Shown here one piece after another: positions 1-64,000 of a DNA stretch of 64,000 bases (its first letter is position 1; the number at the start of each line of letters is the position of its first letter). The DNA is from Moheibacter sediminis. GTDB taxonomy: Bacteria; Bacteroidota; Bacteroidia; Flavobacteriales; Weeksellaceae. The position numbers and the translations under genes are program-made. The stretch covers positions 62,001-126,000 of the forward strand of contig NZ_FWXS01000003.1 of assembly GCF_900176425.1 (NCBI RefSeq), given 5' to 3'. The notes under the pieces were generated by a model. The model searched no databases and was not told where the DNA came from. It saw only the letters and a list, made by a program, of their open reading frames with translations.

Positions 1-1
1 A

Positions 2-1465
2 ACTTCAGGGCATGTTTCCTTGGAAAAAGGGAAAAGAATGTCTTTCCTGGAACAGAATCACTTTAAATATGATGAATTCACGGTTTTAGATACTGTGCTT
101 CGCGGAAATAAAGTTTTGTATGATATAAAAGAAAAAATGGACGCTTTGTACGCGAAACCAGATTTTTCTGAAGAAGACGGAATCAAAGCAGGGGAGCTAG
201 GGGTTCAATACGAAGAAATGGGGGGCTGGAATGCAGAATCTGATGCTTCAACTTTGCTTTCAAATGTTGGTATTGAATCTGACATCCACTATACTTTGAT
301 GGGCGATTTGGACAACAAAGCCAAAGTCCGAATTTTATTAGCACAAGCTTTGTTCGGAAATCCTGACGTGTTGGTACTAGATGAGCCTACCAACGAATTG
401 GACGTTTACACCATTTCCTGGTTAGAAGATTTCTTAGCGCAATATGAAAACACAGTAATTGTGGTTTCTCACGACCGTCACTTCTTGGACGCAGTTTGTA
501 CACACATTGCCGATTTAGATTTCAGCAAATTAAATTTATATTCAGGTAACTATACTTTCTGGTACCAGTCTTCTCAGCTGGCTTCGAAACAACGTGCACA
601 GCAAAACAAAAAAGCGGAAGAGAAAAAGAAAGAATTGCAAGAATTCATCGCGCGATTCAGTTCCAACGTAGCAAAAGCAAAACAAGCAACGGCTCGTAAG
701 AAAATGATCGATAAATTAAACATCGAAGACATCAAACCTTCTTCACGCCGTTATCCGGCGTTGATTTGGGACCAGTCAAGAGAAGCGGGTGACCAGATTT
801 TAGAAATCAATAATTTATCAGCCTCAGTTGACGGCGAAATTTTGTTCAAAGACGTTCATTTGAATTTGAAAAAAGGCGACAAAGTCGGTGTATTCTCTAA
901 AAATTCAAAAGCCGTTTCACAATTCTTTGAAATCATTTCAGGAAATGCAAAACCGGACAGTGGAGAAGTGAATTGGGGGATTACAACTACTCAGGCTTAT
1001 CTTCCGTTAGATAATACCAATTTCTTCAAAGAAGACATCAATTTGGTAGATTGGTTGCGTCAATACACAGAAAATGACGAAGAGCGCCATGAAGAATACA
1101 TGCGCGGATTCCTAGGTAAAATGCTTTTTTCAGGTGACGAAGCCTTGAAAAAATCATCAGTACTTTCAGGAGGGGAAAAGATGCGTTGTATGTTTTCACG
1201 CATGATGCTTTTGAGAGCTAACGTGTTGTTGATGGACGAGCCGACAGGTCACCTAGACCTGGAGTCGATTACCGCTTTGAACAACTCTTTGCAAAATTTC
1301 AAAGGAACGATTTTGATGGCTTCTCATGACCACGAATTGATTCAAACCACTTGCGACCGCATCATCGAAATCACTCCAAAAGGAATCATCGACCGTCACA
1401 TGACCTATGATGAATTCTTGGATGACAACCGCGTAAAAGAACTGAAAGCGGAAATGTACAGTTAA
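2..1465 (+). CDS. ABC-F family ATPase, YbiT-like (5' end outside window)
   Basis: Soluble ABC-F protein with two nucleotide-binding domains, a family that acts on the ribosome. The reading frame is open to the window edge, so the start and the first Walker A lie upstream. Visible are Walker B LVLDEPTNELD with SHDRH, a basic linker rich in K/E, then a second domain with signature LSGGEKMRC, Walker B LLMDEPTGHLD and ASHDHE. The first signature is degenerate (MGDLDNKAKVR) and the second P-loop is degenerate (VGVFSKNSKAVSQ instead of GxxGxGKS/T). These two elements belong to the same composite ATP site, so one of the two sites should be non-catalytic. No transmembrane segments. Family call is firm; the cellular role is inferred. 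Confidence 0.9.
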   Translation, partial: TSGHVSLEKGKRMSFLEQNHFKYDEFTVLDTVLRGNKVLYDIKEKMDALYAKPDFSEEDGIKAGELGVQYEEMGGWNAESDASTLLSNVGIESDIHYTLMGDLDNKAKVRILLAQALFGNPDVLVLDEPTNELDVYTISWLEDFLAQYENTVIVVSHDRHFLDAVCTHIADLDFSKLNLYSGNYTFWYQSSQLASKQRAQQNKKAEEKKKELQEFIARFSSNVAKAKQATARKKMIDKLNIEDIKPSSRRYPALIWDQSREAGDQILEINNLSASVDGEILFKDVHLNLKKGDKVGVFSKNSKAVSQFFEIISGNAKPDSGEVNWGITTTQAYLPLDNTNFFKEDINLVDWLRQYTENDEERHEEYMRGFLGKMLFSGDEALKKSSVLSGGEKMRCMFSRMMLLRANVLLMDEPTGHLDLESITALNNSLQNFKGTILMASHDHELIQTTCDRIIEITPKGIIDRHMTYDEFLDDNRVKELKAEMYS

Positions 1466-1470
1466 TTTTG

Positions 1471-1522
1471 TGTTATTCCGAGGCGCGAGTAATCTAGAGA
1501 CTCTTCCTTCTTCAGAATGACA
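1471..1522. repeat. Palindromic intergenic repeat unit
   Basis: About 52 bp with imperfect inverted ends (TGTTATTC at the left, GAATGACA at the right) around a core containing AGAGACTCTTCC. It sits between the ABC-F gene and its terminator. It resembles the short dispersed imperfect palindromes common in Bacteroidota intergenic DNA; only one copy is seen in this window, so its repeat status is inferred. Confidence 0.4.
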
Positions 1523-1540
1523 GATTAAAATAAAATAACA

Positions 1541-1561
1541 AAGGCGCAATTTTGCGCCTTT
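1541..1561. terminator. Terminator hairpin after the ABC-F gene
   Basis: Perfect inverted repeat AAGGCGCAA/TTGCGCCTT with a very short loop, ending in a short T run. It lies between the rightward ABC-F gene and the leftward broken XRE gene, and can serve both strands. Confidence 0.75.
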
Positions 1562-1593
1562 CTATTTGGGTTGTTGATAAAACCTACACAGGA

Positions 1594-1948
1594 TTATTTT
1601 TTTAAACGGGAAAATTCTTCCTCCAATTTGGTTAGCCGTTCTTCTAATTGAGATAAAATTTCTTTTGGAACCATATGAATAGGACCGCTATTTGAATAGC
1701 CAACATTTATACCCTCAACTTTTTCTATATTATTGGTAACGTTAATTTTCTCTTCCAAAAAATAATCAAAATCTTTATCAAAAATCCTGCAAACCTTATC
1801 CATTAAAAGAAAGTCTGGTGTTGTTTTGTTGCTTTCGATATTGGATATTGGATATGCTTGTCTGTGCTATACCGAGCAGATCAGCCAATTCATCCTGGCT
1901 CATTTTTCTTTCCTCTCTCAATCTTCTTATTTTAATACCTACACCCAT
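1594..1948 (-). pseudogene. XRE-family HTH repressor, frameshifted by a 7-bp tandem duplication
   Basis: Two leftward frames together encode one small XRE regulator. The N-terminal part begins MGVGIKIRRLREERKMSQDE and carries an HTH_3 DNA-binding domain through LLGIAQTSISNI. The C-terminal part begins MDKVCRIFDKDFDYFLEEK and ends in a coiled coil (LSQLEERLTKLEEEFSRLKK). They are separated by a frame change exactly at a 7-bp tandem repeat (GATATTG twice, then GATAT, 1837-1855). Removing one unit restores ...TSISNIESNKTTPDFLLMDK..., which is the normal continuation of the HTH, giving about 116 aa. As written the product stops shortly after the recognition helix (YRKQQNN...). Start chosen at 1948 because the motif begins there. 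A sequencing error is less likely for a 7-bp duplication but not excluded. Confidence 0.85.
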
Positions 1949-1952
1949 GTTT

Positions 1953-2008
1953 AGCAATTTTATGGTAAAAATTATTTGAATATTGCTCAAGTTTAGCAAA
2001 ATATTGCT
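1953..2008. promoter_or_regulatory. Candidate operator cluster for the XRE regulator
   Basis: Four AGCAA/TTGCT half-sites occur in the divergent intergenic region: AGCAAT at 1953-1958, TTGCT at 1983-1987, AGCAA at 1995-1999 and TTGCT at 2004-2008. The last two pairs form inverted repeats (7-nt and 4-nt spacers). Placement between an XRE gene and the divergent small secreted protein fits autoregulation. This is inference from pattern and position. Confidence 0.4.
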
Positions 2009-2060
2009 TAGAACCTGACCAAAAATCCTTCACTTTTACCAAAAATATTTTCGCGAAATA

Positions 2061-2093
2061 TTTGACAACAATTAAAATTTTAGTTTAACGTTT
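2061..2093 (+). promoter_or_regulatory. Probable promoter of the small secreted protein
   Basis: TTTG at 2061-2064 is followed after 21 nt by TAACGTTT (2086-2093), close to the Bacteroidota consensus TTTG/TAnnTTTG. The start codon lies at 2110. Confidence 0.4.
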
Positions 2094-2109
2094 AAAAACA
2101 AACCAATTT

Positions 2110-2376
2110 ATGAAAAAAGTTATTTTAGGAATGTTATTATTTGGTGGTGCATTTACACTTACCAATGAGATGGTAAAAGCAAATACATCTGTTGCAAAAG
2201 AGAGTTCAAAGGTTGAGAACTTTACAATGAATTGTAGTCCCGACGGAACTTGTGTTGTCACTTATTATTGTAATGGTTTTGGCAATCCTCCAACAGGTAC
2301 TCAAACATATTACAACCTATCTGCTGCTGCATGTAGACAAATGGCTCAAAATTTCGCAGCAGAGGGATGTAATTAA
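2110..2376 (+). CDS. Small secreted cysteine-containing protein, unknown function
   Basis: 88 aa. I do not recognise a family. The N-terminus (MKKVILGMLLFGGAFTL...VKA) reads as a Sec signal peptide, leaving a mature part of roughly 60 aa with five cysteines (NC, TC, YC, AC, GC) and an odd count that leaves one unpaired. The C-terminal half is polar with Tyr, Asn and Gly. It is transcribed divergently from the broken XRE regulator and is closed by its own hairpin terminator, so it looks like a single-gene unit. It could be a secreted peptide such as a bacteriocin-like factor, but no exporter, immunity or maturation gene is visible next to it, so no function is assigned. Confidence 0.7.
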   Translation: MKKVILGMLLFGGAFTLTNEMVKANTSVAKESSKVENFTMNCSPDGTCVVTYYCNGFGNPPTGTQTYYNLSAAACRQMAQNFAAEGCN

Positions 2377-2393
2377 GTATTAAATTAGATTAT

Positions 2394-2421
2394 AATCCAG
2401 ATGTTATTTAACATCTGGATT
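2394..2421 (+). terminator. Terminator after the small secreted protein
   Basis: Perfect 12-bp inverted repeat AATCCAGATGTT/AACATCTGGATT with a 4-nt loop, followed by a short T stretch. It separates the small secreted gene from the first GLPGLI gene. Confidence 0.7.
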
Positions 2422-2443
2422 TTCGATTAACAATATTGATATA

Positions 2444-3256
2444 ATGAAAAATTTAATTTTCCGATTTATATTATTTTTATCACTAACCTCCCTCTCTGCT
2501 CAAGAATTAAATGTCTATGTGGAATATATTGACAAACAAATTTATCGTAAAGAAACTACTGCTCATCTAATATCCAATGACAAAAATGCCGTTTACACAG
2601 AAAATCAGAGCAAAGATAATGGGGGTAATGAGGCTATGGCGAATCCGGGAGGTGGAAGTGCTGTGGCTGCTATACTTGAAGTGAAGCCCAATAAATTCTA
2701 CAAGCAAAAAGATTCGAATATCATTTATTATAATGAATATTTAAAGGATATTGACACTATTTATTATGTTTATGATTCTATGCCTAAATTAAATTGGGAA
2801 TTAATATCAGGAACCGATACTATAAGCGGTTTTGCTTGCAAAAAAGCCAAAGTAAAATTTCGTGGATCCAATCTTACGGCATATTATACACCCGATATTC
2901 CGATTTCATCCGGTCCCTGGAAATTTAACGGCTTGCCCGGTTTGATTCTAAAAGTCAGTTCAGATGACTATAAAGAGATTTACTGGCAGGCAACTAAAGT
3001 GGTTTATCCATATAAGAAAAAGACTGATTACACTTTTGATAAATATAAATATACAATATCCCTTAAAGAATTCAAATTTAGCAGCTTTAGAATTTATCAA
3101 GACAAAATCCCTGATAAAACCTTAATGAATGCTGCCCAAAGATTAAAGTATGGCAGACGTATTTTTGTAGTAGAAAAAGTATACGAATGGGAAAAAGAGG
3201 GAGATGTATGGAGGCCTTATTTTATGGACTATTTCCAGAAAATTCCACCTTGGTAA
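2444..3256 (+). CDS. GLPGLI family secreted protein (first of two)
   Basis: 270 aa. Begins with a signal peptide (MKNLIFRFILFLSLTSLSAQ) and carries the family motif as KFNGLPGLILKV at about residues 165-176, preceded by an AYYTPDIPISSGPW segment typical of the family. GLPGLI proteins are a Bacteroidota-specific exported family with no known biochemical function. A second, divergent copy follows 42 bp downstream, so the pair is probably co-transcribed. No lipobox and no T9SS C-terminal domain are seen, so it is probably periplasmic. Confidence 0.88.
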   Translation: MKNLIFRFILFLSLTSLSAQELNVYVEYIDKQIYRKETTAHLISNDKNAVYTENQSKDNGGNEAMANPGGGSAVAAILEVKPNKFYKQKDSNIIYYNEYLKDIDTIYYVYDSMPKLNWELISGTDTISGFACKKAKVKFRGSNLTAYYTPDIPISSGPWKFNGLPGLILKVSSDDYKEIYWQATKVVYPYKKKTDYTFDKYKYTISLKEFKFSSFRIYQDKIPDKTLMNAAQRLKYGRRIFVVEKVYEWEKEGDVWRPYFMDYFQKIPPW

Positions 3257-3298
3257 ATTTTTAAAAAGACAATCAACCATTTTTAAACACTATAATTT

Positions 3299-4033
3299 AT
3301 GAAACTTAGATTTTTTTTATTTGCAGCATTATTTATCGTTTGTGTAATTCACCTTTCAGCACAGGAAAAATTAAGGGTTGAATACGAAGTTGTTCCCTAT
3401 TACGAATCGGTGGGAAAAGATGAATTTGACATAACAATGGAGTCAAGCCTGTTTGAATTAGTTACAGATAAAAATGAATCTCTGTATAGAATCGTACCCA
3501 GAATAAACAATACACAAATAGAAGTGTCAGGCAGTATTTCTGCAACTATGTCTGCAGATGCAAACCCTGTGTATAAAAACACCGAAGGTAAAACTTACGT
3601 TGAAGAAGCACAAATAGGAGAAAAAGTATTTTTAATTAAAGATGATTTGCCGCAAATTGACTGGAAGATCACAAAAGAAACCAAAGAAATAGCGGGTTTC
3701 CCTGTCCAGAAAGCAACGGCAGTTTTGACTGATGATGACAAAACCGAAATAGAAGCATGGTATTCTCCAAAGCTAAACAACAAAAACGGTCCTGACAAGT
3801 TATGGGGGCTGCCCGGAATAATCCTGGAGGTACAGACTCTGATCAACTACGATGATGGCAGCAAAGAGGGTACCAAATACGTAGCAATAAAAGTTGAAAC
3901 TTTAAATTCAAATGAAAAATTAAAAGCTCCAACTAAGGGTAAAGAAATTACCCAAAAAGAATTTACAAAATTCGTAAACGAGCATTTTGAACAACAGATG
4001 GAAATGTATCGTGGAGGTGTAGATAAAGATTAG
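3299..4033 (+). CDS. GLPGLI family secreted protein (second of two)
   Basis: 244 aa with a signal peptide (MKLRFFLFAALFIVCVIHLSAQ). The family motif appears as LWGLPGIILEV at about residues 168-178, after the usual AWYSPKLNNKNGPDK segment. Sequence differs strongly from the neighbour at 2444-3256 apart from these landmarks, so the two are old paralogues and not a recent duplication. Likely periplasmic; function unknown for the family. No strong terminator follows; only a weak CACAATA/TATTGTG hairpin without a T run is present at 4094-4118. Confidence 0.88.
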   Translation: MKLRFFLFAALFIVCVIHLSAQEKLRVEYEVVPYYESVGKDEFDITMESSLFELVTDKNESLYRIVPRINNTQIEVSGSISATMSADANPVYKNTEGKTYVEEAQIGEKVFLIKDDLPQIDWKITKETKEIAGFPVQKATAVLTDDDKTEIEAWYSPKLNNKNGPDKLWGLPGIILEVQTLINYDDGSKEGTKYVAIKVETLNSNEKLKAPTKGKEITQKEFTKFVNEHFEQQMEMYRGGVDKD

Positions 4034-4142
4034 ATTTTCAGTTCACAATGTAGATACTCTTGACATACAATCCATTCATGACATCAGCCGATCCACAATA
4101 TCCTAATAATTTATTGTGAAGATGTTCTTTTGAAACAGGAGT

Positions 4143-4979
4143 TTAAGTCATTCTTTTCTTCCCGCGAAACCAATCTGCAATTTTTCGGGTAAAATTTTTA
4201 GAATTTGATTCGGAAATCTTTCTTACAACAGGAAGTAATTCATTTTTTTCCAAACCATATCGGCGGATTTCTTCGTCTGATAATTGGGTTGAATAATTCA
4301 CTTCCTCCACCACAAATCCCATTTCGCGCAAGCGGTCATAATAATCCATGCCGTAAACGCGCACATGGTCATATTGCCCGAATTTCTCTTTGCGTTCTTT
4401 TTTGTCGGTAATCGTTGGGTCTTCGAAAGTTTCCAAAAGTGAATAACGGATCGGCACCTGGAAAATGCCCCAACCGTTGGGTTTCATAACGCGGTACAAT
4501 TCAGAAATTGCTTTTTTATCGTCATCGATGTGTTCCAAAACATGGTTGCAAAAAACCACATCAAATGAATTGTCTGGAAAAGGCAGGTTTTTGATGTCCG
4601 CTTTCACATCTGCAATCGGGGAATTTAAATCACAAGTCGTATAATCAAGATTTCCTAATTTTCTGAATCGTTCATAAAATGCCTGTTCAGGCGCCATGTG
4701 CAACACTTTGTAATTAGAAGTGAAAAAATCAGTTTCATCTCTTAAATAAAGCCAAAGCAAACGGTGTCTTTCCAGCGATAAAGTTCCGGGTGAAAGCGCA
4801 TTTTTACGTTGGTTTTCGTATCCGTAAGGCAGGAAATTGTGGTAGCTTCTCCCATCAATCGGATCGGTGAAATTCTTTCCTTTGAAAAACCAAATCAAAA
4901 CGGGACGTGCCGCAAAACTCAAACGGATGAGCCACGGACGCGGAATGGTATTCATTACTTTTTTAAATGCTGACTTCAC
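4143..4979 (-). CDS. Class I SAM-dependent methyltransferase
   Basis: 278 aa. A Methyltransf_11-type Rossmann domain occupies roughly residues 85-190: motif I region VLHMAPEQAFYERF (a variant of the usual glycine-rich loop), acidic motif II in TTCDLNS, then DIKNLPFPDNSFDVVFCNHVLEHIDD and the post-motif LYRVMKPNGWGIFQVP. The substrate cannot be told from sequence. It is the last gene of a leftward group and overlaps the preceding kinase gene by 17 bp, which suggests translational coupling. Related proteins are often found near lipid or polysaccharide genes, so a lipid or envelope substrate is possible but only inferred. Confidence 0.85.
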   Translation of the reverse strand: MKSAFKKVMNTIPRPWLIRLSFAARPVLIWFFKGKNFTDPIDGRSYHNFLPYGYENQRKNALSPGTLSLERHRLLWLYLRDETDFFTSNYKVLHMAPEQAFYERFRKLGNLDYTTCDLNSPIADVKADIKNLPFPDNSFDVVFCNHVLEHIDDDKKAISELYRVMKPNGWGIFQVPIRYSLLETFEDPTITDKKERKEKFGQYDHVRVYGMDYYDRLREMGFVVEEVNYSTQLSDEEIRRYGLEKNELLPVVRKISESNSKNFTRKIADWFRGKKRMT

Positions 4980-5334
4980 AAAATCTATCTAAAAATTTCG
5001 GGACAAATATAACCATACAACTTATAAATGCGCCGGTGGAAGTGACGAAAGTTGCGCCGGCAGAGATGTCTTTGACGCGTTTGATTTGCTCATCGTATTC
5101 CAAAGTTACTCTGTCGGAAAGCTTTTCGATAGCGGTATTTAAATATTCTGAAGTGCCGATGGCGAACATCCAGATCATGATGACGAGGAATTCAATTTGG
5201 GAAACTTCAAGAAATGCTGCGACCGCTAAAGTTGCAAGCAAAACTCCAAACCAAATCTGAACATTTCGTTCGGTTCGGAGTGCGTAGAAGATTCCTTCTA
5301 ATGCAAATTTTGCAGAAGTAAGAAATCGAAACAT
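4963..5334 (-). CDS. dgkA: Diacylglycerol/undecaprenol kinase family membrane protein
   Basis: 123 aa integral membrane lipid kinase. It recycles diacylglycerol or phosphorylates undecaprenol with ATP; which substrate cannot be told by eye. The family signature is present as EYLNTAIEKLSDRV followed by IKRVKDISAGATFV, and three hydrophobic helices are visible (about residues 28-45, 46-62 and 98-112). Length matches the family. The ATG follows directly on the stop codon of the map gene (TAG ATG), so it is translated in the same operon, and its 3' end overlaps the methyltransferase gene. Confidence 0.9.
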   Translation of the reverse strand: MFRFLTSAKFALEGIFYALRTERNVQIWFGVLLATLAVAAFLEVSQIEFLVIMIWMFAIGTSEYLNTAIEKLSDRVTLEYDEQIKRVKDISAGATFVTSTGAFISCMVIFVPKFLDRFCEVSI

Positions 5335-6150
5335 CTATGCGTAGGTTTTATAAAGGAAAGGTTCTTCTTCGTCAGAAGTGATTCCCAATGCCTCGTAAAT
5401 GTATTTGAATGTAGAAAGCAAAGTTGGTTTACCGTCGATGATGGCCACATCATGCTCAAAATGCGCGGAAGGTTTGTTGTCACGCGTGGTGATTGTCCAG
5501 CCGTCTTTGTGAAATTTCACTTTGTCCGTTCCCATGTTGATCATCGGTTCGATGGCGAGTGTAATTCCTTCTTTCAAAACTTTTCCGGTTCCTCTTTTTC
5601 CATAGTTCGGAACTTGCGGATCTTCGTGCATATCACGTCCAACCCCGTGTCCTACCAATTCTTTCACGACACCATAACCACGGCTTTCGCAATAAGTCTG
5701 AATCGCATATCCGATGTCGCCGGTTCTGTTTCCCGGTAAAACCTGTTCGATTCCTTTATATAAAGATTCTTTGGTGATACGAAGTAATTTTTTTGTTTCT
5801 TCCGCAACTTCTCCGATTTCAAAAGTGTAAGCATGGTCACCTACAAACCCGTTTAAAACTGCACCACAATCTACAGAAAGAATGTCTCCGTCTTTGATTT
5901 CTTCCTTACTTGGAAATCCATGAACGACTTGTTCATTGGGAGAAATACAAAGGGAATAAGGAAAGCCTCCGTAGCCTAAAAATGCAGGTTTTGCGCCATG
6001 ATCCTGGATGAAATCATGTGCCAATTTATCTAAATGAAGCGTTGTGATTCCGGGTTTGATTTCCTTCGCCAACATACCCAAAGTTCTTGAAACCAATTGG
6101 GCACTTTGGTACATCAATTCTAACTCTTCTTTATTTTTTAAAATAATCAT
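5335..6150 (-). CDS. map: Type I methionine aminopeptidase
   Basis: 271 aa cytosolic metalloprotease that removes the initiator methionine. The pita-bread fold residues are visible: His in QVVHGFPS, metal Asp residues in SVDCGAVLNGFVGDHAYTF, His in LVGHGVGRDMHEDP, Glu in LAIEPMIN and Glu in SAHFEHDVAI. No N-terminal zinc-finger extension. The C-terminus is about 15-20 aa longer than the minimal bacterial enzyme (ITSDEEEPFLYKTYA). It overlaps the HAD gene by an ATGA junction and abuts the dgkA-type gene, so it sits in the middle of a tightly packed leftward operon. Confidence 0.95.
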   Translation of the reverse strand: MIILKNKEELELMYQSAQLVSRTLGMLAKEIKPGITTLHLDKLAHDFIQDHGAKPAFLGYGGFPYSLCISPNEQVVHGFPSKEEIKDGDILSVDCGAVLNGFVGDHAYTFEIGEVAEETKKLLRITKESLYKGIEQVLPGNRTGDIGYAIQTYCESRGYGVVKELVGHGVGRDMHEDPQVPNYGKRGTGKVLKEGITLAIEPMINMGTDKVKFHKDGWTITTRDNKPSAHFEHDVAIIDGKPTLLSTFKYIYEALGITSDEEEPFLYKTYA

Positions 6151-6563
6151 AATCCAAAAAAACCTTTTTTCTTTTTCTTTTTTTCTACACCATGTGCATT
6201 TATTGTGAATTCAATTTTGTTTGAAATAACCTGAAGTGTTTCGCCCCAGCCTGGAAACCCGCCTAAATTTCTGTCATCAATAAATATGTCAGCATTTATT
6301 TTTCGGCTTTGTTTTTCCTGGTCAAAAATTTCTCCTTCAAAACTTGAATTCACAGCATAGAATTCAACACCGTTTTCGCGGCAGAACTCTACAGCATCCT
6401 GCAATTCCTTTCCGCTTCGGTAAGTCCATAAAACCAGTCGATGTCCTTTTGCCATCAATTGTTTGAGGGATTCAAAAGCGAATAACTTCTCTTTGCCGAT
6501 TTTAGGATACGCATCATCAACGACTGTTCCGTCAAAATCGACAGCTATAATGTAACTTCTCAT
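6147..6563 (-). CDS. Small HAD-superfamily hydrolase (BT0820-like)
   Basis: 138 aa phosphatase-like protein without a cap domain. Motif I is DFDGTVV (residues 9-15), the motif II Thr lies in VLWTYRSG, and the C-terminal acidic motif is IFIDDRNLGG. The Lys between them is probably in KQSRKINAD. The substrate is unknown. The protein ends in a run of lysines followed by GFFGL, encoded by an A-rich tract (T-rich on the + strand, 6163-6184), which is a place where slippage could occur. The stop overlaps the map start (ATGA). Confidence 0.85.
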   Translation of the reverse strand: MRSYIIAVDFDGTVVDDAYPKIGKEKLFAFESLKQLMAKGHRLVLWTYRSGKELQDAVEFCRENGVEFYAVNSSFEGEIFDQEKQSRKINADIFIDDRNLGGFPGWGETLQVISNKIEFTINAHGVEKKKKKKGFFGL

Positions 6564-6598
6564 TTGGGTAAGGTTAAATCAAGTGCAAAGTTAAGGAT

Positions 6599-8116
6599 TT
6601 AATTTTTTATCAGTATGTTACCCGTCATTTCCTCAGGAATCTGAATGTCCATTAATTTCAGAATGGTGGGAGCAATGTCACCCAATTTTCCATTTTCCAA
6701 ATTGAATTTATTTTCATTTTGAATTAAAATCAAAGGAACCAGATTGGTGCTGTGCTGCGTGTTCGGCGAGCCGTCCGGATTGGTCATGACATCGGCATTT
6801 CCATGATCGGCAAGGATGAGCGTTGTGTAATCATTTTCCAAAGCCGTTTTTACAATTGCTTCCGCACATTGGTCAACGGTTTCAGCTGCCTGAACAGCTG
6901 CCTGAAAAACACCTGTATGACCTACCATGTCAGTATTTGCAAAATTTAAACAAATAAAATCTGCAGATTTCGCATTGATTTCCGGAATGATGTTTTTGGT
7001 AATTTCAAACGCTGACATTTCCGGTTTTAAATCATAAGTGGGAACATCTTTTGGTGAAGCGCATAGAATTCTTCTTTCTCCTTCAAATTCTTTTTCTCGT
7101 CCGCCAGAAAAGAAAAACGTCACGTGCGGATATTTTTCAGTTTCGGCAATTCGGATTTGGGTTTTTCCGTTTGCTTCCAAAACTTCTCCCAATGTATTGG
7201 GAAGTTCATCATCATTATAAACCACTTCAACTCCCTGGAAACTTTTGTCGTAATTCGTCAAAGTGATGTAACGGATTCCGAGTTTTTTCATGCCAAATTC
7301 ATCAAAGTCTTTTTGTGTCAAAACTTCCGTGATTTCGCGTCCTCGATCCGTTCTGAAATTAAAATTGATGACGATGTCTCCTTCTTCGATCAATCCTTTT
7401 TCATCTATAATTATCGGCCTTAGAAATTCGTCAGAAATTCCTTCTTCATAAGATTTTGAAATGGACTGAATGGGATTTTCGCATTTTTCGCCAAGTCCTT
7501 TTACAATTAAATCATAAGCCAGTTTCACACGTTCCCAGCGTTTATCACGATCCATGGAATAATATCTTCCAATGATTGAAGCTAATTTTCCGGTGGAATG
7601 TTGTGTATGTTCTATCAAATCCTGAATGAATTTTTTCCCGCTGTGCGGGTCACAATCACGTCCGTCTGTGAAAGCATGGATATAAACATTGTCCGTCAAA
7701 CCATATTCAGCCGCAGCATCCAACAATCCAAACAAATGGTTGATGTGTGAATGAACGCCGCCATTTGAAACCAATCCAATGAAATGTACTTTTTTGTTGT
7801 TGTCGCGAGCGAACTGAAATTCGGAATTCAATACTTTTTCTTTGAGAAAAGATTTGTCTGAAACAGCCATGTTGATTCTAACCAAATTCTGGTAAACGAC
7901 TCTTCCGGCGCCTAAATTCATGTGTCCAACTTCGGAATTTCCCATCTGACCTTCCGGCAAACCGACGTCTAAGCCATAAGTAACAAGCGTGGAATTTGGA
8001 TATTTATTGAGACATGAATCGATGAAAGGTGTATTTGCTTTTGCTATCGCTGATGTTTCCGGGTTTGGGTTCAATCCCCATCCATCCAAAATCATCAGCA
8101 GGACTTTGTTATTCAT
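6599..8116 (-). CDS. gpmI: 2,3-bisphosphoglycerate-independent phosphoglycerate mutase
   Basis: 505 aa cytosolic glycolytic enzyme interconverting 3- and 2-phosphoglycerate, using two Mn ions. N-terminal metal site DGWGLN and the phosphoserine motif GQMGNSEVGHMNLGAGR are intact, as are FTDGRDCDPHSG, FNFRTDRGRE and the C-terminal metal motif LADHGNADVM. Length matches the family. It lies 26 bp after recQ, in the same direction. The start is chosen at the MNNKVLLMILDGWG context. Confidence 0.97.
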   Translation of the reverse strand: MNNKVLLMILDGWGLNPNPETSAIAKANTPFIDSCLNKYPNSTLVTYGLDVGLPEGQMGNSEVGHMNLGAGRVVYQNLVRINMAVSDKSFLKEKVLNSEFQFARDNNKKVHFIGLVSNGGVHSHINHLFGLLDAAAEYGLTDNVYIHAFTDGRDCDPHSGKKFIQDLIEHTQHSTGKLASIIGRYYSMDRDKRWERVKLAYDLIVKGLGEKCENPIQSISKSYEEGISDEFLRPIIIDEKGLIEEGDIVINFNFRTDRGREITEVLTQKDFDEFGMKKLGIRYITLTNYDKSFQGVEVVYNDDELPNTLGEVLEANGKTQIRIAETEKYPHVTFFFSGGREKEFEGERRILCASPKDVPTYDLKPEMSAFEITKNIIPEINAKSADFICLNFANTDMVGHTGVFQAAVQAAETVDQCAEAIVKTALENDYTTLILADHGNADVMTNPDGSPNTQHSTNLVPLILIQNENKFNLENGKLGDIAPTILKLMDIQIPEEMTGNILIKN

Positions 8117-8142
8117 TTTATTTGAATTGTATGTTTGTTATT

Positions 8143-10335
8143 TTAATTGGCGATGTCATTGATGAATTTAATCCGCATCAGGCGCAATTCTTCTTCATCA
8201 TAATCATTTTTAAATTCTTTCAACATTTCAGTCATCGAATCACTTTGAGCTTCCATCAAATAATCATGGATTTCTTCTTGCTGATCTTCGTCGAGAATAT
8301 CTTCGATATAATAATCAATGTTGAGTTTAGTTCCTTGATAAACAATGCTTTCCATTTCAGAAAGAAGTTCTGTCATGCTGAGGCTTTTGGCTTTTGCCAT
8401 GTCTTCAAGATTCAATTTTCTATCAACACTTTGGATGATATACACTTTGAAGCTCGATTTGTCAGCTACGCTTTTGATGACCATCTCATCAGGGCGGACG
8501 ATATCGTTTTCTTCAACATATTTCGCAATGAAATCCACAAAAGATTTCCCAAATTTATTAGCTTTTCCTTCTCCCACACCGAAAACATTGGTCAATTCCT
8601 TTATGGTTGTCGGATATTGCATGGTCATATCGTCCAAACTCGGGTCTTGAAATACTGCGAAAGGCGGAATTCCGTGCTGTTTGGCGATTTTTTTTCTTAA
8701 ATCTTTAAGATGTTTAAGCAATGTGTCATCAAATGCTGCCGGTGCAGTCTGAATAGGCTCTGAAGAACCTTCTGTCAATAATTTTTTGAAATCTATGTCT
8801 TCTGCAATCAGGAACTCTTCTTGTTTTTTGAGGAATTCTTTTCCTTTTTCATTTAATTTTAAAGTACCGTAGGTTTCAATTTCTTTGATGAGAAAATCTC
8901 TTACAATCAATTGTCTGACAATACTTTTCCAATGGTAATCTTCTTGGTCTTTGCCACTGCCGAAATAATTTTCTAAATGTAAATTATAGGATTTGATGAT
9001 TGAGCTTTCTTTTCCGGTCAAGATGTTTACGATATCATTGATTTTCAATCTTTGGTTATTCTTTTGAATTACTTCAAGGATTTTTTTGGCGTCATCCTGC
9101 ACGTCGATCATTTTTTTAGGATTGCGCATATTGTCGTCCATATTTGCACCTAATCCATTTTCTTCGTCAAATTCTTCCCCGAAATAATGCAGTAAGAATT
9201 TCCTTCTCGACATAGAAGTCTCAGAATAAGCAACGACTTCGCTTAATAATTGTAGACCAACTTCTCTTTCTGCCACATGTTTTCCTGCCAGGAATTTTTC
9301 GAGTTTCTCAATGTCTTTGTAATCATAAAATGCGAGACAATGCCCTACGCCACCATCACGACCCGCGCGTCCCGTTTCCTGGTAATAGCTTTCCAGACTT
9401 TTGGGCATGTCATAATGAATCACAAAACGAACGTCCGGTTTGTCAATTCCCATCCCGAAAGCAATAGTCGCAACCACCACATCGACATCTTCCATTAGGA
9501 ACATGTCTTGGTGTTTGCTTCTCGTTTTCCCATCCAATCCAGCATGATAAGGAATTGCTTTGATTCCGTTGACTTGAAGCGTTTGGGAAAATTCCTCCAC
9601 TTTTTTACGGCTCAAACAATAAATTACACCTGATTGACCTGAAAACTGGCTGATGAATTTTACGATTTCTTTGTCCTGATTTACTTTAGGACGTATTTCA
9701 TAAAATAAATTCGGACGGTTAAATGATGCTTTGTAAACCTTGGCTTTCTGCATTCCCAAAGTTTTTTGGATGTCTTCCTGAACTTTTGGAGTTGCAGTTG
9801 CCGTCAAAGCAATCACTGGCGCATCGCCGATTTTATTGATGATGTGTTTCAAATTGCGGTATTCCGGTCGGAAATCATGTCCCCATTCCGAAATACAATG
9901 CGCTTCATCTATCGCAAAAAATGAAATTTTTACAGTTTTAAAAAACTCGGTATATTCTTCTTTGGTCAGAGACTCCGGAGCCACATACAGCATTTTGGTT
10001 ACGCCGCTGCGGATGTCGTCCATGACGATTTTTGTTTCGGTTTTGTTAAGTGATGAATTCAAAACATGCGCAATTCCGTTTTCCGAAGAAATTCCGCGAA
10101 GCGCATCAACTTGATTTTTCATCAAGGCAATCAATGGAGACACTATAATTGCTACGCCATCTGAAATCAATGCAGGAAGCTGGTAGCAGAGCGATTTCCC
10201 ACCACCGGTAGGCATCAGTACAAAAACATCTTCTTTATTCAGAAGACTGTTTATAATTTCTTGTTGTTCGCCTTTAAATTGGCTGAAGCCAAAGTATTTT
10301 TTAAGGGAGGCGGTTAAATCGTTATTCATATTCAT
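8143..10335 (-). CDS. recQ: ATP-dependent DNA helicase RecQ (zinc-site cysteines absent)
   Basis: 730 aa 3'-5' DNA helicase for recombination and fork repair. Walker A TGGGKSLCYQ, DEAH box AIDEAHCISEWGHDFRPEY, and helicase motif VI YYQETGRAGRDG are present, followed by a winged helix and an HRDC domain (about residues 530-605) and a C-terminal tail of about 120 aa. The zinc-binding subdomain normally carries four cysteines; here the equivalent region reads SMSRRKFLLHYFGEEFD then GLGANMDDN, with none. The fold is otherwise recognisable, so it is probably a natural metal-free variant. It is divergent from kdsD and is followed closely by gpmI. Confidence 0.96.
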   Translation of the reverse strand: MNMNNDLTASLKKYFGFSQFKGEQQEIINSLLNKEDVFVLMPTGGGKSLCYQLPALISDGVAIIVSPLIALMKNQVDALRGISSENGIAHVLNSSLNKTETKIVMDDIRSGVTKMLYVAPESLTKEEYTEFFKTVKISFFAIDEAHCISEWGHDFRPEYRNLKHIINKIGDAPVIALTATATPKVQEDIQKTLGMQKAKVYKASFNRPNLFYEIRPKVNQDKEIVKFISQFSGQSGVIYCLSRKKVEEFSQTLQVNGIKAIPYHAGLDGKTRSKHQDMFLMEDVDVVVATIAFGMGIDKPDVRFVIHYDMPKSLESYYQETGRAGRDGGVGHCLAFYDYKDIEKLEKFLAGKHVAEREVGLQLLSEVVAYSETSMSRRKFLLHYFGEEFDEENGLGANMDDNMRNPKKMIDVQDDAKKILEVIQKNNQRLKINDIVNILTGKESSIIKSYNLHLENYFGSGKDQEDYHWKSIVRQLIVRDFLIKEIETYGTLKLNEKGKEFLKKQEEFLIAEDIDFKKLLTEGSSEPIQTAPAAFDDTLLKHLKDLRKKIAKQHGIPPFAVFQDPSLDDMTMQYPTTIKELTNVFGVGEGKANKFGKSFVDFIAKYVEENDIVRPDEMVIKSVADKSSFKVYIIQSVDRKLNLEDMAKAKSLSMTELLSEMESIVYQGTKLNIDYYIEDILDEDQQEEIHDYLMEAQSDSMTEMLKEFKNDYDEEELRLMRIKFINDIAN

Positions 10336-10381
10336 CTTTACAAAAAGACTAATTTATATTTATAATGCTTCTTAAAGTTTA

Positions 10382-10389
10382 TATATTTG
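10382..10389 (+). promoter_or_regulatory. Candidate -7 element for kdsD-tatC
   Basis: TATATTTG matches the Bacteroidota -7 consensus TAnnTTTG exactly, about 80 nt before the kdsD start. I see no good -33 TTTG at the right distance, so this rests on one element. Confidence 0.35.
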
Positions 10390-10472
10390 GAAATTCAATT
10401 TTAGGATTGAAAATTCAGAATTTTTATCAAAAGACCTAAAATACAAATTTAAAATTAAACAAACAAAATCTT

Positions 10473-11447
10473 TTGGGTTTGAAAAATCAAGAAATCATTC
10501 AAATAGCCCAATCTGTTTTCGATGATGAAGTTAAGGAACTTTTACAGATTGGTCAAAATTTAGGAGATGAATTTTGTCACGCCGCCGAATTACTCAATTT
10601 TGTCAAAGGAAAAGTAGTGGTTGTAGGCGTGGGGAAAAGCGCACATATTGCCAATAAATTGGTGGCAACATTTAACTCTACGGGGACACCCAGCCAGTTT
10701 CTTCATGCTACAGAAGCTATTCATGGAGATTTGGGTTTGCTAGGGCAAGATGATGTTGTGATCTGCATTTCTAAAAGTGGAAACAGTCAGGAAATTAAGG
10801 ATTTAGCTCCGATTTTAAAAAGAAATTCTTCTGCATTGATTGCCATGACCGGAAATTTACAATCAGATTTGGTGAAACATGCCGATGTGGTTTTGAATAC
10901 GACGGTTTCAAGGGAAGCTTGCCCCAACAATCTGGCTCCGACTTCGAGTACGACTGCTCAGTTGGTTATGGGTGATGCGCTGGCCGTAGTTTTGATGAAA
11001 ATGAAAAATTTCACAAGTCAGGATTTTGCAAAATATCATCCGGGCGGCGCTTTGGGGAAAAGATTGCTTTGGAGCGTGAGCGATGTGATGGATTCTTTTC
11101 AGCGTCCGTTGGTCAATCCAAATTCTACGATTTATGAAGTAATTGATTCTTTGACTTCAGGCAGAAACGGTATCACGGTGGTTTTGGACGGAGAAAAAGT
11201 CCAAGGTGTGATTACTGATGGTGATTTGCGAAGAATGCTTCAAAAACATCAGGATTATAGTGGATTGCTGGCAAAGGATATTTTGTCATCTAATCCTAAA
11301 ATAATTTACAAAGATGAAAAAGCAGTAGATGCATTTCATAAATTAAGAGATTATAACATCGGACAATTGGTAGTGGTAGACAGAGACGAAAAGTATTTCG
11401 GAATACTGGATTTACATGCCCTCATCAAACACGGAATCGAAGCATAA
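10473..11447 (+). CDS. kdsD: D-arabinose-5-phosphate isomerase, KpsF/GutQ family
   Basis: 324 aa. Converts ribulose-5-phosphate to arabinose-5-phosphate, the first step toward Kdo of lipopolysaccharide. An SIS domain occupies about residues 40-175 (GVGKSAHIANKLVATFNSTGTPS; SKSGNSQEI; APTSSTTAQLVMGDALAV) and two CBS domains follow (about 205-320), the usual architecture. The start codon appears to be TTG (10473 or 10479); no in-frame ATG precedes the conserved region, and an A-rich stretch precedes it. The stop codon shares one base with the tatC ATG, so the two are one operon. Divergent from recQ. Confidence 0.92.
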   Translation: MGLKNQEIIQIAQSVFDDEVKELLQIGQNLGDEFCHAAELLNFVKGKVVVVGVGKSAHIANKLVATFNSTGTPSQFLHATEAIHGDLGLLGQDDVVICISKSGNSQEIKDLAPILKRNSSALIAMTGNLQSDLVKHADVVLNTTVSREACPNNLAPTSSTTAQLVMGDALAVVLMKMKNFTSQDFAKYHPGGALGKRLLWSVSDVMDSFQRPLVNPNSTIYEVIDSLTSGRNGITVVLDGEKVQGVITDGDLRRMLQKHQDYSGLLAKDILSSNPKIIYKDEKAVDAFHKLRDYNIGQLVVVDRDEKYFGILDLHALIKHGIEA

Positions 11448-12277
11448 TGGCAAAAGAAGAGAGAGAAATGTCCTTTTTAGGACACATCGTTGAGTTAAGA
11501 GGACATTTGATTCGTTCCATTTTAGCAATTGTAGTTGGAGCGATAATCGTCGGGATTTTCTGGGATTTTTTATTGCAAAAAATCATCATGGCACCGTTGA
11601 AATCAGATTTTCCAACTTTTCAAATTTTCAATTCGGTCGCGAAATGGATTGGTATGGATCAACCTTATACAGAAAAGTTTGATATGTCTAAAGATCTGAT
11701 GAATTTAGATCCGTCAGGGCAAATTACTTCTCAGATTTCAGTGGTTTTGATTTGTGGGTTAATCATCGCAATTCCTTATGTAGTTTGGGAAATTTGGAAA
11801 TTTATAAAACCCGGATTGAGTGTAAATGAACAGAAAAGCGCTAATGGAACTGTTTTGGCTACGACGTTTTTCTTTTTGTTGGGAGTTACATTTAGCTATT
11901 ATTTATTGTTGCCGCTTTCTACGCAATTTTTATTTACTTACAATCCGTTTGGTGTAAATAACGAATGGAAATTAATGAGTTACATTTCATTATTTGTACA
12001 AACTTTATTGGGAATGGGAGTTGTATTTCTACTTCCTATTTTTGCATATTTCTTGGCTAAAGTAGGCATTTTAACCCCAAAATTCCTTAAAACTTACCGC
12101 AGGCATGCTTTCGTTGTAATACTTACAATCGCCGCCATCATTACGCCGAATGACTTTCTGAGCATGATGATTGCAGCTTTCCCGCTTTGGGTTTTGTATG
12201 AATTCAGCATTTTGGTAACGAGTTATGTAGTTAAAAAACAATTGAAAGAATCCAAAAAAGACTTGGTTAAAAACTGA
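11447..12277 (+). CDS. tatC: Sec-independent protein translocase TatC
   Basis: 276 aa inner-membrane receptor for twin-arginine signal peptides. The conserved N-terminal SFLGHIVELRGHLIRS, the periplasmic loop with F-D-MSKDLMNLDP, the motif IPYVVWEIWKFIKPGLSVNEQK and the late F-LPIFAYFLAK...RRHAFVVI segment are all present, with six hydrophobic helices. Translationally coupled to kdsD by a one-base TAATG overlap. No tatA or tatB is seen in the window. Confidence 0.95.
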   Translation: MAKEEREMSFLGHIVELRGHLIRSILAIVVGAIIVGIFWDFLLQKIIMAPLKSDFPTFQIFNSVAKWIGMDQPYTEKFDMSKDLMNLDPSGQITSQISVVLICGLIIAIPYVVWEIWKFIKPGLSVNEQKSANGTVLATTFFFLLGVTFSYYLLLPLSTQFLFTYNPFGVNNEWKLMSYISLFVQTLLGMGVVFLLPIFAYFLAKVGILTPKFLKTYRRHAFVVILTIAAIITPNDFLSMMIAAFPLWVLYEFSILVTSYVVKKQLKESKKDLVKN

Positions 12278-12290
12278 TAAAAATCTTGCG

Positions 12291-12347
12291 TTTATTATGC
12301 GTGCATAATAAATATTTTTCGTTAAATTTACGAACTTGAAAAAGTTC
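12291..12347. promoter_or_regulatory. Perfect palindrome and second inverted repeat upstream of etfBA
   Basis: TTTATTATGC-GT-GCATAATAAA (12291-12312) is a perfect 10-bp inverted repeat. It is followed by TAAATTTA at 12323-12330, close to a -7 element, and by GAACTT-GAAA-AAGTTC (12332-12347). The first palindrome has no T run and could be a tatC terminator, but its A/T-rich symmetric TATGC/GCATA form looks more like an operator for a dimeric regulator controlling etfBA. The regulator is not in this window. Functional reading is inference. Confidence 0.5.
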
Positions 12348-12437
12348 AGTTAGAAATTTATAAAATGATTCCTGATTGATATTCAGAATTTTAATGAAAA
12401 ATAAGTTTAACATAAATAACAAACAAAAACATATAGG

Positions 12438-13184
12438 ATGAAAATATTAGTATGTATCAGTAGTGTTCCAGATACTACTGCTAAAATAAACTTTACCGGA
12501 GACGGAAAGGAATTTGATAAAAACGGAGTGCAGTTTGTGATCAATCCGCATGATGAATTCAGCTTGACCAGAGCTGTTCAATTGCAGGAAACACAAGGTG
12601 CAAAAATCACAGTTGTAACTGTGGGCGATGCTTCAGTAGAGCCGGTAATGAGAAAGGCTTTGGCAATCGGCGCAGATGATGCGGTTCGTGTAAATGCAGA
12701 CGCAAGAGACCATTTCTTTGTAGCTACTCAAATTGCGAAAGTTGCAAAAGACGGAGGTTATGATATGATTTTGACAGGTAGAGAATCAATTGATTATAAT
12801 GGAGGAGCCGTTCCGGGATTGGTTGCAGGAATTTTAGATTACGGATTCGTAAACGGATGTGTAGGATTGACTGTAAACGGAAATTCTGTGGAAGCACTTC
12901 GCGAAATTGATGGCGGAAAAGAAACTGTTTCAGGAGATTTCCCATTGGTTATCGCTGGTCAGAAAGGTTTGGTTGATGAAACGGAATTGAGAATTCCAAA
13001 TATGCGTGGAATCATGGCGGCTCGTACCAAGCCATTGACGGTTGTAGAAGCTGAGCAAACAGAATCTAAATTGAAAGTTGTCGGATATGTAAAACCGCCT
13101 TCAAGAGGAAATGTAACGTTGATAAACAAAGACAATGTTGCGGAATTGGTAAGACTTTTACACGAAGAAGCGAAAGTTATTTAA
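12438..13184 (+). CDS. etfB: Electron transfer flavoprotein subunit beta
   Basis: 248 aa. Beta subunit of the soluble heterodimeric flavoprotein that carries electrons from acyl-CoA dehydrogenases to the quinone pool. N-terminal MKILVCISSVPDTTAKI, the NPHDEFSLTRAVQL segment, ILTGRESIDYNGGAVPG and the late LRIPNMRGIMAARTKPL motif are diagnostic. Length is normal. etfA follows after 23 bp, so they form an operon; the upstream palindrome is the obvious candidate for its control. Confidence 0.96.
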   Translation: MKILVCISSVPDTTAKINFTGDGKEFDKNGVQFVINPHDEFSLTRAVQLQETQGAKITVVTVGDASVEPVMRKALAIGADDAVRVNADARDHFFVATQIAKVAKDGGYDMILTGRESIDYNGGAVPGLVAGILDYGFVNGCVGLTVNGNSVEALREIDGGKETVSGDFPLVIAGQKGLVDETELRIPNMRGIMAARTKPLTVVEAEQTESKLKVVGYVKPPSRGNVTLINKDNVAELVRLLHEEAKVI

Positions 13185-13207
13185 TTAACCTTTAAACAAA
13201 ATTTAAA

Positions 13208-14164
13208 ATGGCAATTTTAGTATACGCAGAATCCCACGACGGACAATATAAAAAAGCAGCATTTGAAGCAGTTTCTTATGCGAAATCTATCGCTGACAAA
13301 GTAGGAGATACTGTTACGGCAGTAGCTATCAATGCAGCAGAATCTTCTGATTTATTATATAAATATGGAGCAAACAAAGTTTTGAAAGTATCAAGTGATG
13401 CTTTGAAAAGTTTTTCTCCGAATGCTTACGCAAAAGTTTTGGCGGAATTGAAAGATGGAGATACGATTGTACTTCCTTCTACCAATGATGCTGCGACCAT
13501 CGCGCCACTTTTGGCTTTGAAGACAAATGCAACTTTGGTAACGAATTTAATTTCTGCACCGACTAATGTTTCGCCTTTTACTGCTGACAGAAAAGCTTTC
13601 TCAGGAAAAGGAATTGAAACGATTGAAGTTACAGACGGAGCAAAAGTTTTGACTGTTTTGCAAAATGCTTTCGGATTGAAAGAAAATGCTGTTTCAGGAA
13701 CTGAAGAAGCAGCCAATGTTTCGGTAAGTGATGCTGATGCAAAAGTGAAAGTAATCAAAGTTGAACAGAATTCTTCTGATAAAATTGATTTGAAAGAAGC
13801 TGAAATCGTAGTTTCTGCAGGCCGCGGAATGAAAGGTCCTGAAAACTGGGGAATGATAGAAGAAATGGCAAACATTTTGGGAGCTGCAACGGCTTGCTCA
13901 AAACCGGTTGCGGACATCCATTGGAGACCGCACGAAGAGCACGTGGGACAAACCGGAAAAGCAATTTCTCCAAAACTGTACATCGCGGTTGGAATTTCGG
14001 GTGCGATTCAGCATTTGGCGGGTGTGAACTCTTCTAAAACGATTGTTGTAATTAATTCTGATGCAGAAGCACCGTTCTTCAAATCGGCTGATTATGGAAT
14101 CGTGGGAGATGCTTTTGAAATCGTTCCGAAATTGAATGCGGAATTGAAAAAATTTAAAGGATAA
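13208..14164 (+). CDS. etfA: Electron transfer flavoprotein subunit alpha
   Basis: 318 aa. Alpha subunit binding FAD. The C-terminal FAD domain contains VSAGRGMKGPENWGMIEEMA, ACSKPVAD, HVGQTGKAISPKLYIAVGISGAIQH and VVINSDAEAPFFKSADYGIVGD, all intact. N-terminal domain is the usual adenine-nucleotide-like fold. Co-transcribed with etfB and closed by a strong hairpin at 14227-14257. With its partner it serves fatty-acid and branched-chain amino-acid oxidation. Confidence 0.96.
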   Translation: MAILVYAESHDGQYKKAAFEAVSYAKSIADKVGDTVTAVAINAAESSDLLYKYGANKVLKVSSDALKSFSPNAYAKVLAELKDGDTIVLPSTNDAATIAPLLALKTNATLVTNLISAPTNVSPFTADRKAFSGKGIETIEVTDGAKVLTVLQNAFGLKENAVSGTEEAANVSVSDADAKVKVIKVEQNSSDKIDLKEAEIVVSAGRGMKGPENWGMIEEMANILGAATACSKPVADIHWRPHEEHVGQTGKAISPKLYIAVGISGAIQHLAGVNSSKTIVVINSDAEAPFFKSADYGIVGDAFEIVPKLNAELKKFKG

Positions 14165-14226
14165 AATTTTTTATTTAAAGATTTGAAAATGGGATAATTT
14201 GAAATTCCTGTTTTGATTGATACATC

Positions 14227-14264
14227 AACCTCCAAGGTTTTCAAAACCTTGGAGGTTTTTTTGT
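14227..14264. terminator. Terminator after etfA, also a dispersed-type palindrome
   Basis: A 15-bp perfect inverted repeat (AACCTCCAAGGTTTT, one C, then its complement) followed by a run of T. The core AGGTTTTCAAAACCT recurs in the hairpin at 38994-39025, suggesting a repeat family used as terminators. Confidence 0.85.
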
Positions 14265-14349
14265 TTTTGAATGAATTGCGGTAAGGATCTTGTGTGAATT
14301 TATGCCAAAATTTAGATTGGAATTTTGAAAATTGAAAACTACATCAATA

Positions 14350-14550
14350 AAGTATAAAGTCGAGCTTTCTTAACATGGCTCGGCTATCAAAATTCTCTGC
14401 ACATGGACTAAGTTTCTGGTAGTTTTAACGGATGGTGCTGATATGGATTTGCGCTCGCGATATGGAGGGCTTGGTTTGCCGCTTACTACGTTGTGAGAAT
14501 TAGTGGCGGCATACGGGACCCCGGAGCAGCGCGATAAGGCGCCCTTTTTA
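14350..14550. other. Unassigned structured non-coding block
   Basis: This 450-bp gap between etfA and the MFS gene holds no supportable gene. From about 14350 it contains nested inverted repeats: AGTCGAGC (14358-14365) with GCTCGGCT (14378-14385), and GCCGC (14478-14482) with GCGGC (14506-14510), plus repeated GATATGG near 14440-14466 and a locally GC-rich end (ACGGGACCCCGG, GCGCGATAAGGCGCCC) unlike its AT-rich surroundings. It may be a dispersed repeat unit, a recombination-site remnant or a structured RNA; I cannot name a family. Confidence 0.45.
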
Positions 14551-14618
14551 AATTTTAGATTTTGAATTTTTTTAGGGCTTTTCTCATAAAGAAACCGGAA
14601 ATTAATTCTATCTAAAAA

Positions 14619-15770
14619 CTATAGCTTTTTTTTCTGCGTCATAAGGAAACTGATGGTAAGCCCTACACCAATGGTCGCCATCCCAACACCTACAAGTACG
14701 GGAGTGTCATACGCGAATCCCATGGTGATGGGGATCCCTCCAAGATAAGCACCCATAGTATTTCCCATGTTGAAGCTGGCTTGTCCCGCTGAAGCTGCGA
14801 AAGTTTCTGCGCCTTTAGCGTTTTGGATGAGCATCATCTGAATGGGTGAACCTACTGAAAAGGAAATGACTCCTGTGATGAATGCCATGATGTATGCCAT
14901 GGAGTGGATGTGGGCGGTAAAATGAACGACAACTAAACAAATTGCCATCGAGCTGAAACATGCGATGGTAGCTTTGGTGGGGCTCATGGCATCGGCTGCT
15001 TTTCCACCGATGATATTTCCGAAGAACATTCCCAATCCAACCAAAACCATGATGAGTGGAACTCTATCTTCTGCGACACCGGAAACTTTGGTTACCAAGG
15101 GTGCGATGTAACTGATCCATGCAAACAATCCACCCGTTCCGATGGATATGATGGCAATCAAGAGCCACGCTTGTCCTCTTTTGAAATACTTTAACTGGTG
15201 AAGTAAATTTCCTTTTGAATTGGAACTAATTTTAGGCATCCAAAACATGAGTGCCAAAAATGTAATTAAGCCTAATAGACTTATGATTCCGTAAGTCAAT
15301 CTCCATGAATAATGATGACCGATGTAAGTTCCAAGCGGAACGCCAATCAGGTTTGCCAGAGTCATTCCCGTGAACATCGTAGCGATGGCTTGTGCTTCTT
15401 TTCCTTTTTTGGCGAGATTGGTTGCTACTACTGAGCCTACACCGAAAAATGCGCCATGCGGCAATCCCGAAGCAAATCTGGATATTTCTAATGTAAATGA
15501 ATTGGGTGCGATGGAAAATAATCCGTTGAATACTACGAACATGAGCATGAGTGCCATCAACACTGTTTTGGGAGGATACTTTCCTGAAATCAATACCAAA
15601 GTGGGTGCACCGACTACAACGCCTAGTGCATACAATGCAATTAGATGTGCGGCTTGGGGGATTTCTATGTCGAGGTCTTTGGCAATGTCGGGAAGGATTC
15701 CCATCATCGTAAATTCAGTCATGCCTATTGCCATCCCTCCAAATGCGAGGGCGATCAAACCTTTGTTCAT
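14619..15770 (-). CDS. MFS transporter, AraJ/sugar-efflux type
   Basis: 383 aa inner-membrane protein with 12 predicted hydrophobic segments. Family landmarks include the start MNKGLIALAFGGMAIGMTEF, ILPDIAKDLDI, the loop ISGKYPPKTVLM, RFASGLPHGAFFGVGSVVA and the second-half GNIIGGKAADAM. This is the DHA1 group that contains AraJ and drug/arabinose effluxers; the substrate cannot be deduced. It stands alone, leftward, with a structured non-coding block downstream. The C-terminus is basic (MTQKKKL). Confidence 0.88.
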   Translation of the reverse strand: MNKGLIALAFGGMAIGMTEFTMMGILPDIAKDLDIEIPQAAHLIALYALGVVVGAPTLVLISGKYPPKTVLMALMLMFVVFNGLFSIAPNSFTLEISRFASGLPHGAFFGVGSVVATNLAKKGKEAQAIATMFTGMTLANLIGVPLGTYIGHHYSWRLTYGIISLLGLITFLALMFWMPKISSNSKGNLLHQLKYFKRGQAWLLIAIISIGTGGLFAWISYIAPLVTKVSGVAEDRVPLIMVLVGLGMFFGNIIGGKAADAMSPTKATIACFSSMAICLVVVHFTAHIHSMAYIMAFITGVISFSVGSPIQMMLIQNAKGAETFAASAGQASFNMGNTMGAYLGGIPITMGFAYDTPVLVGVGMATIGVGLTISFLMTQKKKL

Positions 15771-15885
15771 CTTAAAATGATTTTGCTTTATTTAATTTAG
15801 CGAGGTGCAAAGGTCTGACATGAAACCCGGATTTGGAAATAAGTTTCGATAAAATTATCTTATGAAATCATTTATTAAACAGAAA

Positions 15886-15917
15886 AAAGGCTTAAACCTT
15901 TTCAGATTTAAGCCTTT
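15886..15917 (-). terminator. Terminator of the T9SS type B operon
   Basis: AAAGGCTTAAA/TTTAAGCCTTT, 11-bp perfect stem with a 10-nt loop, followed by a T run on the minus strand. It closes the leftward operon whose last gene ends at 15938. Confidence 0.8.
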
Positions 15918-15937
15918 ATATAATTATGAAAATTCTA

Positions 15938-16984
15938 CTAATAATTTTTAATCAATAAATATCCGGTTATTTTTTCATCACCCAGATAAATGATGTAAAC
16001 ATATGAAGCGCTTGGTAATGGTCTTCCCATGTACTTTCCATCCCACTTAAACTGGTCTGCTGAAGTGATAACTTTGAATAGTTTACCATAGCGGTCATAT
16101 ATTTCAATCTTTGCATTTGGCGCGAGTGTCTGCAGTCTGCTCAAATCCCAAACATCGTTATAACCGTCACCATTTGGAGTGATTGCATTTGGAATGCTGA
16201 TAGTAGTTGCCATGATATAAGTAAAACAAGTGGCATCCCATGTGCGTATCCTCACGATATAAATTCCCTGACTGACTCCGTAAAAAATATTTCCGACCTG
16301 CCATGATTTGATGATGTTTCCGTTAAGGTCTTCGAGCTGGTACTCCAGCTGTTCAACATTTCCGCCGGTATGTTCTACTACGATAGTGTTGTAAGCATCA
16401 GTATTGACCGTGAAAATCGGAAAATCCATCGGAGTGGCTTCCACTGTTTGGGTTGCAGTACAGCCGTTTTGGGTAACCTCAAGGGTATAGCTTCCCGGTT
16501 CTTGGACAGTCAGCAAACGCGTGTTTGCGAGTAATGCTCCGTTGGCATCGTACCATGCATAAGAATCGTAACCAAATCCTGCATTGAACGTAACACTTCC
16601 GCCTTCGGGACAGATGAGTAAATCATTTAATTCATTTAACTCAACTTCATCTCGGAGAGAGATTTCCATTTCGCGGAAATTTTCACAACCGTTGAATTCC
16701 GTAACTCTGAGCGTATAACTTCCCAAAGGTGTTGTACCCCAGTTGATTTCTATGTGATTTCCTGAAGTAGTGATCGGTATGATGGTTCCTGCGAATCCAC
16801 CCGTCATGACTTGCCATGTATAAGTTGAACCCGTCGTCCCGTTTCCGTTGTTCTCGGTCATATCGACCGCAAATTGTTTCACCGCACCGATACACAGCGT
16901 TTGCTGTCCCCGAACCGTGACCGCTCCGAAGAGCAGCACAGTGAGGACAAGTTTTATTGCTTGTATGTTTAGCTTATGAATCAA
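15938..16984 (-). CDS. T9SS type B sorting domain (gliding-motility-associated C-terminal) protein
   Basis: About 348 aa, exported by Sec then the type IX system. The C-terminal type B domain (about residues 262-348) begins NAITPNGDGYNDVWDLSRLQ and ends YVYIIYLGDEKITGYLLIKNY. The N-terminal Ig/PKD-like module (CIGAVKQFAVDMTENNGNG ... GSTYTWQVMTGGF ... INWGTTPLGSYTLRVTEFNGC) is related to the module in the preceding gene. The frame is open to 17086, but that extension overlaps the upstream gene and lacks a signal peptide; TTG at 16984 gives an ordinary one (LVLTVLLFGAVTVRGQQ). Last gene of a three-gene leftward operon. Role probably surface adhesion or motility; inferred. Confidence 0.85.
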   Translation of the reverse strand: MIHKLNIQAIKLVLTVLLFGAVTVRGQQTLCIGAVKQFAVDMTENNGNGTTGSTYTWQVMTGGFAGTIIPITTSGNHIEINWGTTPLGSYTLRVTEFNGCENFREMEISLRDEVELNELNDLLICPEGGSVTFNAGFGYDSYAWYDANGALLANTRLLTVQEPGSYTLEVTQNGCTATQTVEATPMDFPIFTVNTDAYNTIVVEHTGGNVEQLEYQLEDLNGNIIKSWQVGNIFYGVSQGIYIVRIRTWDATCFTYIMATTISIPNAITPNGDGYNDVWDLSRLQTLAPNAKIEIYDRYGKLFKVITSADQFKWDGKYMGRPLPSASYVYIIYLGDEKITGYLLIKNY

Positions 16985-17004
16985 ATTTTGATAATTCTGA
17001 AGAA

Positions 17005-17673
17005 TTATAGTACTTGGATTGGTGATGTAACCGGTGCAGCATTTACTGTTACTGTTGCTGTAACACCAGTCACATTGGTCGTACAAGCGGTAGGGCTGGC
17101 ATCAGTTGCAACCGATGTAATTACAATTGTTTGGTTAGCTGTAACTCCAATGATGATAACATCCACTTCACCTGTTGGTAGAATTGTAGTAGTTTGAACA
17201 CCTCCGCCATTTATAGTGTAGCTTACCACATTTCCTGGTGTCCCTGTAATTGTAAATACAGCATCGTCGCCAGAACAAATTGCTGGAGGGTCTGCAACAA
17301 CAGTTGGAGCATTTGGTCCGGTAACTATTTCAACTGTGAATTCAACAGCAGGATCAGTCTCACAACCTGTTGCATTTGTCTCTATAACTGTAATTGTAAC
17401 AATAGTTCCTACAGCAACACCTGTCCAATCTATATTGGCGGTATTTGAACCAGGAATAATTTGTGTCAATGTTCCAGCAGTTACGGCCCAAGCATAGGTC
17501 GATCCGGGTGATCCGGTAGCTGTTTCATCTCCACTACCTAGAGCAGGATTGTTATCGACAATAAAATTTGTATTTGAGTTTTGACAAACCTCTAAATCAG
17601 CTTGCGCATTTACTACGTATAATACCAACATCAGTATTAACGAAGTGAATAGTTTTAAAGTAGAATTATTCAT
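17005..17673 (-). CDS. Secreted Ig/PKD-like protein with a PVTSPI tail
   Basis: 222 aa, signal peptide MNNSTLKLFTSLILMLVLYVVNAQ. Residues about 28-115 form an Ig/PKD-like module (CQNSNTNFIVDNNPALGSG ... GSTYAWAV ... IIPGSNTANIDWTG ... VIETNATGCE) that parallels the N-terminus of the type B protein downstream. A second Thr/Val-rich beta domain follows (about 120-212). It lacks a recognisable T9SS sorting domain and ends in NAAPVTSPIQVL, nearly the same tail as the gene upstream (PNPVTSPVIPL). It lies 20 bp before the type B gene. The shared tail may be a partner-docking or sorting signal; this is inference. Confidence 0.75.
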   Translation of the reverse strand: MNNSTLKLFTSLILMLVLYVVNAQADLEVCQNSNTNFIVDNNPALGSGDETATGSPGSTYAWAVTAGTLTQIIPGSNTANIDWTGVAVGTIVTITVIETNATGCETDPAVEFTVEIVTGPNAPTVVADPPAICSGDDAVFTITGTPGNVVSYTINGGGVQTTTILPTGEVDVIIIGVTANQTIVITSVATDASPTACTTNVTGVTATVTVNAAPVTSPIQVL

Positions 17674-17705
17674 ATTAATTGGTTTTAATTTTTGTTTATT
17701 ATTTT

Positions 17706-18791
17706 TTATAAAGGAATTACTGGTGATGTGACAGGGTTTGGGTTGACGGTCACTTCATAAAGATTAGATATAAATTGACAGTCTGTTGTATTTGGAGTTC
17801 CATTTAATGGTAGATTGATTGTCATTACACAGTAATAATAATATGTTCCAATTAACGTATTGGAAGGTGTGTGAATATTTGAATTTGTACCAACAGGAGT
17901 GCCGCCTGTTGTATTTGCTATAGTGTTTCTGTACCATTGGTAGGTTACAACATTTGGTTCATCTACAACTTCTAAATCAGTTAGGAGTTCATTTACACAA
18001 ACTTCTTGAGAAGGTATATTTGTTCGAATAGGTAATGCTCCAGTAAAAATTTTAGCATCAAAATCAGAACAGTTTGATGCATTTGACCAATTTCCATTAT
18101 TGGAAACATCAGCAGTATTTAATATCCGAACTAACCATTCCCCTTGTGATATTGAAGTAGATGTATTCCCAGAATAATATCTAAAATTATTATAATCAAT
18201 TGGGGAAGTGATATGATAACATCTTGTATCTGGATGTATATTTGAGTTTCGGTTATGTGCAGAGTTTGTAGTAGAATTCGTTGCTATCCATGTTGATTTT
18301 GTATTATATGCAGTTAATATTCTTCCACTATAAGTAGCATTGTTCCCTGAAGTATTTGTCCAATTACCTCCTTGCATTACAAAAAATTGATCTCCATCTG
18401 CTCGTAAATCGAAAGAGCCTACTGAAGAAGCATTGATATAGTCCCAATCAGGATTTTGTAAATTCGTTGGATTTCCATTTTGATTCATATTAAGCCTGAA
18501 AACTTGTCCTGCAGGGATTGTCCCAGAATTTGTGTTTTTTTGAAATCTAAAAAAACCTTCAGAACTTCCAAATCTATTTGGATTTTGACGTTCCCATCCA
18601 TTATCGGTCAAATCAATCGTAGTTCCATTTGTTATAGGTTTAAATGAAACTAGATAAATTGAATTTTTAATAGTAGGAGAGCAATCGTCAACTATTACCC
18701 CCAAAACCATAACATCCCCTCTATTCAAAGTAGTTTGAGAGATAGCCACAAAGCAAACCAGCAGGTTGATTAATAGTAAAAATTTCTTCAA
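17706..18791 (-). CDS. Secreted protein with lamin-tail-like N-domain and a PVTSPV tail
   Basis: 361 aa, signal peptide MKKFLLLINLLVCFVAISQ. The N-terminal domain (GDVMVLGV ... NSIYLVSFKPITNGTTIDLTDNGW ... GFFRFQKNTNSGTIPAGQV) resembles lamin-tail-like beta domains common in exported Bacteroidota proteins. A C-terminal Ig-like region (VCVNELLTDLEVVDE ... VTYQWYRNT) follows, ending in VTVNPNPVTSPVIPL. Asn/Thr/Ser-rich, as is usual for surface proteins. It opens the three-gene operon; the next gene begins 32 bp downstream. Function not known; surface location inferred from context. Confidence 0.75.
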   Translation of the reverse strand: MKKFLLLINLLVCFVAISQTTLNRGDVMVLGVIVDDCSPTIKNSIYLVSFKPITNGTTIDLTDNGWERQNPNRFGSSEGFFRFQKNTNSGTIPAGQVFRLNMNQNGNPTNLQNPDWDYINASSVGSFDLRADGDQFFVMQGGNWTNTSGNNATYSGRILTAYNTKSTWIATNSTTNSAHNRNSNIHPDTRCYHITSPIDYNNFRYYSGNTSTSISQGEWLVRILNTADVSNNGNWSNASNCSDFDAKIFTGALPIRTNIPSQEVCVNELLTDLEVVDEPNVVTYQWYRNTIANTTGGTPVGTNSNIHTPSNTLIGTYYYYCVMTINLPLNGTPNTTDCQFISNLYEVTVNPNPVTSPVIPL

Positions 18792-18854
18792 TGTGTTAAG
18801 TTGAATTTTAACGCAAAGGTAACACAGAAAATACGATTATTTAAAATTTAATCA

Positions 18855-20858
18855 CTATAAAGATTGTTTTAACAAATTGATGGCATCACGATGCTTGGCA
18901 GCTGTGATAAAGTCCAGATTTTTAGCTGCTTTCTCCATTTCTTTTTGCAATGAATCAATCTTCTTTTGCAGGTCGCTGGATGACATGTTTTTGTAGTCTG
19001 CTTTGTCTTCTGCAGCCATGCTGTCAAGCGATTTTTTCTGATAAGGATTCAATTCAAATTGTTCCGCAGAAGCATTCAGCTGATTGATTTTTTTATTCAG
19101 CGGTTGTGGTGTTTTATTGTGATCGGTATTGTATTTCATTTGAATTTCACGGCGGCGGTTCGTCTCGTCGATCGTCATCTGCATGCTTTGGGTAATTTTG
19201 TCAGCATAAAAAATCACACGACCATTTACATTTCGCGCGGCGCGACCCGAAGTCTGTGTGAGCGAACGGTGATTCCTTAAAAATCCTTCTTTGTCAGCAT
19301 CCAAAATCGCAACCAATGAAACCTCTGGCAAGTCCAATCCTTCTCTTAATAAATTTACCCCAACCAAAACATCAAACAATCCGATTCGCAGATCCTGCAT
19401 GATTTTCACACGTTCCAAAGTATCGACATCGGAGTGAATATATCTCGTTCGTACACCAAATCTTGTTAAATATTTGGTCAATTCTTCCGCCATTCTTTTT
19501 GTCAAGGTCGTAACCAAAACACGTTCATCAATTTCTGCTCGTTTCTGGATTTCTTCCATCAGATCATCCATCTGATTCAATGATGTACGCACTTCGATGA
19601 TTGGATCCAACAATCCGGTCGGACGAATGATCTGCTCCACTACGACGCCTTCAGATTTTTCCAATTCATAATTTGCAGGCGTAGCCGACACATAAATGAC
19701 CTGATTTTGCATCGTTTCAAATTCCTCAAATTTCAGCGGACGATTGTCCATCGCGGCTGGCAGGCGGAATCCGTATTCTACCAAATTCTCTTTTCGGCTT
19801 CGGTCACCACCAAACATTGCGTGAACTTGCGGAATCGTCGCGTGTGATTCGTCTATGACCATCAAATAATCTTCCGGAAAATAATCCAACAAACAGAATG
19901 GCCGCGTTCCTGGCATTCTTCCGTCGAGGTAACGCGAATAATTCTCAATCCCGGAACAATAACCCAATTCTTTCATCATTTCGATGTCAAATTCAGTACG
20001 CTCCTGTAATCTTTTTGCTTCTAAATGTTTGCCGATTTCCTGAAAATATTCGACTTGTTTTCCTAAATCCAACTGTATATTTCTGATGGCTCCGTTCAAC
20101 GTGTCTTGTGAAGTCACAAATAAATTCGCCGGATAAATATTGATTTTATCCAATGAATTAATTTTCCTTCCGTTGGCGGGATCAAAAGTTTCAATTTCTT
20201 CGATTTCGTCTCCGAAAAAATGAATCCTAACTGCCTGGTCTGAATAAGCAGGGAAAACATCCAATGTATCACCTTTTACACGAAAGTTTCCACGTTGGAA
20301 ATCTGCTTCGGTTCTTGAATAAAGCGAACCCACGAATTTTTGAAGCAGCTTTGTTCTGGCAACCGTTTGTCCGACTTCTATTTCTACAATATTTTTATGG
20401 AATTCCGTGGGATTTCCAATACCATACAAACAGGAAACCGAAGCCACAATCAATATGTCTCGCCGACCCGAAAGCAGAGAAGAAGAGGCGCTCAAACGCA
20501 GCTTTTCAATTTCTTCGTTGATGGACAAATCCTTTTCGATGTAAAGTCCTGAAGTCGGAATGTAGGCTTCCGGCTGGTAATAATCGTAGTAGGAAACAAA
20601 ATATTCCACCGCATTATTAGGAAAAAATTCCTTGAATTCCATGAACAACTGCGCCGCCAAAGTTTTGTTGTGTGCGAGTACCAAAGTCGGTCTCTGCACC
20701 TCATTGACCACGTTTGCAACCGTAAAGGTTTTTCCCGAACCTGTCACACCCAAAAGCGTTTGGTAACGATCACCGGATTCGATTCCGCTCACCAAAGAAT
20801 GGATGGCTGTTGGCTGGTCGCCTGTCGGCTGAAATTCAGAATGGATTTTAAATGGCAT
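18855..20858 (-). CDS. uvrB: Excinuclease ABC subunit B
   Basis: 667 aa DNA-damage recognition helicase-like subunit of nucleotide excision repair. Walker A GVTGSGKTFT, the beta-hairpin region SYYDYYQPEAYIP, DEAD-like VIDESHATIPQ, YVSATPANYE, motifs V/VI GVNLLREGLDLPEV and QTSGRAARNVNG, and a C-terminal UVR domain (about residues 628-662, LQKKIDSLQKEMEKAAKNLDF) are all present. Length is normal. It stands alone, leftward, with a 357-bp gap before the divergent cold-shock genes. Confidence 0.97.
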   Translation of the reverse strand: MPFKIHSEFQPTGDQPTAIHSLVSGIESGDRYQTLLGVTGSGKTFTVANVVNEVQRPTLVLAHNKTLAAQLFMEFKEFFPNNAVEYFVSYYDYYQPEAYIPTSGLYIEKDLSINEEIEKLRLSASSSLLSGRRDILIVASVSCLYGIGNPTEFHKNIVEIEVGQTVARTKLLQKFVGSLYSRTEADFQRGNFRVKGDTLDVFPAYSDQAVRIHFFGDEIEEIETFDPANGRKINSLDKINIYPANLFVTSQDTLNGAIRNIQLDLGKQVEYFQEIGKHLEAKRLQERTEFDIEMMKELGYCSGIENYSRYLDGRMPGTRPFCLLDYFPEDYLMVIDESHATIPQVHAMFGGDRSRKENLVEYGFRLPAAMDNRPLKFEEFETMQNQVIYVSATPANYELEKSEGVVVEQIIRPTGLLDPIIEVRTSLNQMDDLMEEIQKRAEIDERVLVTTLTKRMAEELTKYLTRFGVRTRYIHSDVDTLERVKIMQDLRIGLFDVLVGVNLLREGLDLPEVSLVAILDADKEGFLRNHRSLTQTSGRAARNVNGRVIFYADKITQSMQMTIDETNRRREIQMKYNTDHNKTPQPLNKKINQLNASAEQFELNPYQKKSLDSMAAEDKADYKNMSSSDLQKKIDSLQKEMEKAAKNLDFITAAKHRDAINLLKQSL

Positions 20859-21215
20859 GGATGATTTTCAAGAAATAATTAACGCGTAAAGTTACCAATT
20901 CTTATCTGAAATCTGACAGGTTTTCTGAAGTCCATAATTCTAGGAAATTGATAATAAATCAATTAAATAGCTAAGTATCGGTTTAAAAGACGTACCTTGC
21001 GCCAATATTTATCGAAATCACAGAAAGTTCATCATTTTTGGGTTGCTTTAAATCTTCAAAAAAGACCCATCAAATTTTAATTATTGAACTTTACTTTTTC
21101 CGCAGTTTTTCAATCATAAAATTTTATATCTAACCTGAAATATTTTTTTAGGTTAACTGTATTTTGCGGAAGTGTCATTTTTAAAATTAATTAATAACAA
21201 GTAATATATTCAAGT
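20859..21215 (+). promoter_or_regulatory. 357-bp leader region of the cold-shock genes, with nested inverted repeats
   Basis: No gene is seen here. Close to the cold-shock genes TTCCGCA (21098-21104) pairs with TGCGGAA (21165-21171), enclosing TAACCT (21131-21136) paired with AGGTTA (21150-21155). A long structured 5' leader would fit the temperature-responsive leaders known for csp mRNAs, but a promoter inside the region (GTATTTTGC near 21160) would leave only a short leader, so the role is undecided. Confidence 0.35.
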
Positions 21216-21653
21216 ATGAGTGATTCTTTTTTCAAAAAAGAAAATGCAAAGAAAAAAGCCAAAAAGAAACAGGAAAAGGCACTAAAAAGAGTTGACCGTA
21301 AAACCAATAACAACAAAGGACAAAGCCTAGAAAGCATGTATGCCTATGTTGATGAAAATGGAGTAATCACATCCACACCGCCGGACAAATCTAACCGCAA
21401 AGAAGTTAATCTCGATGGGATCCTTCTTGGGGCGCGCCCGATTGTACGCGAAGAAGCAAAACCTAATACCGGCGTCATTACTTTTTACAGTGACAAAGGA
21501 TACGGATTTGTGACAGATGATGAAACGAAAACCAACGTTTTCTTTCACAGCAATGATTTGATAATGCCTGTCAACCTCAAAGACAAAGTTACTTATGACA
21601 TCAAAACGACTCCAAGAGGTGACAATGCTATCAATTTAAAAATAATTCAATAA
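21216..21653 (+). CDS. Cold-shock domain protein with a lysine-rich N-terminal extension
   Basis: 145 aa. Residues about 82-145 are a cold-shock domain with RNP1 as KGYGFV and RNP2 as VFFHS, which bind single-stranded RNA or DNA. The first 35 residues are strongly basic (ENAKKKAKKKQEKALKR), probably an extra nucleic-acid-binding arm, followed by a linker with SMYAYVDENGVITSTPPD. A second, minimal cold-shock gene follows after 19 bp, so both are probably co-transcribed. Likely an RNA chaperone; the specific role is not known. Confidence 0.88.
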   Translation: MSDSFFKKENAKKKAKKKQEKALKRVDRKTNNNKGQSLESMYAYVDENGVITSTPPDKSNRKEVNLDGILLGARPIVREEAKPNTGVITFYSDKGYGFVTDDETKTNVFFHSNDLIMPVNLKDKVTYDIKTTPRGDNAINLKIIQ

Positions 21654-21672
21654 CAATTTAATAAATAATAAA

Positions 21673-21864
21673 ATGCAAACAGGTACAGTAAAATTTTTCA
21701 ATGAAGTAAAAGGCTTCGGTTTCATTACGCCATCAGACGGAGGTAAAGATATCTTCGTTCACTCAACAGCTCTTTCAGGAAGAATTTCAGAAAATGATAA
21801 AGTAACTTTTGACGTTGAAAACGGTCCAAAAGGTGAAAACGCAGTAAATGTAAGAAGAGACTAA
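21673..21864 (+). CDS. Cold-shock protein, CspA family
   Basis: 63 aa, a single cold-shock domain: MQTGTVKFFNEVKGFGFI with RNP1 KGFGFI and RNP2 DIFVHS, ending KGENAVNVRRD. Slightly shorter than E. coli CspA (70 aa), as is typical in Bacteroidota. Destabilises RNA secondary structure. Followed by a hairpin terminator. Confidence 0.95.
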   Translation: MQTGTVKFFNEVKGFGFITPSDGGKDIFVHSTALSGRISENDKVTFDVENGPKGENAVNVRRD

Positions 21865-21891
21865 TTTATTTCGTTTATTAAAACTTTTAAG

Positions 21892-21917
21892 AAGCTCCTT
21901 TTAGGGGCTTTTTTTAT
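21892..21917 (+). terminator. Terminator after the cold-shock genes
   Basis: AAGCTCC/GGGGCTT stem (one G-U pair) with a 4-5-nt loop followed by seven or more T. Confidence 0.8.
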
Positions 21918-21989
21918 GCCTTAGTTATTACAGCAAAAAAATCCCTTTCATTAAGGGATGTGGGTATTTTAGATTTTCTTAGTAATGGA

Positions 21990-22028
21990 AAAACCCTAAG
22001 TGATTCAATTTAGAATACTTAGGGTTTT
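21990..22028 (-). terminator. Terminator for rpsT / tRNA-Glu
   Basis: AAAACCCTAAGT and ACTTAGGGTTTT form a 12-bp stem around a 15-nt loop just downstream (leftward) of the tRNA gene; on the minus strand it runs into T residues. Confidence 0.65.
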
Positions 22029-22034
22029 ATTTAG

Positions 22035-22106
22035 TAGCCCGTAGGGGAGTCGAACCCCTCTTGCAAGAATGAAAATCTTGAGTCCTAACCGATAGACGAA
22101 CGGGCC
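22035..22106 (-). tRNA. tRNA-Glu (anticodon UUC)
   Basis: 72-nt cloverleaf on the minus strand. Acceptor GGCCCGT/ACGGGCT (first pair G-U), D-arm GTCTATCGGTTAGGAC, anticodon stem CAAGA/TCTTG with loop TTTTCAT giving UUC, and T-arm AGGGGTTCGACTCCCCT. CCA is not encoded on this strand as far as I see. Lies 10 bp downstream of rpsT in the same direction, so it may be cut from the rpsT transcript. Confidence 0.96.
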
Positions 22107-22116
22107 ATCAATATTT

Positions 22117-22371
22117 TTATGCGATAGAAGCTACGTGCTTCGCCAATTTGCTTTTCAAGTTTGACGCTTTATTCTTGTGAATAATGTTGCGTTTAGCCAA
22201 CTTGTCAATTTGAGAAGAAACCTTTGGGAATTGCTCTTCAGCTGCCGTTTTATCAGTTTCTGCACGCAAATTTTTGATTGCTGTACGAGCAGATTTGTGA
22301 TAGTAACGGTTTCTATCTCTTTTAACTTCGTTTTGTCTAATTCTCTTTAATGCTGACTTATGATTTGCCAT
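22117..22371 (-). CDS. rpsT: 30S ribosomal protein S20
   Basis: 84 aa, very basic: MANHKSALKRIRQNEVKRDRN, then SARTAIKNL and IHKNKASNLKSKLAKHV. Binds 16S rRNA early in 30S assembly. Length is typical. Followed closely by tRNA-Glu. Confidence 0.97.
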   Translation of the reverse strand: MANHKSALKRIRQNEVKRDRNRYYHKSARTAIKNLRAETDKTAAEEQFPKVSSQIDKLAKRNIIHKNKASNLKSKLAKHVASIA

Positions 22372-22628
22372 TTTTCTTTTTTATTCAGTCACTCGTTGTT
22401 GAATGAGAGCGCAAAATTATAACAATTTTTTATTCCTGCAATAGTATTGAAATAATTTTTTTATTAAAATTCAATATTTTTCATTTAATCAATTGTAAGC
22501 TAGTATTTTAATTAATTGTAAATATTTTAATTTTTTTATTGCCATTTATAAATTAAGAAGATTTTTATTTTAACCCTATCATAATTACAACGAAAAGTTA
22601 AAAATAGTAATATTTGATTCAAATAGTG

Positions 22629-22636
22629 TACTTTTG
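22629..22636 (+). promoter_or_regulatory. Candidate -7 element for the endonuclease gene
   Basis: TACTTTTG matches TAnnTTTG, 34 nt before the start codon at 22670. The rest of the 298-bp gap from rpsT is AT-rich and shows nothing else I can support. Confidence 0.4.
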
Positions 22637-22669
22637 GTGCCTTATTTTTTTTAATAGAAATTTAATTAT

Positions 22670-23815
22670 ATGAAAAAGAATGTTTTACTGATTTTAATTC
22701 TGATATCAAATATCGCATTGGCGCAAATTCCAAATGGATATTATAATTCAGCAACCGGTACTGGTTTTCAGTTGAAAACACAATTGCACAATATCATCAA
22801 AAATTTTGATTCCCAAAGCTATAATGCTTTGAGAGACTTGTATGCCAGCAACAATGCAAAAAACGGTTTTAGAGATAGATATTATGAAAATGATTTAACG
22901 ATTTTAGACATTTATTCTGAAAATCCTACCGGACCAGACCCATATAATTTTAGTGCCAACGAAAGCATGGGTTCCGGCGCAAATGAAGGAGATGCGATGA
23001 ACAGGGAACATTTGATTCCACAATCTTATTTTAATGAAGCCTCGCCGATGGTATCGGATGCTTTCCATATATGGCCAACCGATAGTAAAGTTAATGGTTG
23101 GAGAGGGAATTTTTCATTTGGTGAAATCATAAATCCAGATAATGCCGCTCCTTGTAATAGTGGAGCAAACAATCTTCCTTGTAAATCTAAAAATGGAACT
23201 TTGAAAGGTAAATTTGTAGGGAATAACAGCATAACAGTTATGGAGCCGATTGATGAATTCAAAGGTGATGTAGCGAGAGCTTTCTTTTATTTTGCTACTT
23301 GTTATGAAAACAGGATGAGTAATTTTTATAGTACAGGCAGTAATTCTGAAGTAAAAGCAATGTTTGATGGATCAAATAACAAAGTATTCAACGAAACATT
23401 TTTGCAAATGCTTGCGCAGTGGCACATCATGGATCCTGTAAGCCAGAGAGAGCAAGATATCAACGATTTAATTTATTACCAACACCAAAGCAATAGAAAT
23501 CCGTATATCGACCATCCTGAATATGTTCAGCAAATTTGGGACATCACGATGAATACGGATGATATTAATTTCCAAGAAAGAAAAGATATTTCTGTTTACA
23601 ACACAGCAGACAATACGGTTGTTGTTAAATTGGAAAATGATGCAAAATCAATCGAGAATATTTCTGTTTTTGATATGACAGGAAAATTGGTTCAAACTCA
23701 GAAAAATACTTCTAATCAAAAAGAAGTAAGAGTTAAAATTGACAAAAAAGGAATTTACATTTTAAAAACTGAAGGAAAAGGTTTAGAAGTAAACAAGAAA
23801 ATTGTTATCAAATAA
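22670..23815 (+). CDS. Secreted endonuclease I family nuclease with T9SS type A sorting domain
   Basis: 381 aa. Signal peptide MKKNVLLILILISNIALAQ, then an endonuclease I domain (about residues 30-285) with the beta-beta-alpha-metal motif GDAMNREHLIPQSYF and downstream FHIWPTDSKVNGWRGNF. The last ~80 residues (ISVYNTADNTVVVKLE ... ENISVFDMTGKLVQTQ ... GIYILKTEGKGLEVNKKIVIK) are a type A C-terminal sorting domain, so the enzyme should cross the outer membrane by the type IX system encoded further right in this window. Probable extracellular DNase for nutrient scavenging or competition. Confidence 0.92.
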   Translation: MKKNVLLILILISNIALAQIPNGYYNSATGTGFQLKTQLHNIIKNFDSQSYNALRDLYASNNAKNGFRDRYYENDLTILDIYSENPTGPDPYNFSANESMGSGANEGDAMNREHLIPQSYFNEASPMVSDAFHIWPTDSKVNGWRGNFSFGEIINPDNAAPCNSGANNLPCKSKNGTLKGKFVGNNSITVMEPIDEFKGDVARAFFYFATCYENRMSNFYSTGSNSEVKAMFDGSNNKVFNETFLQMLAQWHIMDPVSQREQDINDLIYYQHQSNRNPYIDHPEYVQQIWDITMNTDDINFQERKDISVYNTADNTVVVKLENDAKSIENISVFDMTGKLVQTQKNTSNQKEVRVKIDKKGIYILKTEGKGLEVNKKIVIK

Positions 23816-23839
23816 CTCTTCACCTTTAAACATACATGA

Positions 23840-23870
23840 AAAGCGACCCGTTCATCAGGTCGCTTTTTTT
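23840..23870. terminator. Terminator after the secreted endonuclease
   Basis: AAAGCGACC/GGTCGCTTT, perfect 9-bp stem with a 9-nt loop, then a T run. Placed between convergent genes, usable from both sides. Confidence 0.85.
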
Positions 23871-23893
23871 GTTTTTAATTAATTCTAATCAAA

Positions 23894-26044
23894 TTATAAT
23901 CGAATTCTAAATCCACCCAGAACATTTATTCCGGCTTGTGGATAATAATAAGGTCCTTCGTAATAAAAACCGTTGCTTTCGTATTCTACGTCAAACACGT
24001 TGTTTATTAACAAAGAAAACTCAAGATTTTTAACATTGAACCAATTCGGCGCATAACGAATCAAAACATCAGTAAGGAAATAACTTTCCAATTTTCCATC
24101 TTCGAGTTCTGTATTTGTGAGAAATTGTTCTCCGACAAATTTATTGATGACGTTAAGCGACAAAGATTTTATGGGTGCAAATTCAACTCCCAAAGAACCA
24201 ATCCAGTCCGGCGAGAAAGAAATATTCGTTGTTCCGTAATCTACGATTGATGGATTCCAGTCCTCATCGTATTCAATTTCTTGATGGTTCAAAATTTTAT
24301 TTTTGCTCCAAGTTAGATTTCCAAAAATTGAAAGCTTTTGTGGAATCAAACCATAATTTGCGCTCAGCTCGATTCCCGCTCTGTAGCTTTCTCCAGCATT
24401 TTTTCTCATATATTCTCCCACGTCATTCAATTCTCCGGTTGCCACCAATTGGTTGATGTAATACATATAAAATGCATTTGCAGTTAAATTTAACCTTCCT
24501 GATTTTTTGTAACCTAATTCGAAATCATGTAATTTTTCAGGGTTTGGATGTATTCCCTGTACCGTAAAATCAGGATTGTCCATATAATCAGAACGTTTAG
24601 GCTCGCGGTGAGTCATTCCATAAAAGAAATACAAAACATCTTGTTTCGAAGCAAAATAATTGAATCCTGCTTTTGGGTTGATGAAATTAAAATTATCGTA
24701 AAGAGGTCTGAAATCTTCTTCTCCACTTTCCCCACCCGGAACCAATTCTGCTTTATAATCCACAAAACGATATTGCAAATCTCCAAAAAATTCGAAATTA
24801 TTTACTTTGTAAAGAGCTTTTGCATAAGCAGAAACGTCATTTTTTGTAGTTTCATTTCTGTAGAATTCAAAGTTTGTATTTTGATTTTCAAAATCTTTCA
24901 CCCAAATCACTTTACCGAAATGGTCATTTACAAATTGGCTTGCTGAAACTCCTGTAAACAATTTTAAATTTCCTAATTGTTGATTTTCAAGGTTGAAATT
25001 TAATCCATAAAAATGATTGTCCAAATGTTTTTGACGAACTAAATCTGAATCAATTTCACTTTCAATTCCAAAATCAGACAATGTTTCTCCTTGTTTGTAA
25101 TTTTCATAATAACCTTTTCCTCTCATGTAATAAAGCGTTGCATTGCTGTTCCATCCATTTCCGTAGTGCTGTTCCCAAATGAAATGATTGTGGTGCTGCT
25201 GGTAATTGTCAGTTTCATTGTTGTAATAATCCACAATGTTTCCATCGGCGTCGTAAATGGCTCCCGAAGAATTGAATGTTCGGTTCGTCTTCATCGTTTC
25301 CGCATCGATTCCGTTCCAGGCTTGGTAAGTTTTTTCTTTTCCAAAAAATGTCCAATAGCGGAAGCTCGTATTCTCATTTAAATTGTATTTTGCATTCATT
25401 CCATACGAATACAAATCACTTGCCGCACGGTCGATGTAACCGTCCGATTTGATCAATGAAGCATTTAAATCTATTCTCAATTTCCCATTTAGGATTTTAC
25501 CTGTTCCACCTTGTAATGAATATTTCTGCGTGTTGAAACTTCCCCAAGAATTAGCCGATTCCAGAAAAGCATTTCTAGATGGTTCAGAAGTGTCAATGTT
25601 GATAATCGCACCAAATGCACCTGTACCTGAAGTTGAAGTTCCGACTCCACGTTGTATTGTGATGGAATTTGTAGATGAAGCCAGATCGGGCATATTTACC
25701 CAAAAAACGCCTTGTGATTCACCATCATTCATGGTAACGCCATTCAAAGTGATGTTGATGTGGTCTTGCGCAATTCCGCGAATTCTGACTGATGAATAAC
25801 CAATTCCTGCTCCGGCATCACTCGTCGTTACAACCGAAGTGGCATTTCCTAAAAGTGTTGGAATGTCCTGTCCTAAATTTCTTTTTTGAATTTGTTTTTG
25901 ACTAATTTTTTCTGAAGTGACGGGAAGCCTTTGAATGATTTCAGCGCCTTCCAATTCGATGGTGGTTGAGTCTTGTATTTCATCAACCTGCCCAAATGCT
26001 AAAATTCCGCTGAATACAGCGCATAAAAAAATCCTACTTTTCAT
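23894..26044 (-). CDS. TonB-dependent outer-membrane receptor, probably for thiamine or a thiamine precursor
   Basis: 716 aa. Signal peptide MKSRIFLCAVFSGILAFGQ, plug domain about residues 45-155 (LLGNATSVVTTSDAGAGIGY, SVRIRGIAQDHINITLNGV, GTGAFGAIINIDT), then a 22-strand type barrel ending in aromatic ...GGFRIRL. No carboxypeptidase-like N-terminal extension and no SusD partner, so it is not a glycan SusC. Its leader carries a TPP riboswitch (minus strand, about 26166-26250), which is what points to thiamine: the receptor should be made when thiamine pyrophosphate is low. Exact ligand remains inferred. Confidence 0.9.
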   Translation of the reverse strand: MKSRIFLCAVFSGILAFGQVDEIQDSTTIELEGAEIIQRLPVTSEKISQKQIQKRNLGQDIPTLLGNATSVVTTSDAGAGIGYSSVRIRGIAQDHINITLNGVTMNDGESQGVFWVNMPDLASSTNSITIQRGVGTSTSGTGAFGAIINIDTSEPSRNAFLESANSWGSFNTQKYSLQGGTGKILNGKLRIDLNASLIKSDGYIDRAASDLYSYGMNAKYNLNENTSFRYWTFFGKEKTYQAWNGIDAETMKTNRTFNSSGAIYDADGNIVDYYNNETDNYQQHHNHFIWEQHYGNGWNSNATLYYMRGKGYYENYKQGETLSDFGIESEIDSDLVRQKHLDNHFYGLNFNLENQQLGNLKLFTGVSASQFVNDHFGKVIWVKDFENQNTNFEFYRNETTKNDVSAYAKALYKVNNFEFFGDLQYRFVDYKAELVPGGESGEEDFRPLYDNFNFINPKAGFNYFASKQDVLYFFYGMTHREPKRSDYMDNPDFTVQGIHPNPEKLHDFELGYKKSGRLNLTANAFYMYYINQLVATGELNDVGEYMRKNAGESYRAGIELSANYGLIPQKLSIFGNLTWSKNKILNHQEIEYDEDWNPSIVDYGTTNISFSPDWIGSLGVEFAPIKSLSLNVINKFVGEQFLTNTELEDGKLESYFLTDVLIRYAPNWFNVKNLEFSLLINNVFDVEYESNGFYYEGPYYYPQAGINVLGGFRIRL

Positions 26045-26165
26045 TTTTATTTAATTTAAATGAAAGGTGGATTTACCCTTGTGTAGATTTCCTTTTTTCT
26101 AAAATAAATTGTATTGAATCTCCGGAAATTCAATTTCATTTATTCGAAAAAATAAGGAAAAGTTT

Positions 26166-26250
26166 TACAACTTCCCTTGGCAGCATTACCCGCCCAGGTT
26201 CTTTGGGTATAATCTCAGCCTCCTTTTGCGGGAAGCACCCCTTTCTGATT
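26166..26250 (-). ncRNA. TPP riboswitch (THI element)
   Basis: Read on the minus strand, the conserved elements come in the right order: GGGGTGCTTCC, then GGAGGCTGAGA, then ATACCC, then GAACCTGGGC, then GGGTAATGC and CCAAGGGAAG. P3 (CTTCC/GGAGG) pairs well, and the invariant CTGAGA and AACCTG stretches are intact. The closing P1 looks weak by eye. It sits about 120 nt upstream of the TonB-dependent receptor start on the same strand. Confidence 0.93.
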
Positions 26251-26295
26251 TTACGGTGCAAAGGTAACCATTTTTTCTAAACAGAAAGTTTAGAA

Positions 26296-27210
26296 TTACA
26301 ACTTCGTTGCTTTTGCTTTGTAAGTTGTATTTAATTCCATATTATAAGTTACATTCGGGTCGTTTGTAGCTCCCTCAGGAATAGTTCCTTCCAGTAAAAA
26401 TATTGGAAAAGGAGCGGTGTGGTTAGCGTATCCGGTAATAATTGGAGTTATAATGACTTTTGTACCTGGAAGCGTGACCTTTCTAGGGAAGAATCCTTGA
26501 GGAAAAGATTCACCTGATGGTTGCACGATGAAATCTTCTCCTGCAAAATCAGGAATGTTTGTAGTGTAAGAGGTGTAAATATTGCTCAAATCTCTAATAG
26601 AATCTGAAGTGATAATTCCCATATTTACATATTTTGGAGCGCCTTCGAGTATGGTCGAAAGCCAGGCTTGGTACCGAATTTCGCCATATTCCAAAGAGAT
26701 AGTTGATTCTGCCTGAGCACCCGAACCTTTGAAAAACCAAATTCCGTTATTTCCCGGATATTCATCTGTCTGATCAGCAGGAACTGTAGCATTTTGAAGC
26801 GTATAAGAAGCAGAAATTTTACTACCTAAACTCGATACTCCGTTGGAAGTAGTTGCATTGGTTACCAAATTAGCAGTATTTCCATCAAAATCCCCAACCA
26901 ATAAAACATAATTGGACGGAGCCGGACTGGATGCGTTCTCAATTGTGATTGCAAATGCTTCGGCCAATGCCAAATCTGATGTTTCAATGTTTGAAAACCT
27001 GGCTCTGTTGTTATTTATGGAATCAATGTTAAAAGTGCCGACAGAAACATATGTACCGCCAACCAATAACCAGCCTTGGTAATTATATCCCTCTATTGCA
27101 GGTAAATTGAAATCTGTGATTTCCAATATTCCTGTTTCGTCCAATAAATCAGTTTCTTCACAACTCCATAAAAGCATCGCTGAAATGAAAATCAACAAGT
27201 ATTTTTTCAT
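26296..27210 (-). CDS. Lipoprotein with an RskA-like (anti-sigma-K C-terminal type) domain
   Basis: About 304 aa. The start is placed at MKKYLLIFISAMLLWSC because it gives a clean lipoprotein signal with Cys17; an in-frame start 17 codons earlier does not. The next region, LPAIEGYNYQGWLLVGGTYVSVGTFNID and SPAPSNYVLLVGDFDG, has the pattern of the RskA C-terminal domain found in many exported Bacteroidota proteins, where the anti-sigma function is not implied. No sigma factor is adjacent. The riboswitch at about 26200 lies downstream of this gene and belongs to the receptor. Function unknown. Confidence 0.7.
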   Translation of the reverse strand: MKKYLLIFISAMLLWSCEETDLLDETGILEITDFNLPAIEGYNYQGWLLVGGTYVSVGTFNIDSINNNRARFSNIETSDLALAEAFAITIENASSPAPSNYVLLVGDFDGNTANLVTNATTSNGVSSLGSKISASYTLQNATVPADQTDEYPGNNGIWFFKGSGAQAESTISLEYGEIRYQAWLSTILEGAPKYVNMGIITSDSIRDLSNIYTSYTTNIPDFAGEDFIVQPSGESFPQGFFPRKVTLPGTKVIITPIITGYANHTAPFPIFLLEGTIPEGATNDPNVTYNMELNTTYKAKATKL

Positions 27211-27271
27211 TTGATTTTTTAATTTAATATGAATTGGTTTTGAATTCAATTCATCATTCAAAAGTATAAAA

Positions 27272-27300
27272 AATCTCTTTCAATCGCCTTGAAAGAGATT
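27272..27300 (-). terminator. Terminator after the DUF2147 gene
   Basis: AATCTCTTTCAA/TTGAAAGAGATT, perfect 12-bp stem, 5-nt loop, followed by T residues on the minus strand. Confidence 0.8.
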
Positions 27301-27326
27301 CCAAATAAAATCATAAATAATTTTAG

Positions 27327-27755
27327 TTATTCAACTCGTTCCCAAGTTTGGGTTCTTCCTAATAAAGAAATGCCTAAATATCCGCGAACTTCCAATTTGT
27401 CATTTCCATTCAGTTTCATAGAGGCTTTATACTGTTTCCCGCTGTTTGGATCAAGTATGTGACCACCCGACCATTCTTTTCCATCTTCTTCCAATCCCCA
27501 CAAAATGACCATTCCTTTGATTGGCTTATTTTTGTTATCACCGTCACATTCCGTACACTTTGCATCTTCTTTTCCGGGTGTCAGGATTTTTACAACTTCT
27601 CCCTGTAATTTGCCGGTTTTTGTTTTATATATCCTTACATGAGATTTTTCCTTTCCGGTTTTATCATCGATGGTTTTCCATGTTCCAATAACAGATTGAG
27701 AATATGCAAAAATTCCTGTCAAGAGAATTAAGCAGGTTAATAATGATTTCGTCAT
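27327..27755 (-). CDS. DUF2147 family exported protein
   Basis: 142 aa, signal peptide MTKSLLTCLILLTGIFAYSQ. The mature part has the DUF2147 pattern: GTWKTIDDKTGKEKSHVRIYK, LQGEVVKIL, a CTECDG cysteine pair, KGMVILWGL, then WSGGHILDPNSGKQY and LEVRGYLGISLLGRTQTWERV. Length is typical. Small periplasmic beta-barrel of unknown function, common in Gram-negatives. Single-gene unit with its own terminator. Confidence 0.88.
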   Translation of the reverse strand: MTKSLLTCLILLTGIFAYSQSVIGTWKTIDDKTGKEKSHVRIYKTKTGKLQGEVVKILTPGKEDAKCTECDGDNKNKPIKGMVILWGLEEDGKEWSGGHILDPNSGKQYKASMKLNGNDKLEVRGYLGISLLGRTQTWERVE

Positions 27756-27813
27756 AATTTTCTAAGATTAATTAGTACTAAATTAATGTTTTTTACCCAA
27801 ACTGCAAAATCCT

Positions 27814-28182
27814 TTATTCATAAGCCATAAAAGCATTGCGGATGTGGTTAATTTTCCATTCAGAATGCTGTATTACCAAAGAAATGATGTCAAAACGTGT
27901 TTCTAATAAAATAGAATTTGAAGTAATATATTCATCTGCAGCTTTTATCAATAATTTGCGTTTGGCTTTGTTAACGGATTCTTCGGGGTTTTTCAAATTG
28001 TCAGAAAACAAAGACTTAACTTCTACAATTACCAATTCATTCTTAGATTCATCGATGGCAATGATGTCGATTTCAGCTTTACCGAAACGATAGTTTTTAT
28101 CTAAAATTTTGTAATTATTTTTAACTAAATATTGAGCGGCGAAAACTTCCGCTTCTTTCCCGAAATCATTGTGAGAAGCCAT
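27814..28182 (-). CDS. YraN/UPF0102 family nuclease-like protein
   Basis: 122 aa. Restriction-endonuclease-like fold seen in GKEAEVFAAQYLVKNNYKILDKNYRFGKAEIDIIAID ... LVIVEVKSL, with the Glu-Asp-x-Val-Lys type catalytic set. The biological role of the family is unsettled. The start codon overlaps the upp stop by one base (TAATG), so it is translated with upp. Confidence 0.9.
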   Translation of the reverse strand: MASHNDFGKEAEVFAAQYLVKNNYKILDKNYRFGKAEIDIIAIDESKNELVIVEVKSLFSDNLKNPEESVNKAKRKLLIKAADEYITSNSILLETRFDIISLVIQHSEWKINHIRNAFMAYE

Positions 28183-28811
28183 TATTGCGTACCAAAAAGG
28201 CGGTCGCCTGCATCACCCAATCCGGGAACTATGTAACCGTTTTCATTTAATTTTTCATCCATCGCCGCCAGATAAATCGCTACATCGGGATGATGTTTAT
28301 GCAAAAATTCAACACCTTCAGGGCAACCTACCAAACAGGCCAACCGAATAGATTTTACGTTGTGTTCTTTCAAAATGTCGATTGCTTTGACTGCAGAACC
28401 GCCCGTTGCGAGCATGGGATCTAGAACGATGACATTTCTATTTTCCATCAACAAAGGCAATTTACATAGATATTCAACGGGCTGTAAAGTGTCGTGGTCA
28501 CGGTAAACTCCAATGTGCCCGGTTTTCGCATTGGGAATCAAATTTTGAATTCCTTCTATCATGCCCAATCCGGCACGTAAAATCGGAACCAAAACCAAAT
28601 CGTCTCCTTTGATGTGATAACCAATGGTTTTCTGAACGGGGGTTTCGATTTCAATTTCTTCCACTTCCAGATCACGGGTGATTTCGTAACACATGAGTGA
28701 AGAAATTTCGCTCACCAATTCTTTGAACATTTTGGTTGCGGTTTCCTTGCGGCGAATCTGCGTAATTTTTGATTTGATGAGCGGATGCTCTATGATGTGT
28801 AAGTTTTTCAT
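28182..28811 (-). CDS. upp: Uracil phosphoribosyltransferase
   Basis: 209 aa. Salvages uracil to UMP with PRPP. The PRPP-binding motif [19 protein letters not shown] and the uracil-binding [17 protein letters not shown]-terminus are intact, as are [15 protein letters not shown] and [16 protein letters not shown]. Normal length. Three bases separate it from the upstream carboxypeptidase gene, so the three leftward genes form an operon. Confidence 0.96.
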
Positions 28812-28814
28812 AAT

Positions 28815-29738
28815 TTAATTAAATTTTAAAATTACAGAATTTTCATTTACTTCCAGCGAAACTTCGCTTCCGAAAATCAAAGCGCGGTTGTCTCCGATGT
28901 GCCCGGCAGGAAATTGATATGCAATTGGAATTTGAAATTCATTCATAATTTTTTTAATGACTTCGTAAGTTGTTTGGTCAAAATTTGAATGAAATTCAGG
29001 ATTTTCGGCTTCTACATCCATTTGGGTAAAACTTCCGACAATCATTCCTTTGATTTTGTTCAATAATCCGGAACGTTTCAGATTTGTCATCATTCGGTCG
29101 ATATGGTACCAGTTTTCGTTCCAATCCTCGATAAACAGAATCAAATCATTTCCATCAATAAAAGATTTACTTCCTGCTAAACTGTAAATAATCGACAAAT
29201 TTCCACCTGCCAATTTTCCTTTTGCATTTCCTCTTTGGTTGTACAGATGCGCAGGAATTTCATAGTTTAAATTTTTGCCAAAAAGAGCCTTTTCTAAGGT
29301 CAAAAATGTTTCGTTGTTGTATTCGGTATTTAATTTTTTGGTGGTAATTCCGTGAACGGTTTCAATTCCCGAATTATTAATGTGGTTGTGAATCGCCGTG
29401 ATGTCTGAATAACCGATAATCCATTTTGGATTTTTTAGGAATTTATCCCAGTTTAAATTGTCCAAAAGTTTCACGGCTCCATATCCGCCACGAGCACACC
29501 AAATGGCTTTGATTTTGTCATCGTCAAGCACATTTTGAAAATCTGAAATTCGTTGTTCATCCGTTCCCGCAAAATGATATCCGTTGTAATGATCTTGAAA
29601 TAAATTCTTTCCCAAAATGGGAGTCAGTCCCCAACTTTTGATGAGATTTAAGCCATCTTCAATTTCTTCAGGGAAAATTCTTCCGGAAGGAGCGACGATG
29701 GCAATTTTGTCATTTGGTTTTAAAAATTCAGGTTTCAA
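28815..29738 (-). CDS. LD-carboxypeptidase (peptidase family S66)
   Basis: 307 aa. Cleaves the L,D bond of recycled tetrapeptides from peptidoglycan. N-terminal domain begins FLKPNDKIAIVAPSG; the nucleophile Ser lies in IIGYSDITAIHNHI, and the ARGGYG segment, the ILFIEDWNENWYHIDRM Glu and the AGHIGDNRALIFGS His are present. No signal peptide, so cytosolic, consistent with recycling. First gene of the leftward upp-yraN group, divergent from meaB. Confidence 0.92.
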   Translation of the reverse strand: MKPEFLKPNDKIAIVAPSGRIFPEEIEDGLNLIKSWGLTPILGKNLFQDHYNGYHFAGTDEQRISDFQNVLDDDKIKAIWCARGGYGAVKLLDNLNWDKFLKNPKWIIGYSDITAIHNHINNSGIETVHGITTKKLNTEYNNETFLTLEKALFGKNLNYEIPAHLYNQRGNAKGKLAGGNLSIIYSLAGSKSFIDGNDLILFIEDWNENWYHIDRMMTNLKRSGLLNKIKGMIVGSFTQMDVEAENPEFHSNFDQTTYEVIKKIMNEFQIPIAYQFPAGHIGDNRALIFGSEVSLEVNENSVILKFN

Positions 29739-29799
29739 TGGAACAATTTCAAGCGAAATTATAAAAATAGATTGAATTTCAGAGAGAATTCAAAATTCT

Positions 29800-29807
29800 T
29801 ACATTTG
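29800..29807 (+). promoter_or_regulatory. Candidate -7 element for meaB
   Basis: TACATTTG matches TAnnTTTG exactly, 17 nt before the TTG start; no clear -33 element. Confidence 0.4.
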
Positions 29808-29824
29808 TTTAAATTCATTCAGAA

Positions 29825-30784
29825 TTGAAAAAAGAAGACATACAAACATTAGCAGAAGGCATAAAATCAGGTAATCGCGTTTCATTGAGCAGAGCTATCA
29901 CTTTGGCGGAAAGCTCATTGGAAGAACATCAGAAATTGGCGCATGAGTTGATTCAGGAATTGATTTCGTTTACAGGAAAATCAAAACGAATCGCTATCAC
30001 AGGTGTTCCAGGTGTTGGGAAAAGTACTTTCATAGAATCTTTTGGAAAATTATTGACGCAAAATGGTTATAAAGTTGCGGTTTTGGCAATCGATCCGAGC
30101 AGTTCACTTTCTGGCGGAAGTATTTTGGGCGATAAAACCCGAATGGAAGATCTGGCAAGAAATCCAGATGCATACATTCGTCCATCTGCCACCGGCGGGC
30201 ATTTAGGTGGAGTTGCATCGAGAACTTATGAATCGGTACTGCTTTGTGAAGCGGCTGGATTTGATGTAATTTTGATTGAAACAGTAGGAGTAGGGCAGTC
30301 GGAAACATTGGTAAATGACATCACCGATATTTTTATTTTTCTTCAAATTCCTGGTGCTGGTGACGAATTGCAAGGAATCAAACGCGGGATTATGGAAATG
30401 GCGGATTTGATTTTTGTGAATAAAGTCGATGATTTTGGAATCGATAAGGCTAAAGATGTGAAAGTAACATTGGCAAGGTCTTTGCAATTTCTCCCACAGA
30501 AACCATCAGGTTGGAAGCGTAAAGTTTTGCTTGGATCTGGTCTCAATTCCAAGGGGTTGGCAGAAGTTTGGGAATTGGTTCAGGATTATTTCGATACAGT
30601 TCAATCGAATGGTTATTTTACGGAAAACAGAAAAAGACAGGATGAATTGCGCGTTGTTGAATACATCAAGGAGCAGATTTCTAATCGGGTTAAAAATTTG
30701 TACAAAGAAAATTCTCACAAAGATTCAGAACTAATTAATCCTTATCTGATTGCTGAAAAGTGGGTGAAAGAGAATTTAAAGTGA
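29825..30784 (+). CDS. meaB: Methylmalonyl-CoA mutase-associated GTPase MeaB
   Basis: 319 aa G3E-type GTPase that protects and reloads methylmalonyl-CoA mutase with adenosylcobalamin. Walker A GVPGVGKSTFIESFG, the AIDPSS-SGGSILGDKTRM switch region, VGVGQSE and the guanine motif NKVDD are intact. The start appears to be TTG at 29825 (KKEDIQTLAEGIKSGN follows); there is no upstream in-frame ATG. The mutase genes are not in this window. Confidence 0.94.
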   Translation: MKKEDIQTLAEGIKSGNRVSLSRAITLAESSLEEHQKLAHELIQELISFTGKSKRIAITGVPGVGKSTFIESFGKLLTQNGYKVAVLAIDPSSSLSGGSILGDKTRMEDLARNPDAYIRPSATGGHLGGVASRTYESVLLCEAAGFDVILIETVGVGQSETLVNDITDIFIFLQIPGAGDELQGIKRGIMEMADLIFVNKVDDFGIDKAKDVKVTLARSLQFLPQKPSGWKRKVLLGSGLNSKGLAEVWELVQDYFDTVQSNGYFTENRKRQDELRVVEYIKEQISNRVKNLYKENSHKDSELINPYLIAEKWVKENLK

Positions 30785-30788
30785 TTAA

Positions 30789-31424
30789 TTAATCTAAAAT
30801 TCTTTTTGCGTACAAGTAGCGTTTTGACCAATAAGAATCACTTAACGGAGTTACTGTAACGCCTTGTGAAGTGGATGCGTGGATAAATTCGATTTCGCCG
30901 TCTTCTCTGATGGAATGTACAATTCCTACATGAGAAACACGTCCTCTTCCACTTGTGGAAAAGAAAACCAAATCTCCCGCTCTCAAATCTTCTTTGGTGA
31001 TCTCTGTTCCTTCTTTTGCTTGTGCAGAAGATACACGTGGAAGTTGATAATCAAACATTTCAAACACCTGTTGAACGAAAGAAGAGCAGTCAATACCGCT
31101 TCTGGTAGTTCCGCCAAATCGGTAAGGAGTTCCTAAATAAGTTTCTGCTTCGGAAAGAATTTTAGAAACGAAAGAACTCATTGCCATATCGTGAATTTCA
31201 TTTAATTCTTCGATGGCTGTTTTTTCTCTTTCTACTTTTACGGGTTTAACTTCTTCGGCTTTTCTTTCGGCGTAAAGCTGTTTGTTGATGATGGAACCTT
31301 GTGTGTAATATGATCTTTCGAGGGGAACGTAGCTTGATTTAGCATTAGAAGTCGAAATCAATGAACTACATGAAGTAGTGAATATTGCGATAATAACTAT
31401 GGTAAGTATATTTAATCCTCTCAT
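30789..31424 (-). CDS. NlpC/P60 family lipoprotein endopeptidase
   Basis: 211 aa. Lipobox at IFTTSC (Cys19). A charged linker (about 50-90) precedes the NlpC/P60 domain: catalytic Cys113 in GIDCSSFVQQVF, His165 in GRVSHVGIVHS and His182 in FIHAS. The fold hydrolyses gamma-D-Glu to diamino-acid bonds in peptidoglycan stems. Length and layout match the Spr/MepS type hydrolases. Convergent with meaB, only 4 bp between stops. Confidence 0.94.
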   Translation of the reverse strand: MRGLNILTIVIIAIFTTSCSSLISTSNAKSSYVPLERSYYTQGSIINKQLYAERKAEEVKPVKVEREKTAIEELNEIHDMAMSSFVSKILSEAETYLGTPYRFGGTTRSGIDCSSFVQQVFEMFDYQLPRVSSAQAKEGTEITKEDLRAGDLVFFSTSGRGRVSHVGIVHSIREDGEIEFIHASTSQGVTVTPLSDSYWSKRYLYAKRILD

Positions 31425-31472
31425 TGATTTTACATATGGGTTGACATTCTATAATCTGCTTTAAGAGCAACG

Positions 31473-31480
31473 CAAATCTA
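31473..31480 (-). promoter_or_regulatory. Candidate -7 element for the NlpC/P60 gene
   Basis: On the minus strand TAGATTTG matches TAnnTTTG, about 49 nt before the start codon. Confidence 0.35.
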
Positions 31481-31573
31481 ATAGGAATCGTACTGATTAG
31501 CATAGTAGTTCATTCTATTTTGTGAAAAGATTAACGGAGTTAAGAATTCTTTAACATATTTAATCAAAAAAAA

Positions 31574-31594
31574 ACTGCCGATATTATCGGCAGT
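31574..31594 (-). terminator. Strong leftward terminator
   Basis: ACTGCCGAT/ATCGGCAGT, 9-bp perfect stem, 3-nt loop, followed on the minus strand by nine T. It lies about 260 bp beyond the end of the channel gene at 31853, so it ends a long 3' UTR or a separate small RNA. Confidence 0.85.
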
Positions 31595-31599
31595 CTTTC

Positions 31600-31852
31600 C
31601 GTGGTTAAAAATAGGTTAGGTAATTAATCCACGGTCTAAGTTGTCTTTGGTTAGGAGTAACACCCCTTTGGTTTAAGATATTGGTAATTGGTATAAGTTG
31701 GTTATTAGGCTTGTGGCTGTTTTTTTCTTGTTAAGAAAATGGAAAAAGGTTTAAATCGGTTAAAAAGTTTAAGTTGATTAAATTGTTTAGGTTAAATTGA
31801 TTAAGAAATGGTTTGGTTTAATTAAAAAATAGATAGGTTGTGTTAAAATATT
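31600..31852 (-). other. G-depleted leftward transcript region, possible 3' UTR or small RNA
   Basis: No gene is visible. The plus strand is packed with GGTTA/GGTTT units (eleven GGTT, no AACC by eye), so the leftward RNA would be rich in AACC and almost free of G. In 31681-31850 I count 38 G and 4 C on the plus strand. It ends at the hairpin at 31574. A C-over-G bias like this is typical of Rho-loading regions, but a structured or regulatory RNA is also possible. Confidence 0.4.
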
Positions 31853-32659
31853 TTAATTCAAAATTTTTATTTCCTGGTTGTTAATTTTCTTTATAGGGTA
31901 AACAATTTTTTCATTTTCTGTTCTCAATACCAGACAAATATTATCGATGGCTTCAATGATTCCGGTTTGTTCTCCGATTTGGATTTTCATTCCGATTTCT
32001 AAATTCTTTTTGGTATAAAATCCTAAAATCAATCTGTAAACAATGTCTCTTGATCCAAGTCCCACAGCCAAAGTAATTGTAATGAGTGCAGCTCCTAAGA
32101 TAAAAGAAATGTTGTTGGAAATAATCTGTGTATCTACTCCGGCCTGGTTAAGAGCCGTTATCGAAACAAAGATGAAAATCAGGTAAAAAACAATTCCTCC
32201 TACAGCTTTTGATCCATTTGAATCAAAAGACTTTAATAAATTTTGAATCAGCTTTTTTGCTTGAGAAGCCAGATAGGTTCCAATTGCAAAAATCAAAACA
32301 GCACTGAAGAATTTAGGTAGATACTCTAATAAATTTCCTACTTGCTCAGAAACCATTGGAAGATTTAACATATCAGCTCCTACAACAATTATGATTAGTG
32401 CCATCAGACATTTTACAACACTGATGATAATTTTAGACACATCAACTTCTATGTTAGAACTTCTGATTAATTCATTATCATTGATGATAGAGTTTAGTTT
32501 TTCAATCTTTACAACTTTCAGAAGTTTTTTTGTTCCCATCACCACGAGTTTGAAAATAATCCAAGCACCGATGATAAATGCCAATCCCATCAAGATGTTA
32601 GGCAACACGTCTAAGAAGTTGTAATAAGGGTTTTCCAGTGATCCAAAATTCATTTTCAT
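31853..32659 (-). CDS. MscS-like small-conductance channel family membrane protein
   Basis: About 268 aa. Start placed at MKMNFGSLENPYY because the longer frame overlaps the preceding 66-aa gene. Four hydrophobic segments are visible (about residues 18-42, 75-98, 110-130 and 155-200), then a beta domain like the MscS middle domain: GLGSRDIVYRLILGFYTKKNLEIGMKIQIGEQTGIIEAIDN. The C-terminal cytoplasmic domain of MscS is missing, as in the short family members. Last gene of the sigma factor operon, 16 bp after the 66-aa gene; a link to envelope stress is inferred. Confidence 0.8.
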   Translation of the reverse strand: MKMNFGSLENPYYNFLDVLPNILMGLAFIIGAWIIFKLVVMGTKKLLKVVKIEKLNSIINDNELIRSSNIEVDVSKIIISVVKCLMALIIIVVGADMLNLPMVSEQVGNLLEYLPKFFSAVLIFAIGTYLASQAKKLIQNLLKSFDSNGSKAVGGIVFYLIFIFVSITALNQAGVDTQIISNNISFILGAALITITLAVGLGSRDIVYRLILGFYTKKNLEIGMKIQIGEQTGIIEAIDNICLVLRTENEKIVYPIKKINNQEIKILN

Positions 32660-32675
32660 AGTAGAACAGATTAGT

Positions 32676-32876
32676 TTATTTGTTTTTATCGTTATCTTTT
32701 TTCTTCGTTGTAGATCCAAAAATGTCTAAAATAGACGAAGGATATTTAATTGCAACCAAATCAGCCATGTCCAACGACAGCTTAATCAACCTAATATCAT
32801 CCATAACCTTTTCTCGGAGTACTTCCGGAACTTGCTGGTGTTCTATGATTTGTTTAAAAGGATTGTCCATAATCAT
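32676..32876 (-). CDS. 66-aa protein between an ECF sigma factor and a channel, unknown
   Basis: I do not recognise a named family. Sequence MDNPFKQIIEHQQVPEVLREKVMDDI is amphipathic helical, followed by IRLIKLSLDMADLVAIKYPSSILDIFG and a lysine-rich tail. No signal peptide and no membrane span. Its start overlaps the sigma factor stop (ATGA), which indicates translational coupling. Position suggests a partner of the sigma factor, for example a soluble anti-sigma or adaptor; this is inference. It may start at the second Met (32870). Confidence 0.75.
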   Translation of the reverse strand: MIMDNPFKQIIEHQQVPEVLREKVMDDIRLIKLSLDMADLVAIKYPSSILDIFGSTTKKKDNDKNK

Positions 32877-33439
32877 AAAGTTTTATAAATGTTGATTAGG
32901 TTTGATTTCGCTCGGCTCAACCGCATCTTAGCAGCACTTTCTCCTATTTCATAGGTATTTGCAATTTCTTTTATACTAAAGTCGTCCTGATATTTCATCA
33001 AAAGCAAAGCTTTATCTTCCGTCCCGATTTTCTGTAAAGCTGTGGCCAGCTTCTCGGCCTTCATTTCATGAATCTGCTCATCTGAAATCTCATCTAAAAA
33101 CTCATCTTCTATATCTTCGTTTATGCTTTTGGTATTCTTTTGTGCTTTCTGATTTCTCTGAATGTAATTCACACAATGGTTGTATGTAAAAGCATAAATC
33201 CAGGTTGAAAATTTAGATTCTCCCTTAAATGTATTCAATTTGACAAAGAGCTTCACGAAAATGTCATGAGTTAAATCCTGTGCCTCTTCTTTTGAGGAAA
33301 CAAAACTCAGACATTTATTGTACACCACAGGCACATACCGGTCGTATAACAGTCCAAACAAATGAGCATCATTTGCTTTGACTATCTTTTCAACGAGTAA
33401 CTCATCTTCGATGATTTCTGTTGTATGTTGAAATGCCAT
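32873..33439 (-). CDS. ECF-type RNA polymerase sigma factor
   Basis: 188 aa. Sigma2 region HLFGLLYDRYVPVVYNKCLSFV ... EEAQDLTHDIFVKLFVKL ... FSTWIYAFTYNHCVNYIQR, a linker rich in acidic residues, and sigma4 with LLLMKYQDDFSIKEIANTYEIGESAAKMRLSRAKSNL. No anti-sigma gene of the usual membrane type is adjacent; instead it is coupled to a 66-aa soluble protein and an MscS-like channel. It probably responds to an envelope signal; the regulon is unknown. Confidence 0.93.
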   Translation of the reverse strand: MAFQHTTEIIEDELLVEKIVKANDAHLFGLLYDRYVPVVYNKCLSFVSSKEEAQDLTHDIFVKLFVKLNTFKGESKFSTWIYAFTYNHCVNYIQRNQKAQKNTKSINEDIEDEFLDEISDEQIHEMKAEKLATALQKIGTEDKALLLMKYQDDFSIKEIANTYEIGESAAKMRLSRAKSNLINIYKTL

Positions 33440-33706
33440 TTATTAGTTTTCATTTATTATGACACGGGCAAATTCAAAAAGTCACATTTATTTTTAAATA
33501 TTTTTTAAAATAATTGCAATTTTGTTTGTATTTGATTGATTTTCAGCGAAATAAAATTAATAAAAATTATAAAATTTATTTGAAAAAAATAAAATACAAG
33601 GCTCCTAGAGTAAATCGGAAAGAAAATTTGAATTAAAAGTACAACAAAAACAGAGACATTGTAAATATTAATTCTCTGTTTAAATTAAATTTTAAAAAAT
33701 GGAGTA
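33440..33706. other. AT-rich gap upstream of the sigma factor operon
   Basis: 267 bp with very low G+C and A/T runs. It must hold the promoter of the leftward sigma operon and the 3' end of the KAS-III gene's transcript, but I see no convincing promoter, hairpin or gene. Confidence 0.4.
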
Positions 33707-34780
33707 TTATGGAATTCTATAAACAATCGCGTTGATGTTCATCCCTGCGCCCACTGAGCCCAGAACGATGTTGTCACCCGAATTGAATTCATGGTTGCCC
33801 AATTGTTTCTTAGCAATCAAATCGTACATCGTAGGAACGGTTGCTACAGAAGAATTTCCTAATTTCTGAACCGTCATCGGCGCTACATCGTCCGGCACTT
33901 CGGTGATGTTGTACAATTTAAAAAGACGCTCGATCATCGCATGATCCATCTTGGCATTTGCCTGATGAAGCAATACTTTTTTGATTTCGGAAATTTCGAC
34001 TTCAGAATTGTCAATCACACGTTTGATCAAAGCAGGAACTTTGCGAAGTGCATATTCATACACTTTTCTTCCACGCATTTTGATGTTGATTTGAGAGCCT
34101 TCGTAATCTTCTTTCAAAGATTTATCATTGACCAAATAAGTCATTTCGTCCAAACTATCACAAATCGTATCGTAAGAAATAATTCCTTCCGCTTTGTCAG
34201 ATTCTTTTGCTTCCAAAATAACTGCACCGGCACCGTCAGCAAAAATCATCGCAGTTCTGTCGTGCGGGTCAACTGCTCTCGACAAAGTGTCAGCACCGAT
34301 TACTAATGCTTTTTTTGCAGTTCCTGATTGGAATAAATGATGCGCCAAAATCAAACCTTCAATCCATCCAGGACAGCCAAAAAGCATATCATAAGGACGG
34401 CAACGGTTGTTTTTGATGCCTAATTTATTTTTCACACGCGTTGCGACAGAAGGCATATTGTCAACCTGTCTGTAAACAGGATCAATGTCGCCATAGTTAT
34501 TGGCAACGATTACGTAATCGATTTCTTCTTTATCAATTCCAGCATCTGCAATTGCTCGTTCCGCTGCTGCAGTAGCAATATCAGATGTGAAAGTTTTGTC
34601 ATCTACATACCTCCTTTCTTCAATTTCTGTAATTTCCTGAAATTTTTCAATGATTTCATGAACTGGTTTTTCAATGAAAATGCCTTGTTCATCATAAAAT
34701 TTATAGTTTAAAAAATCAATGTTTTTTATAATTTTTTCAGGAATGAAGCTTCCCGATCCGGTAATTACAGAATTAATCAT
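33707..34780 (-). CDS. 3-oxoacyl-ACP synthase III family protein
   Basis: 357 aa thiolase-fold condensing enzyme. The Cys-His-Asn triad is visible: Cys136 in MLFGCPGWIEG, His in LLHQANAKM and Asn in LGNSSVATVPTM. It is about 30 aa longer than FabH because of an insertion at about residues 25-50 (KFYDEQGIFIEKPVHEIIEK). The Cys context differs from the usual ACAG of FabH, so it probably belongs to a specialised group and not to primary fatty-acid initiation; its product is unknown. Stands alone. Confidence 0.88.
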   Translation of the reverse strand: MINSVITGSGSFIPEKIIKNIDFLNYKFYDEQGIFIEKPVHEIIEKFQEITEIEERRYVDDKTFTSDIATAAAERAIADAGIDKEEIDYVIVANNYGDIDPVYRQVDNMPSVATRVKNKLGIKNNRCRPYDMLFGCPGWIEGLILAHHLFQSGTAKKALVIGADTLSRAVDPHDRTAMIFADGAGAVILEAKESDKAEGIISYDTICDSLDEMTYLVNDKSLKEDYEGSQINIKMRGRKVYEYALRKVPALIKRVIDNSEVEISEIKKVLLHQANAKMDHAMIERLFKLYNITEVPDDVAPMTVQKLGNSSVATVPTMYDLIAKKQLGNHEFNSGDNIVLGSVGAGMNINAIVYRIP

Positions 34781-34843
34781 ATTTTGGAATTGCTATTCAA
34801 CCTGCAAATTTAACAATTATATAAAAGTGAAAAAGGATTTCCT

Positions 34844-35473
34844 TTAAGAATCTGTGTTAAGAATTTTATTAGTAATGAAATCTTTTTCTAAATTCCAGCT
34901 TCGCGCAGGGGAATATTCGCGACCGTAATAAATAATCTGTAAATGTAGTTTGTTCCAAACTTCTTTAGGGAAGAGTCTTTTAGCGTCAATTTCTGTTTGC
35001 TGAACTGATTTTCCATTGCTCAATTTCCAACGGTGCATAAGTCGGTGAATGTGTGTATCGACCGGAAAAGCCGGATGTCCAAATGCTTGGGACATAACAA
35101 CAGAAGCGGTTTTGTGACCGACTCCGGGCAATTCTTCCAATTCCTCAAAAGTTGATGGAACTTCACCATCATATTTTTCGACCAAAATTTCAGAAAGCCT
35201 TTTGATGTGCTTGGCTTTGGTGGATGAAAGCCCGATTTGCTTGATGTATTCTTTGATTTCATCTACTTCTAATTTTTCCATTGCTTTGGCATTGCTCGCT
35301 TTCGCAAATAATTCGGGTGTCACTTCATTGACTTTTTTATCGGTCGTTTGAGCAGAAAGCAGTACGGAAATTAACAATGAAAATTCATCGGTATGGTCTA
35401 ACGGAATCGGCGGATTGGGATATAATTTTTCCAATTCATTCATCACAAATTGAGCGCGTTCTTTTTTGTTCAT
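34844..35473 (-). CDS. nth: Endonuclease III, lacking the 4Fe-4S cluster cysteines
   Basis: 209 aa DNA glycosylase/AP lyase for oxidised pyrimidines. Helix-hairpin-helix LPGVGHKTASVV with catalytic Lys121, and catalytic Asp139 in FPVDTHIHRLMHR, are intact, as is VLLSAQTTDKKVNE. The C-terminus reads IYYGREYSPARSWNLEKDFITNK where the family normally has a Cys-x6-Cys-x2-Cys-x5-Cys cluster loop; the entire protein contains no cysteine. The metal-free form probably still folds because a substitute helix replaces the loop. A single gene between KAS-III and a rhodanese gene. Confidence 0.93.
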   Translation of the reverse strand: MNKKERAQFVMNELEKLYPNPPIPLDHTDEFSLLISVLLSAQTTDKKVNEVTPELFAKASNAKAMEKLEVDEIKEYIKQIGLSSTKAKHIKRLSEILVEKYDGEVPSTFEELEELPGVGHKTASVVMSQAFGHPAFPVDTHIHRLMHRWKLSNGKSVQQTEIDAKRLFPKEVWNKLHLQIIYYGREYSPARSWNLEKDFITNKILNTDS

Positions 35474-35546
35474 TTTAAATTATTTGGAATTAAAAAAACC
35501 TCGCAACTTTTGAGAATTGCGAGGTTAAATATATTGAATGTTATTT

Positions 35547-35831
35547 TTATGAATTCAAAATCTCATTCACATCGTTGAATCCGCCTCCGTTGAAAATTTC
35601 ATCCATTCCATTTTCAAGCAGGAAATTCAAAGTCGAAGATGCACGTCCACCGCTTCTGCAAAAAATTACAATGGGTTTCGGCATGTTTTTGATTTCTTCT
35701 AATCTTTCCGGAACTTCTCCCATTGGGATGTTCATGGCACTTGGGACGTTTCCGTCAATTTCCAATTCGTAAGGTTCTCTGATGTCAATCAAAGTAACAT
35801 TTGGATTTTTTATAGCTTCTACTGTTGTCAT
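35547..35831 (-). CDS. Rhodanese-like domain protein
   Basis: About 94 aa single rhodanese domain: VTLIDIREPYELEIDG, IPMGEVPERLEEI and the active-site loop VIFCRSGGRASST with the sulfur-carrying Cys. The start is placed at MTTVEAIKNP; an in-frame ATG at 35882, 4 bp after the peptidase gene, would add 17 residues (MVIPKLFRWLFFRKIIK) and is also possible given the tight spacing. Probably transfers sulfur or senses redox state; the partner is unknown. Confidence 0.88.
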   Translation of the reverse strand: MTTVEAIKNPNVTLIDIREPYELEIDGNVPSAMNIPMGEVPERLEEIKNMPKPIVIFCRSGGRASSTLNFLLENGMDEIFNGGGFNDVNEILNS

Positions 35832-35886
35832 TTTAATTATTTTTCTAAAAAATAGCCATCTGAATAATTTTGGAATTACCATGATT

Positions 35887-37905
35887 TTACCAGATTACGA
35901 TTCTTTGTTCTTTTGGTTTAAACATTTTATCTCCTTTTTTCAAATCAAATGCTTTGTAGAAACCTTCTACATTTTCCAAAGGTCCAATGGCTCTGAAATA
36001 GCCAGGCGAATGTGGATCTGTTTTTACTTGGTTGGTCAAAGCTGCGTCTGTAGATTTGGTTCTCCAAATGGTTGCCCATGAGATGAAGAATCTTTGTTCA
36101 GGCGTAAATCCGTCAATTTTACCAGGATTTCCTTTGTCTTTCAGATACATCAACAACGCATCGTAAGCAACATTGATTCCACCTAAGTCACCGATATTTT
36201 CGCCCAATGTGAATTCTCCATTTACTTTAGAACCAGGAACGGGTTCGTATTGACTGAACTGATCAGCCAGCGCTTTCCCAGCAGCAGTAAATTTCTTATT
36301 GTCTTCTTCAGTCCACCAGTTTTTCAAGTTTCCGTCACCATCGTACATTGCACCACTATCGTCAAATCCATGAGAAACTTCATGTCCGATTACAGCTCCG
36401 ATTCCACCAAAATTTACCGCAGCATCTGCTCTGAAATCATAGAAAGGTGCTTGCAAAATCGCAGCAGGAAAAACGATTTCATTGTTAGACGGATTGAAAT
36501 AAGCATTTACCGTTTGTGGTGACATTCCCCATTCTTGTCTGTCAACCGGTTTTCCGATTTTTTCTAAATTTCTGTTGTAGTACCATTTTCTGATGTTCAT
36601 TCTGTTTTTGAACAATGCACCTTCTTCTTTATGCGAAACGATTTCAAGTTTTGAATAATCTCTCCATTTGTCAGGATAACCGATTTTAACTGTGAATTTG
36701 TTCAATTTTTCCAAAGCTTTTACTTTGGTTTCAGGAGACATCCATTCCAAATTATTGATATGTAAATCAAAAGATTTAAAAAGATAATCAATCATTTCCT
36801 TTGCATTCGCTTTTGCTGCAGGCGGGAAATTGTCTTTTACATAAATTTTCCCTAACAATTCGCCAACTGAACCATTAACGAATTCCAATCCACGTTTGTC
36901 CAACGCTCTTTGTTCTTTTTGACCTCTTAATTGTCTGTCATAAAAGTCAAAACTTAAATCATCCAATTCTTTTGTAAGTGAATTTGCAGCACCGTCAATC
37001 AAATGAAATTTCATGTATTCTTTGATAGCAGGAATGTTTTTCTCATTGATGATATTGTCAATATTTTTGAAATATTTTAATTCACCAATGATTACAGAAT
37101 CGGTTTTCACACCTGAATTGGTAAGGAATTTTCCCAAATCAATATTTTTTGAAAGATTTTTCAAATCCTTTACAGCATAAGGATTGAATTGTAATCTGTC
37201 ATCGCGTTGTTGTTCAACGGTCATTAAATTTGAAGCGATGTTTTTCTCAAATTCAACGATTTTTGGACCTTTTAGATCTCTTGTTTTTTCTCCGGTGTAA
37301 GTGTAAATTTTATTAATGAATTCAGAATATTTACTCAAAGTTTCTTTGTTGACATCATCTTCTTTTTGGTAGTAATCACGACCCAAACCTAAATCAGCAC
37401 TTCCCAAATAAACCGCATTTTGACTGCTGTTTTTCATGTGTGAATAAACATAAAATCCATAAAAAGGGTTCAGCCCGATAGGTGTAGCTTCAGTCAAATA
37501 ATTCTCTAGATCTTTAACTGTTTTTATTTTGTCGATCTTATCCAAATAAGGTTTTATCGGCGCAACTCCCGTTTTATTTCTTGCATCAAAATCAATAAAT
37601 GATTCGTACAAATCGCCGATCTTCTGTTCATCACTTCCTTTTTTATACTCTTTTCCCAAAAGGCTTTTCAAAATTCCTAATGAAACCATGTCGGTATTTT
37701 CACGCAGTTCATCAAAACTTCCCCAACGTGATCTGTCAGAAGGAATTTCTGTATTTTTCATCCAGTTACCGTTTACGAAATTGTAAAAATCATCCTGAGG
37801 GCGGACGCTTTTATCCATGTAATCAGTATTAATTGCATCGTATTTTGCCTGTCCGAATCCTAAAATTCCTAATAAGGCAAAACAGAAAATGTTCAAATTT
37901 TTCAT
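35887..37905 (-). CDS. M13 family (neprilysin/PepO-like) metallopeptidase
   Basis: 672 aa. Signal peptide MKNLNIFCFALLGILGFGQ. Zinc site HEVSH (His508, Glu509, His512) in VIGHEVSHGFDDSG, downstream zinc ligand Glu in LGENIGDLGG, and substrate-binding NAYFNPSNNEIVFPAAILQAPF. The C-terminus ends KPKEQRIVIW, the usual family ending. Exported endopeptidase acting on peptides in the periplasm or outside. Divergent from the threonine dehydrogenase gene. Confidence 0.95.
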   Translation of the reverse strand: MKNLNIFCFALLGILGFGQAKYDAINTDYMDKSVRPQDDFYNFVNGNWMKNTEIPSDRSRWGSFDELRENTDMVSLGILKSLLGKEYKKGSDEQKIGDLYESFIDFDARNKTGVAPIKPYLDKIDKIKTVKDLENYLTEATPIGLNPFYGFYVYSHMKNSSQNAVYLGSADLGLGRDYYQKEDDVNKETLSKYSEFINKIYTYTGEKTRDLKGPKIVEFEKNIASNLMTVEQQRDDRLQFNPYAVKDLKNLSKNIDLGKFLTNSGVKTDSVIIGELKYFKNIDNIINEKNIPAIKEYMKFHLIDGAANSLTKELDDLSFDFYDRQLRGQKEQRALDKRGLEFVNGSVGELLGKIYVKDNFPPAAKANAKEMIDYLFKSFDLHINNLEWMSPETKVKALEKLNKFTVKIGYPDKWRDYSKLEIVSHKEEGALFKNRMNIRKWYYNRNLEKIGKPVDRQEWGMSPQTVNAYFNPSNNEIVFPAAILQAPFYDFRADAAVNFGGIGAVIGHEVSHGFDDSGAMYDGDGNLKNWWTEEDNKKFTAAGKALADQFSQYEPVPGSKVNGEFTLGENIGDLGGINVAYDALLMYLKDKGNPGKIDGFTPEQRFFISWATIWRTKSTDAALTNQVKTDPHSPGYFRAIGPLENVEGFYKAFDLKKGDKMFKPKEQRIVIW

Positions 37906-37975
37906 CTCTCTGTTTATTTTGTGTATTAGTTATTTAAATGAGTGTAAATGTTACAAATCTAAGAAGAAAAATCAG

Positions 37976-38005
37976 TTTGTGCTTCTATGATATGTTTTAT
38001 ATTTG
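37976..38005 (+). promoter_or_regulatory. Promoter of the threonine dehydrogenase gene
   Basis: TTTG at 37976-37979, then 18 nt, then TATATTTG at 37998-38005: a near-perfect Bacteroidota promoter. Transcription would begin near 38012, which excludes the in-frame TTG at 38003 as start. Confidence 0.7.
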
Positions 38006-38026
38006 TGGGGCAAATTAAACAAACAG

Positions 38027-38974
38027 ATGACGGAAAAAATTTTGGTAACAGGTGCTTTGGGGCAAATAGGCTCAGAGCTGACAACTGCATTGAGAGAAAT
38101 TTATGGCGAAAAAAACGTACTGGCAACAGACATTCAGGAACCCGAAAAAGCAAATGACTCTTATTACGAAGTGTTAAATGTAATGGATGCAGAACAGATT
38201 TCAGAGATTGTTTCCAAACATGAAATCACAATTGTTTACCATTTGGCAGCAATGCTTTCTGCAACTGCTGAGAAATTTCCAAAAAAAGGCTGGGATTTGA
38301 ATATGGATTCACTTTTGACCTTTTTGGATTTAGCAAAAGACAAAAAGATTAAACAATTGTACTGGCCAAGCAGCATTGCCATTTTTGGGAATGACACGCC
38401 TAAAAATAATACCGAACAAAATGCGCATGCAATTCCGGCGACGGTCTATGGAATTTCTAAAAGAGCAGGTGAATTTTGGTGTAATTATTACCATGAAAAA
38501 TTCGGAGTGGATGTACGCAGCATTCGTTATCCCGGGTTGATCAGCTGGAAAACTCGTCCGGGTGGTGGAACTACGGATTATGCAGTTGACATTTATTATC
38601 AGGCTTTGGAAGAAGGGAAATATGAATGTTTTCTTTCTGAAAATTCGGCTTTGCCGATGATGTACATGGATGATGCGATTCGTGCAACTATAGAATTGAT
38701 GCAGGCTGACGCTGATAAATTAACGATTCGTACTTCTTATAATTTGAGTGCGTTGAGCTTCACGCCAAAAGAAATTGCAGAGGTAATCAAAAAGAAAATG
38801 CCTGAATTTGAAATTTCTTATAATCCGGATTTTCGTCAGGCGATTGCTGACAGCTGGCCGGCGAGCATAGACGATTCCGTTGCGCAAAAAGACTGGAATT
38901 GGAAGCCTGAATTTGATTTGGAGAAAATGACGGAAGCGATGTTGAAAAATCTAAAGGTTAAATTGAATAAATAA
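38027..38974 (+). CDS. L-threonine 3-dehydrogenase, SDR/GalE-like type
   Basis: 315 aa from the ATG at 38027. Rossmann motif LVTGALGQIGSEL, the YGISKRAGE active-site Tyr-x3-Lys (after a SSIAIFG segment), and the RYPGLISWKTRPGGGTTDYAV block are characteristic of the short-chain type threonine dehydrogenase found in flavobacteria, which oxidises threonine to 2-amino-3-ketobutyrate with NAD. The ATG is chosen because the promoter overlaps the alternative upstream TTG. Single gene, followed by a dispersed-type hairpin. Confidence 0.92.
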   Translation: MTEKILVTGALGQIGSELTTALREIYGEKNVLATDIQEPEKANDSYYEVLNVMDAEQISEIVSKHEITIVYHLAAMLSATAEKFPKKGWDLNMDSLLTFLDLAKDKKIKQLYWPSSIAIFGNDTPKNNTEQNAHAIPATVYGISKRAGEFWCNYYHEKFGVDVRSIRYPGLISWKTRPGGGTTDYAVDIYYQALEEGKYECFLSENSALPMMYMDDAIRATIELMQADADKLTIRTSYNLSALSFTPKEIAEVIKKKMPEFEISYNPDFRQAIADSWPASIDDSVAQKDWNWKPEFDLEKMTEAMLKNLKVKLNK

Positions 38975-38993
38975 AGATTTAAAAATAATTGAT

Positions 38994-39027
38994 AAACCTG
39001 TTAGGTTTCAAAACCTGACAGGTTTTT
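38994..39027. terminator. Terminator after the threonine dehydrogenase gene
   Basis: AAACCTGTTAGGTTT and AAACCTGACAGGTTT form a 15-bp stem with one mismatch and a CA loop, followed by T. The AGGTTTCAAAACCT core matches the hairpin after etfA. Confidence 0.75.
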
Positions 39028-39060
39028 TCATGAAAAATTGTAACTTTCGACAAAGTTTAA

Positions 39061-39558
39061 TTGGTGAGGATTTTATTTAATATCTGTGTTTTATTGTTGT
39101 CACACTATTCATTTTCTCAAATCATTTGTCAAAACGAGAAAATTGAAATAGATAGTTTAGTCAATGAAATTGATATAAATAGAGAGAAGTTTCAAATCAT
39201 GATTCAAGAAGGCGAAATTATTTACAGTGACAATAGGAAAAATGGAGGATGGGGAAATTATATTCTTTTTGATGAAACTAAAAATATTTCTAAAATTAAA
39301 GAAAATGTAGCAGAGAAAGATTATACGACTTATGAATTTTACTATTCGAATAATAAATTAATTTTTTTACACTTCAAAAGAAAAAATTATAACAGAAAAA
39401 AAATAGAATTATCAGAAAATTGCTCCATTTATATTTTTAATAATGAATTGACTTTTGTTCCTACGAATCAAACTAAATATTGTAGTTTGAATTGTCATTA
39501 TCTAATTGAAAAGGGGAAGCGGATTTTAGTTGAACAAAATGAATCAATAAAAGAATGA
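39061..39558 (+). CDS. Small exported protein of unknown function
   Basis: 165 aa. I recognise no family. Signal peptide ILFNICVLLLSHYSFSQ; start codon is TTG at 39061 or GTG at 39064, both weak. Mature part is charged, rich in Lys, Asn and Glu, with five cysteines (two are near each other as KYCSLNC at about residue 140). It overlaps the kinase gene downstream by ATGA, so it is translated in the same unit as the amino-sugar group. Confidence 0.65.
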   Translation: MVRILFNICVLLLSHYSFSQIICQNEKIEIDSLVNEIDINREKFQIMIQEGEIIYSDNRKNGGWGNYILFDETKNISKIKENVAEKDYTTYEFYYSNNKLIFLHFKRKNYNRKKIELSENCSIYIFNNELTFVPTNQTKYCSLNCHYLIEKGKRILVEQNESIKE

Positions 39559-40598
39559 GAACTGAAAGCCCAAAAATCCAATCTTTCCTGAATTTACACT
39601 ACGGCGAGCAAGCTGTTGAAACTTTGGAATTGCTTTCTGGCGGAGGTTCTGCGAGGAAATATTACCGTTTTAATTATTCAGATCAAACCTTCATTTTAAC
39701 AGAAAGTGAAAATGTTGAAGAGAATAGAACTTTCATTTATTTCACAGAACATTTTTCAAAAGTGATTGAAAACCTTCCGATGATTTATCAAGTTTCAGAA
39801 GACACAACTTTATATGTACAATCCGATTTTGGAAATGAAACTTTGTTGGATGTCGTTTTGAAAAATCCGAATGAATCTAAATTTTTGTATGAAAAATCGA
39901 TTCGTCAATTGGTGAAAATGCAGGTTTTGGGTGGAGCAGATATGGATTATTCAAAATGTTTCAGTTATCCGAAATTCAATCATATACTGGTTTTGCGCGA
40001 TTTATTTTTATTTAAGAATTATTTTCTAAATCTTTTAGGAATTGAATTCAATCAAGGAAAATTAATACAAGATTTTGAAAAATTTTCAATGGATTTTGAA
40101 CAAATTCCAGAACAATATTTCGTTTACCGAGATTTTCAAACGAGAAATATTATGGTTTATGAGAACGAGTCTTATTTTATTGATTATCAAGGTGGTTTGA
40201 AAGGTCCGGCGCAATACGATTTGGTTTCGATTTTGTGGCAGGCAAAAACCGATTTGCCGGAAAATTGGAAAGAAGAATTTTATGGAATTTACGTGAATGA
40301 ATTCATTGATTTGACCCAACAAGATTTAGACGGAATTCAATTCAGAAAAGGTTATGATTTATGTGTTCTGGAAAGACTTTTGCAGGTTTTGGGGACGTAT
40401 GGATTTAGAGGGGTTTATCAGGGTAAAAAACATTTCATCGAAAGCATAGAATTTGGATTAAAAAACTTAGAAAAAATAAAAGAATATCCAGTTTTGGAGA
40501 ATTATACCGAATTGAAAAAAGTAATTTTAAAATTAACAGAAAAGTCAACTTTTCAAACTATAAAACAAATCATCGATGAGCGAAAAATTAACCGTTAA
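39555..40598 (+). CDS. APH-family sugar kinase-like protein (AmgK-like)
   Basis: 347 aa phosphotransferase of the aminoglycoside/choline kinase fold. Landmarks are GGGSARKYYRF (ATP loop), the catalytic loop FVYRDFQTRNIMVY and the metal motif FIDYQGGLKGPAQYDLVSILW. This arrangement matches AmgK, which phosphorylates MurNAc/GlcNAc at C1 for peptidoglycan recycling. A MurU-like gene lies two genes downstream, which supports the call. It overlaps the RapZ-C gene by 23 bp. Substrate inferred, not shown. Confidence 0.75.
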   Translation: MRTESPKIQSFLNLHYGEQAVETLELLSGGGSARKYYRFNYSDQTFILTESENVEENRTFIYFTEHFSKVIENLPMIYQVSEDTTLYVQSDFGNETLLDVVLKNPNESKFLYEKSIRQLVKMQVLGGADMDYSKCFSYPKFNHILVLRDLFLFKNYFLNLLGIEFNQGKLIQDFEKFSMDFEQIPEQYFVYRDFQTRNIMVYENESYFIDYQGGLKGPAQYDLVSILWQAKTDLPENWKEEFYGIYVNEFIDLTQQDLDGIQFRKGYDLCVLERLLQVLGTYGFRGVYQGKKHFIESIEFGLKNLEKIKEYPVLENYTELKKVILKLTEKSTFQTIKQIIDERKINR

Positions 40599-41001
40599 TG
40601 TCAGAAGTTTTTCCTATAAAAAAGGAATCCCGCAGGACGAATCAGGAAACGGCGGCGGTTTTGTTTTTGACTGCCGCGGAATTTTGAATCCTGGTAGAAT
40701 TCAGGATTACAAAACCATCACAGGACGCGATAAAAATGTAATTGAATACCTAGAAACCAAAACAAAAATTTTGGAATTTTTGGATGCAATTTATACGATA
40801 ATCGATTTGACAATTGAAGATTATTCAACGCGTGGATTTGCCAATTTAGAAATTAATTTTGGCTGCACAGGTGGCCAGCATCGTTCGGTTTATTCGGCTG
40901 ATGCGGTATCAAAACACATTCAGGAGAAATTTCCAAATGTGAATGTTGTGGTGAATCATGTGGAGCAGGAAAGTAAGAATTGGATTAACGAAATATATTA
41001 G
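40576..41001 (+). CDS. RapZ C-terminal-domain protein
   Basis: 141 aa consisting only of the RapZ C-terminal domain: SFSYKKGIPQDES, FDCRGILNPGR and the conserved GCTGGQHRSV (residues 97-106). It lacks the N-terminal P-loop kinase part of full RapZ, as in many Bacteroidota. In E. coli this domain binds GlcN6P and regulatory RNAs and controls GlmS. Here it lies between a kinase and a MurU-like gene with overlapping or 3-bp junctions, suggesting control of, or a role in, amino-sugar metabolism. That role is inferred. Confidence 0.88.
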   Translation: MSEKLTVNVRSFSYKKGIPQDESGNGGGFVFDCRGILNPGRIQDYKTITGRDKNVIEYLETKTKILEFLDAIYTIIDLTIEDYSTRGFANLEINFGCTGGQHRSVYSADAVSKHIQEKFPNVNVVVNHVEQESKNWINEIY

Positions 41002-41004
41002 GAA

Positions 41005-41715
41005 ATGAAAGCAATTTTATTTGCAGCGGGTTTAGGAACAAGGTTGAAACCATTTACAGACAACCATCCAAAAGCTCTGGCGGTGGTCAACGGAAAAACT
41101 TTGCTCGAAAGAAACATCGAATACCTGAAATCTTTCGGGATAAATGAATTTGTGATTAACGTACATCATTTTACAGATCAGATTAAAGATTTTCTTGGTT
41201 CAAAAAACAATTTCGGCGTGACGATTCATATTTCTGATGAATCAGATGAAGTTTTGGAAACCGGAGGAGGACTCGTAAAAGCCAGAAAATTTTTAGAAAA
41301 TGATACCTTTTTGGTAATGAATGTGGATATTTTAACGGATTTGGACATTACTCATTTAATCCAGGTTCACGAAAAACATAAACCGATAGTGACTTTGGCT
41401 GTTTCAGACAGAACAAGTTCACGCAAACTTTTATTTGAAAAAGATATGTGGCTGAAAGGTTGGAAGAATCATTCAACCGGAGAAAAAATCATCGAATCAG
41501 ATGAAGTTTTGATCGAATTTGCATTTAGTGGCATCCATATCATCGAACCGGAATTATTTGCTATGCTTCCCAAAAGTGGAAAATTTTCGATCATGACCAA
41601 TTATATGGAACTCATGAAGTCAGAAATCATAATGGGGTATGACCACAGCGGCGGTAAACTTGTAGATGTGGGGCGTCCCGAAAGCGTTACCGAAGCGGAA
41701 AAAATGTTTGTCTGA
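41005..41715 (+). CDS. Sugar-1-phosphate nucleotidyltransferase (MurU-like)
   Basis: 236 aa. N-terminal motif ILFAAGLGTRLKPFTDNHPK and the KALAVVNGKTLLERNIEYL segment are of the nucleotidyltransferase (NTP_transferase) family; NVDILTDLD is the metal-binding Asp motif. MurU makes UDP-MurNAc from MurNAc-1-phosphate, and pairing with an AmgK-like gene favours that role here over GlmU or a mannose/glucose enzyme. Compact single domain without a hexapeptide repeat. Third gene of the group. Confidence 0.78.
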   Translation: MKAILFAAGLGTRLKPFTDNHPKALAVVNGKTLLERNIEYLKSFGINEFVINVHHFTDQIKDFLGSKNNFGVTIHISDESDEVLETGGGLVKARKFLENDTFLVMNVDILTDLDITHLIQVHEKHKPIVTLAVSDRTSSRKLLFEKDMWLKGWKNHSTGEKIIESDEVLIEFAFSGIHIIEPELFAMLPKSGKFSIMTNYMELMKSEIIMGYDHSGGKLVDVGRPESVTEAEKMFV

Positions 41716-41787
41716 CGTATCTTTTTGATAATCATAGCTTATAGGTTTGAGTTGAAATCCTTAACAATCAGTTTACATAAGACTAAG

Positions 41788-41795
41788 TAATTTTG
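41788..41795 (+). promoter_or_regulatory. Candidate -7 element for the Na/Pi cotransporter
   Basis: TAATTTTG matches TAnnTTTG, 26 nt upstream of the start codon; no clear -33 element. Confidence 0.4.
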
Positions 41796-41820
41796 CAAGC
41801 AATTTAGCCTAACTAATTGT

Positions 41821-43461
41821 ATGCAGATTATTTTGCTTTTGTTGAACATTTTCGGAGCTGTATCGCTTTTCATCTACGGGATGAAAGTGATGAGCGAAGG
41901 CGTGCAGCGCGCTTCCGGAAGACAGTTGCAGACTTTTCTCAACAAAATGACGGGAAATCCTTATTCAGGTGCATTTGCCGGAACGGTTTTTACCACTGCT
42001 TTGCAATCTTCTTCTATCGTTAGTTTGCTTACTTTGAGTTTTGTCAATGCAGGGTTACTGAATCTTCGTAAAGCATTTTCTATTATCGTCGGTGCAAACG
42101 TAGGTACCACAATTAAGCTTTGGCTCATCATAGTTTTGGGAACGACCTGGCATATAGAAAGTCTGGCGTTGCCACTCATTGCAATTGCGGTTCCTTTTTT
42201 CTTTTTTAGAAATCAGAAATTTAAGGAATGGGCAAATTTTGCGATTGGGCTGGCTTTGGTTTTTGTGGGATTGTATTTTTTGAATGAATTTCTTCCTGAC
42301 TTTTCAAGTAATCCTTATTTGCATGAATTGATTCAAAAATACGCTGATGAAACGACGATTCTCAATTCTTTAATTTTTGTGTTAATTGGAATTGTCATCA
42401 CATTTTTATTTCATTCATCTAGCGTTTTTATTTTATTTGCAGCGGTATTAGTTTCAAAAGGAATGCCTTTGGAGTTGGCAGCAATGATGATTTTGGGCGC
42501 AAACATCGGTACGACTTCCACCGCTTTGATTGCTTCAACCATTGGAAATCGAGAATCGAAAATTGTTGCATGGTTCCACTTCTTTTTCAATTTAGGTGGC
42601 GTCGTTGTATTTTTCTTTTTCGTTCCGTTGATTGTTTCAACTTTGAGCAAATGTGTTTCTCAGGATGGCGAAATCATTTTGGTTTCGTTTCATACTTTAT
42701 TTAATATCGTTTCTGCATTATTGATTCTTCCTTTTTTAAATGGAATTGTAAACTATGCTTCCAAAAAGTTTATGAACGAAGACAATTCAGAGCATTCATT
42801 GAAACTAATTGGAAGACCTTTTGGTCCGACCGCGAAAATGTATGTATATGAAGCAAATCGTGAGGTAATTAAATTTGCGGGAATTACACGTCAGATTATC
42901 AGTAATTTAGGGAGGATGATTACTGAAAGTGATGATGAGAAATCGGCAGAATTGCGCCAAAGAATTTTCACGTTGGAAAAAGAAAGTGACGAATTGGAAA
43001 AAAGTATCTTAAGTTATCTCAATACGATTTATACGTACGAAATGACTGGTGAAGTCGCGCTCAACATTCATCGTTTGATTGACATCTGCCATCATTTGGA
43101 AAGTATCGGTGACATCGCTATCAAAACCGCTTCAGTTCATAAAGAAAGAAAGAAAAATAACAGCTTTATAACACCTAAACTTCGTACACATTTGATTGAA
43201 CTGCATGATTCTCTTTCGGTTGCGACTACGACTTTGGTTCAGAATCTTAATGAAATTCAAGGAAATGTAAACCTGAGTGAAGCCAAAATCAATGAAAAAT
43301 CAATCGATAAAAGATTTAAAGAAGCGGAAGATGCTTTGTTGAAAGCGATTGATAGAGATAAACTTTCAGCGCTGAGTGCGTTGTATTACAAAGACATAAT
43401 CCTGCATTACGAACTCATCGGTGATCATTTGTATCAGGCGAATAAAGCGCTCGGAAAATAA
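41821..43461 (+). CDS. Na/Pi cotransporter family protein (NptA-like, with PhoU-like tail)
   Basis: 546 aa inner-membrane transporter. Two internally repeated Na_Pi_cotrans segments with the QSSS-type motifs are visible: TTALQSSSIVSLLTLSFV and ANVGTTI in the first half, LFHSSSVFILFAA and ANIGTTST in the second. The last ~180 residues are helical and resemble PhoU (RLIDICHHLESIGDIAIKTA; DIILHYELIGDHLY). Probable sodium-driven phosphate uptake or export; direction is uncertain. Confidence 0.92.
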   Translation: MQIILLLLNIFGAVSLFIYGMKVMSEGVQRASGRQLQTFLNKMTGNPYSGAFAGTVFTTALQSSSIVSLLTLSFVNAGLLNLRKAFSIIVGANVGTTIKLWLIIVLGTTWHIESLALPLIAIAVPFFFFRNQKFKEWANFAIGLALVFVGLYFLNEFLPDFSSNPYLHELIQKYADETTILNSLIFVLIGIVITFLFHSSSVFILFAAVLVSKGMPLELAAMMILGANIGTTSTALIASTIGNRESKIVAWFHFFFNLGGVVVFFFFVPLIVSTLSKCVSQDGEIILVSFHTLFNIVSALLILPFLNGIVNYASKKFMNEDNSEHSLKLIGRPFGPTAKMYVYEANREVIKFAGITRQIISNLGRMITESDDEKSAELRQRIFTLEKESDELEKSILSYLNTIYTYEMTGEVALNIHRLIDICHHLESIGDIAIKTASVHKERKKNNSFITPKLRTHLIELHDSLSVATTTLVQNLNEIQGNVNLSEAKINEKSIDKRFKEAEDALLKAIDRDKLSALSALYYKDIILHYELIGDHLYQANKALGK

Positions 43462-43510
43462 TTTAGTTTAAAGTTTAAAGTTTCAGGTTTCAAGTTGGTA
43501 ACTTTGCAGA

Positions 43511-44491
43511 ATGATTTCCAAAGAAGAAATTTTTTCCATTCAAAATGAAATAGAATTTGAGAAAAATGCATTGAAAATTTTCCATTTTCAGGCTGAAAAT
43601 AATTATGTTTACAAGAATTTCCTAAAATTTTTAGATGTAAATCCAAATGAAATTAATTCTTTAGAAAAAATTCCTTTTTTACCGATTCGTTTTTTTAAAG
43701 AGTTTGAAATCATTTCCAAAAATCAAACTGCGGAAAAAATATTTACAAGTTCAGGAACTACCGGTAACCAGACCAGCAAACATTTTATATCAGATTTAAG
43801 TTTTTACCGTGAAAGTTTAAAACACAGTTTCAAACATTTTTACGGAGAAATTTCTGATTATACCATTTTTGCTTTGCTGCCTTCTTATTTGGAGCGCGAA
43901 GGTTCTTCGCTGATTGACATGGTCGAATTTTGGATTGAAGAGTCGGGTAGCGGAGGTTTTTATCTTTACAATCATGAAGAATTATTTCAAAATTTAATTG
44001 AACATGAAAAGTCTGGAAAGCAGGCAATTTTGATTGGCGTTTCATTTGCTTTGCTGGATTTCGTGGAGAAATTTAAATTAAATCTGAAAAATACAATCGT
44101 GATGGAAACCGGCGGAATGAAAGGTCGCAAGGAGGAGATTACACGTGAAGAATTACATACAATTCTGAAAAATGGTTTTGGTTCAAATGAAATTCATTCT
44201 GAATATGGAATGACGGAGTTGCTTTCACAAGCTTATTCCAAAGGAAATTCAAGGTTTGAAACTCCGAATTGGATGAGAATATTGATTAGAGATACGGAAG
44301 ATCCATTATCTTTTTTAAGTCAAGAAAAAACAGGTGGAATCAATGTAATTGACCTTGCCAATTTAAATTCATGCAGCTTTATTGCCACAGATGATTTAGG
44401 GAAAATTCATCCAGATAATTCATTTGAAATCTTGGGGAGATTTGACAATTCAGACGTTCGTGGCTGCAATTTGATGGTGGCTGATGTTTAG
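43511..44491 (+). CDS. LuxE-like acyl-protein synthetase (ANL superfamily)
   Basis: 326 aa. AMP-forming motif FTSSGTTGNQTSKH (Ser80 to Gly85 region), then ETGGMKGRKEEITREEL, EYGMTELLSQAYSKG and ATDDLGKIHPDNSFEILGR, the order seen in LuxE/PaaK-like synthetases. The fold activates a carboxylic acid as an acyl-adenylate and passes it to a protein or carrier. No luxCD genes are nearby, so bioluminescence is unlikely; in flavobacteria such proteins occur next to surface-polysaccharide genes. Substrate unknown. The stop overlaps that of the convergent DUF3857 gene by 4 bp. Confidence 0.85.
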   Translation: MISKEEIFSIQNEIEFEKNALKIFHFQAENNYVYKNFLKFLDVNPNEINSLEKIPFLPIRFFKEFEIISKNQTAEKIFTSSGTTGNQTSKHFISDLSFYRESLKHSFKHFYGEISDYTIFALLPSYLEREGSSLIDMVEFWIEESGSGGFYLYNHEELFQNLIEHEKSGKQAILIGVSFALLDFVEKFKLNLKNTIVMETGGMKGRKEEITREELHTILKNGFGSNEIHSEYGMTELLSQAYSKGNSRFETPNWMRILIRDTEDPLSFLSQEKTGGINVIDLANLNSCSFIATDDLGKIHPDNSFEILGRFDNSDVRGCNLMVADV

Positions 44492-46368
44492 ATTTTTTTG
44501 AGCAAAATTGTTTTTGAAGCGTCTAAATTGGATTTTTCAAAGAATTTTTTAACATCTTCATATTGATTTGTAAAAGTTGATTTACTCATCAATAATTCAA
44601 CAGAATAAATTAAGTTTCCATCTTTGATTTCAGCATTTTGAAAATAAATCAAGTCTTTTTCTTTGGTTTCATTATTTGTTTTGAAATTTTGCGGAATTTC
44701 AACCATATAACCATTTGGAATTTTAATGGTAGTCGACACTTTATAATAAAATGGGAAATCGAATTCCAAAACTCTTTCACGTGAAGGTTCATCGAATCTG
44801 TATTGGCTGATGATTTTGCCGATTGGATTTTGAATGGTATAAAATGTCTGAGGTTCAGAATTTGACTGATAAATAGCTTTTGTTCCCATGTATTTATCCT
44901 CTAACAAAGTAGGTGGAGATTTACTTTTTTCGGCAAAGCTCAGATCGAATGAATTGTTTAGATTATTATGCTGATTATTAAAATATCCATTTGATTTATC
45001 AACTCTCGAAAGTATAACTCCCCCCTCGCTAAATGAATAATTTTGAGTAGAATGCAGCTCAGACAAAGTAGGGTTTAAACTTATAAACGCTTCTTTTGAG
45101 GGATCAACAATTAACCCGTAATGATTATAATTTTTTAAGGGCATATATCCCAAATCGTATGTCAGATCAGAGGCGTCGATGAGGTAGGATTTTCCGTCTT
45201 TTAAGGTAACGAGGTTGATAACACTATTAAATTGTCCCATATAAGGATAAGATGTGATGAGTTTTCCATGCTCTCTTGTGCTCAGCAAAACCAAATCAAC
45301 TTTATATCCGGCTGATTTTAGTAATGAATAAAAATGAAGATTTAAATCGGCTAGATTACCTCTTTTTTCTTTATGCAGCTGTCTGTTGCTCATTTCAGGA
45401 ATAGGCATTGTATATGAATAGCCGTTCCAAGTATAGTTTGATTTGAAAAATTGAATTATATTTTTTATATATTGAACCTCATCGTTAGATTTATTAATAC
45501 TTTCTAATAGGGTTTTGGTAAAAGACGGATTGTTATAAGATTTCTGACGTTCATCGATCTCTTTGGTGAGTTCTGTCCATTTGGTAGTGATTTCTACTAA
45601 TTCTGGCGTTCCTTCATAATAATTATCTTTCCACTTGTAATATTTTTTTAATTGCAAAATCAAACTTTCTCTTTGATCTAGCTGGTTGTAGGAAAATAGT
45701 GTTTTGTTATAGCTGGGTATATTGTTTAAATTCCAATTGTGTTGGTTGCCTCCATCTCTCCCTTTCTTATATTTTCTTACAAATAAATCCCCTACGGCAA
45801 TCGTTGCAAAACCTGCATTTAACCCTTCTGGATTTATGGTTATAGAACTAAAAAGTGTTGGGATTTTATCCTGAAAATACCAAGCTTTTATCCAGCGCAT
45901 GTTTTCACTGTTTAGCGTATATTCATATTCGATAATTGAACCAACTTTTACATTCGGAAACGTAAAATCTATAGAAGTAAAAATGTCATTGACTTCTTTA
46001 GTATAAAATTCATTTCTTTTGATTTCTGATTTTATGGTTTTACCATTTTCTATATTTATTGTTTGAGCTTTTAGACCTGTAATATTTTGAAGTTTATATT
46101 TATGTTGGAAGCGCAAGGATATGTTTGCTTCTTCAAGCCCTTTATCATTTAAAATTTTAATTCTTCTATAAAAAGTAGTTTGAATAGGAAAGCGCATATT
46201 CATATAGCCTTCCTCATATAAAATAACAGCTCCAGCATCTTTTTCAAATAAGACTTCTTTATAATCAATTTCAGCTTGAGACACATTTCCCCATTTGGTT
46301 TTGGGATTGATTTGGGCGTTTGAGGTAAAGGATAATAAAATGGTAATTAGTAGAGAAAGAAGCTTCAT
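44488..46368 (-). CDS. DUF3857/transglutaminase-like secreted protein, catalytic residues missing
   Basis: 626 aa, signal peptide MKLLSLLITILLSFTSNAQ. A DUF3857 beta domain occupies about residues 40-210 (YEEGYMNMRFPIQTTFYRRIKILNDKG) and a transglutaminase-core-like region about 290-400 (YTWNGYSYTMPIPEM ... KEKRGNLADLNLHFYSLLKSAGYKVDLVLLSTREHG ... SYLIDASD). The position where the catalytic Cys would lie reads GNLADLN, so the fold is present but the triad is not. A C-terminal domain (about 440-626) follows. Likely periplasmic or outer membrane-associated; function unknown. Confidence 0.85.
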   Translation of the reverse strand: MKLLSLLITILLSFTSNAQINPKTKWGNVSQAEIDYKEVLFEKDAGAVILYEEGYMNMRFPIQTTFYRRIKILNDKGLEEANISLRFQHKYKLQNITGLKAQTINIENGKTIKSEIKRNEFYTKEVNDIFTSIDFTFPNVKVGSIIEYEYTLNSENMRWIKAWYFQDKIPTLFSSITINPEGLNAGFATIAVGDLFVRKYKKGRDGGNQHNWNLNNIPSYNKTLFSYNQLDQRESLILQLKKYYKWKDNYYEGTPELVEITTKWTELTKEIDERQKSYNNPSFTKTLLESINKSNDEVQYIKNIIQFFKSNYTWNGYSYTMPIPEMSNRQLHKEKRGNLADLNLHFYSLLKSAGYKVDLVLLSTREHGKLITSYPYMGQFNSVINLVTLKDGKSYLIDASDLTYDLGYMPLKNYNHYGLIVDPSKEAFISLNPTLSELHSTQNYSFSEGGVILSRVDKSNGYFNNQHNNLNNSFDLSFAEKSKSPPTLLEDKYMGTKAIYQSNSEPQTFYTIQNPIGKIISQYRFDEPSRERVLEFDFPFYYKVSTTIKIPNGYMVEIPQNFKTNNETKEKDLIYFQNAEIKDGNLIYSVELLMSKSTFTNQYEDVKKFFEKSNLDASKTILLKKI

Positions 46369-46376
46369 GGTTTAAG

Positions 46377-47141
46377 TTATTTAAACAAAGATTTTAGTTT
46401 GTTTTTTGCGTTGTGCTTTCGATGGTATTTTGTTTGGAATTCAGAAGTGAATTTCCATAATAAGTTCAATAGTTTTTCAGAATTTTCTCCCGAAATTCTA
46501 GCATATTCATCCGTGATGATTTTTACCATTTCTTTTTTAGGAGTAAGTCTGGATAGGTTTTTCATTCGCAATTCTATAGACATAAAATCATGGAAATTCA
46601 TCCGATTTAAATCAACCAAAAAGAATTCATAGATACCATCACTTGATTTTTTGATCAAAGTATTTCCAGGAGAATGGTCTTTGAACTCAATTCCGGCTTC
46701 GTGCATTTTAAAGCAAAATTTAGTAAATTGTCTCAAAATACTTTCCTCGTCCGGGTAATCTTTTATCTCCACCAATTCTCTGAATGTTAAATCATATTCC
46801 TGATGTGCACTTGCATAAAAGCTTTTTTGTAAACCAAAAGCATTATAATTTTCCTGAAATGCAATCGGAGACGGTGTCCCAATTCCTTTTTTCAGCAAAA
46901 TATTTGCGTATTCAAACGAACGGCGCGCCTTTGATTTTCGAAAATATTTATAGATAAACTGATTGATTTTGTTGGGAATCTTAAATGATTTTACATTCAT
47001 CTGATTTTGATTCACCTGAAATAATTTGATTTTATTTCTTTTCCCAATAATAAAATCCACGCCGGAATTTTCAAAATCTTGAAAGGCCGCGTGAATTTCT
47101 TTTTCGTAAGGTTTAAAATCAGTATTTATTTCAAAAATCAT
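46377..47141 (-). CDS. Lipopolysaccharide/Kdo kinase-like protein (InaA/WaaP type)
   Basis: 254 aa. Protein-kinase-like fold of the LPS core kinases: KSFKIPNKINQFIYKYF, FEYANILLKKGIGTPSPIAF, the catalytic loop FKDHSPGNTLIKK and metal motif FLVDLNRM. Phosphorylates a sugar (Kdo or heptose) of lipid A core. A nearby promoter on the same strand (CAAAAATA on the plus strand, 47156-47163, reading TATTTTTG) opens it. Next to three glycosyltransferases, so an LPS or surface-glycan region is likely. Confidence 0.8.
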   Translation of the reverse strand: MIFEINTDFKPYEKEIHAAFQDFENSGVDFIIGKRNKIKLFQVNQNQMNVKSFKIPNKINQFIYKYFRKSKARRSFEYANILLKKGIGTPSPIAFQENYNAFGLQKSFYASAHQEYDLTFRELVEIKDYPDEESILRQFTKFCFKMHEAGIEFKDHSPGNTLIKKSSDGIYEFFLVDLNRMNFHDFMSIELRMKNLSRLTPKKEMVKIITDEYARISGENSEKLLNLLWKFTSEFQTKYHRKHNAKNKLKSLFK

Positions 47142-47188
47142 TCATAAGATTTGCGCAAAAATAATGATACTTATCTTACCTGAAAACT

Positions 47189-47196
47189 TATCTTTG
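47189..47196 (+). promoter_or_regulatory. Candidate -7 element for the GT4-type gene
   Basis: TATCTTTG matches TAnnTTTG, 18 nt before the ATG at 47214. The divergent LPS-kinase gene has its own -7 element (47156-47163, minus strand) 25 bp to the left. Confidence 0.45.
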
Positions 47197-47213
47197 AATT
47201 TATTATAAAAATC

Positions 47214-48278
47214 ATGAGAAGAATATTTTTGGAGTCTCATAATCTCAAAAATAAAAACGCGGGACTAGGTAAGTTTAATTATGAATTGATAAAAGCAATT
47301 TCTCAACTTACAATTGATGATTTGGAAATACATTTAAATGTCAAAGACCTTTCTGAGGCTAAAAAAGAATTTGGAGAAATTTTTAAGTACCATAAATATT
47401 CAAGCTTGCAAAGACATAAATTGTTTAGGATTCGTAAAAAAATCGATGTATGGCACAGCTTAAATCAAAATACCAAAGTGGAACCTTTTCGTCAGCCCGA
47501 AAAATATATTTTGACTATACATGATGTAAATTTTGTGGAAGAAGTATCTTCAGATTCTGCTCATAAAGTCAATGTTTTATTTAAGGAAAAAATCAAACGG
47601 GCGACCACTATTACTTATATTTCTGAATTTGCTAAACAACAAACGCATCAGTATTTTGAAATTCCAACTCATGTACAAGAGGTCGTGATTTACAATGGAA
47701 ATCCAATTACTGAAAAACTAAATTTAGCAGATTTTCAACCCGACCTACCTCTTGACAAGCCTTTTTTCTATTCATTGGGTGATTTTATTCCAAGAAAGAA
47801 TTTTATTTCTTTATTAGAAATGATGCGGCTGATTCCGGATTATAATTTGGTGATTTCAGGAAATAATTCTAAAAAATATGGCGATGAAGTAAGGGATTAC
47901 ATCTCAAAATATAAGCTTGAGAACCGTGTGTTCCTGACAGGAACGGTGACTGAACAAGCTAAACAATTTTACCTTTCCAATTCTGTTGCATTTCTTTTCC
48001 CGTCTATCAGAGAAGGGTTTGGGCTCCCTCCGATCGAAGCTATGAAGTTTGGGAAACCTGTTTTTTTATCGACCAGAACATCACTGCCAGAAATAGGAGG
48101 AGATGCTGCCTTTTATTGGGATAATTTTGATCCGGAATACATGAAATCGGTTTTGTTTGATAGGTTAGATTATTTCGAATCCGATCAAGAAAATGTTCAA
48201 AAGAAACTTATAGAACGAGCCGGTTTTTTCAATTGGGAAACTGCAGCTGCCCAATATTTGAAATTATACAGACAATAA
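47214..48278 (+). CDS. Glycosyltransferase, GT4-like
   Basis: 354 aa GT-B fold. N-terminal domain has MRRIFLESHNLKNKNAGLGKFNYEL; C-terminal nucleotide-sugar binding region has FYSLGDFIPRKNFISLLEMM, FLTGTVTEQAKQFYLSNSVAFLFPSIREGFGLPPIEAM and SLPEIGGDAAFYWDNF, the EX7E-type motif of retaining GT4 enzymes. Acceptor and sugar unknown; context suggests LPS or capsule. Confidence 0.9.
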   Translation: MRRIFLESHNLKNKNAGLGKFNYELIKAISQLTIDDLEIHLNVKDLSEAKKEFGEIFKYHKYSSLQRHKLFRIRKKIDVWHSLNQNTKVEPFRQPEKYILTIHDVNFVEEVSSDSAHKVNVLFKEKIKRATTITYISEFAKQQTHQYFEIPTHVQEVVIYNGNPITEKLNLADFQPDLPLDKPFFYSLGDFIPRKNFISLLEMMRLIPDYNLVISGNNSKKYGDEVRDYISKYKLENRVFLTGTVTEQAKQFYLSNSVAFLFPSIREGFGLPPIEAMKFGKPVFLSTRTSLPEIGGDAAFYWDNFDPEYMKSVLFDRLDYFESDQENVQKKLIERAGFFNWETAAAQYLKLYRQ

Positions 48279-48279
48279 A

Positions 48280-49143
48280 TTATTTGAAAAGAAATTTAAA
48301 CCACTGCCCGAAATTCTTTTTCCAAACATAGAAATCAGAAGGCATTATTTGCTCAAAATTTATATTATCTCTGATTTCTTTTAAGTTTTCACCTTTTACA
48401 AATTCCAGTTCTTTCCATTTTTCAGGCTCGATGTAGAAGAAGTCTCGGTAGTTTTTATAATTTTCTTTGTTAACTGTTTTCCATTTAGATAAAAAATCAG
48501 GATTTAATTGATGGTTATGTCCCCAGTTTTCAAGTTTAAATTTAATTTCTTCCTCAGTGCGGGCTACTGTTTCATGCAGTAAAATATGTTTTGTATAAAT
48601 AATTCTCTGACGAGTATTTCTTGCAACTCTGTAGTTTGGAAAGTTAGTAGCCACTAAACAACGCGTTGGCTCTTTTACATAAAGAATTCCACCATCTACA
48701 TATTTATAAATATTGATAAGGAATACTGAAATCTGTATTTTATTTTTTTCCGGACTGTCGAGAAAATGATCATGTTTTCTCAAATCCTTCACAAAGCTTC
48801 CAAAATCTAAAAAATATTCATCACTGTCAACCTGAACAAGCCAGTTTCCAACACCCATTTTGAGAGATAGCATATGTCTTTCACGGTTGTCATTTTCTAT
48901 AGCATTTAGTGTAGAGTCATAGAAATCATCTTCGTAAATTTCAATTTTGTTATCTTTGTCTATGGATTTTAACCAATCAAAAAAAGTATTATCGACAGTA
49001 AAATGTTTTCCGGACCAAGTCCTCAAATCCTTATCTATTGCAATAAAAATACGATCAGCATGTTCATAAACTGGAGGCAACGAATGTTTTAGTTTTTCGT
49101 AATCATAGGAAAATAAAAAGCCAACGTGAATTTTTCTCATCAA
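48280..49143 (-). CDS. Glycosyltransferase-like protein, GT-A fold
   Basis: 287 aa. VGFLFSYDYEKLKHSLPPVYEHADRIFIAID and the DxD-like motif VQVDSDEYFLDFG point to a GT-A type nucleotide-sugar enzyme. A late ALLHETVARTEEE-like stretch (LLHETVARTEEEIKFKLENWGHN) is typical of family 2-related enzymes that modify LPS core. Convergent with the GT4 gene (1 bp between stops). Activity is inferred from the fold. Confidence 0.72.
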   Translation of the reverse strand: MMRKIHVGFLFSYDYEKLKHSLPPVYEHADRIFIAIDKDLRTWSGKHFTVDNTFFDWLKSIDKDNKIEIYEDDFYDSTLNAIENDNRERHMLSLKMGVGNWLVQVDSDEYFLDFGSFVKDLRKHDHFLDSPEKNKIQISVFLINIYKYVDGGILYVKEPTRCLVATNFPNYRVARNTRQRIIYTKHILLHETVARTEEEIKFKLENWGHNHQLNPDFLSKWKTVNKENYKNYRDFFYIEPEKWKELEFVKGENLKEIRDNINFEQIMPSDFYVWKKNFGQWFKFLFK

Positions 49144-49173
49144 TTATAGGTGTCTGTACAAGCAAATATAGAT

Positions 49174-49181
49174 TAAATTTG
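49174..49181 (+). promoter_or_regulatory. Candidate -7 element very close to the GT2 start codon
   Basis: TAAATTTG matches TAnnTTTG and ends only 5 nt before the ATG at 49186. If real, the transcript would be almost leaderless; otherwise the true start lies elsewhere. Confidence 0.35.
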
Positions 49182-49185
49182 CCGT

Positions 49186-50109
49186 ATGAGCCACACTGAT
49201 ATATCTGTCATCATTATTAATTTCAATACGTCTCAGTTAACGTTTGATTGCATCAATTCTATTAAAGAATTTGAATCAAATTCAGCCTTGAGTATAGAAT
49301 TTATAGTTGTAGATAATGCTTCGCAACCGACAGATTATGAAAATCTAAATTTTTTATTAGAAAATCAGCCTGATGTGAAAATTGTAAAAAGCCGTATAAA
49401 TTCTGGTTTTGCATTGGGTAATATGTTAGGTGTTCAACATGCTACAGGCAAGCATTATGCTTTTATCAACAGTGATGTTTTATTTTTAGAGCCCGTTTTT
49501 TCAGAGATGAAAAAATTCTTATCGGAAAATCCTTCTGCGGCTCTTTGTGGAATTCAGATTTTAGATGAAAACAAAGATTTATCAATATCACACCGAGATT
49601 TTGAAGGCATTCGCTATAAATTATTTGGGAAGAAATTTCTAAAATTGACACGTCCCGATCATTCTTCTATGTTAGATAAAATTACCAGTCCGACAGAGGT
49701 CGATTTTGTGATAGGCAGCTTTATGTTTTTTGACGCTGAAAAATTTTGTGAAACAGGTGGATTTGACACTAATTTGTTTTTATACTATGAGGAAATGGAC
49801 ATTTGCCTGAGGCTGAAAAAGAAAAATTATAAAACCTATTTTCTTCCCGATTTGAAATATGTACACCTCGAAGGTAAAAGTTCCGGGCAAAATATTCAAC
49901 TAAAAACTGAACATTATTTATCGTATTTATACATCGCTCGGAAAAATTTTGGTTTTTGGAAATACAAAGTGATTAAAAATTATATGCTGCTTTGTTATCT
50001 ATTCAAAGCGCCATTTAAAGCTAAAAACACAAAAATATTTTTAGCATTATTGAGGTCTCAGCAAAGTTTAGCACAGTCCATGCGTCACAATCAAAAAGTG
50101 CAGTTCTGA
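49186..50109 (+). CDS. Glycosyltransferase family 2 (rhamnosyl-type)
   Basis: 307 aa GT-A enzyme. Start MSHTDISVIIINFNTSQLTFDCINS, donor pocket FIVVDNASQPTDYE, NSGFALGNMLGVQ, DxD-equivalent in AFINSDVLFLEP, and the late FLYYEEMDICLRLKKKNYKTYFLP (ED-E motif of family 2). Closest named relatives are WbbL-type rhamnosyltransferases of O-antigen synthesis. Third glycosyltransferase of this region. Confidence 0.92.
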   Translation: MSHTDISVIIINFNTSQLTFDCINSIKEFESNSALSIEFIVVDNASQPTDYENLNFLLENQPDVKIVKSRINSGFALGNMLGVQHATGKHYAFINSDVLFLEPVFSEMKKFLSENPSAALCGIQILDENKDLSISHRDFEGIRYKLFGKKFLKLTRPDHSSMLDKITSPTEVDFVIGSFMFFDAEKFCETGGFDTNLFLYYEEMDICLRLKKKNYKTYFLPDLKYVHLEGKSSGQNIQLKTEHYLSYLYIARKNFGFWKYKVIKNYMLLCYLFKAPFKAKNTKIFLALLRSQQSLAQSMRHNQKVQF

Positions 50110-50175
50110 TTTTATTTTCAGTTTTTTTAAATATCGTTGTAATTTTATGACTTCTAATAATTGTAATTCTTTGTG

Positions 50176-50715
50176 ATGAATCCCGAAAATCTCAAAAATC
50201 AAACATTCCTTTACCCTACCGACACTACATTTGGTTTGGGGTGTAATGCCAATAATGTTGAAGCAGTCCAGAAGATTTTTAAAATCAAGAATCGCCCTGA
50301 TTCGAAATCATTGATTATTTTGGTAGATTCCAATCAGCGTTTGCAACAGATTGTTGACGTCCCGGAATTGGCTTGGGACATCATGGACTTTTCAGAAAAA
50401 CCGGTTACGATTATTTATGACAATCCAAGAAATTTATCCAAAGAATTAATTGCTGAAGACAACACGATTGCGATTCGTTTGACGAAAGATTTATTTTGTA
50501 AAAAAATCATTTCCAAGATAAATGCTCCTTTGGTTTCCACTTCCGCCAATATTTCAGGAGAACCTACGCCTAATACTTTTTCAGAAATCTCTCAAAAAAT
50601 AAAAGAGGAGGTAGATTACATTTTTCCTGAAATAGAAACATTTACTCCAAAATTTACGGGTTCATCCATCATCAAATTATCAGCAGACGGAAAAGTAAAA
50701 GTGATTCGCGAATAA
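50176..50715 (+). CDS. L-threonylcarbamoyladenylate synthase (Sua5/YciO/YrdC)
   Basis: 179 aa. Makes threonylcarbamoyl-AMP for the universal t6A37 tRNA modification. Motifs FLYPTDTTFGLGCNA, KNRPDSKSLIILV, TIAIRLTKD and VSTSANISGEPTP are present. It is a single domain without the Sua5 extension, so TsaC-like. Start ATG at 50176 chosen over a preceding GTG. tsaBDE genes are not in this window. Confidence 0.93.
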   Translation: MNPENLKNQTFLYPTDTTFGLGCNANNVEAVQKIFKIKNRPDSKSLIILVDSNQRLQQIVDVPELAWDIMDFSEKPVTIIYDNPRNLSKELIAEDNTIAIRLTKDLFCKKIISKINAPLVSTSANISGEPTPNTFSEISQKIKEEVDYIFPEIETFTPKFTGSSIIKLSADGKVKVIRE

Positions 50716-50756
50716 TTTGAAATGGGTTTAAATTTTAAATTCTTTTTACATTCTCT

Positions 50757-50785
50757 TTTGTACTTTGCATGAAATTTTACCTTTG
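50757..50785 (+). promoter_or_regulatory. Promoter of the tRNA nucleotidyltransferase gene
   Basis: TTTG at 50757-50760, 17 nt, then TACCTTTG at 50778-50785. This falls inside an in-frame upstream extension and supports the ATG at 50790 as the start; the transcript would have almost no leader. Confidence 0.55.
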
Positions 50786-50789
50786 CAAA

Positions 50790-52217
50790 ATGAATTTAGA
50801 AAAAGCATTAAATCACAAAATATTTCCCATCATCTCGGATTCAGCGAAGGAGTTGAATCAGGAAACCTATGTGGTGGGTGGATTTGTGCGTGATTTTTTG
50901 TTAGAAAGAATAAATAAAAAAGACATTGATTTTGTGACTGTAGGAAGCGGAATTGAATTGGCTCAAAATGCCCATTCAAAAATTTCTGATTCATCAAAAT
51001 TATCTGTTTTCAAACGTTTTGGGACTGCCATGTTCAAATGGGACGGTATAGATTTAGAATTTGTCGGAGCGAGAAAAGAAAGTTATTCTGAAGATAGCCG
51101 AAAACCTTTTGTGGAAGATGGAACTTTAGATGATGACCAAAAAAGACGTGATTTTACCATCAATGCATTAGCAATTTCATTGAATCAAAATAATTACGGA
51201 GAATTAATTGATCCATTTAACGGAATCGAAGATTTAGAAAATAAAATAATCAGAACACCGCTTCATCCAGACGTTACTTATTCGGACGATCCTTTGCGTA
51301 TGATGCGTGCGATTCGTTTTGCAGCGCAATTGAATTTTGAAATTGAAGAAAATTCCTTTCAATCCATTCAAAAAAATGCAGATCGGATTGAAATCGTTTC
51401 TACGGAACGTGTGATGGACGAATTTCAGAAAATAATGATGACTCCGAAACCATCGATTGGATTAAAATTGCTGGACGATGCTGGTTTGATGAAATTCATT
51501 TTACCCGAATTGACTGCATTGAAAGGAATTGAAGAAGTTGAAGGTCAAACGCATAAAGATAATTTTTATCATACACTGGAAGTGGTTGACAACATAGCTC
51601 CAAATACTGAAAATGTTTGGTTACGCTGGGCAGCTTTATTACACGATATCGGTAAAGCGCCTACCAAAAGATATGACAACAAAGTAGGTTGGACTTTTCA
51701 TTCGCATGAATTTGTGGGGTCAAAAATGGCATTTAAGTTGTTTAAGAGATTAAAATTGCCGCTCAATCAGCCTTTGAAATATGTTCAGAAAATTGTGAAA
51801 CTCAGTTCACGTCCGATTTCATTGATTGATGAAAATGTGACGGATGCGGCACTCAGAAGATTGCTTTTTGAAGCGGGAGAAGATTTTGAAGATTTGATAA
51901 CGCTTTGTAAAGCCGATATCACGACCAAAAATGAAAAGAAACAAGCAAGATTCAAAAAGAATTTTGTGTTGGTGGAAGAAAAAATAAAAGAAGTAGAGGA
52001 ACGTGACAAAGTCAGAAATTTTCAGCCACCTGTTTCCGGAGAGGAAATTATGGAAGTCTTTGGCTTAGAGCCTTGTAAAGAAATTGGAATTATCAAAAAT
52101 GGCATTAAAGAAGCAATTCTCGAAGGTGAAGTAGAAAATAATCACGAATCTGCTTCAAAATATATGCTGGAATTAGGAAAAAAATTATATTTGACACCAA
52201 AATTAAAGGAAAAGTGA
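50790..52217 (+). CDS. tRNA nucleotidyltransferase / poly(A) polymerase family protein with HD domain
   Basis: 475 aa. Class II nucleotidyltransferase core: TYVVGGFVRDFLLERINKKDIDFVTVG with catalytic Asp pair, RRDFTINALAIS, DDPLRMMRAIRFAAQL. A C-terminal HD domain follows with LLHDIGKAP. Adds or repairs the 3' CCA end of tRNA. Start chosen at ATG 50790 because a strong -7 element sits in the longer frame. The downstream gene overlaps by GTGA. Confidence 0.92.
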   Translation: MNLEKALNHKIFPIISDSAKELNQETYVVGGFVRDFLLERINKKDIDFVTVGSGIELAQNAHSKISDSSKLSVFKRFGTAMFKWDGIDLEFVGARKESYSEDSRKPFVEDGTLDDDQKRRDFTINALAISLNQNNYGELIDPFNGIEDLENKIIRTPLHPDVTYSDDPLRMMRAIRFAAQLNFEIEENSFQSIQKNADRIEIVSTERVMDEFQKIMMTPKPSIGLKLLDDAGLMKFILPELTALKGIEEVEGQTHKDNFYHTLEVVDNIAPNTENVWLRWAALLHDIGKAPTKRYDNKVGWTFHSHEFVGSKMAFKLFKRLKLPLNQPLKYVQKIVKLSSRPISLIDENVTDAALRRLLFEAGEDFEDLITLCKADITTKNEKKQARFKKNFVLVEEKIKEVEERDKVRNFQPPVSGEEIMEVFGLEPCKEIGIIKNGIKEAILEGEVENNHESASKYMLELGKKLYLTPKLKEK

Positions 52218-52732
52218 TTTACAAAATTCGCGTCATTTTAGACACAAAAGATGATGTTTTCAGAGACATCGAAGTTCGGGACAAACAAACGCTATTCACA
52301 CTCTATAAAGGAATTATGAGTGCATTTAGTTTGCAGGGAGAAGAGTTGGCTTCATTTTATGATTCAGATCAGAATTGGAACCAAGGAAGAGAAATTCCTT
52401 TAGAAGATATGGACAATGAAGATTCTGATCAGACAATGGCAGATTTCTACATCCACGAATCTTTTCCCCAAATAGGTTCGCGCATGATTTTCGTTTACGA
52501 TTACATGGAAATGTGGACTTTCTTCGTTGAGTTAATGGAAATAGAAGAGAAGAAAGCCGTATTAAATTACCCTTTAACTGTTTACCGTTATGGAATTGTT
52601 CCTTTGAAAGCGCCTAAAAAATCGATGGATGTGATTAATCTAGAAGATGATGAAGACCTTATGGCAGATGACGACGCGGCATTTGACGATTTGGATTTGG
52701 ATTCTGATATCGAAATAGATGATGATATTTAA
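52214..52732 (+). CDS. Plasmid pRiA4b ORF-3-like domain protein
   Basis: 172 aa, GTG start overlapping the previous stop. MIYKIRVILDTKDDVFRDIEV and the following DTKD/F-Y segments match the pRiA4b ORF-3-like family, of unknown function in bacteria. The C-terminal ~40 residues are very acidic with repeated Asp. It probably serves tRNA or nucleic-acid metabolism because of its operon with the CCA enzyme. Despite the family name it is not a mobile element here. Confidence 0.8.
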   Translation: MIYKIRVILDTKDDVFRDIEVRDKQTLFTLYKGIMSAFSLQGEELASFYDSDQNWNQGREIPLEDMDNEDSDQTMADFYIHESFPQIGSRMIFVYDYMEMWTFFVELMEIEEKKAVLNYPLTVYRYGIVPLKAPKKSMDVINLEDDEDLMADDDAAFDDLDLDSDIEIDDDI

Positions 52733-52753
52733 AATTTAAAAATATTTATTATG

Positions 52754-52786
52754 AAAGGCAATTCAAAATTTGGATTGCCTTTTTTA
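52754..52786. terminator. Bidirectional terminator
   Basis: AAAGGCAATTCAAA-A-TTTGGATTGCCTTT (one G-U pair) followed by six T, between two convergent genes. Confidence 0.8.
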
Positions 52787-53296
52787 TTTTGCATAATCCT
52801 TAAATAAATTCAAAGAATCTTTTATCTGTTTGTCCCAAAGCTTGATCAAATTAGGTTGATCTTCCAGGAGAACTTTTTTCGATTTCTGAATTTTATGGAG
52901 TGTCGATGTATATTTTTTGACGGCTTCGGAATATTTGTCTTTTTCGATGACTTTCGCGTCATTCATTCTCTTCATTTCTTTGCGGATTTTCCTTGCGTAC
53001 AATTCAGAAGTATTGAAATGAATTTGTTGAATTTGAAGAATTTCTTCTTTTTTTGAATTGATCCAGGAAGCATCTCTGTCCATCCGGTTGTAAATTGTCA
53101 TTTCCGGAGGCATTCCTTGCACTTGTCTGCTTTGAAAACTGATCATCGTCGATAAATTTACAGGAGAAGCTGAATTTTTAGGTGGAGTTCCTTTAAAATC
53201 AGAAAATTTCAGCGGAGTGGTGGACCATTCCAGATAATCCGGATTTAAATTAAAAGAGAAAAAAGAGATGGATAGAAACAAAACAAATCGAAACAT
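52784..53296 (-). CDS. Exported protein with DUF922-like start, unknown function
   Basis: 170 aa from the ATG at 53296 (a TTG two codons upstream is less likely). Signal peptide MFRFVLFLSISFFSFN, then YLEWSTTPLKFSDFKGTPP, which resembles DUF922 family N-termini, but the rest is helical and charged (IHFNTSELYARKIRKEMKRMND, KKYTSTLHKIQKSKK). The HExxH protease motif of DUF922 is not seen. It follows murF by about 10 bp, so is co-transcribed with it. No function assigned. Confidence 0.65.
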   Translation of the reverse strand: MFRFVLFLSISFFSFNLNPDYLEWSTTPLKFSDFKGTPPKNSASPVNLSTMISFQSRQVQGMPPEMTIYNRMDRDASWINSKKEEILQIQQIHFNTSELYARKIRKEMKRMNDAKVIEKDKYSEAVKKYTSTLHKIQKSKKVLLEDQPNLIKLWDKQIKDSLNLFKDYAK

Positions 53297-53306
53297 AATC
53301 AAATAT

Positions 53307-54596
53307 TTAAATGAATTCTAAAACTTTCTCTAAAGCCATTCCACGAGAACCTTTTATTAGAATAGTTTTATCCTCAATTGGGAAGTTTTTAAAGTAAACT
53401 TCAGCCAGCTCAAGGGAATTGAATTTTGCTAAATTTTCATTTCCATTGGAATCAATTTTACTGAAATAATTTCCAATTAAAAATATATTTTCAAACTGAA
53501 GTTCAATCGCCAGATCTGCGATGCGTTTGTGTTCTTTTTCAGTTTCTTCGCCCAGTTCAAACATATCTCCTAAAATGACAGTTTTTTCGCCTTTTAATTT
53601 TGAAAAATTAAGCAAAGCTGCTTCCATGCTGCTTGGGTTGGCATTGTAAGCATCAAGGATAATTTGTTTGTCTTTCAAATTGATTACCTGCGAACGATTG
53701 TTGTCAGCCTGATAATTTTCAATTCCTGATTTTATGCACTCCAAAGGAACTTCAAATTTCAAACCAATAGCAATGGCTGCAGCCACATTACTCGCATTAT
53801 AATTTCCTACTAGTTTTGATTGGAAAGAAGTTCCTTGGTATCTGATTTCCGGACAATTTCCGGACTTGTTTTCATTGACCTGAAACTGATAATCTGTTTT
53901 ATCGTTTGTGCCAAAAGTGATTCTGTCCAGCCCTTTTGTTAATTCAACTTGCAAAGAATCGTCTGTGTTTACAAATACAGTTTTTTGATTTTCTTTGAGG
54001 TACGTGTAAAGCTCAGATTTACCTTTTATAACACCTTGAATTCCTCCGAACCCTTCTAAATGTGCCTTTCCGAAATTGGTAATATAGCCAAAATCAGGTT
54101 GGGCGATTTCACATAAAAATTCAATTTCTTTCTGGTGATTCGCACCTATTTCCACCACTGCAATTTCATGATTTGAATTAATTGAAAGCAGCGTCAATGG
54201 AACGCCTATGTGATTATTTAAGTTTCCATTGGTTGCAAGAACATTGTATTTTTGACTCAGAACAGCCGTGATTAATTCTTTTGTAGTAGTCTTTCCATTG
54301 CTTCCGGTAAGAGCAATTATCGGAATTTTCAATTGGGAGCGATGGTATTGTGCTAACTTTTGTAATGTTGTCAAAGCATCTTCTACATAATAAATGTAGT
54401 TGCTTTCGTCTTCATATTGTTTTTCATCCACGATGGCAAACGATGCACCTGATGCAATTGCCTGAACGGCAAATTCATTTCCATTGAAATTTGCGCCCTT
54501 CAATGCAAAATAAAGGGATTTTATTGGAATGTTCCTGGTATCGGTAGAAACCTTTCCTGCACGCAGATACAATGAATAGAGCTTTTCTATATTCAT
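53307..54596 (-). CDS. murF: UDP-N-acetylmuramoyl-tripeptide--D-Ala-D-Ala ligase
   Basis: 429 aa. Last cytoplasmic step of peptidoglycan precursor synthesis. ATP loop ALTGSNGKTTTKELITAVL, the NLNNHIGVPLTLL carbamyl-lysine region, EIGANHQKEIEFL, and the DAYNANPSSMEAAL C-terminal domain are all intact. Length normal. It lies just left of gldJ, an arrangement common in flavobacteria. Confidence 0.97.
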   Translation of the reverse strand: MNIEKLYSLYLRAGKVSTDTRNIPIKSLYFALKGANFNGNEFAVQAIASGASFAIVDEKQYEDESNYIYYVEDALTTLQKLAQYHRSQLKIPIIALTGSNGKTTTKELITAVLSQKYNVLATNGNLNNHIGVPLTLLSINSNHEIAVVEIGANHQKEIEFLCEIAQPDFGYITNFGKAHLEGFGGIQGVIKGKSELYTYLKENQKTVFVNTDDSLQVELTKGLDRITFGTNDKTDYQFQVNENKSGNCPEIRYQGTSFQSKLVGNYNASNVAAAIAIGLKFEVPLECIKSGIENYQADNNRSQVINLKDKQIILDAYNANPSSMEAALLNFSKLKGEKTVILGDMFELGEETEKEHKRIADLAIELQFENIFLIGNYFSKIDSNGNENLAKFNSLELAEVYFKNFPIEDKTILIKGSRGMALEKVLEFI

Positions 54597-54613
54597 AAAT
54601 GTAAATGTATAAA

Positions 54614-54653
54614 AAATCCCAACCTGAATTTGAATTCGGATTGGGATTTTTTT
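54614..54653 (-). terminator. Terminator of gldJ
   Basis: AAATCCCAA/TTGGGATTT stem (9 bp) around an inner TGAATT/AATTC hairpin, followed by T on the minus strand; located between gldJ and murF. Confidence 0.75.
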
Positions 54654-54671
54654 ATGTTGTATTAATTCTTT

Positions 54672-56387
54672 TTAAGAACCTCTTTTTGATCTTTTTGATT
54701 CAAATGAACCTTGGTAATCCTGCGCCACACGGAATCCAATCCAGCTTGTAGCTTCGGCTTGGTGAAGGAATCTTCTTTGTCCCGGATCTAACCAGTAGAT
54801 TGGGTCTCTCCAAGAACCTCCTTTTACAACGCGAACTTCGTCGCTGATGTTGGTCGTTCTTTTTTGGTCATCTTTTTCAAGGATAATTCTTCCTTTTTCA
54901 TCTACATAGAATTTTCTTGTAGGTGCGTTGTACATTTCAGAAGTTGTGCTTGCTGAAGAACCTCCGCTTGCAATCATTCCTGAATCACCTGGGATTTCGA
55001 TAACGTTTCCGAGAGAATCCAACATTGTGTTACTTGCACCGCCTCTTCCTTCTTCCTCTACACGAGGGTTAAGTGAAGACATCACGTCACCGTCACGGTA
55101 GTTGATATTGTTTTCTTTAACTTCTTTTTTGTATTGTCCTGGAAGTGATTTGTAAACTAAACTTCCACTGTTTAAAGTGTCAAATTCGATGTCATCTTCA
55201 AATTTCTCAAATCCTCCATTTGAATTATCGATAGTTGTTTCGTAAACATTTCCACGGAAATAGTTGAAATCATTTGCTTCATCATCTATGATAGGACGGT
55301 AAACATCAGCAGTCCACTCAGCTACGTTTCCATACATTCCGTAAACACCAAATTCATTTGACTGGAATTTTCTTACATCACTTGTGATCGCTGAGCCATC
55401 ATTTCCGTATCCACCGATACCTGAATAATCACCACGTCCGATTTTGAAGTTCGCCATAAACTGCCCGCGATTTCTTCCTTTTTCTCCTCTTAGCTCATTT
55501 TGAACAACACTTTTTCCTTTATATTCGTTGTACTCTCTATCAGCTGGTAAAGCCAATGCAGCGTATTCCCATTCTGCTTCGGTAGGCAATCTGAATGGTG
55601 TGACTTCCAATGCGGTGGTAGAACGGTTTGCTTTTTGAACTCTGGAATTAGTTGATTTGATCATTGTTTGCTTAGCAAGTTTTGTAGTGTCAATGGCCTC
55701 GCTTACATTACTATCGCTATTTTTATAAGATTCTGCATCAAAATATTTAGAACCGTAATTATATTCTTCATTTGAATAATAATCTTTGCTCAAAATTCCT
55801 TTTTTGATTAGCTCAAATTCATTTGCTCTATCGGTTAACCAATCACAATAGTTGCTAGCTTGCAGCCAGGTAACACCTACGACAGGGTAATGACTGAATT
55901 CTGGAGAAAACAAATAAGTTTCATTATCGAAATCATTTCGAGAAAGCTTATTGTTAAAAACTTCAGGATTTGGTAATGAGCCTTCGTAAATGTGTTTGTA
56001 TTGTTGTTCTTCCGGTGGAAAAACAACTTTTAACCAAGTGAGGTATTCTCTGTAATGGTAATTAGTAGTCTCAGTTTCACCCATAAAAAATGAACGAACC
56101 TGCATACGTTTTGGAGAATTGTTCCAATCGTGCATTACGTCATCTTTTACAAGTCCCATCGTAAAAGAACCTCCTTCGATGTAAACCATCCCCGGCCATG
56201 CTTTTACATTTGGCTTTTTCTTTCCTGAAAAGAAAAAACCTTTTGGGTCATTTGGCTTCCAGCCTGTTATGCTGTTTGAATTTTTGGTGCCTCCACCTTT
56301 TTTTCTGCCGCTGCCTCCACCACAACTGGTCAATAAGGTAACCGAAATTGTTACTAAAAGAATTGCTAAAATCCTACCCTTGTTCAT
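54672..56387 (-). CDS. gldJ: Gliding-motility / T9SS lipoprotein GldJ
   Basis: About 571 aa. Lipobox at LLTSC (Cys22 from the second Met). A sulfatase-modifying-enzyme-like fold spans the middle (VYIEGGSFTMG; VGVTWLQASNYCDWL; RLPTEAEWEYAAL) and ends ...VVKGGSWRDPIYWLDPGQRRFL, typical of GldJ/GldK. Needed for stable GldK and T9SS function in flavobacteria. Start placed at MNKGRILAILL; an ATG 7 codons earlier (56408) is possible. Divergent from porU, with the T9SS genes beside it. Confidence 0.95.
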   Translation of the reverse strand: MNKGRILAILLVTISVTLLTSCGGGSGRKKGGGTKNSNSITGWKPNDPKGFFFSGKKKPNVKAWPGMVYIEGGSFTMGLVKDDVMHDWNNSPKRMQVRSFFMGETETTNYHYREYLTWLKVVFPPEEQQYKHIYEGSLPNPEVFNNKLSRNDFDNETYLFSPEFSHYPVVGVTWLQASNYCDWLTDRANEFELIKKGILSKDYYSNEEYNYGSKYFDAESYKNSDSNVSEAIDTTKLAKQTMIKSTNSRVQKANRSTTALEVTPFRLPTEAEWEYAALALPADREYNEYKGKSVVQNELRGEKGRNRGQFMANFKIGRGDYSGIGGYGNDGSAITSDVRKFQSNEFGVYGMYGNVAEWTADVYRPIIDDEANDFNYFRGNVYETTIDNSNGGFEKFEDDIEFDTLNSGSLVYKSLPGQYKKEVKENNINYRDGDVMSSLNPRVEEEGRGGASNTMLDSLGNVIEIPGDSGMIASGGSSASTTSEMYNAPTRKFYVDEKGRIILEKDDQKRTTNISDEVRVVKGGSWRDPIYWLDPGQRRFLHQAEATSWIGFRVAQDYQGSFESKRSKRGS

Positions 56388-56516
56388 ATTCTTTATATGT
56401 TGTTTCAAAAAGTTTTTTCAAAATTCGATTTGCAAATAAAAACATTTCCGTTGAATTCACAAAGTTTGTCTTGCCTATCTTTAACGGGCTTATTGTTTTT
56501 TTATTGTAGGATAGAA

Positions 56517-56524
56517 TATATTTG
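56517..56524 (+). promoter_or_regulatory. Candidate -7 element of porU
   Basis: TATATTTG matches TAnnTTTG and overlaps the upstream in-frame TTG at 56522, which supports the ATG at 56546 as the start. Confidence 0.5.
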
Positions 56525-56545
56525 TCAAATTATCGTTTACAAAAG

Positions 56546-59500
56546 ATGAAAAATACCCTGCTTTTTCTTTTTATAAGTACTTTCTTTACCCTGAATGCTC
56601 AGACTATTAATATAGAATGGGATGGCGCTAAAGCGCATAGCGTTGACTATGACACTAATGTTAATTTACCTTTTTTTAATAATAAAGGATATTCGGTTAT
56701 CAATAATGTGCCTATGTTCATGCATTTGGAAAAGGTTGCAGGAATGGGAAAAGTCACTATTGAAAACATACAATATACTTCTCTTAATTCTTCAGAAAGA
56801 GGGCAATTGAATATAAATGAAATCCCACCTACATTAGGATATGATGCAAGAATTCAGAAAGGGGGAGATGAATATTCTTTGACGGTAAGCATGGTTCCTT
56901 TTGTGAGAGAAGGAAATCAAATTAAAAAAGTAACTTCTTTTCAAATTGTCAGTCAACAGGGAGTTCCACCGGATTATCAACCGGAAGAAACTTATGATCC
57001 TGCAACTCAAAGTGTTTTGAGGGTAGGGAATTGGTACAAGATTAAAATTAAGAAATCCGGGATTTTTCGAATAGACAGGGCATTTTTTACACAAAATGGA
57101 ATTCCAACTAATTTTGATCCCAGGACTCTTAAGATATATGGAAATGGCGGGAAGATGCTCAATGAAAATCCCGGTGATTTCAGATATGGGGCATTGCAGG
57201 AAAATGCAATTCAGTTCAACGGAGAAGAAGACGGCAGCTTTGATAGTGGAGATGTTATCCTTTTTTATGCACAAGGACCTCATGATTGGAATAGAAAAAA
57301 TAATAGTACACTGACAAATTTAAGCCATAGGTTTAATGTGTATTCTGATGAGGCGTATTATTTTATAACATTTGGGGGGCAAAACGGAAAAAGAGTTCAG
57401 AATGTTGAGATTCCCGGAAGTCCAACTCAGACTTTTAACCAATACCATGAATATGTATTTCATGAAAAGGATTCAATCAATTTAAATCAAATCGGAAGAC
57501 AATGGGGTGGTGAAATGTTTAATTTGGAACCTTCTCAAAATTTTGTTTTGACAGGCAATGGATCACCCGTCGGAGAAGTTGTAGCTAAATATCAGCTTCT
57601 TGGGCAGTTTGCAAACAGTTCAACTTATTCAGTTTTGTTAAATGGAGCCTCTGTAGGAGGAGGTCCATTTACAGCTGGTAGTTTCATTCAAAGAAATGGA
57701 CAGAGTGTAGTACCTGCCGGTGGAAATGTTTTTACATTTAATGTTACAGTTGAAAATGGAAACCCAAATGCATTAATATTTTTAGATTATTTAGAAGTCA
57801 AATATTTAGCTAATTTGTCCTTTAATGGAAGCCAAATGAAATTTAGACGACTTGAAAATTTAAATGATGGCAATGTATATGGCTTTTCAATTTCAGGAGC
57901 TCAAAAAGTTTGGAATATCTCTGACATTACAACTGCTGCCAATATTACTAATGCTGGCGGGATTTATAAATACCAATCTACAAGCCCTTATTTTTTGAAT
58001 GAATTTATTGCTTTTAATGAATCATCAGCATTAACTGAAATAGAGTATTCCGGTTCTGTGGTAAATCAAAATATAAGAGCACTAAGCGATATCGATTATG
58101 CAATTGTAGTACATCCCGATTATTTATCAGAAGCATCAAGACTTGCAAATTTTAGACAGACACACGATGGTGTAAAAGTCGCGGTAGTTACAACCGAACA
58201 GGTTTATAATGACTTTTCTTCAGGAGCACAAGATATATCTGCTATCAGAGATTTCTTTAAGCATTTGAGAGACAATGGAAATCCTCTGAAATATACGTTG
58301 CTCTTTGGTGGGGCTTCATATGATTTTAAAAATAGGATTGTAAATAACAGTCATTTCGTTCCTTCCTATCAAAGCATGATATCAAATGGTTTATCTGCAG
58401 AGGGAGAGCCTAATTCTTATGTGACAGACGATTTTTTTACCATGTTAGATGATACTGATGTGGTTGTGCCATTAGTTGTAATGGGTAATGATAATAACTA
58501 TCTGGATTATTTCAATAATGGTGCTCCCCAAATGGATGTAGCCGTAGGTAGGATGCCGGCTCACAATCAGACAGAGGCAAGAGTCATGGTAGATAAAACA
58601 ATTGCTTACTACAACAAGCAACCAAATCAGGGGACATCTTTTGGGGATTGGAAAACTAAATTCCATTTGGTTGTTGATGATGATGATCCCGGTCCGCTAA
58701 ATGCATTTCACACACTTATAGAATCTACTTCAGCGCAATTTATACAAAACAATATATCCTATGCTACGGTTAGGAAATTATATTTTGATGCCTTTCCTGC
58801 AACGGGAACCTCGGGAGGGCAAAGATATCCCCAAGTAAATCAAGGTATAGCCAATGCATTTGATCTAGGGAGTGCACTGATTGTTTATTTCGGACATGGC
58901 GGCCCTCGAAGCTGGTCTCAGGAAAGGGTAATTACTTATGAAGAAATTAATAATTTCTCTAATTTTACAGGTCTTTATTCCAGATTACCCGTTGTACTTA
59001 CAATAACATGCGATTTTACAGTATGGGATGTTCCTGAAATTGCCTCTGCAGGTACATATATGTATAAAAATCCGACAGGAGGTGCTGTGGCAATGATTAC
59101 AACTAGCCGTCCGATTGCTACTACCTATGGAAAAGGTTTTAATGAACCTATAGTTGAAAAATTGCTGGAGATCGATGGCAAATCCTATCTTTCAATAGGA
59201 GAAGGTTTGAGAGATGCAAAAGTAAACTATAATGGTCCAGGTTCTGGAGTAAATCATTATAGTGTAAACTTGCTGGGTGATCCAATGCTTTCTATTACAC
59301 GTCCGCCAAGAGACATTAGAATTACAAAAATCAATGGAGAAGATGCCGCAACTTTTACAGGACTTTTACGCGCGCTGGATTTTGTAGAAATTGAAGGCGA
59401 AGTATTGAATGAAAATGGAACATCAAAAGATGTTTCTTTCAACGGCAAGGCAAATGCCACATTGTTTGATAAACCTCTCAATAAAACCACTTTGAATAAT

Positions 59501-60448
59501 GACGGAAATATAGACGTATTGAATTACCAGGAACAAGTAAGTGCCATATTTAAAGGTGGAACAAATGTAAATAATGGCGATTTCAAATTCCAGTTTTACG
59601 TTCCTAAAGACATTAATTATGAAATCGGAAACGGTAAATTAGTTGTGTATGCGCACAACAATGTGACAGATGCCGTGACCACCAAAATAGTAAGAGTAGG
59701 TGACCAAAATCCAAATGGTTTAGATGATGACAATGGACCTGCAATCGGATTGTATATGAATAATTTAAATTTCGTAGATGGCGGAATTACAGACCGTGAC
59801 CCTTATATATTGGCTTGTTTGGTTGACAGTACAGGAATCAATACAAGTGGAGTTGCAATCGGTCACGACATTACCGGAGTGCTTGATGGAAATGTCGAAG
59901 GAACTTATGTCTTGAATGAATATTATGAAGGTGGTGATAACAATCCTTGTACCAATCCACAAGTTCTGGACTATCAGAAAGGACAAGTCATGTATAAATT
60001 AAGCCGCCTGGCTTTGGGCAGCCATCAGATTGTATTCAAAGCATGGGACATCAACAATAATTCATCCGAACAAACGTTAGATTTCGTAGTGATGGAAGAT
60101 GGCTCCGACCATATCTATATTGACAAATTGTTGAACTGGCCCAACCCTTTTACCAATCAGACTTATTTCCATTTTGAACACAATTGTGATTCAGAATTAG
60201 ATGTCATGGTACAGATTTTTACAATCTCAGGTAAATTAGTGAAAACTATAAGACAACCCGTTTCAGCAGAGCCTTGGCGTGAAGGTTACAGGACAGGGAG
60301 ATTTGCAATTCCTTGGGATGGATTAGACGATTTTGGCGATAAAATCGGAAAAGGAGTGTATATTTACCGCGTCACAGTACGAGGTGTAGATTCTGAACTA
60401 TGCAAAGGTTCAGCTACCGCAATAGAAAAATTAGTGATATTAAAATAA
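56546..60448 (+). CDS. porU: T9SS signal peptidase/sortase PorU (C25 family)
   Basis: 1300 aa. Signal peptide MKNTLLFLFISTFFTLNAQ. Gingipain-type C25 peptidase domain with catalytic His784 in YFGHGGPRSW and Cys822 in LTITCDFTVWD. Following beta domains and a T9SS C-terminal segment ending GVYIYRVTVRG ... IEKLVILK. It removes the C-terminal sorting domain of secreted clients and attaches them to A-LPS. Length and order (porU then porV) fit the family. porV begins 7 bp downstream. Confidence 0.96.
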   Translation: MKNTLLFLFISTFFTLNAQTINIEWDGAKAHSVDYDTNVNLPFFNNKGYSVINNVPMFMHLEKVAGMGKVTIENIQYTSLNSSERGQLNINEIPPTLGYDARIQKGGDEYSLTVSMVPFVREGNQIKKVTSFQIVSQQGVPPDYQPEETYDPATQSVLRVGNWYKIKIKKSGIFRIDRAFFTQNGIPTNFDPRTLKIYGNGGKMLNENPGDFRYGALQENAIQFNGEEDGSFDSGDVILFYAQGPHDWNRKNNSTLTNLSHRFNVYSDEAYYFITFGGQNGKRVQNVEIPGSPTQTFNQYHEYVFHEKDSINLNQIGRQWGGEMFNLEPSQNFVLTGNGSPVGEVVAKYQLLGQFANSSTYSVLLNGASVGGGPFTAGSFIQRNGQSVVPAGGNVFTFNVTVENGNPNALIFLDYLEVKYLANLSFNGSQMKFRRLENLNDGNVYGFSISGAQKVWNISDITTAANITNAGGIYKYQSTSPYFLNEFIAFNESSALTEIEYSGSVVNQNIRALSDIDYAIVVHPDYLSEASRLANFRQTHDGVKVAVVTTEQVYNDFSSGAQDISAIRDFFKHLRDNGNPLKYTLLFGGASYDFKNRIVNNSHFVPSYQSMISNGLSAEGEPNSYVTDDFFTMLDDTDVVVPLVVMGNDNNYLDYFNNGAPQMDVAVGRMPAHNQTEARVMVDKTIAYYNKQPNQGTSFGDWKTKFHLVVDDDDPGPLNAFHTLIESTSAQFIQNNISYATVRKLYFDAFPATGTSGGQRYPQVNQGIANAFDLGSALIVYFGHGGPRSWSQERVITYEEINNFSNFTGLYSRLPVVLTITCDFTVWDVPEIASAGTYMYKNPTGGAVAMITTSRPIATTYGKGFNEPIVEKLLEIDGKSYLSIGEGLRDAKVNYNGPGSGVNHYSVNLLGDPMLSITRPPRDIRITKINGEDAATFTGLLRALDFVEIEGEVLNENGTSKDVSFNGKANATLFDKPLNKTTLNNDGNIDVLNYQEQVSAIFKGGTNVNNGDFKFQFYVPKDINYEIGNGKLVVYAHNNVTDAVTTKIVRVGDQNPNGLDDDNGPAIGLYMNNLNFVDGGITDRDPYILACLVDSTGINTSGVAIGHDITGVLDGNVEGTYVLNEYYEGGDNNPCTNPQVLDYQKGQVMYKLSRLALGSHQIVFKAWDINNNSSEQTLDFVVMEDGSDHIYIDKLLNWPNPFTNQTYFHFEHNCDSELDVMVQIFTISGKLVKTIRQPVSAEPWREGYRTGRFAIPWDGLDDFGDKIGKGVYIYRVTVRGVDSELCKGSATAIEKLVILK

Positions 60449-60455
60449 ACAGAAC

Positions 60456-61634
60456 ATGATGATGAAAAAAATTTCGATTGGATGTTTACTGCTTCTGTCA
60501 GTATTCACATTTGCACAAGAACAGCCCAACCCTGTCCTTACTGGTGCACCATTCTTAAGAGTTTCACCGGATGCACGTGCAGGTGCATTAGGAGATATGG
60601 GAGCAGCAACTTCTGCTGATGGTTTCTCCCAATATTGGAACCCTGCAAAATACGCATTCAGCAAAAGTTATTCAGGAATTGCCGTTTCCTACACACCATA
60701 CATGAGCGGTATTACCGATGATGTATTCTTATTAAATGCTTCTTATTATACCTTTTTAGGTCAGGAAGAAAGAAGTACTTTATCAGCCAGTATTTATTAT
60801 TTCAATATTGGTGAAATTGATTTGACTGAATTGATTGGTAACCAAATTGTAAATACAGGTATTGCAAAACCAAACGAATTCTCGATAGACTTATCTTATG
60901 GTTTGAGATTGACAGATACTTACAGTATGGCGGTTACAGGTCGATTTATCCGTTCGGATTTGTTTAACAACATAGACGACGGTACGGTACAGCCGGCAAA
61001 TACATTTGCGGTTGACGTTTCCGGTTTCTACCAGACACCCCGTCACAGCTGGAACAGTTTCGAAGGTCGTGCCCGTGCAGGTTTCAACATCAGCAACATA
61101 GGACCAAAATTAGATTATTCCAACAATGAAGACAATGCAGCTTATTTACCAACCAACTTCAGATTGGGTGTAGGTTACGATTTCTTATTGGATGAGTACA
61201 ATACAGTAGCGGTGACTTTGGAAACAAATAAACTTTTGGTTCCAACACCAACTTATGACGTAGATGAAAACGGAGTTGAAATTCCGGGAACAAGACGTAT
61301 TCCTAACAAGGGAGTTGTAGAAGGTATGTTTAGTTCATTTGGTGATGCGCCGGGTGGGTTTTCTGAAGAAATTAAAGAATTTACTTGGGCAGCCTCTGCT
61401 GAATATTCTTACAACGATGTATTATTCATCCGTGGTGGTTATTTCCACGAAAGCATGATGAAAGGAGATCGTCAGCATTTGACCTTAGGAGCAGGGTTGA
61501 AATACAATTCATTCGGGATTGATTTCTCTTACCTGATTCCGATGTCAGATACCAACAATGCTTTGGAAAATACCCTTCGTTTTGGCCTTACTTGGGACTT
61601 CGGAGGTGAAACCGACAATACAAACGATTGGTAA
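60456..61634 (+). CDS. porV: Outer-membrane protein PorV (LptO)
   Basis: 392 aa. Signal peptide MMMKKISIGCLLLLSVFTFAQ. FadL-like 14-strand barrel with the PorV signature APFLRVSPDARAGALGDMGAATS and SQYWNPAKYAF. Shuttles T9SS clients from the translocon to PorU. Adjacent and co-transcribed with porU. Ends ...LRFGLTWDFGGETDN. Confidence 0.97.
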   Translation: MMMKKISIGCLLLLSVFTFAQEQPNPVLTGAPFLRVSPDARAGALGDMGAATSADGFSQYWNPAKYAFSKSYSGIAVSYTPYMSGITDDVFLLNASYYTFLGQEERSTLSASIYYFNIGEIDLTELIGNQIVNTGIAKPNEFSIDLSYGLRLTDTYSMAVTGRFIRSDLFNNIDDGTVQPANTFAVDVSGFYQTPRHSWNSFEGRARAGFNISNIGPKLDYSNNEDNAAYLPTNFRLGVGYDFLLDEYNTVAVTLETNKLLVPTPTYDVDENGVEIPGTRRIPNKGVVEGMFSSFGDAPGGFSEEIKEFTWAASAEYSYNDVLFIRGGYFHESMMKGDRQHLTLGAGLKYNSFGIDFSYLIPMSDTNNALENTLRFGLTWDFGGETDNTNDW

Positions 61635-61660
61635 TTTTTAATAATTATATTTAATTCTGG

Positions 61661-61692
61661 AAAGCCTGAACAGATTAATGTTCAGGCTTTTT
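61661..61692 (+). terminator. Terminator after porV
   Basis: AAAGCCTGAACA/TGTTCAGGCTTT, perfect 12-bp stem with a 6-nt loop, then T residues. Confidence 0.85.
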
Positions 61693-61776
61693 CAATGCAT
61701 GATGCTAAGTTTTAATTTGGACCGAAAACATTATTTCTAAAAATTATACTTAACTTTAATTTAATATTGGGTTAAT

Positions 61777-61784
61777 TATCTTTG
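61777..61784 (+). promoter_or_regulatory. Candidate -7 element of the phosphate genes
   Basis: TATCTTTG matches TAnnTTTG, 22 nt before the DUF47 start codon at 61806. Confidence 0.45.
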
Positions 61785-61805
61785 CACCGCATTTAAAAAT
61801 GAAGT

Positions 61806-62450
61806 ATGTCAGTAAATAAATTTTTACAATTTTTAGTTCCTAAGGACAAAAAATTCTTCCCACTTTTTCATGAATTAGCTCAAGTCCTTGTAGATATGGG
61901 TGTAACACTACACGAAGCTGTGAATGTAAAAGCACCGGAAAGAGAAGTTTTCTTTGCTAAAGTAAAAAAACTGGAAGAAAAAAGTGAAAAGTTAACACAC
62001 CAGATTAACTTAGAAGTTAGTAAAAATTTCCTTACACCATTTGACCGCGAAGATATCTATGCTTTGGCCAATAAAATGAATGATGTAACCGATTTCATCG
62101 ATGCAAGTGCAAGCCGTATGCAGCTTTATCAGGTAGAAAAAGTAAAAAAATCTATCCGAAAAATGACTGAAGCAAACTTAGAAGCTTGTCAGAATATCCA
62201 GGAAGCATTGTTTTCTTTGGAGAATTCTAAGGATTTGAAAAATGTATTCAAATGTTGTGAGCGAATCAACAAATTGGAAAACAAAGTTGACAACATCTAT
62301 GATAAAGAGATTTTTGAAATATTTGACCAATACGAAAACGTAAAAGAAATCATCATCTACAAAGAAGTATTTTCTGCATTGGAAACTACAACCGACAAAT
62401 GTAAAGATGTTGCAGACGTTTTGGAATCTATTGCAGTTAAACACTCTTAA
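61806..62450 (+). CDS. DUF47 family protein (PhoU-like, PiT partner)
   Basis: 214 aa, all helical, PhoU-like domain: FLVPKDKKFFPLFHELAQVL, LTHQINLEVSKNFLTPFDREDIYALANKMNDVTDFIDASASRM. Cytosolic. The pit-type transporter gene follows by 8 bp, the usual pairing; it probably regulates that transporter. Confidence 0.93.
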   Translation: MSVNKFLQFLVPKDKKFFPLFHELAQVLVDMGVTLHEAVNVKAPEREVFFAKVKKLEEKSEKLTHQINLEVSKNFLTPFDREDIYALANKMNDVTDFIDASASRMQLYQVEKVKKSIRKMTEANLEACQNIQEALFSLENSKDLKNVFKCCERINKLENKVDNIYDKEIFEIFDQYENVKEIIIYKEVFSALETTTDKCKDVADVLESIAVKHS

Positions 62451-62458
62451 TTTACAAA

Positions 62459-63523
62459 ATGGATTCCCAACTCATACTCCTGATTGTAATCATCGTTCTG
62501 GCGCTTGTTTTTGATTTTATCAACGGATTTCATGACGCAGCCAACGCGATTGCAACCATCGTAGCCACAAGAGTTTTGACCCCTTTTCAGGCGGTTTTGT
62601 GGGCAGCGAGTTTTAATTTTGCGGCTTATTTCATTTCCAAATACTGGATAGGAGAATTTAAAATCGGTAATACGATTGCCAAGACCGTAAACGAAAACTT
62701 CATTACTTTAGAAGTAATTCTGGCAGGTATCATCGCCGCGATTATATGGAACCTGATCACTTGGTGGTTTGGAATTCCATCTTCCTCTTCACACACCTTG
62801 ATTGGTGGTTTCATGGGTGCAGCAATTGCGCATGCAGGAGCTTTGGCCAGTCAGGGAGTAGATGTAATTAATTATGTAAAAGTTCTTCCGATATTTTTAT
62901 TCATATTTCTGGCACCTTTTATAGGGATGGTCGTCGCATACTTCATAACCATCATCATCATGAATATCTGCCGCAGGTCAACGCATAAAAAAGCAGAAAA
63001 ATGGTTCAAACGCTTGCAGTTGGTATCATCGGCTTTATTCAGTTTGGCCCATGGCGGAAACGATGCGCAGAAAGTGATGGGTATCATCGGTGCGGCTGTG
63101 ATATTTTACCATGTACAGCAGGGTGATGCAGATTGGGTAAATGCACCTGACAGATTTAAATATTTCGTAGAAGACTACTGGTGGGTTCCATTTACGAGTT
63201 TCTTGGTAATTGGTTTAGGAACCATGAGTGGTGGATGGAAAATCGTAAAAACGATGGGTACAAAGATCACAAAAGTAACGCCATTGGAAGGTGTTTCTGC
63301 TGAAACAGCAGGTGCGCTTACGCTTTACCTTACCGAATTTTTAGCGATTCCGGTTTCTACAACGCATACCATTACAGGATCTATCATCGGTGTTGGGATT
63401 ACAAAAAGAGTTTCAGCTGTTCGCTGGGGTGTGACCATCAATTTGCTTTGGGCTTGGGTTCTTACAATTCCAATTTCAGCTTTGGTTGCAGCATTGATTT
63501 ATTATTTTATAATGTTATTTTAA
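62459..63523 (+). CDS. Inorganic phosphate transporter, PiT family
   Basis: 354 aa inner-membrane symporter. The duplicated PiT signature is visible as FDFINGFHDAANAIATIVATRVL and, in the second half, FSLAHGGNDAQKVMGIIGAAV. Ten or more hydrophobic segments. Low-affinity, metal-phosphate type uptake. Operon with DUF47; a Na/Pi family transporter is also present at 41821-43461. Confidence 0.96.
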   Translation: MDSQLILLIVIIVLALVFDFINGFHDAANAIATIVATRVLTPFQAVLWAASFNFAAYFISKYWIGEFKIGNTIAKTVNENFITLEVILAGIIAAIIWNLITWWFGIPSSSSHTLIGGFMGAAIAHAGALASQGVDVINYVKVLPIFLFIFLAPFIGMVVAYFITIIIMNICRRSTHKKAEKWFKRLQLVSSALFSLAHGGNDAQKVMGIIGAAVIFYHVQQGDADWVNAPDRFKYFVEDYWWVPFTSFLVIGLGTMSGGWKIVKTMGTKITKVTPLEGVSAETAGALTLYLTEFLAIPVSTTHTITGSIIGVGITKRVSAVRWGVTINLLWAWVLTIPISALVAALIYYFIMLF

Positions 63524-63558
63524 TGTATTAATTTTATCAAAACCAATAAAGATAAGTT

Positions 63559-64000
63559 ATGAAATTAATATTTGCAGTTCTTTTAACCTTGAGCACAATT
63601 TCCAGCTTTTCCCAAACAAGTGGCTCTGGAGGTTACTCTACTTTTAATACTCCTACAAAAGGAGACTTGGAAGGATCTATGTATTCCAACGATAAATTTT
63701 CTACACTTAAAGTTAATGGAGAGGATCATACAGGAAAAGTAAGATACAATGCACTTGATGACAAGATGGAATTCAGTGACAATTCATTTTATGGATTCAA
63801 GACAGGTGATGAATTAAATTTAATTGATGTTAAAAAGAAGTATTTATATGCTGATTATAAAGATGTAAAAGAGAACAACGTAAGCGGATTTTTAGTAGAA
63901 TCACAATCAGGAAAAAAAATCCGATTATATAAAAAAGAAAAAGTTAAGTTTGTAAAAGGAAGTGTTGCAAAATCTAGTTACGACAAAACAATTCCCGATA
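63559..64000 (+). CDS. Exported protein of unknown function (3' end outside window)
   Basis: 147 codons are visible with no stop before the window edge. Signal peptide MKLIFAVLLTLSTISSFSQ, then STFNTPTKGDLEGSMYSNDKF, KVNGEDHTGKVRYNALDDKMEF and a lysine-rich stretch IRLYKKEKVKFVKG. I recognise no family. Exported, probably periplasmic or surface; starts 35 bp after the PiT gene. Confidence 0.75.
   Translation, partial: MKLIFAVLLTLSTISSFSQTSGSGGYSTFNTPTKGDLEGSMYSNDKFSTLKVNGEDHTGKVRYNALDDKMEFSDNSFYGFKTGDELNLIDVKKKYLYADYKDVKENNVSGFLVESQSGKKIRLYKKEKVKFVKGSVAKSSYDKTIPD

Follow-up and report, generated by a model that had tools for sequence, protein, structure and literature searches.

The window, a stretch of 64,000 nucleotides from Moheibacter sediminis, includes a unit of three genes on the minus strand (15938-18791) that we name A, B and C (Table 1). 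The genes are separated by gaps of 32 and 20 bases, and each opens like a signal peptide, as judged by eye. A uvrB-like gene on the same strand ends 63 bases before A, so read-through into A is possible. The promoter-like sequence before A is one that we take to resemble the Bacteroidota promoter consensus. C matches the type B model TIGR04131 with an E-value of 4.3e-23 and 81.3 bits (NCBIfam cut-off 35). Neither A nor B matches any NCBIfam model at E ≤ 1 or has CHU_C in the Pfam scan, and thus neither has the domain of T9SS type B proteins; the T9SS type A domain (Por_Secre_tail, TIGR04183) is also absent from both in the Pfam and NCBIfam scans. A preliminary description of this locus had proposed a three-gene unit in which A and B end in PNPVTSPVIPL and AAPVTSPIQVL without a sorting domain, and the N-terminal module of B is a paralogue of that of C. 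The letters and the domain scans agree with the former, and the paralogy is borne out by BLASTP (E-value 5e-07) and by a profile of the B family that matches window C with an E-value of 5.1e-22.

Table 1. Position and composition of the features of the A-B-C unit in the window.
Feature	Position	Strand	Remarks
Promoter-like TAccTTTG before A	18814..18821	-	
Gene A	17706..18791	-	361 aa, TTG start
Domains of A			"GDIV" N-terminal domain (unnamed), weak Ig_7-like module, C-terminal tail; without sorting domain
Tail of A	17709..17741	-	PNPVTSPVIPL-stop
Gene B	17005..17673	-	222 aa, ATG start
Parts of B			N-module, second Ig-like part, tail; without sorting domain
N-terminal PKD_6-like module of B	17311..17604	-	mature start Q
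Tail of B	17008..17040	-	AAPVTSPIQVL-stop
Gene C, T9SS type B protein	15938..16984	-	348 aa if TTG at 16984 is the start (assumed)
N-terminal PKD_6-like module of C	16649..16906	-	proposed seat for the tail of B
Type B (TIGR04131/CHU_C) sorting domain of C	15947..16201	-	
Terminator-like hairpin after C	15886..15917	-	14 pairs, T run

We label the N-modules of window B and C "PKD_6-like" because neither matches PKD_6 (PF19408) at E ≤ 1 in Pfam. Amongst ten homologous proteins scanned, four have a PKD_6 match above the Pfam cut-off and three others have one below it; the module in locus L298 (see below) is also above the cut-off. There is no PorP/SprF gene adjacent to the window operon, whose flanking genes are MFS-like and uvrB-like by eye, so that window C is an "orphan" in the sense used in the available part of PMC12618676. 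The same genome has SprA and two PorP/SprF genes, the latter on other contigs, and in relatives a PorP/SprF gene follows C in all six loci scanned for that neighbour. An exported protein resembling endonuclease I, with what looks by eye like a type A sorting domain at its C-terminus, is encoded elsewhere in the window (22670-23815).

Across the family (148 genomes), the B query matches 13 genomes and the A query 21, many of the matches being single modules in long proteins. Complete operons are found in the genome of the window and in six others: three of those have four genes (G028, G049 and G064) and three have three (G124, G127 and G108, the last with a C that ends early). All seven genomes carry a tail on every gene that precedes the type B gene. 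The genome of the window has a second operon of four genes outside the window (L056, G000:C9:10000-26000, at 6310-9723), with ends TSPIILLNP, TSAIQLVP and TSTITFD followed by the type B gene. This second operon starts with a lamin-tail-domain protein, and upstream of it are short ORFs with repeated ends that look Rhs-like by eye. At L062:4912-5904, a C homologue stops early within its type B domain (..KPVPTDNY), the result of a frameshift, an assembly fault or decay. Five other sampled genomes of the same genus have no match to A or B, and thus the distribution of the operon is patchy. At the level of the order, the B-family profile, which includes tail residues, matches 45 of 395 genomes. Many, not all, of the forty order stretches that we collected are A-B-C operons, and they fall in the families labelled f7, f8 and f11 by our tool.

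The genes of these operons follow a simple grammar. A has a tail and no N-module, B has an N-module and a tail, and C has an N-module and a sorting domain. The N-terminal part of A varies, and it can be IgGFc-binding, GEVED, lamin-tail, CUB, or the unnamed GDIV domain of the window. Gene order is also variable, with A after C in four loci (L294, L295, L299 and L301).

In other families of the order and the class, the tail typically reads T-x-x-I-[FY]-H-[ND]-stop. Examples from the order are TPPISHN, TQPINHN, TGPIFHN, TGPINHW, TGAIFHY and PGPIIFN. The window tails TSPVIPL and TSPIQVL lack the H and the IxH[ND] core, and are of a looser form found in their own family. The two forms differ in how specific they are. 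Of the 136 ORFs in the class loci held out for the test below, 29 end in I.H.{0,3}, compared to 8 of 1294 background ORFs, that is, ORFs not near a module-first gene (in both cases of at least 120 aa). For 27 of those 29 ends, a module-first or type B gene lies no more than two genes away on the same strand; the remaining two belong, by reading, to further genes of those operons. A looser regular expression that catches the window form matches 167 of the 1294 background ORFs (13%), and 218 of 1601 in another ORF set. In the I.H form, such ends are more common than chance would give; the case for the window tails rests on the homology of the genes and on their position, and not just on the letters. 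Within the family of B, the Ile of the tail is invariant in 13 aligned homologues, being one of nine invariant columns.

We also searched for a DNA pattern, which uses no profiles. The pattern P-I-x-H-N-TAA has 50 matches in 40 of the 118 genomes searched, and the reversed pattern used as control also matches many of the 118. Eleven of the 50 matches end a kept ORF, and nine of these are members of exported operons; the other two are a protein of 604 aa and one that by eye is FecR-like. Tail-like 7-mers are also found in covalent arrays, at positions -13 to -5 relative to the Cys of the internal modules (32/88 compared to about 9% expected, where the 88 cases come from 19 proteins with repeats and are not independent). 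At the level of sequence, the tail resembles the linker that precedes the internal modules of such arrays.

Proteins that, like B and C, begin with the N-module (module-first proteins) mostly follow tail genes. A tail gene is directly upstream of the module-first protein in 20/20 cases in the family and 46/47 in the order, where the exception (L188) has an opposite-strand ORF of 61 aa in between. For a held-out test in the class, we used a profile of the N-module without tail residues on 295 genomes. It matches 184 of them, many of the matches listed being inside long proteins, and from these we took 20 stretches in 17 genomes, chosen mostly for short ORFs. One of the 20 (L309) is without such an operon. 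Of 28 module-first proteins, 20 have a tail matching the regular expression directly upstream. The other eight include three with near-tails (PIIAN in L291, PVYHD in L303 and AITPTN in L304), four B genes that come first in their operon (L294, L299 and L301, in which A is after C, and L305, with no A nearby), and one preceded by an unrelated gene on a short contig (L297). The type B proteins amongst the module-first ones are 13, with an I.H tail upstream of 11 and the near-tails PIIAN and AITPTN upstream of two. All together we have 100 unique module-first proteins, 93 of them with a readable end: 46 end in a type B domain, 43 in a tail matching the regular expression, and four in something else. 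Those four are a protein with a type A (Por_Secre_tail) domain instead of type B and tail genes on either side (L298:4643-5674), an odd end (L292), a broken ORF (L187) and a run of unknown bases (L189).

A tracking of the tail with type B genes, which the preliminary description had proposed to test, is seen in this class of operon and fails for type B genes at large. In the family, order and DNA-pattern loci, 29 of 30 type B genes of 300-480 aa have a loose tail directly upstream, most of those loci having been found with queries that include the tail; the end upstream of the 30th (L061) is TPIQAL. We also scanned named genomes for type B genes irrespective of tails. Among the at least 80 loci listed, the A-B-C operon appears only in L076 and in L129, a named Bacteroidales MAG in which the ends are longer (PTTGNIQSSIKLNRR and PTTGDIVSSVSLSRR) and a PorP/SprF gene follows C. 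These loci include 98 type B genes of at least 700 aa, 54 of which have a same-strand neighbour within 200 bases. The loose regular expression matches two of the 54 neighbours among the loci listed, and by eye neither is a tail. In control loci there are eight such long genes, five of them with a neighbour, and the one match is itself a type B end. We reject a general association of the tail with type B genes. Nor does a short length by itself predict a tail: of the seven type B genes of 300-480 aa among the matches listed for the two sets chosen by type B domain, only L076 has a clear upstream tail, and L129 has the longer variant.

In three genomes of one genus (g40), a one-chain type B paralogue is located directly upstream of A (L197:7705-12159, L199:1-4887 and L200:2543-7042). 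Their lengths are 1484 aa in L197, at least 1628 aa in L199, where the protein begins at the limit of the stretch, and 1499 aa in L200. The end of A and the mature B align to them as one run, as in L197, where VIEVIPPPIVTN continued by QIDTLCFG aligns with VIDVAPPQITSSEDFICFG. A ends at residues 520, 512 and 534, and B starts at 522, 514 and 536 (L197, L199 and L200). Residues 19-353 of C fill the last 335 residues of the one-chain proteins (1150-1484, 1294-1628 and 1165-1499) with 48-49% identity. Correct joins keep 98% (A to B) and 92-94% (B to C) of the summed scores of the parts, compared to 60-61% (A to C) and 73-78% (B to B) for wrong joins. Removing the A tail in L200 lowers the score from 504 to 472, and 200 shuffles of that tail give a mean of 475.5 and a best of 498. 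In the one-chain alignment the tail of A meets the module of B with nothing missing, which places the tail against the module of the chain that follows. The correspondence has its limits: the B part of the one-chain protein has about 617 residues compared to 318 for B, A has no match over its first 60-165 residues, and the B-C joint has 7-11 extra residues. All three cases perhaps go back to one event in one genus. For the other loci, we aligned 42 junctions to covalent arrays with weaker matches, which are uncontrolled and uncounted. Three proteins of 690-713 aa (L211:3843-5984, L212:889-3018 and L213:5249-7321) have strong internal matches to the N-module, preceded by the tail-like NTSVISG or NTSAING, and may be a further covalent form of the joint.

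The AlphaFold model of window C (15941-16906) is good (pLDDT 88), and that of window B is poor (pLDDT 57). A PDB sequence search with the N-module gives weak PKD matches only (KIAA0319L, E-value 8.9e-07). In a Foldseek search with the C model, pieces of Aureispira GhpA (PDB 9fls, 9flp and others) come first by E-value (7.5e-13), with TM-scores of about 0.35 and tied with eukaryotic Ig proteins by VIA-align Z. The matches listed for the C structure searches are generic Ig, with no T9SS CTD structure among them.

The layout, its recurrence, the linkage between module-first proteins and tail genes, and the one-chain proteins with matching junctions are direct observations. The interpretation that we consider probable, reasoned from sequence, is that A, B and C are the parts of a split tandem Ig/PKD adhesin, where each tail seats on the module of the next chain and A and B ride on C. 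The tail would correspond to the segment that, in a one-chain array, leads out of the last strand of a module and on towards its neighbour, ending here in a stop codon, and B and C would present their PKD_6-like module directly after the signal peptide. Once the proteins are in the periplasm, the N-module of B would receive the tail of A, and that of C the tail of B, producing a head-to-tail chain with A as its variable tip and the sorting domain of C at its base. A and B would then cross the outer membrane, or be held at the surface, as riders on C, and a PorP/SprF-type shuttle would anchor C. In the simplest reading, the tail would do in trans what the linker does in cis. We infer the riding on C because A and B have signal-like N-termini and no sorting signal of another kind, and C has a sorting domain. 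In line with this, the secretion control in the part of PMC10994853 at hand is a fusion that lacks a CTD. The adhesion role is putative as well, and strand donation as such is unsupported since in the C model DSSP assigns no strand of its own to the linker that precedes the second module. The preliminary description had suggested that the tail either docks A and B to the type B protein or marks a new sorting signal. Its docking half finds support in a sharper form, in which the partner is most likely the N-module of the next chain (B for A, C for B), because that is where the one-chain version puts the tail and because module-first proteins track with tail genes. Its other half is less likely, as a sorting signal explains neither the pairing with modules nor the one-chain version.

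If the tail were a minimal T9SS sorting signal in its own right, recognised by the translocon or by a shuttle, and A and B were exported without help, this would fit the extreme C-terminal position, which is that of T9SS signals, as well as the recurrence of the tail over the class and the absence of another signal from A and B. There is also a faint likeness between PxTGPI and the cleavage preference of a Prevotella intermedia type A CTD, for PT/GI with a conserved Ile, given in the portion of PMC11969387 available to us. But the short CTDs described in that portion still have 40-51 residues, and the type B CTDs in the accessible text of PMC12618676 need five motifs. The IxH tail is almost exclusively found beside module-first genes, and the one-chain version has the equivalent stretch at an internal position, which excludes a role as a terminal signal there. 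We regard this explanation as quite unlikely. Unlikely too, in our judgement, is that the tail is the remnant of a broken tandem array that just finishes the last domain of A or B, with the proteins acting separately. The one-chain version does show common descent or domain exchange, and the tails do resemble array linkers, but a remnant should decay. Instead, the rest of B has drifted to 25-39% identity, and further still over the class, with the Ile and the final residues conserved, and tails persist in step with their module-first partners. As for a single adhesin gene disrupted by frameshift or misassembly, one-chain relatives have modules that continue across the genes, but every gene comes with a start and a signal-like N-terminus of its own. 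We reject this explanation, to which we give next to no credence, since the split form recurs in many independent genomes.

If A, B and C form a chain as we propose, a broader claim is that T9SS exports or displays a preassembled multi-chain fibre with a sorting domain only at its base, and that the tail is a class-wide docking code through which tips and spacers without CTD attach to a carrier that has the module. This we hold as a tentative possibility, somewhat short of even. The known T9SS type B substrates SprB, Fjoh_3952 and PG1035, with their PorP/SprF shuttles, share with this system the type B domain of C, the PorP/SprF gene after C in relatives, and SprA in the genome of the window; as far as they are described in the text available of PMC9143113 and PMC12618676, those are single chains, whereas here chains without CTD accompany the type B chain. 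The likeness to type V pili (FimA, Mfa1) and donor-strand exchange is in belonging to Bacteroidota, in having ordered subunits, and in a C-terminal segment that enters the next subunit, as it does in those pili according to the available parts of PMC8313007 and PMC4789730 and as it would do here. A-B-C may work like donor-strand assembly, and the place of the tail in the one-chain version fits this. It differs from type V pili in its PKD/Ig modules, its few subunits, and a base with a T9SS domain. No fimbrillin Pfam domain is found in window A, B, C or the relatives scanned, and the window N-termini (..AISQ, ..VNAQ and ..VRGQ) have no lipobox Cys at +1. The one-chain PKD/Ig CHU_C proteins (1484 to 1628 aa) have the same modules, order and junctions, but they are covalent and have extra modules, where here we have three chains. 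The Aureispira grappling hook protein GhpA has a module type in common with C, with no relation shown. We would classify A-B-C, with reasonable likelihood, as a multi-chain T9SS adhesin with docking tails that is type B by its base protein.

In searches of an open-access library, we recognised no description of such a tail, or of riders without CTD on type B proteins, which is weak evidence of novelty as subscription journals and preprints are mostly outside that scope. T9SS cargo is predicted by its C-terminal domain. If the broader claim is correct, predicting secretomes from CTDs alone overlooks an entire type of cargo, and if proteins without CTD ride by means of a tail of about 8 residues, many unnamed exported proteins of Bacteroidota would be surface proteins with a known base. 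The tail and the N-module would provide a simple rule for finding partners, and, next to type V pili and single-chain adhesins, there would be one more way of building composite surface structures whose tips can be exchanged.

Several stretches of families f8 and f11 have the operon adjoining LolA-like, FtsK-like and guaA-like genes (by eye), and a LysM protein is also found beside the operon in one that we scanned. The LolA-like/FtsK-like/guaA-like neighbourhood appears in L190, L196, L198, L201, L202, L207, L214 and others, and its presence in several small genomes suggests a core role of the operon there.
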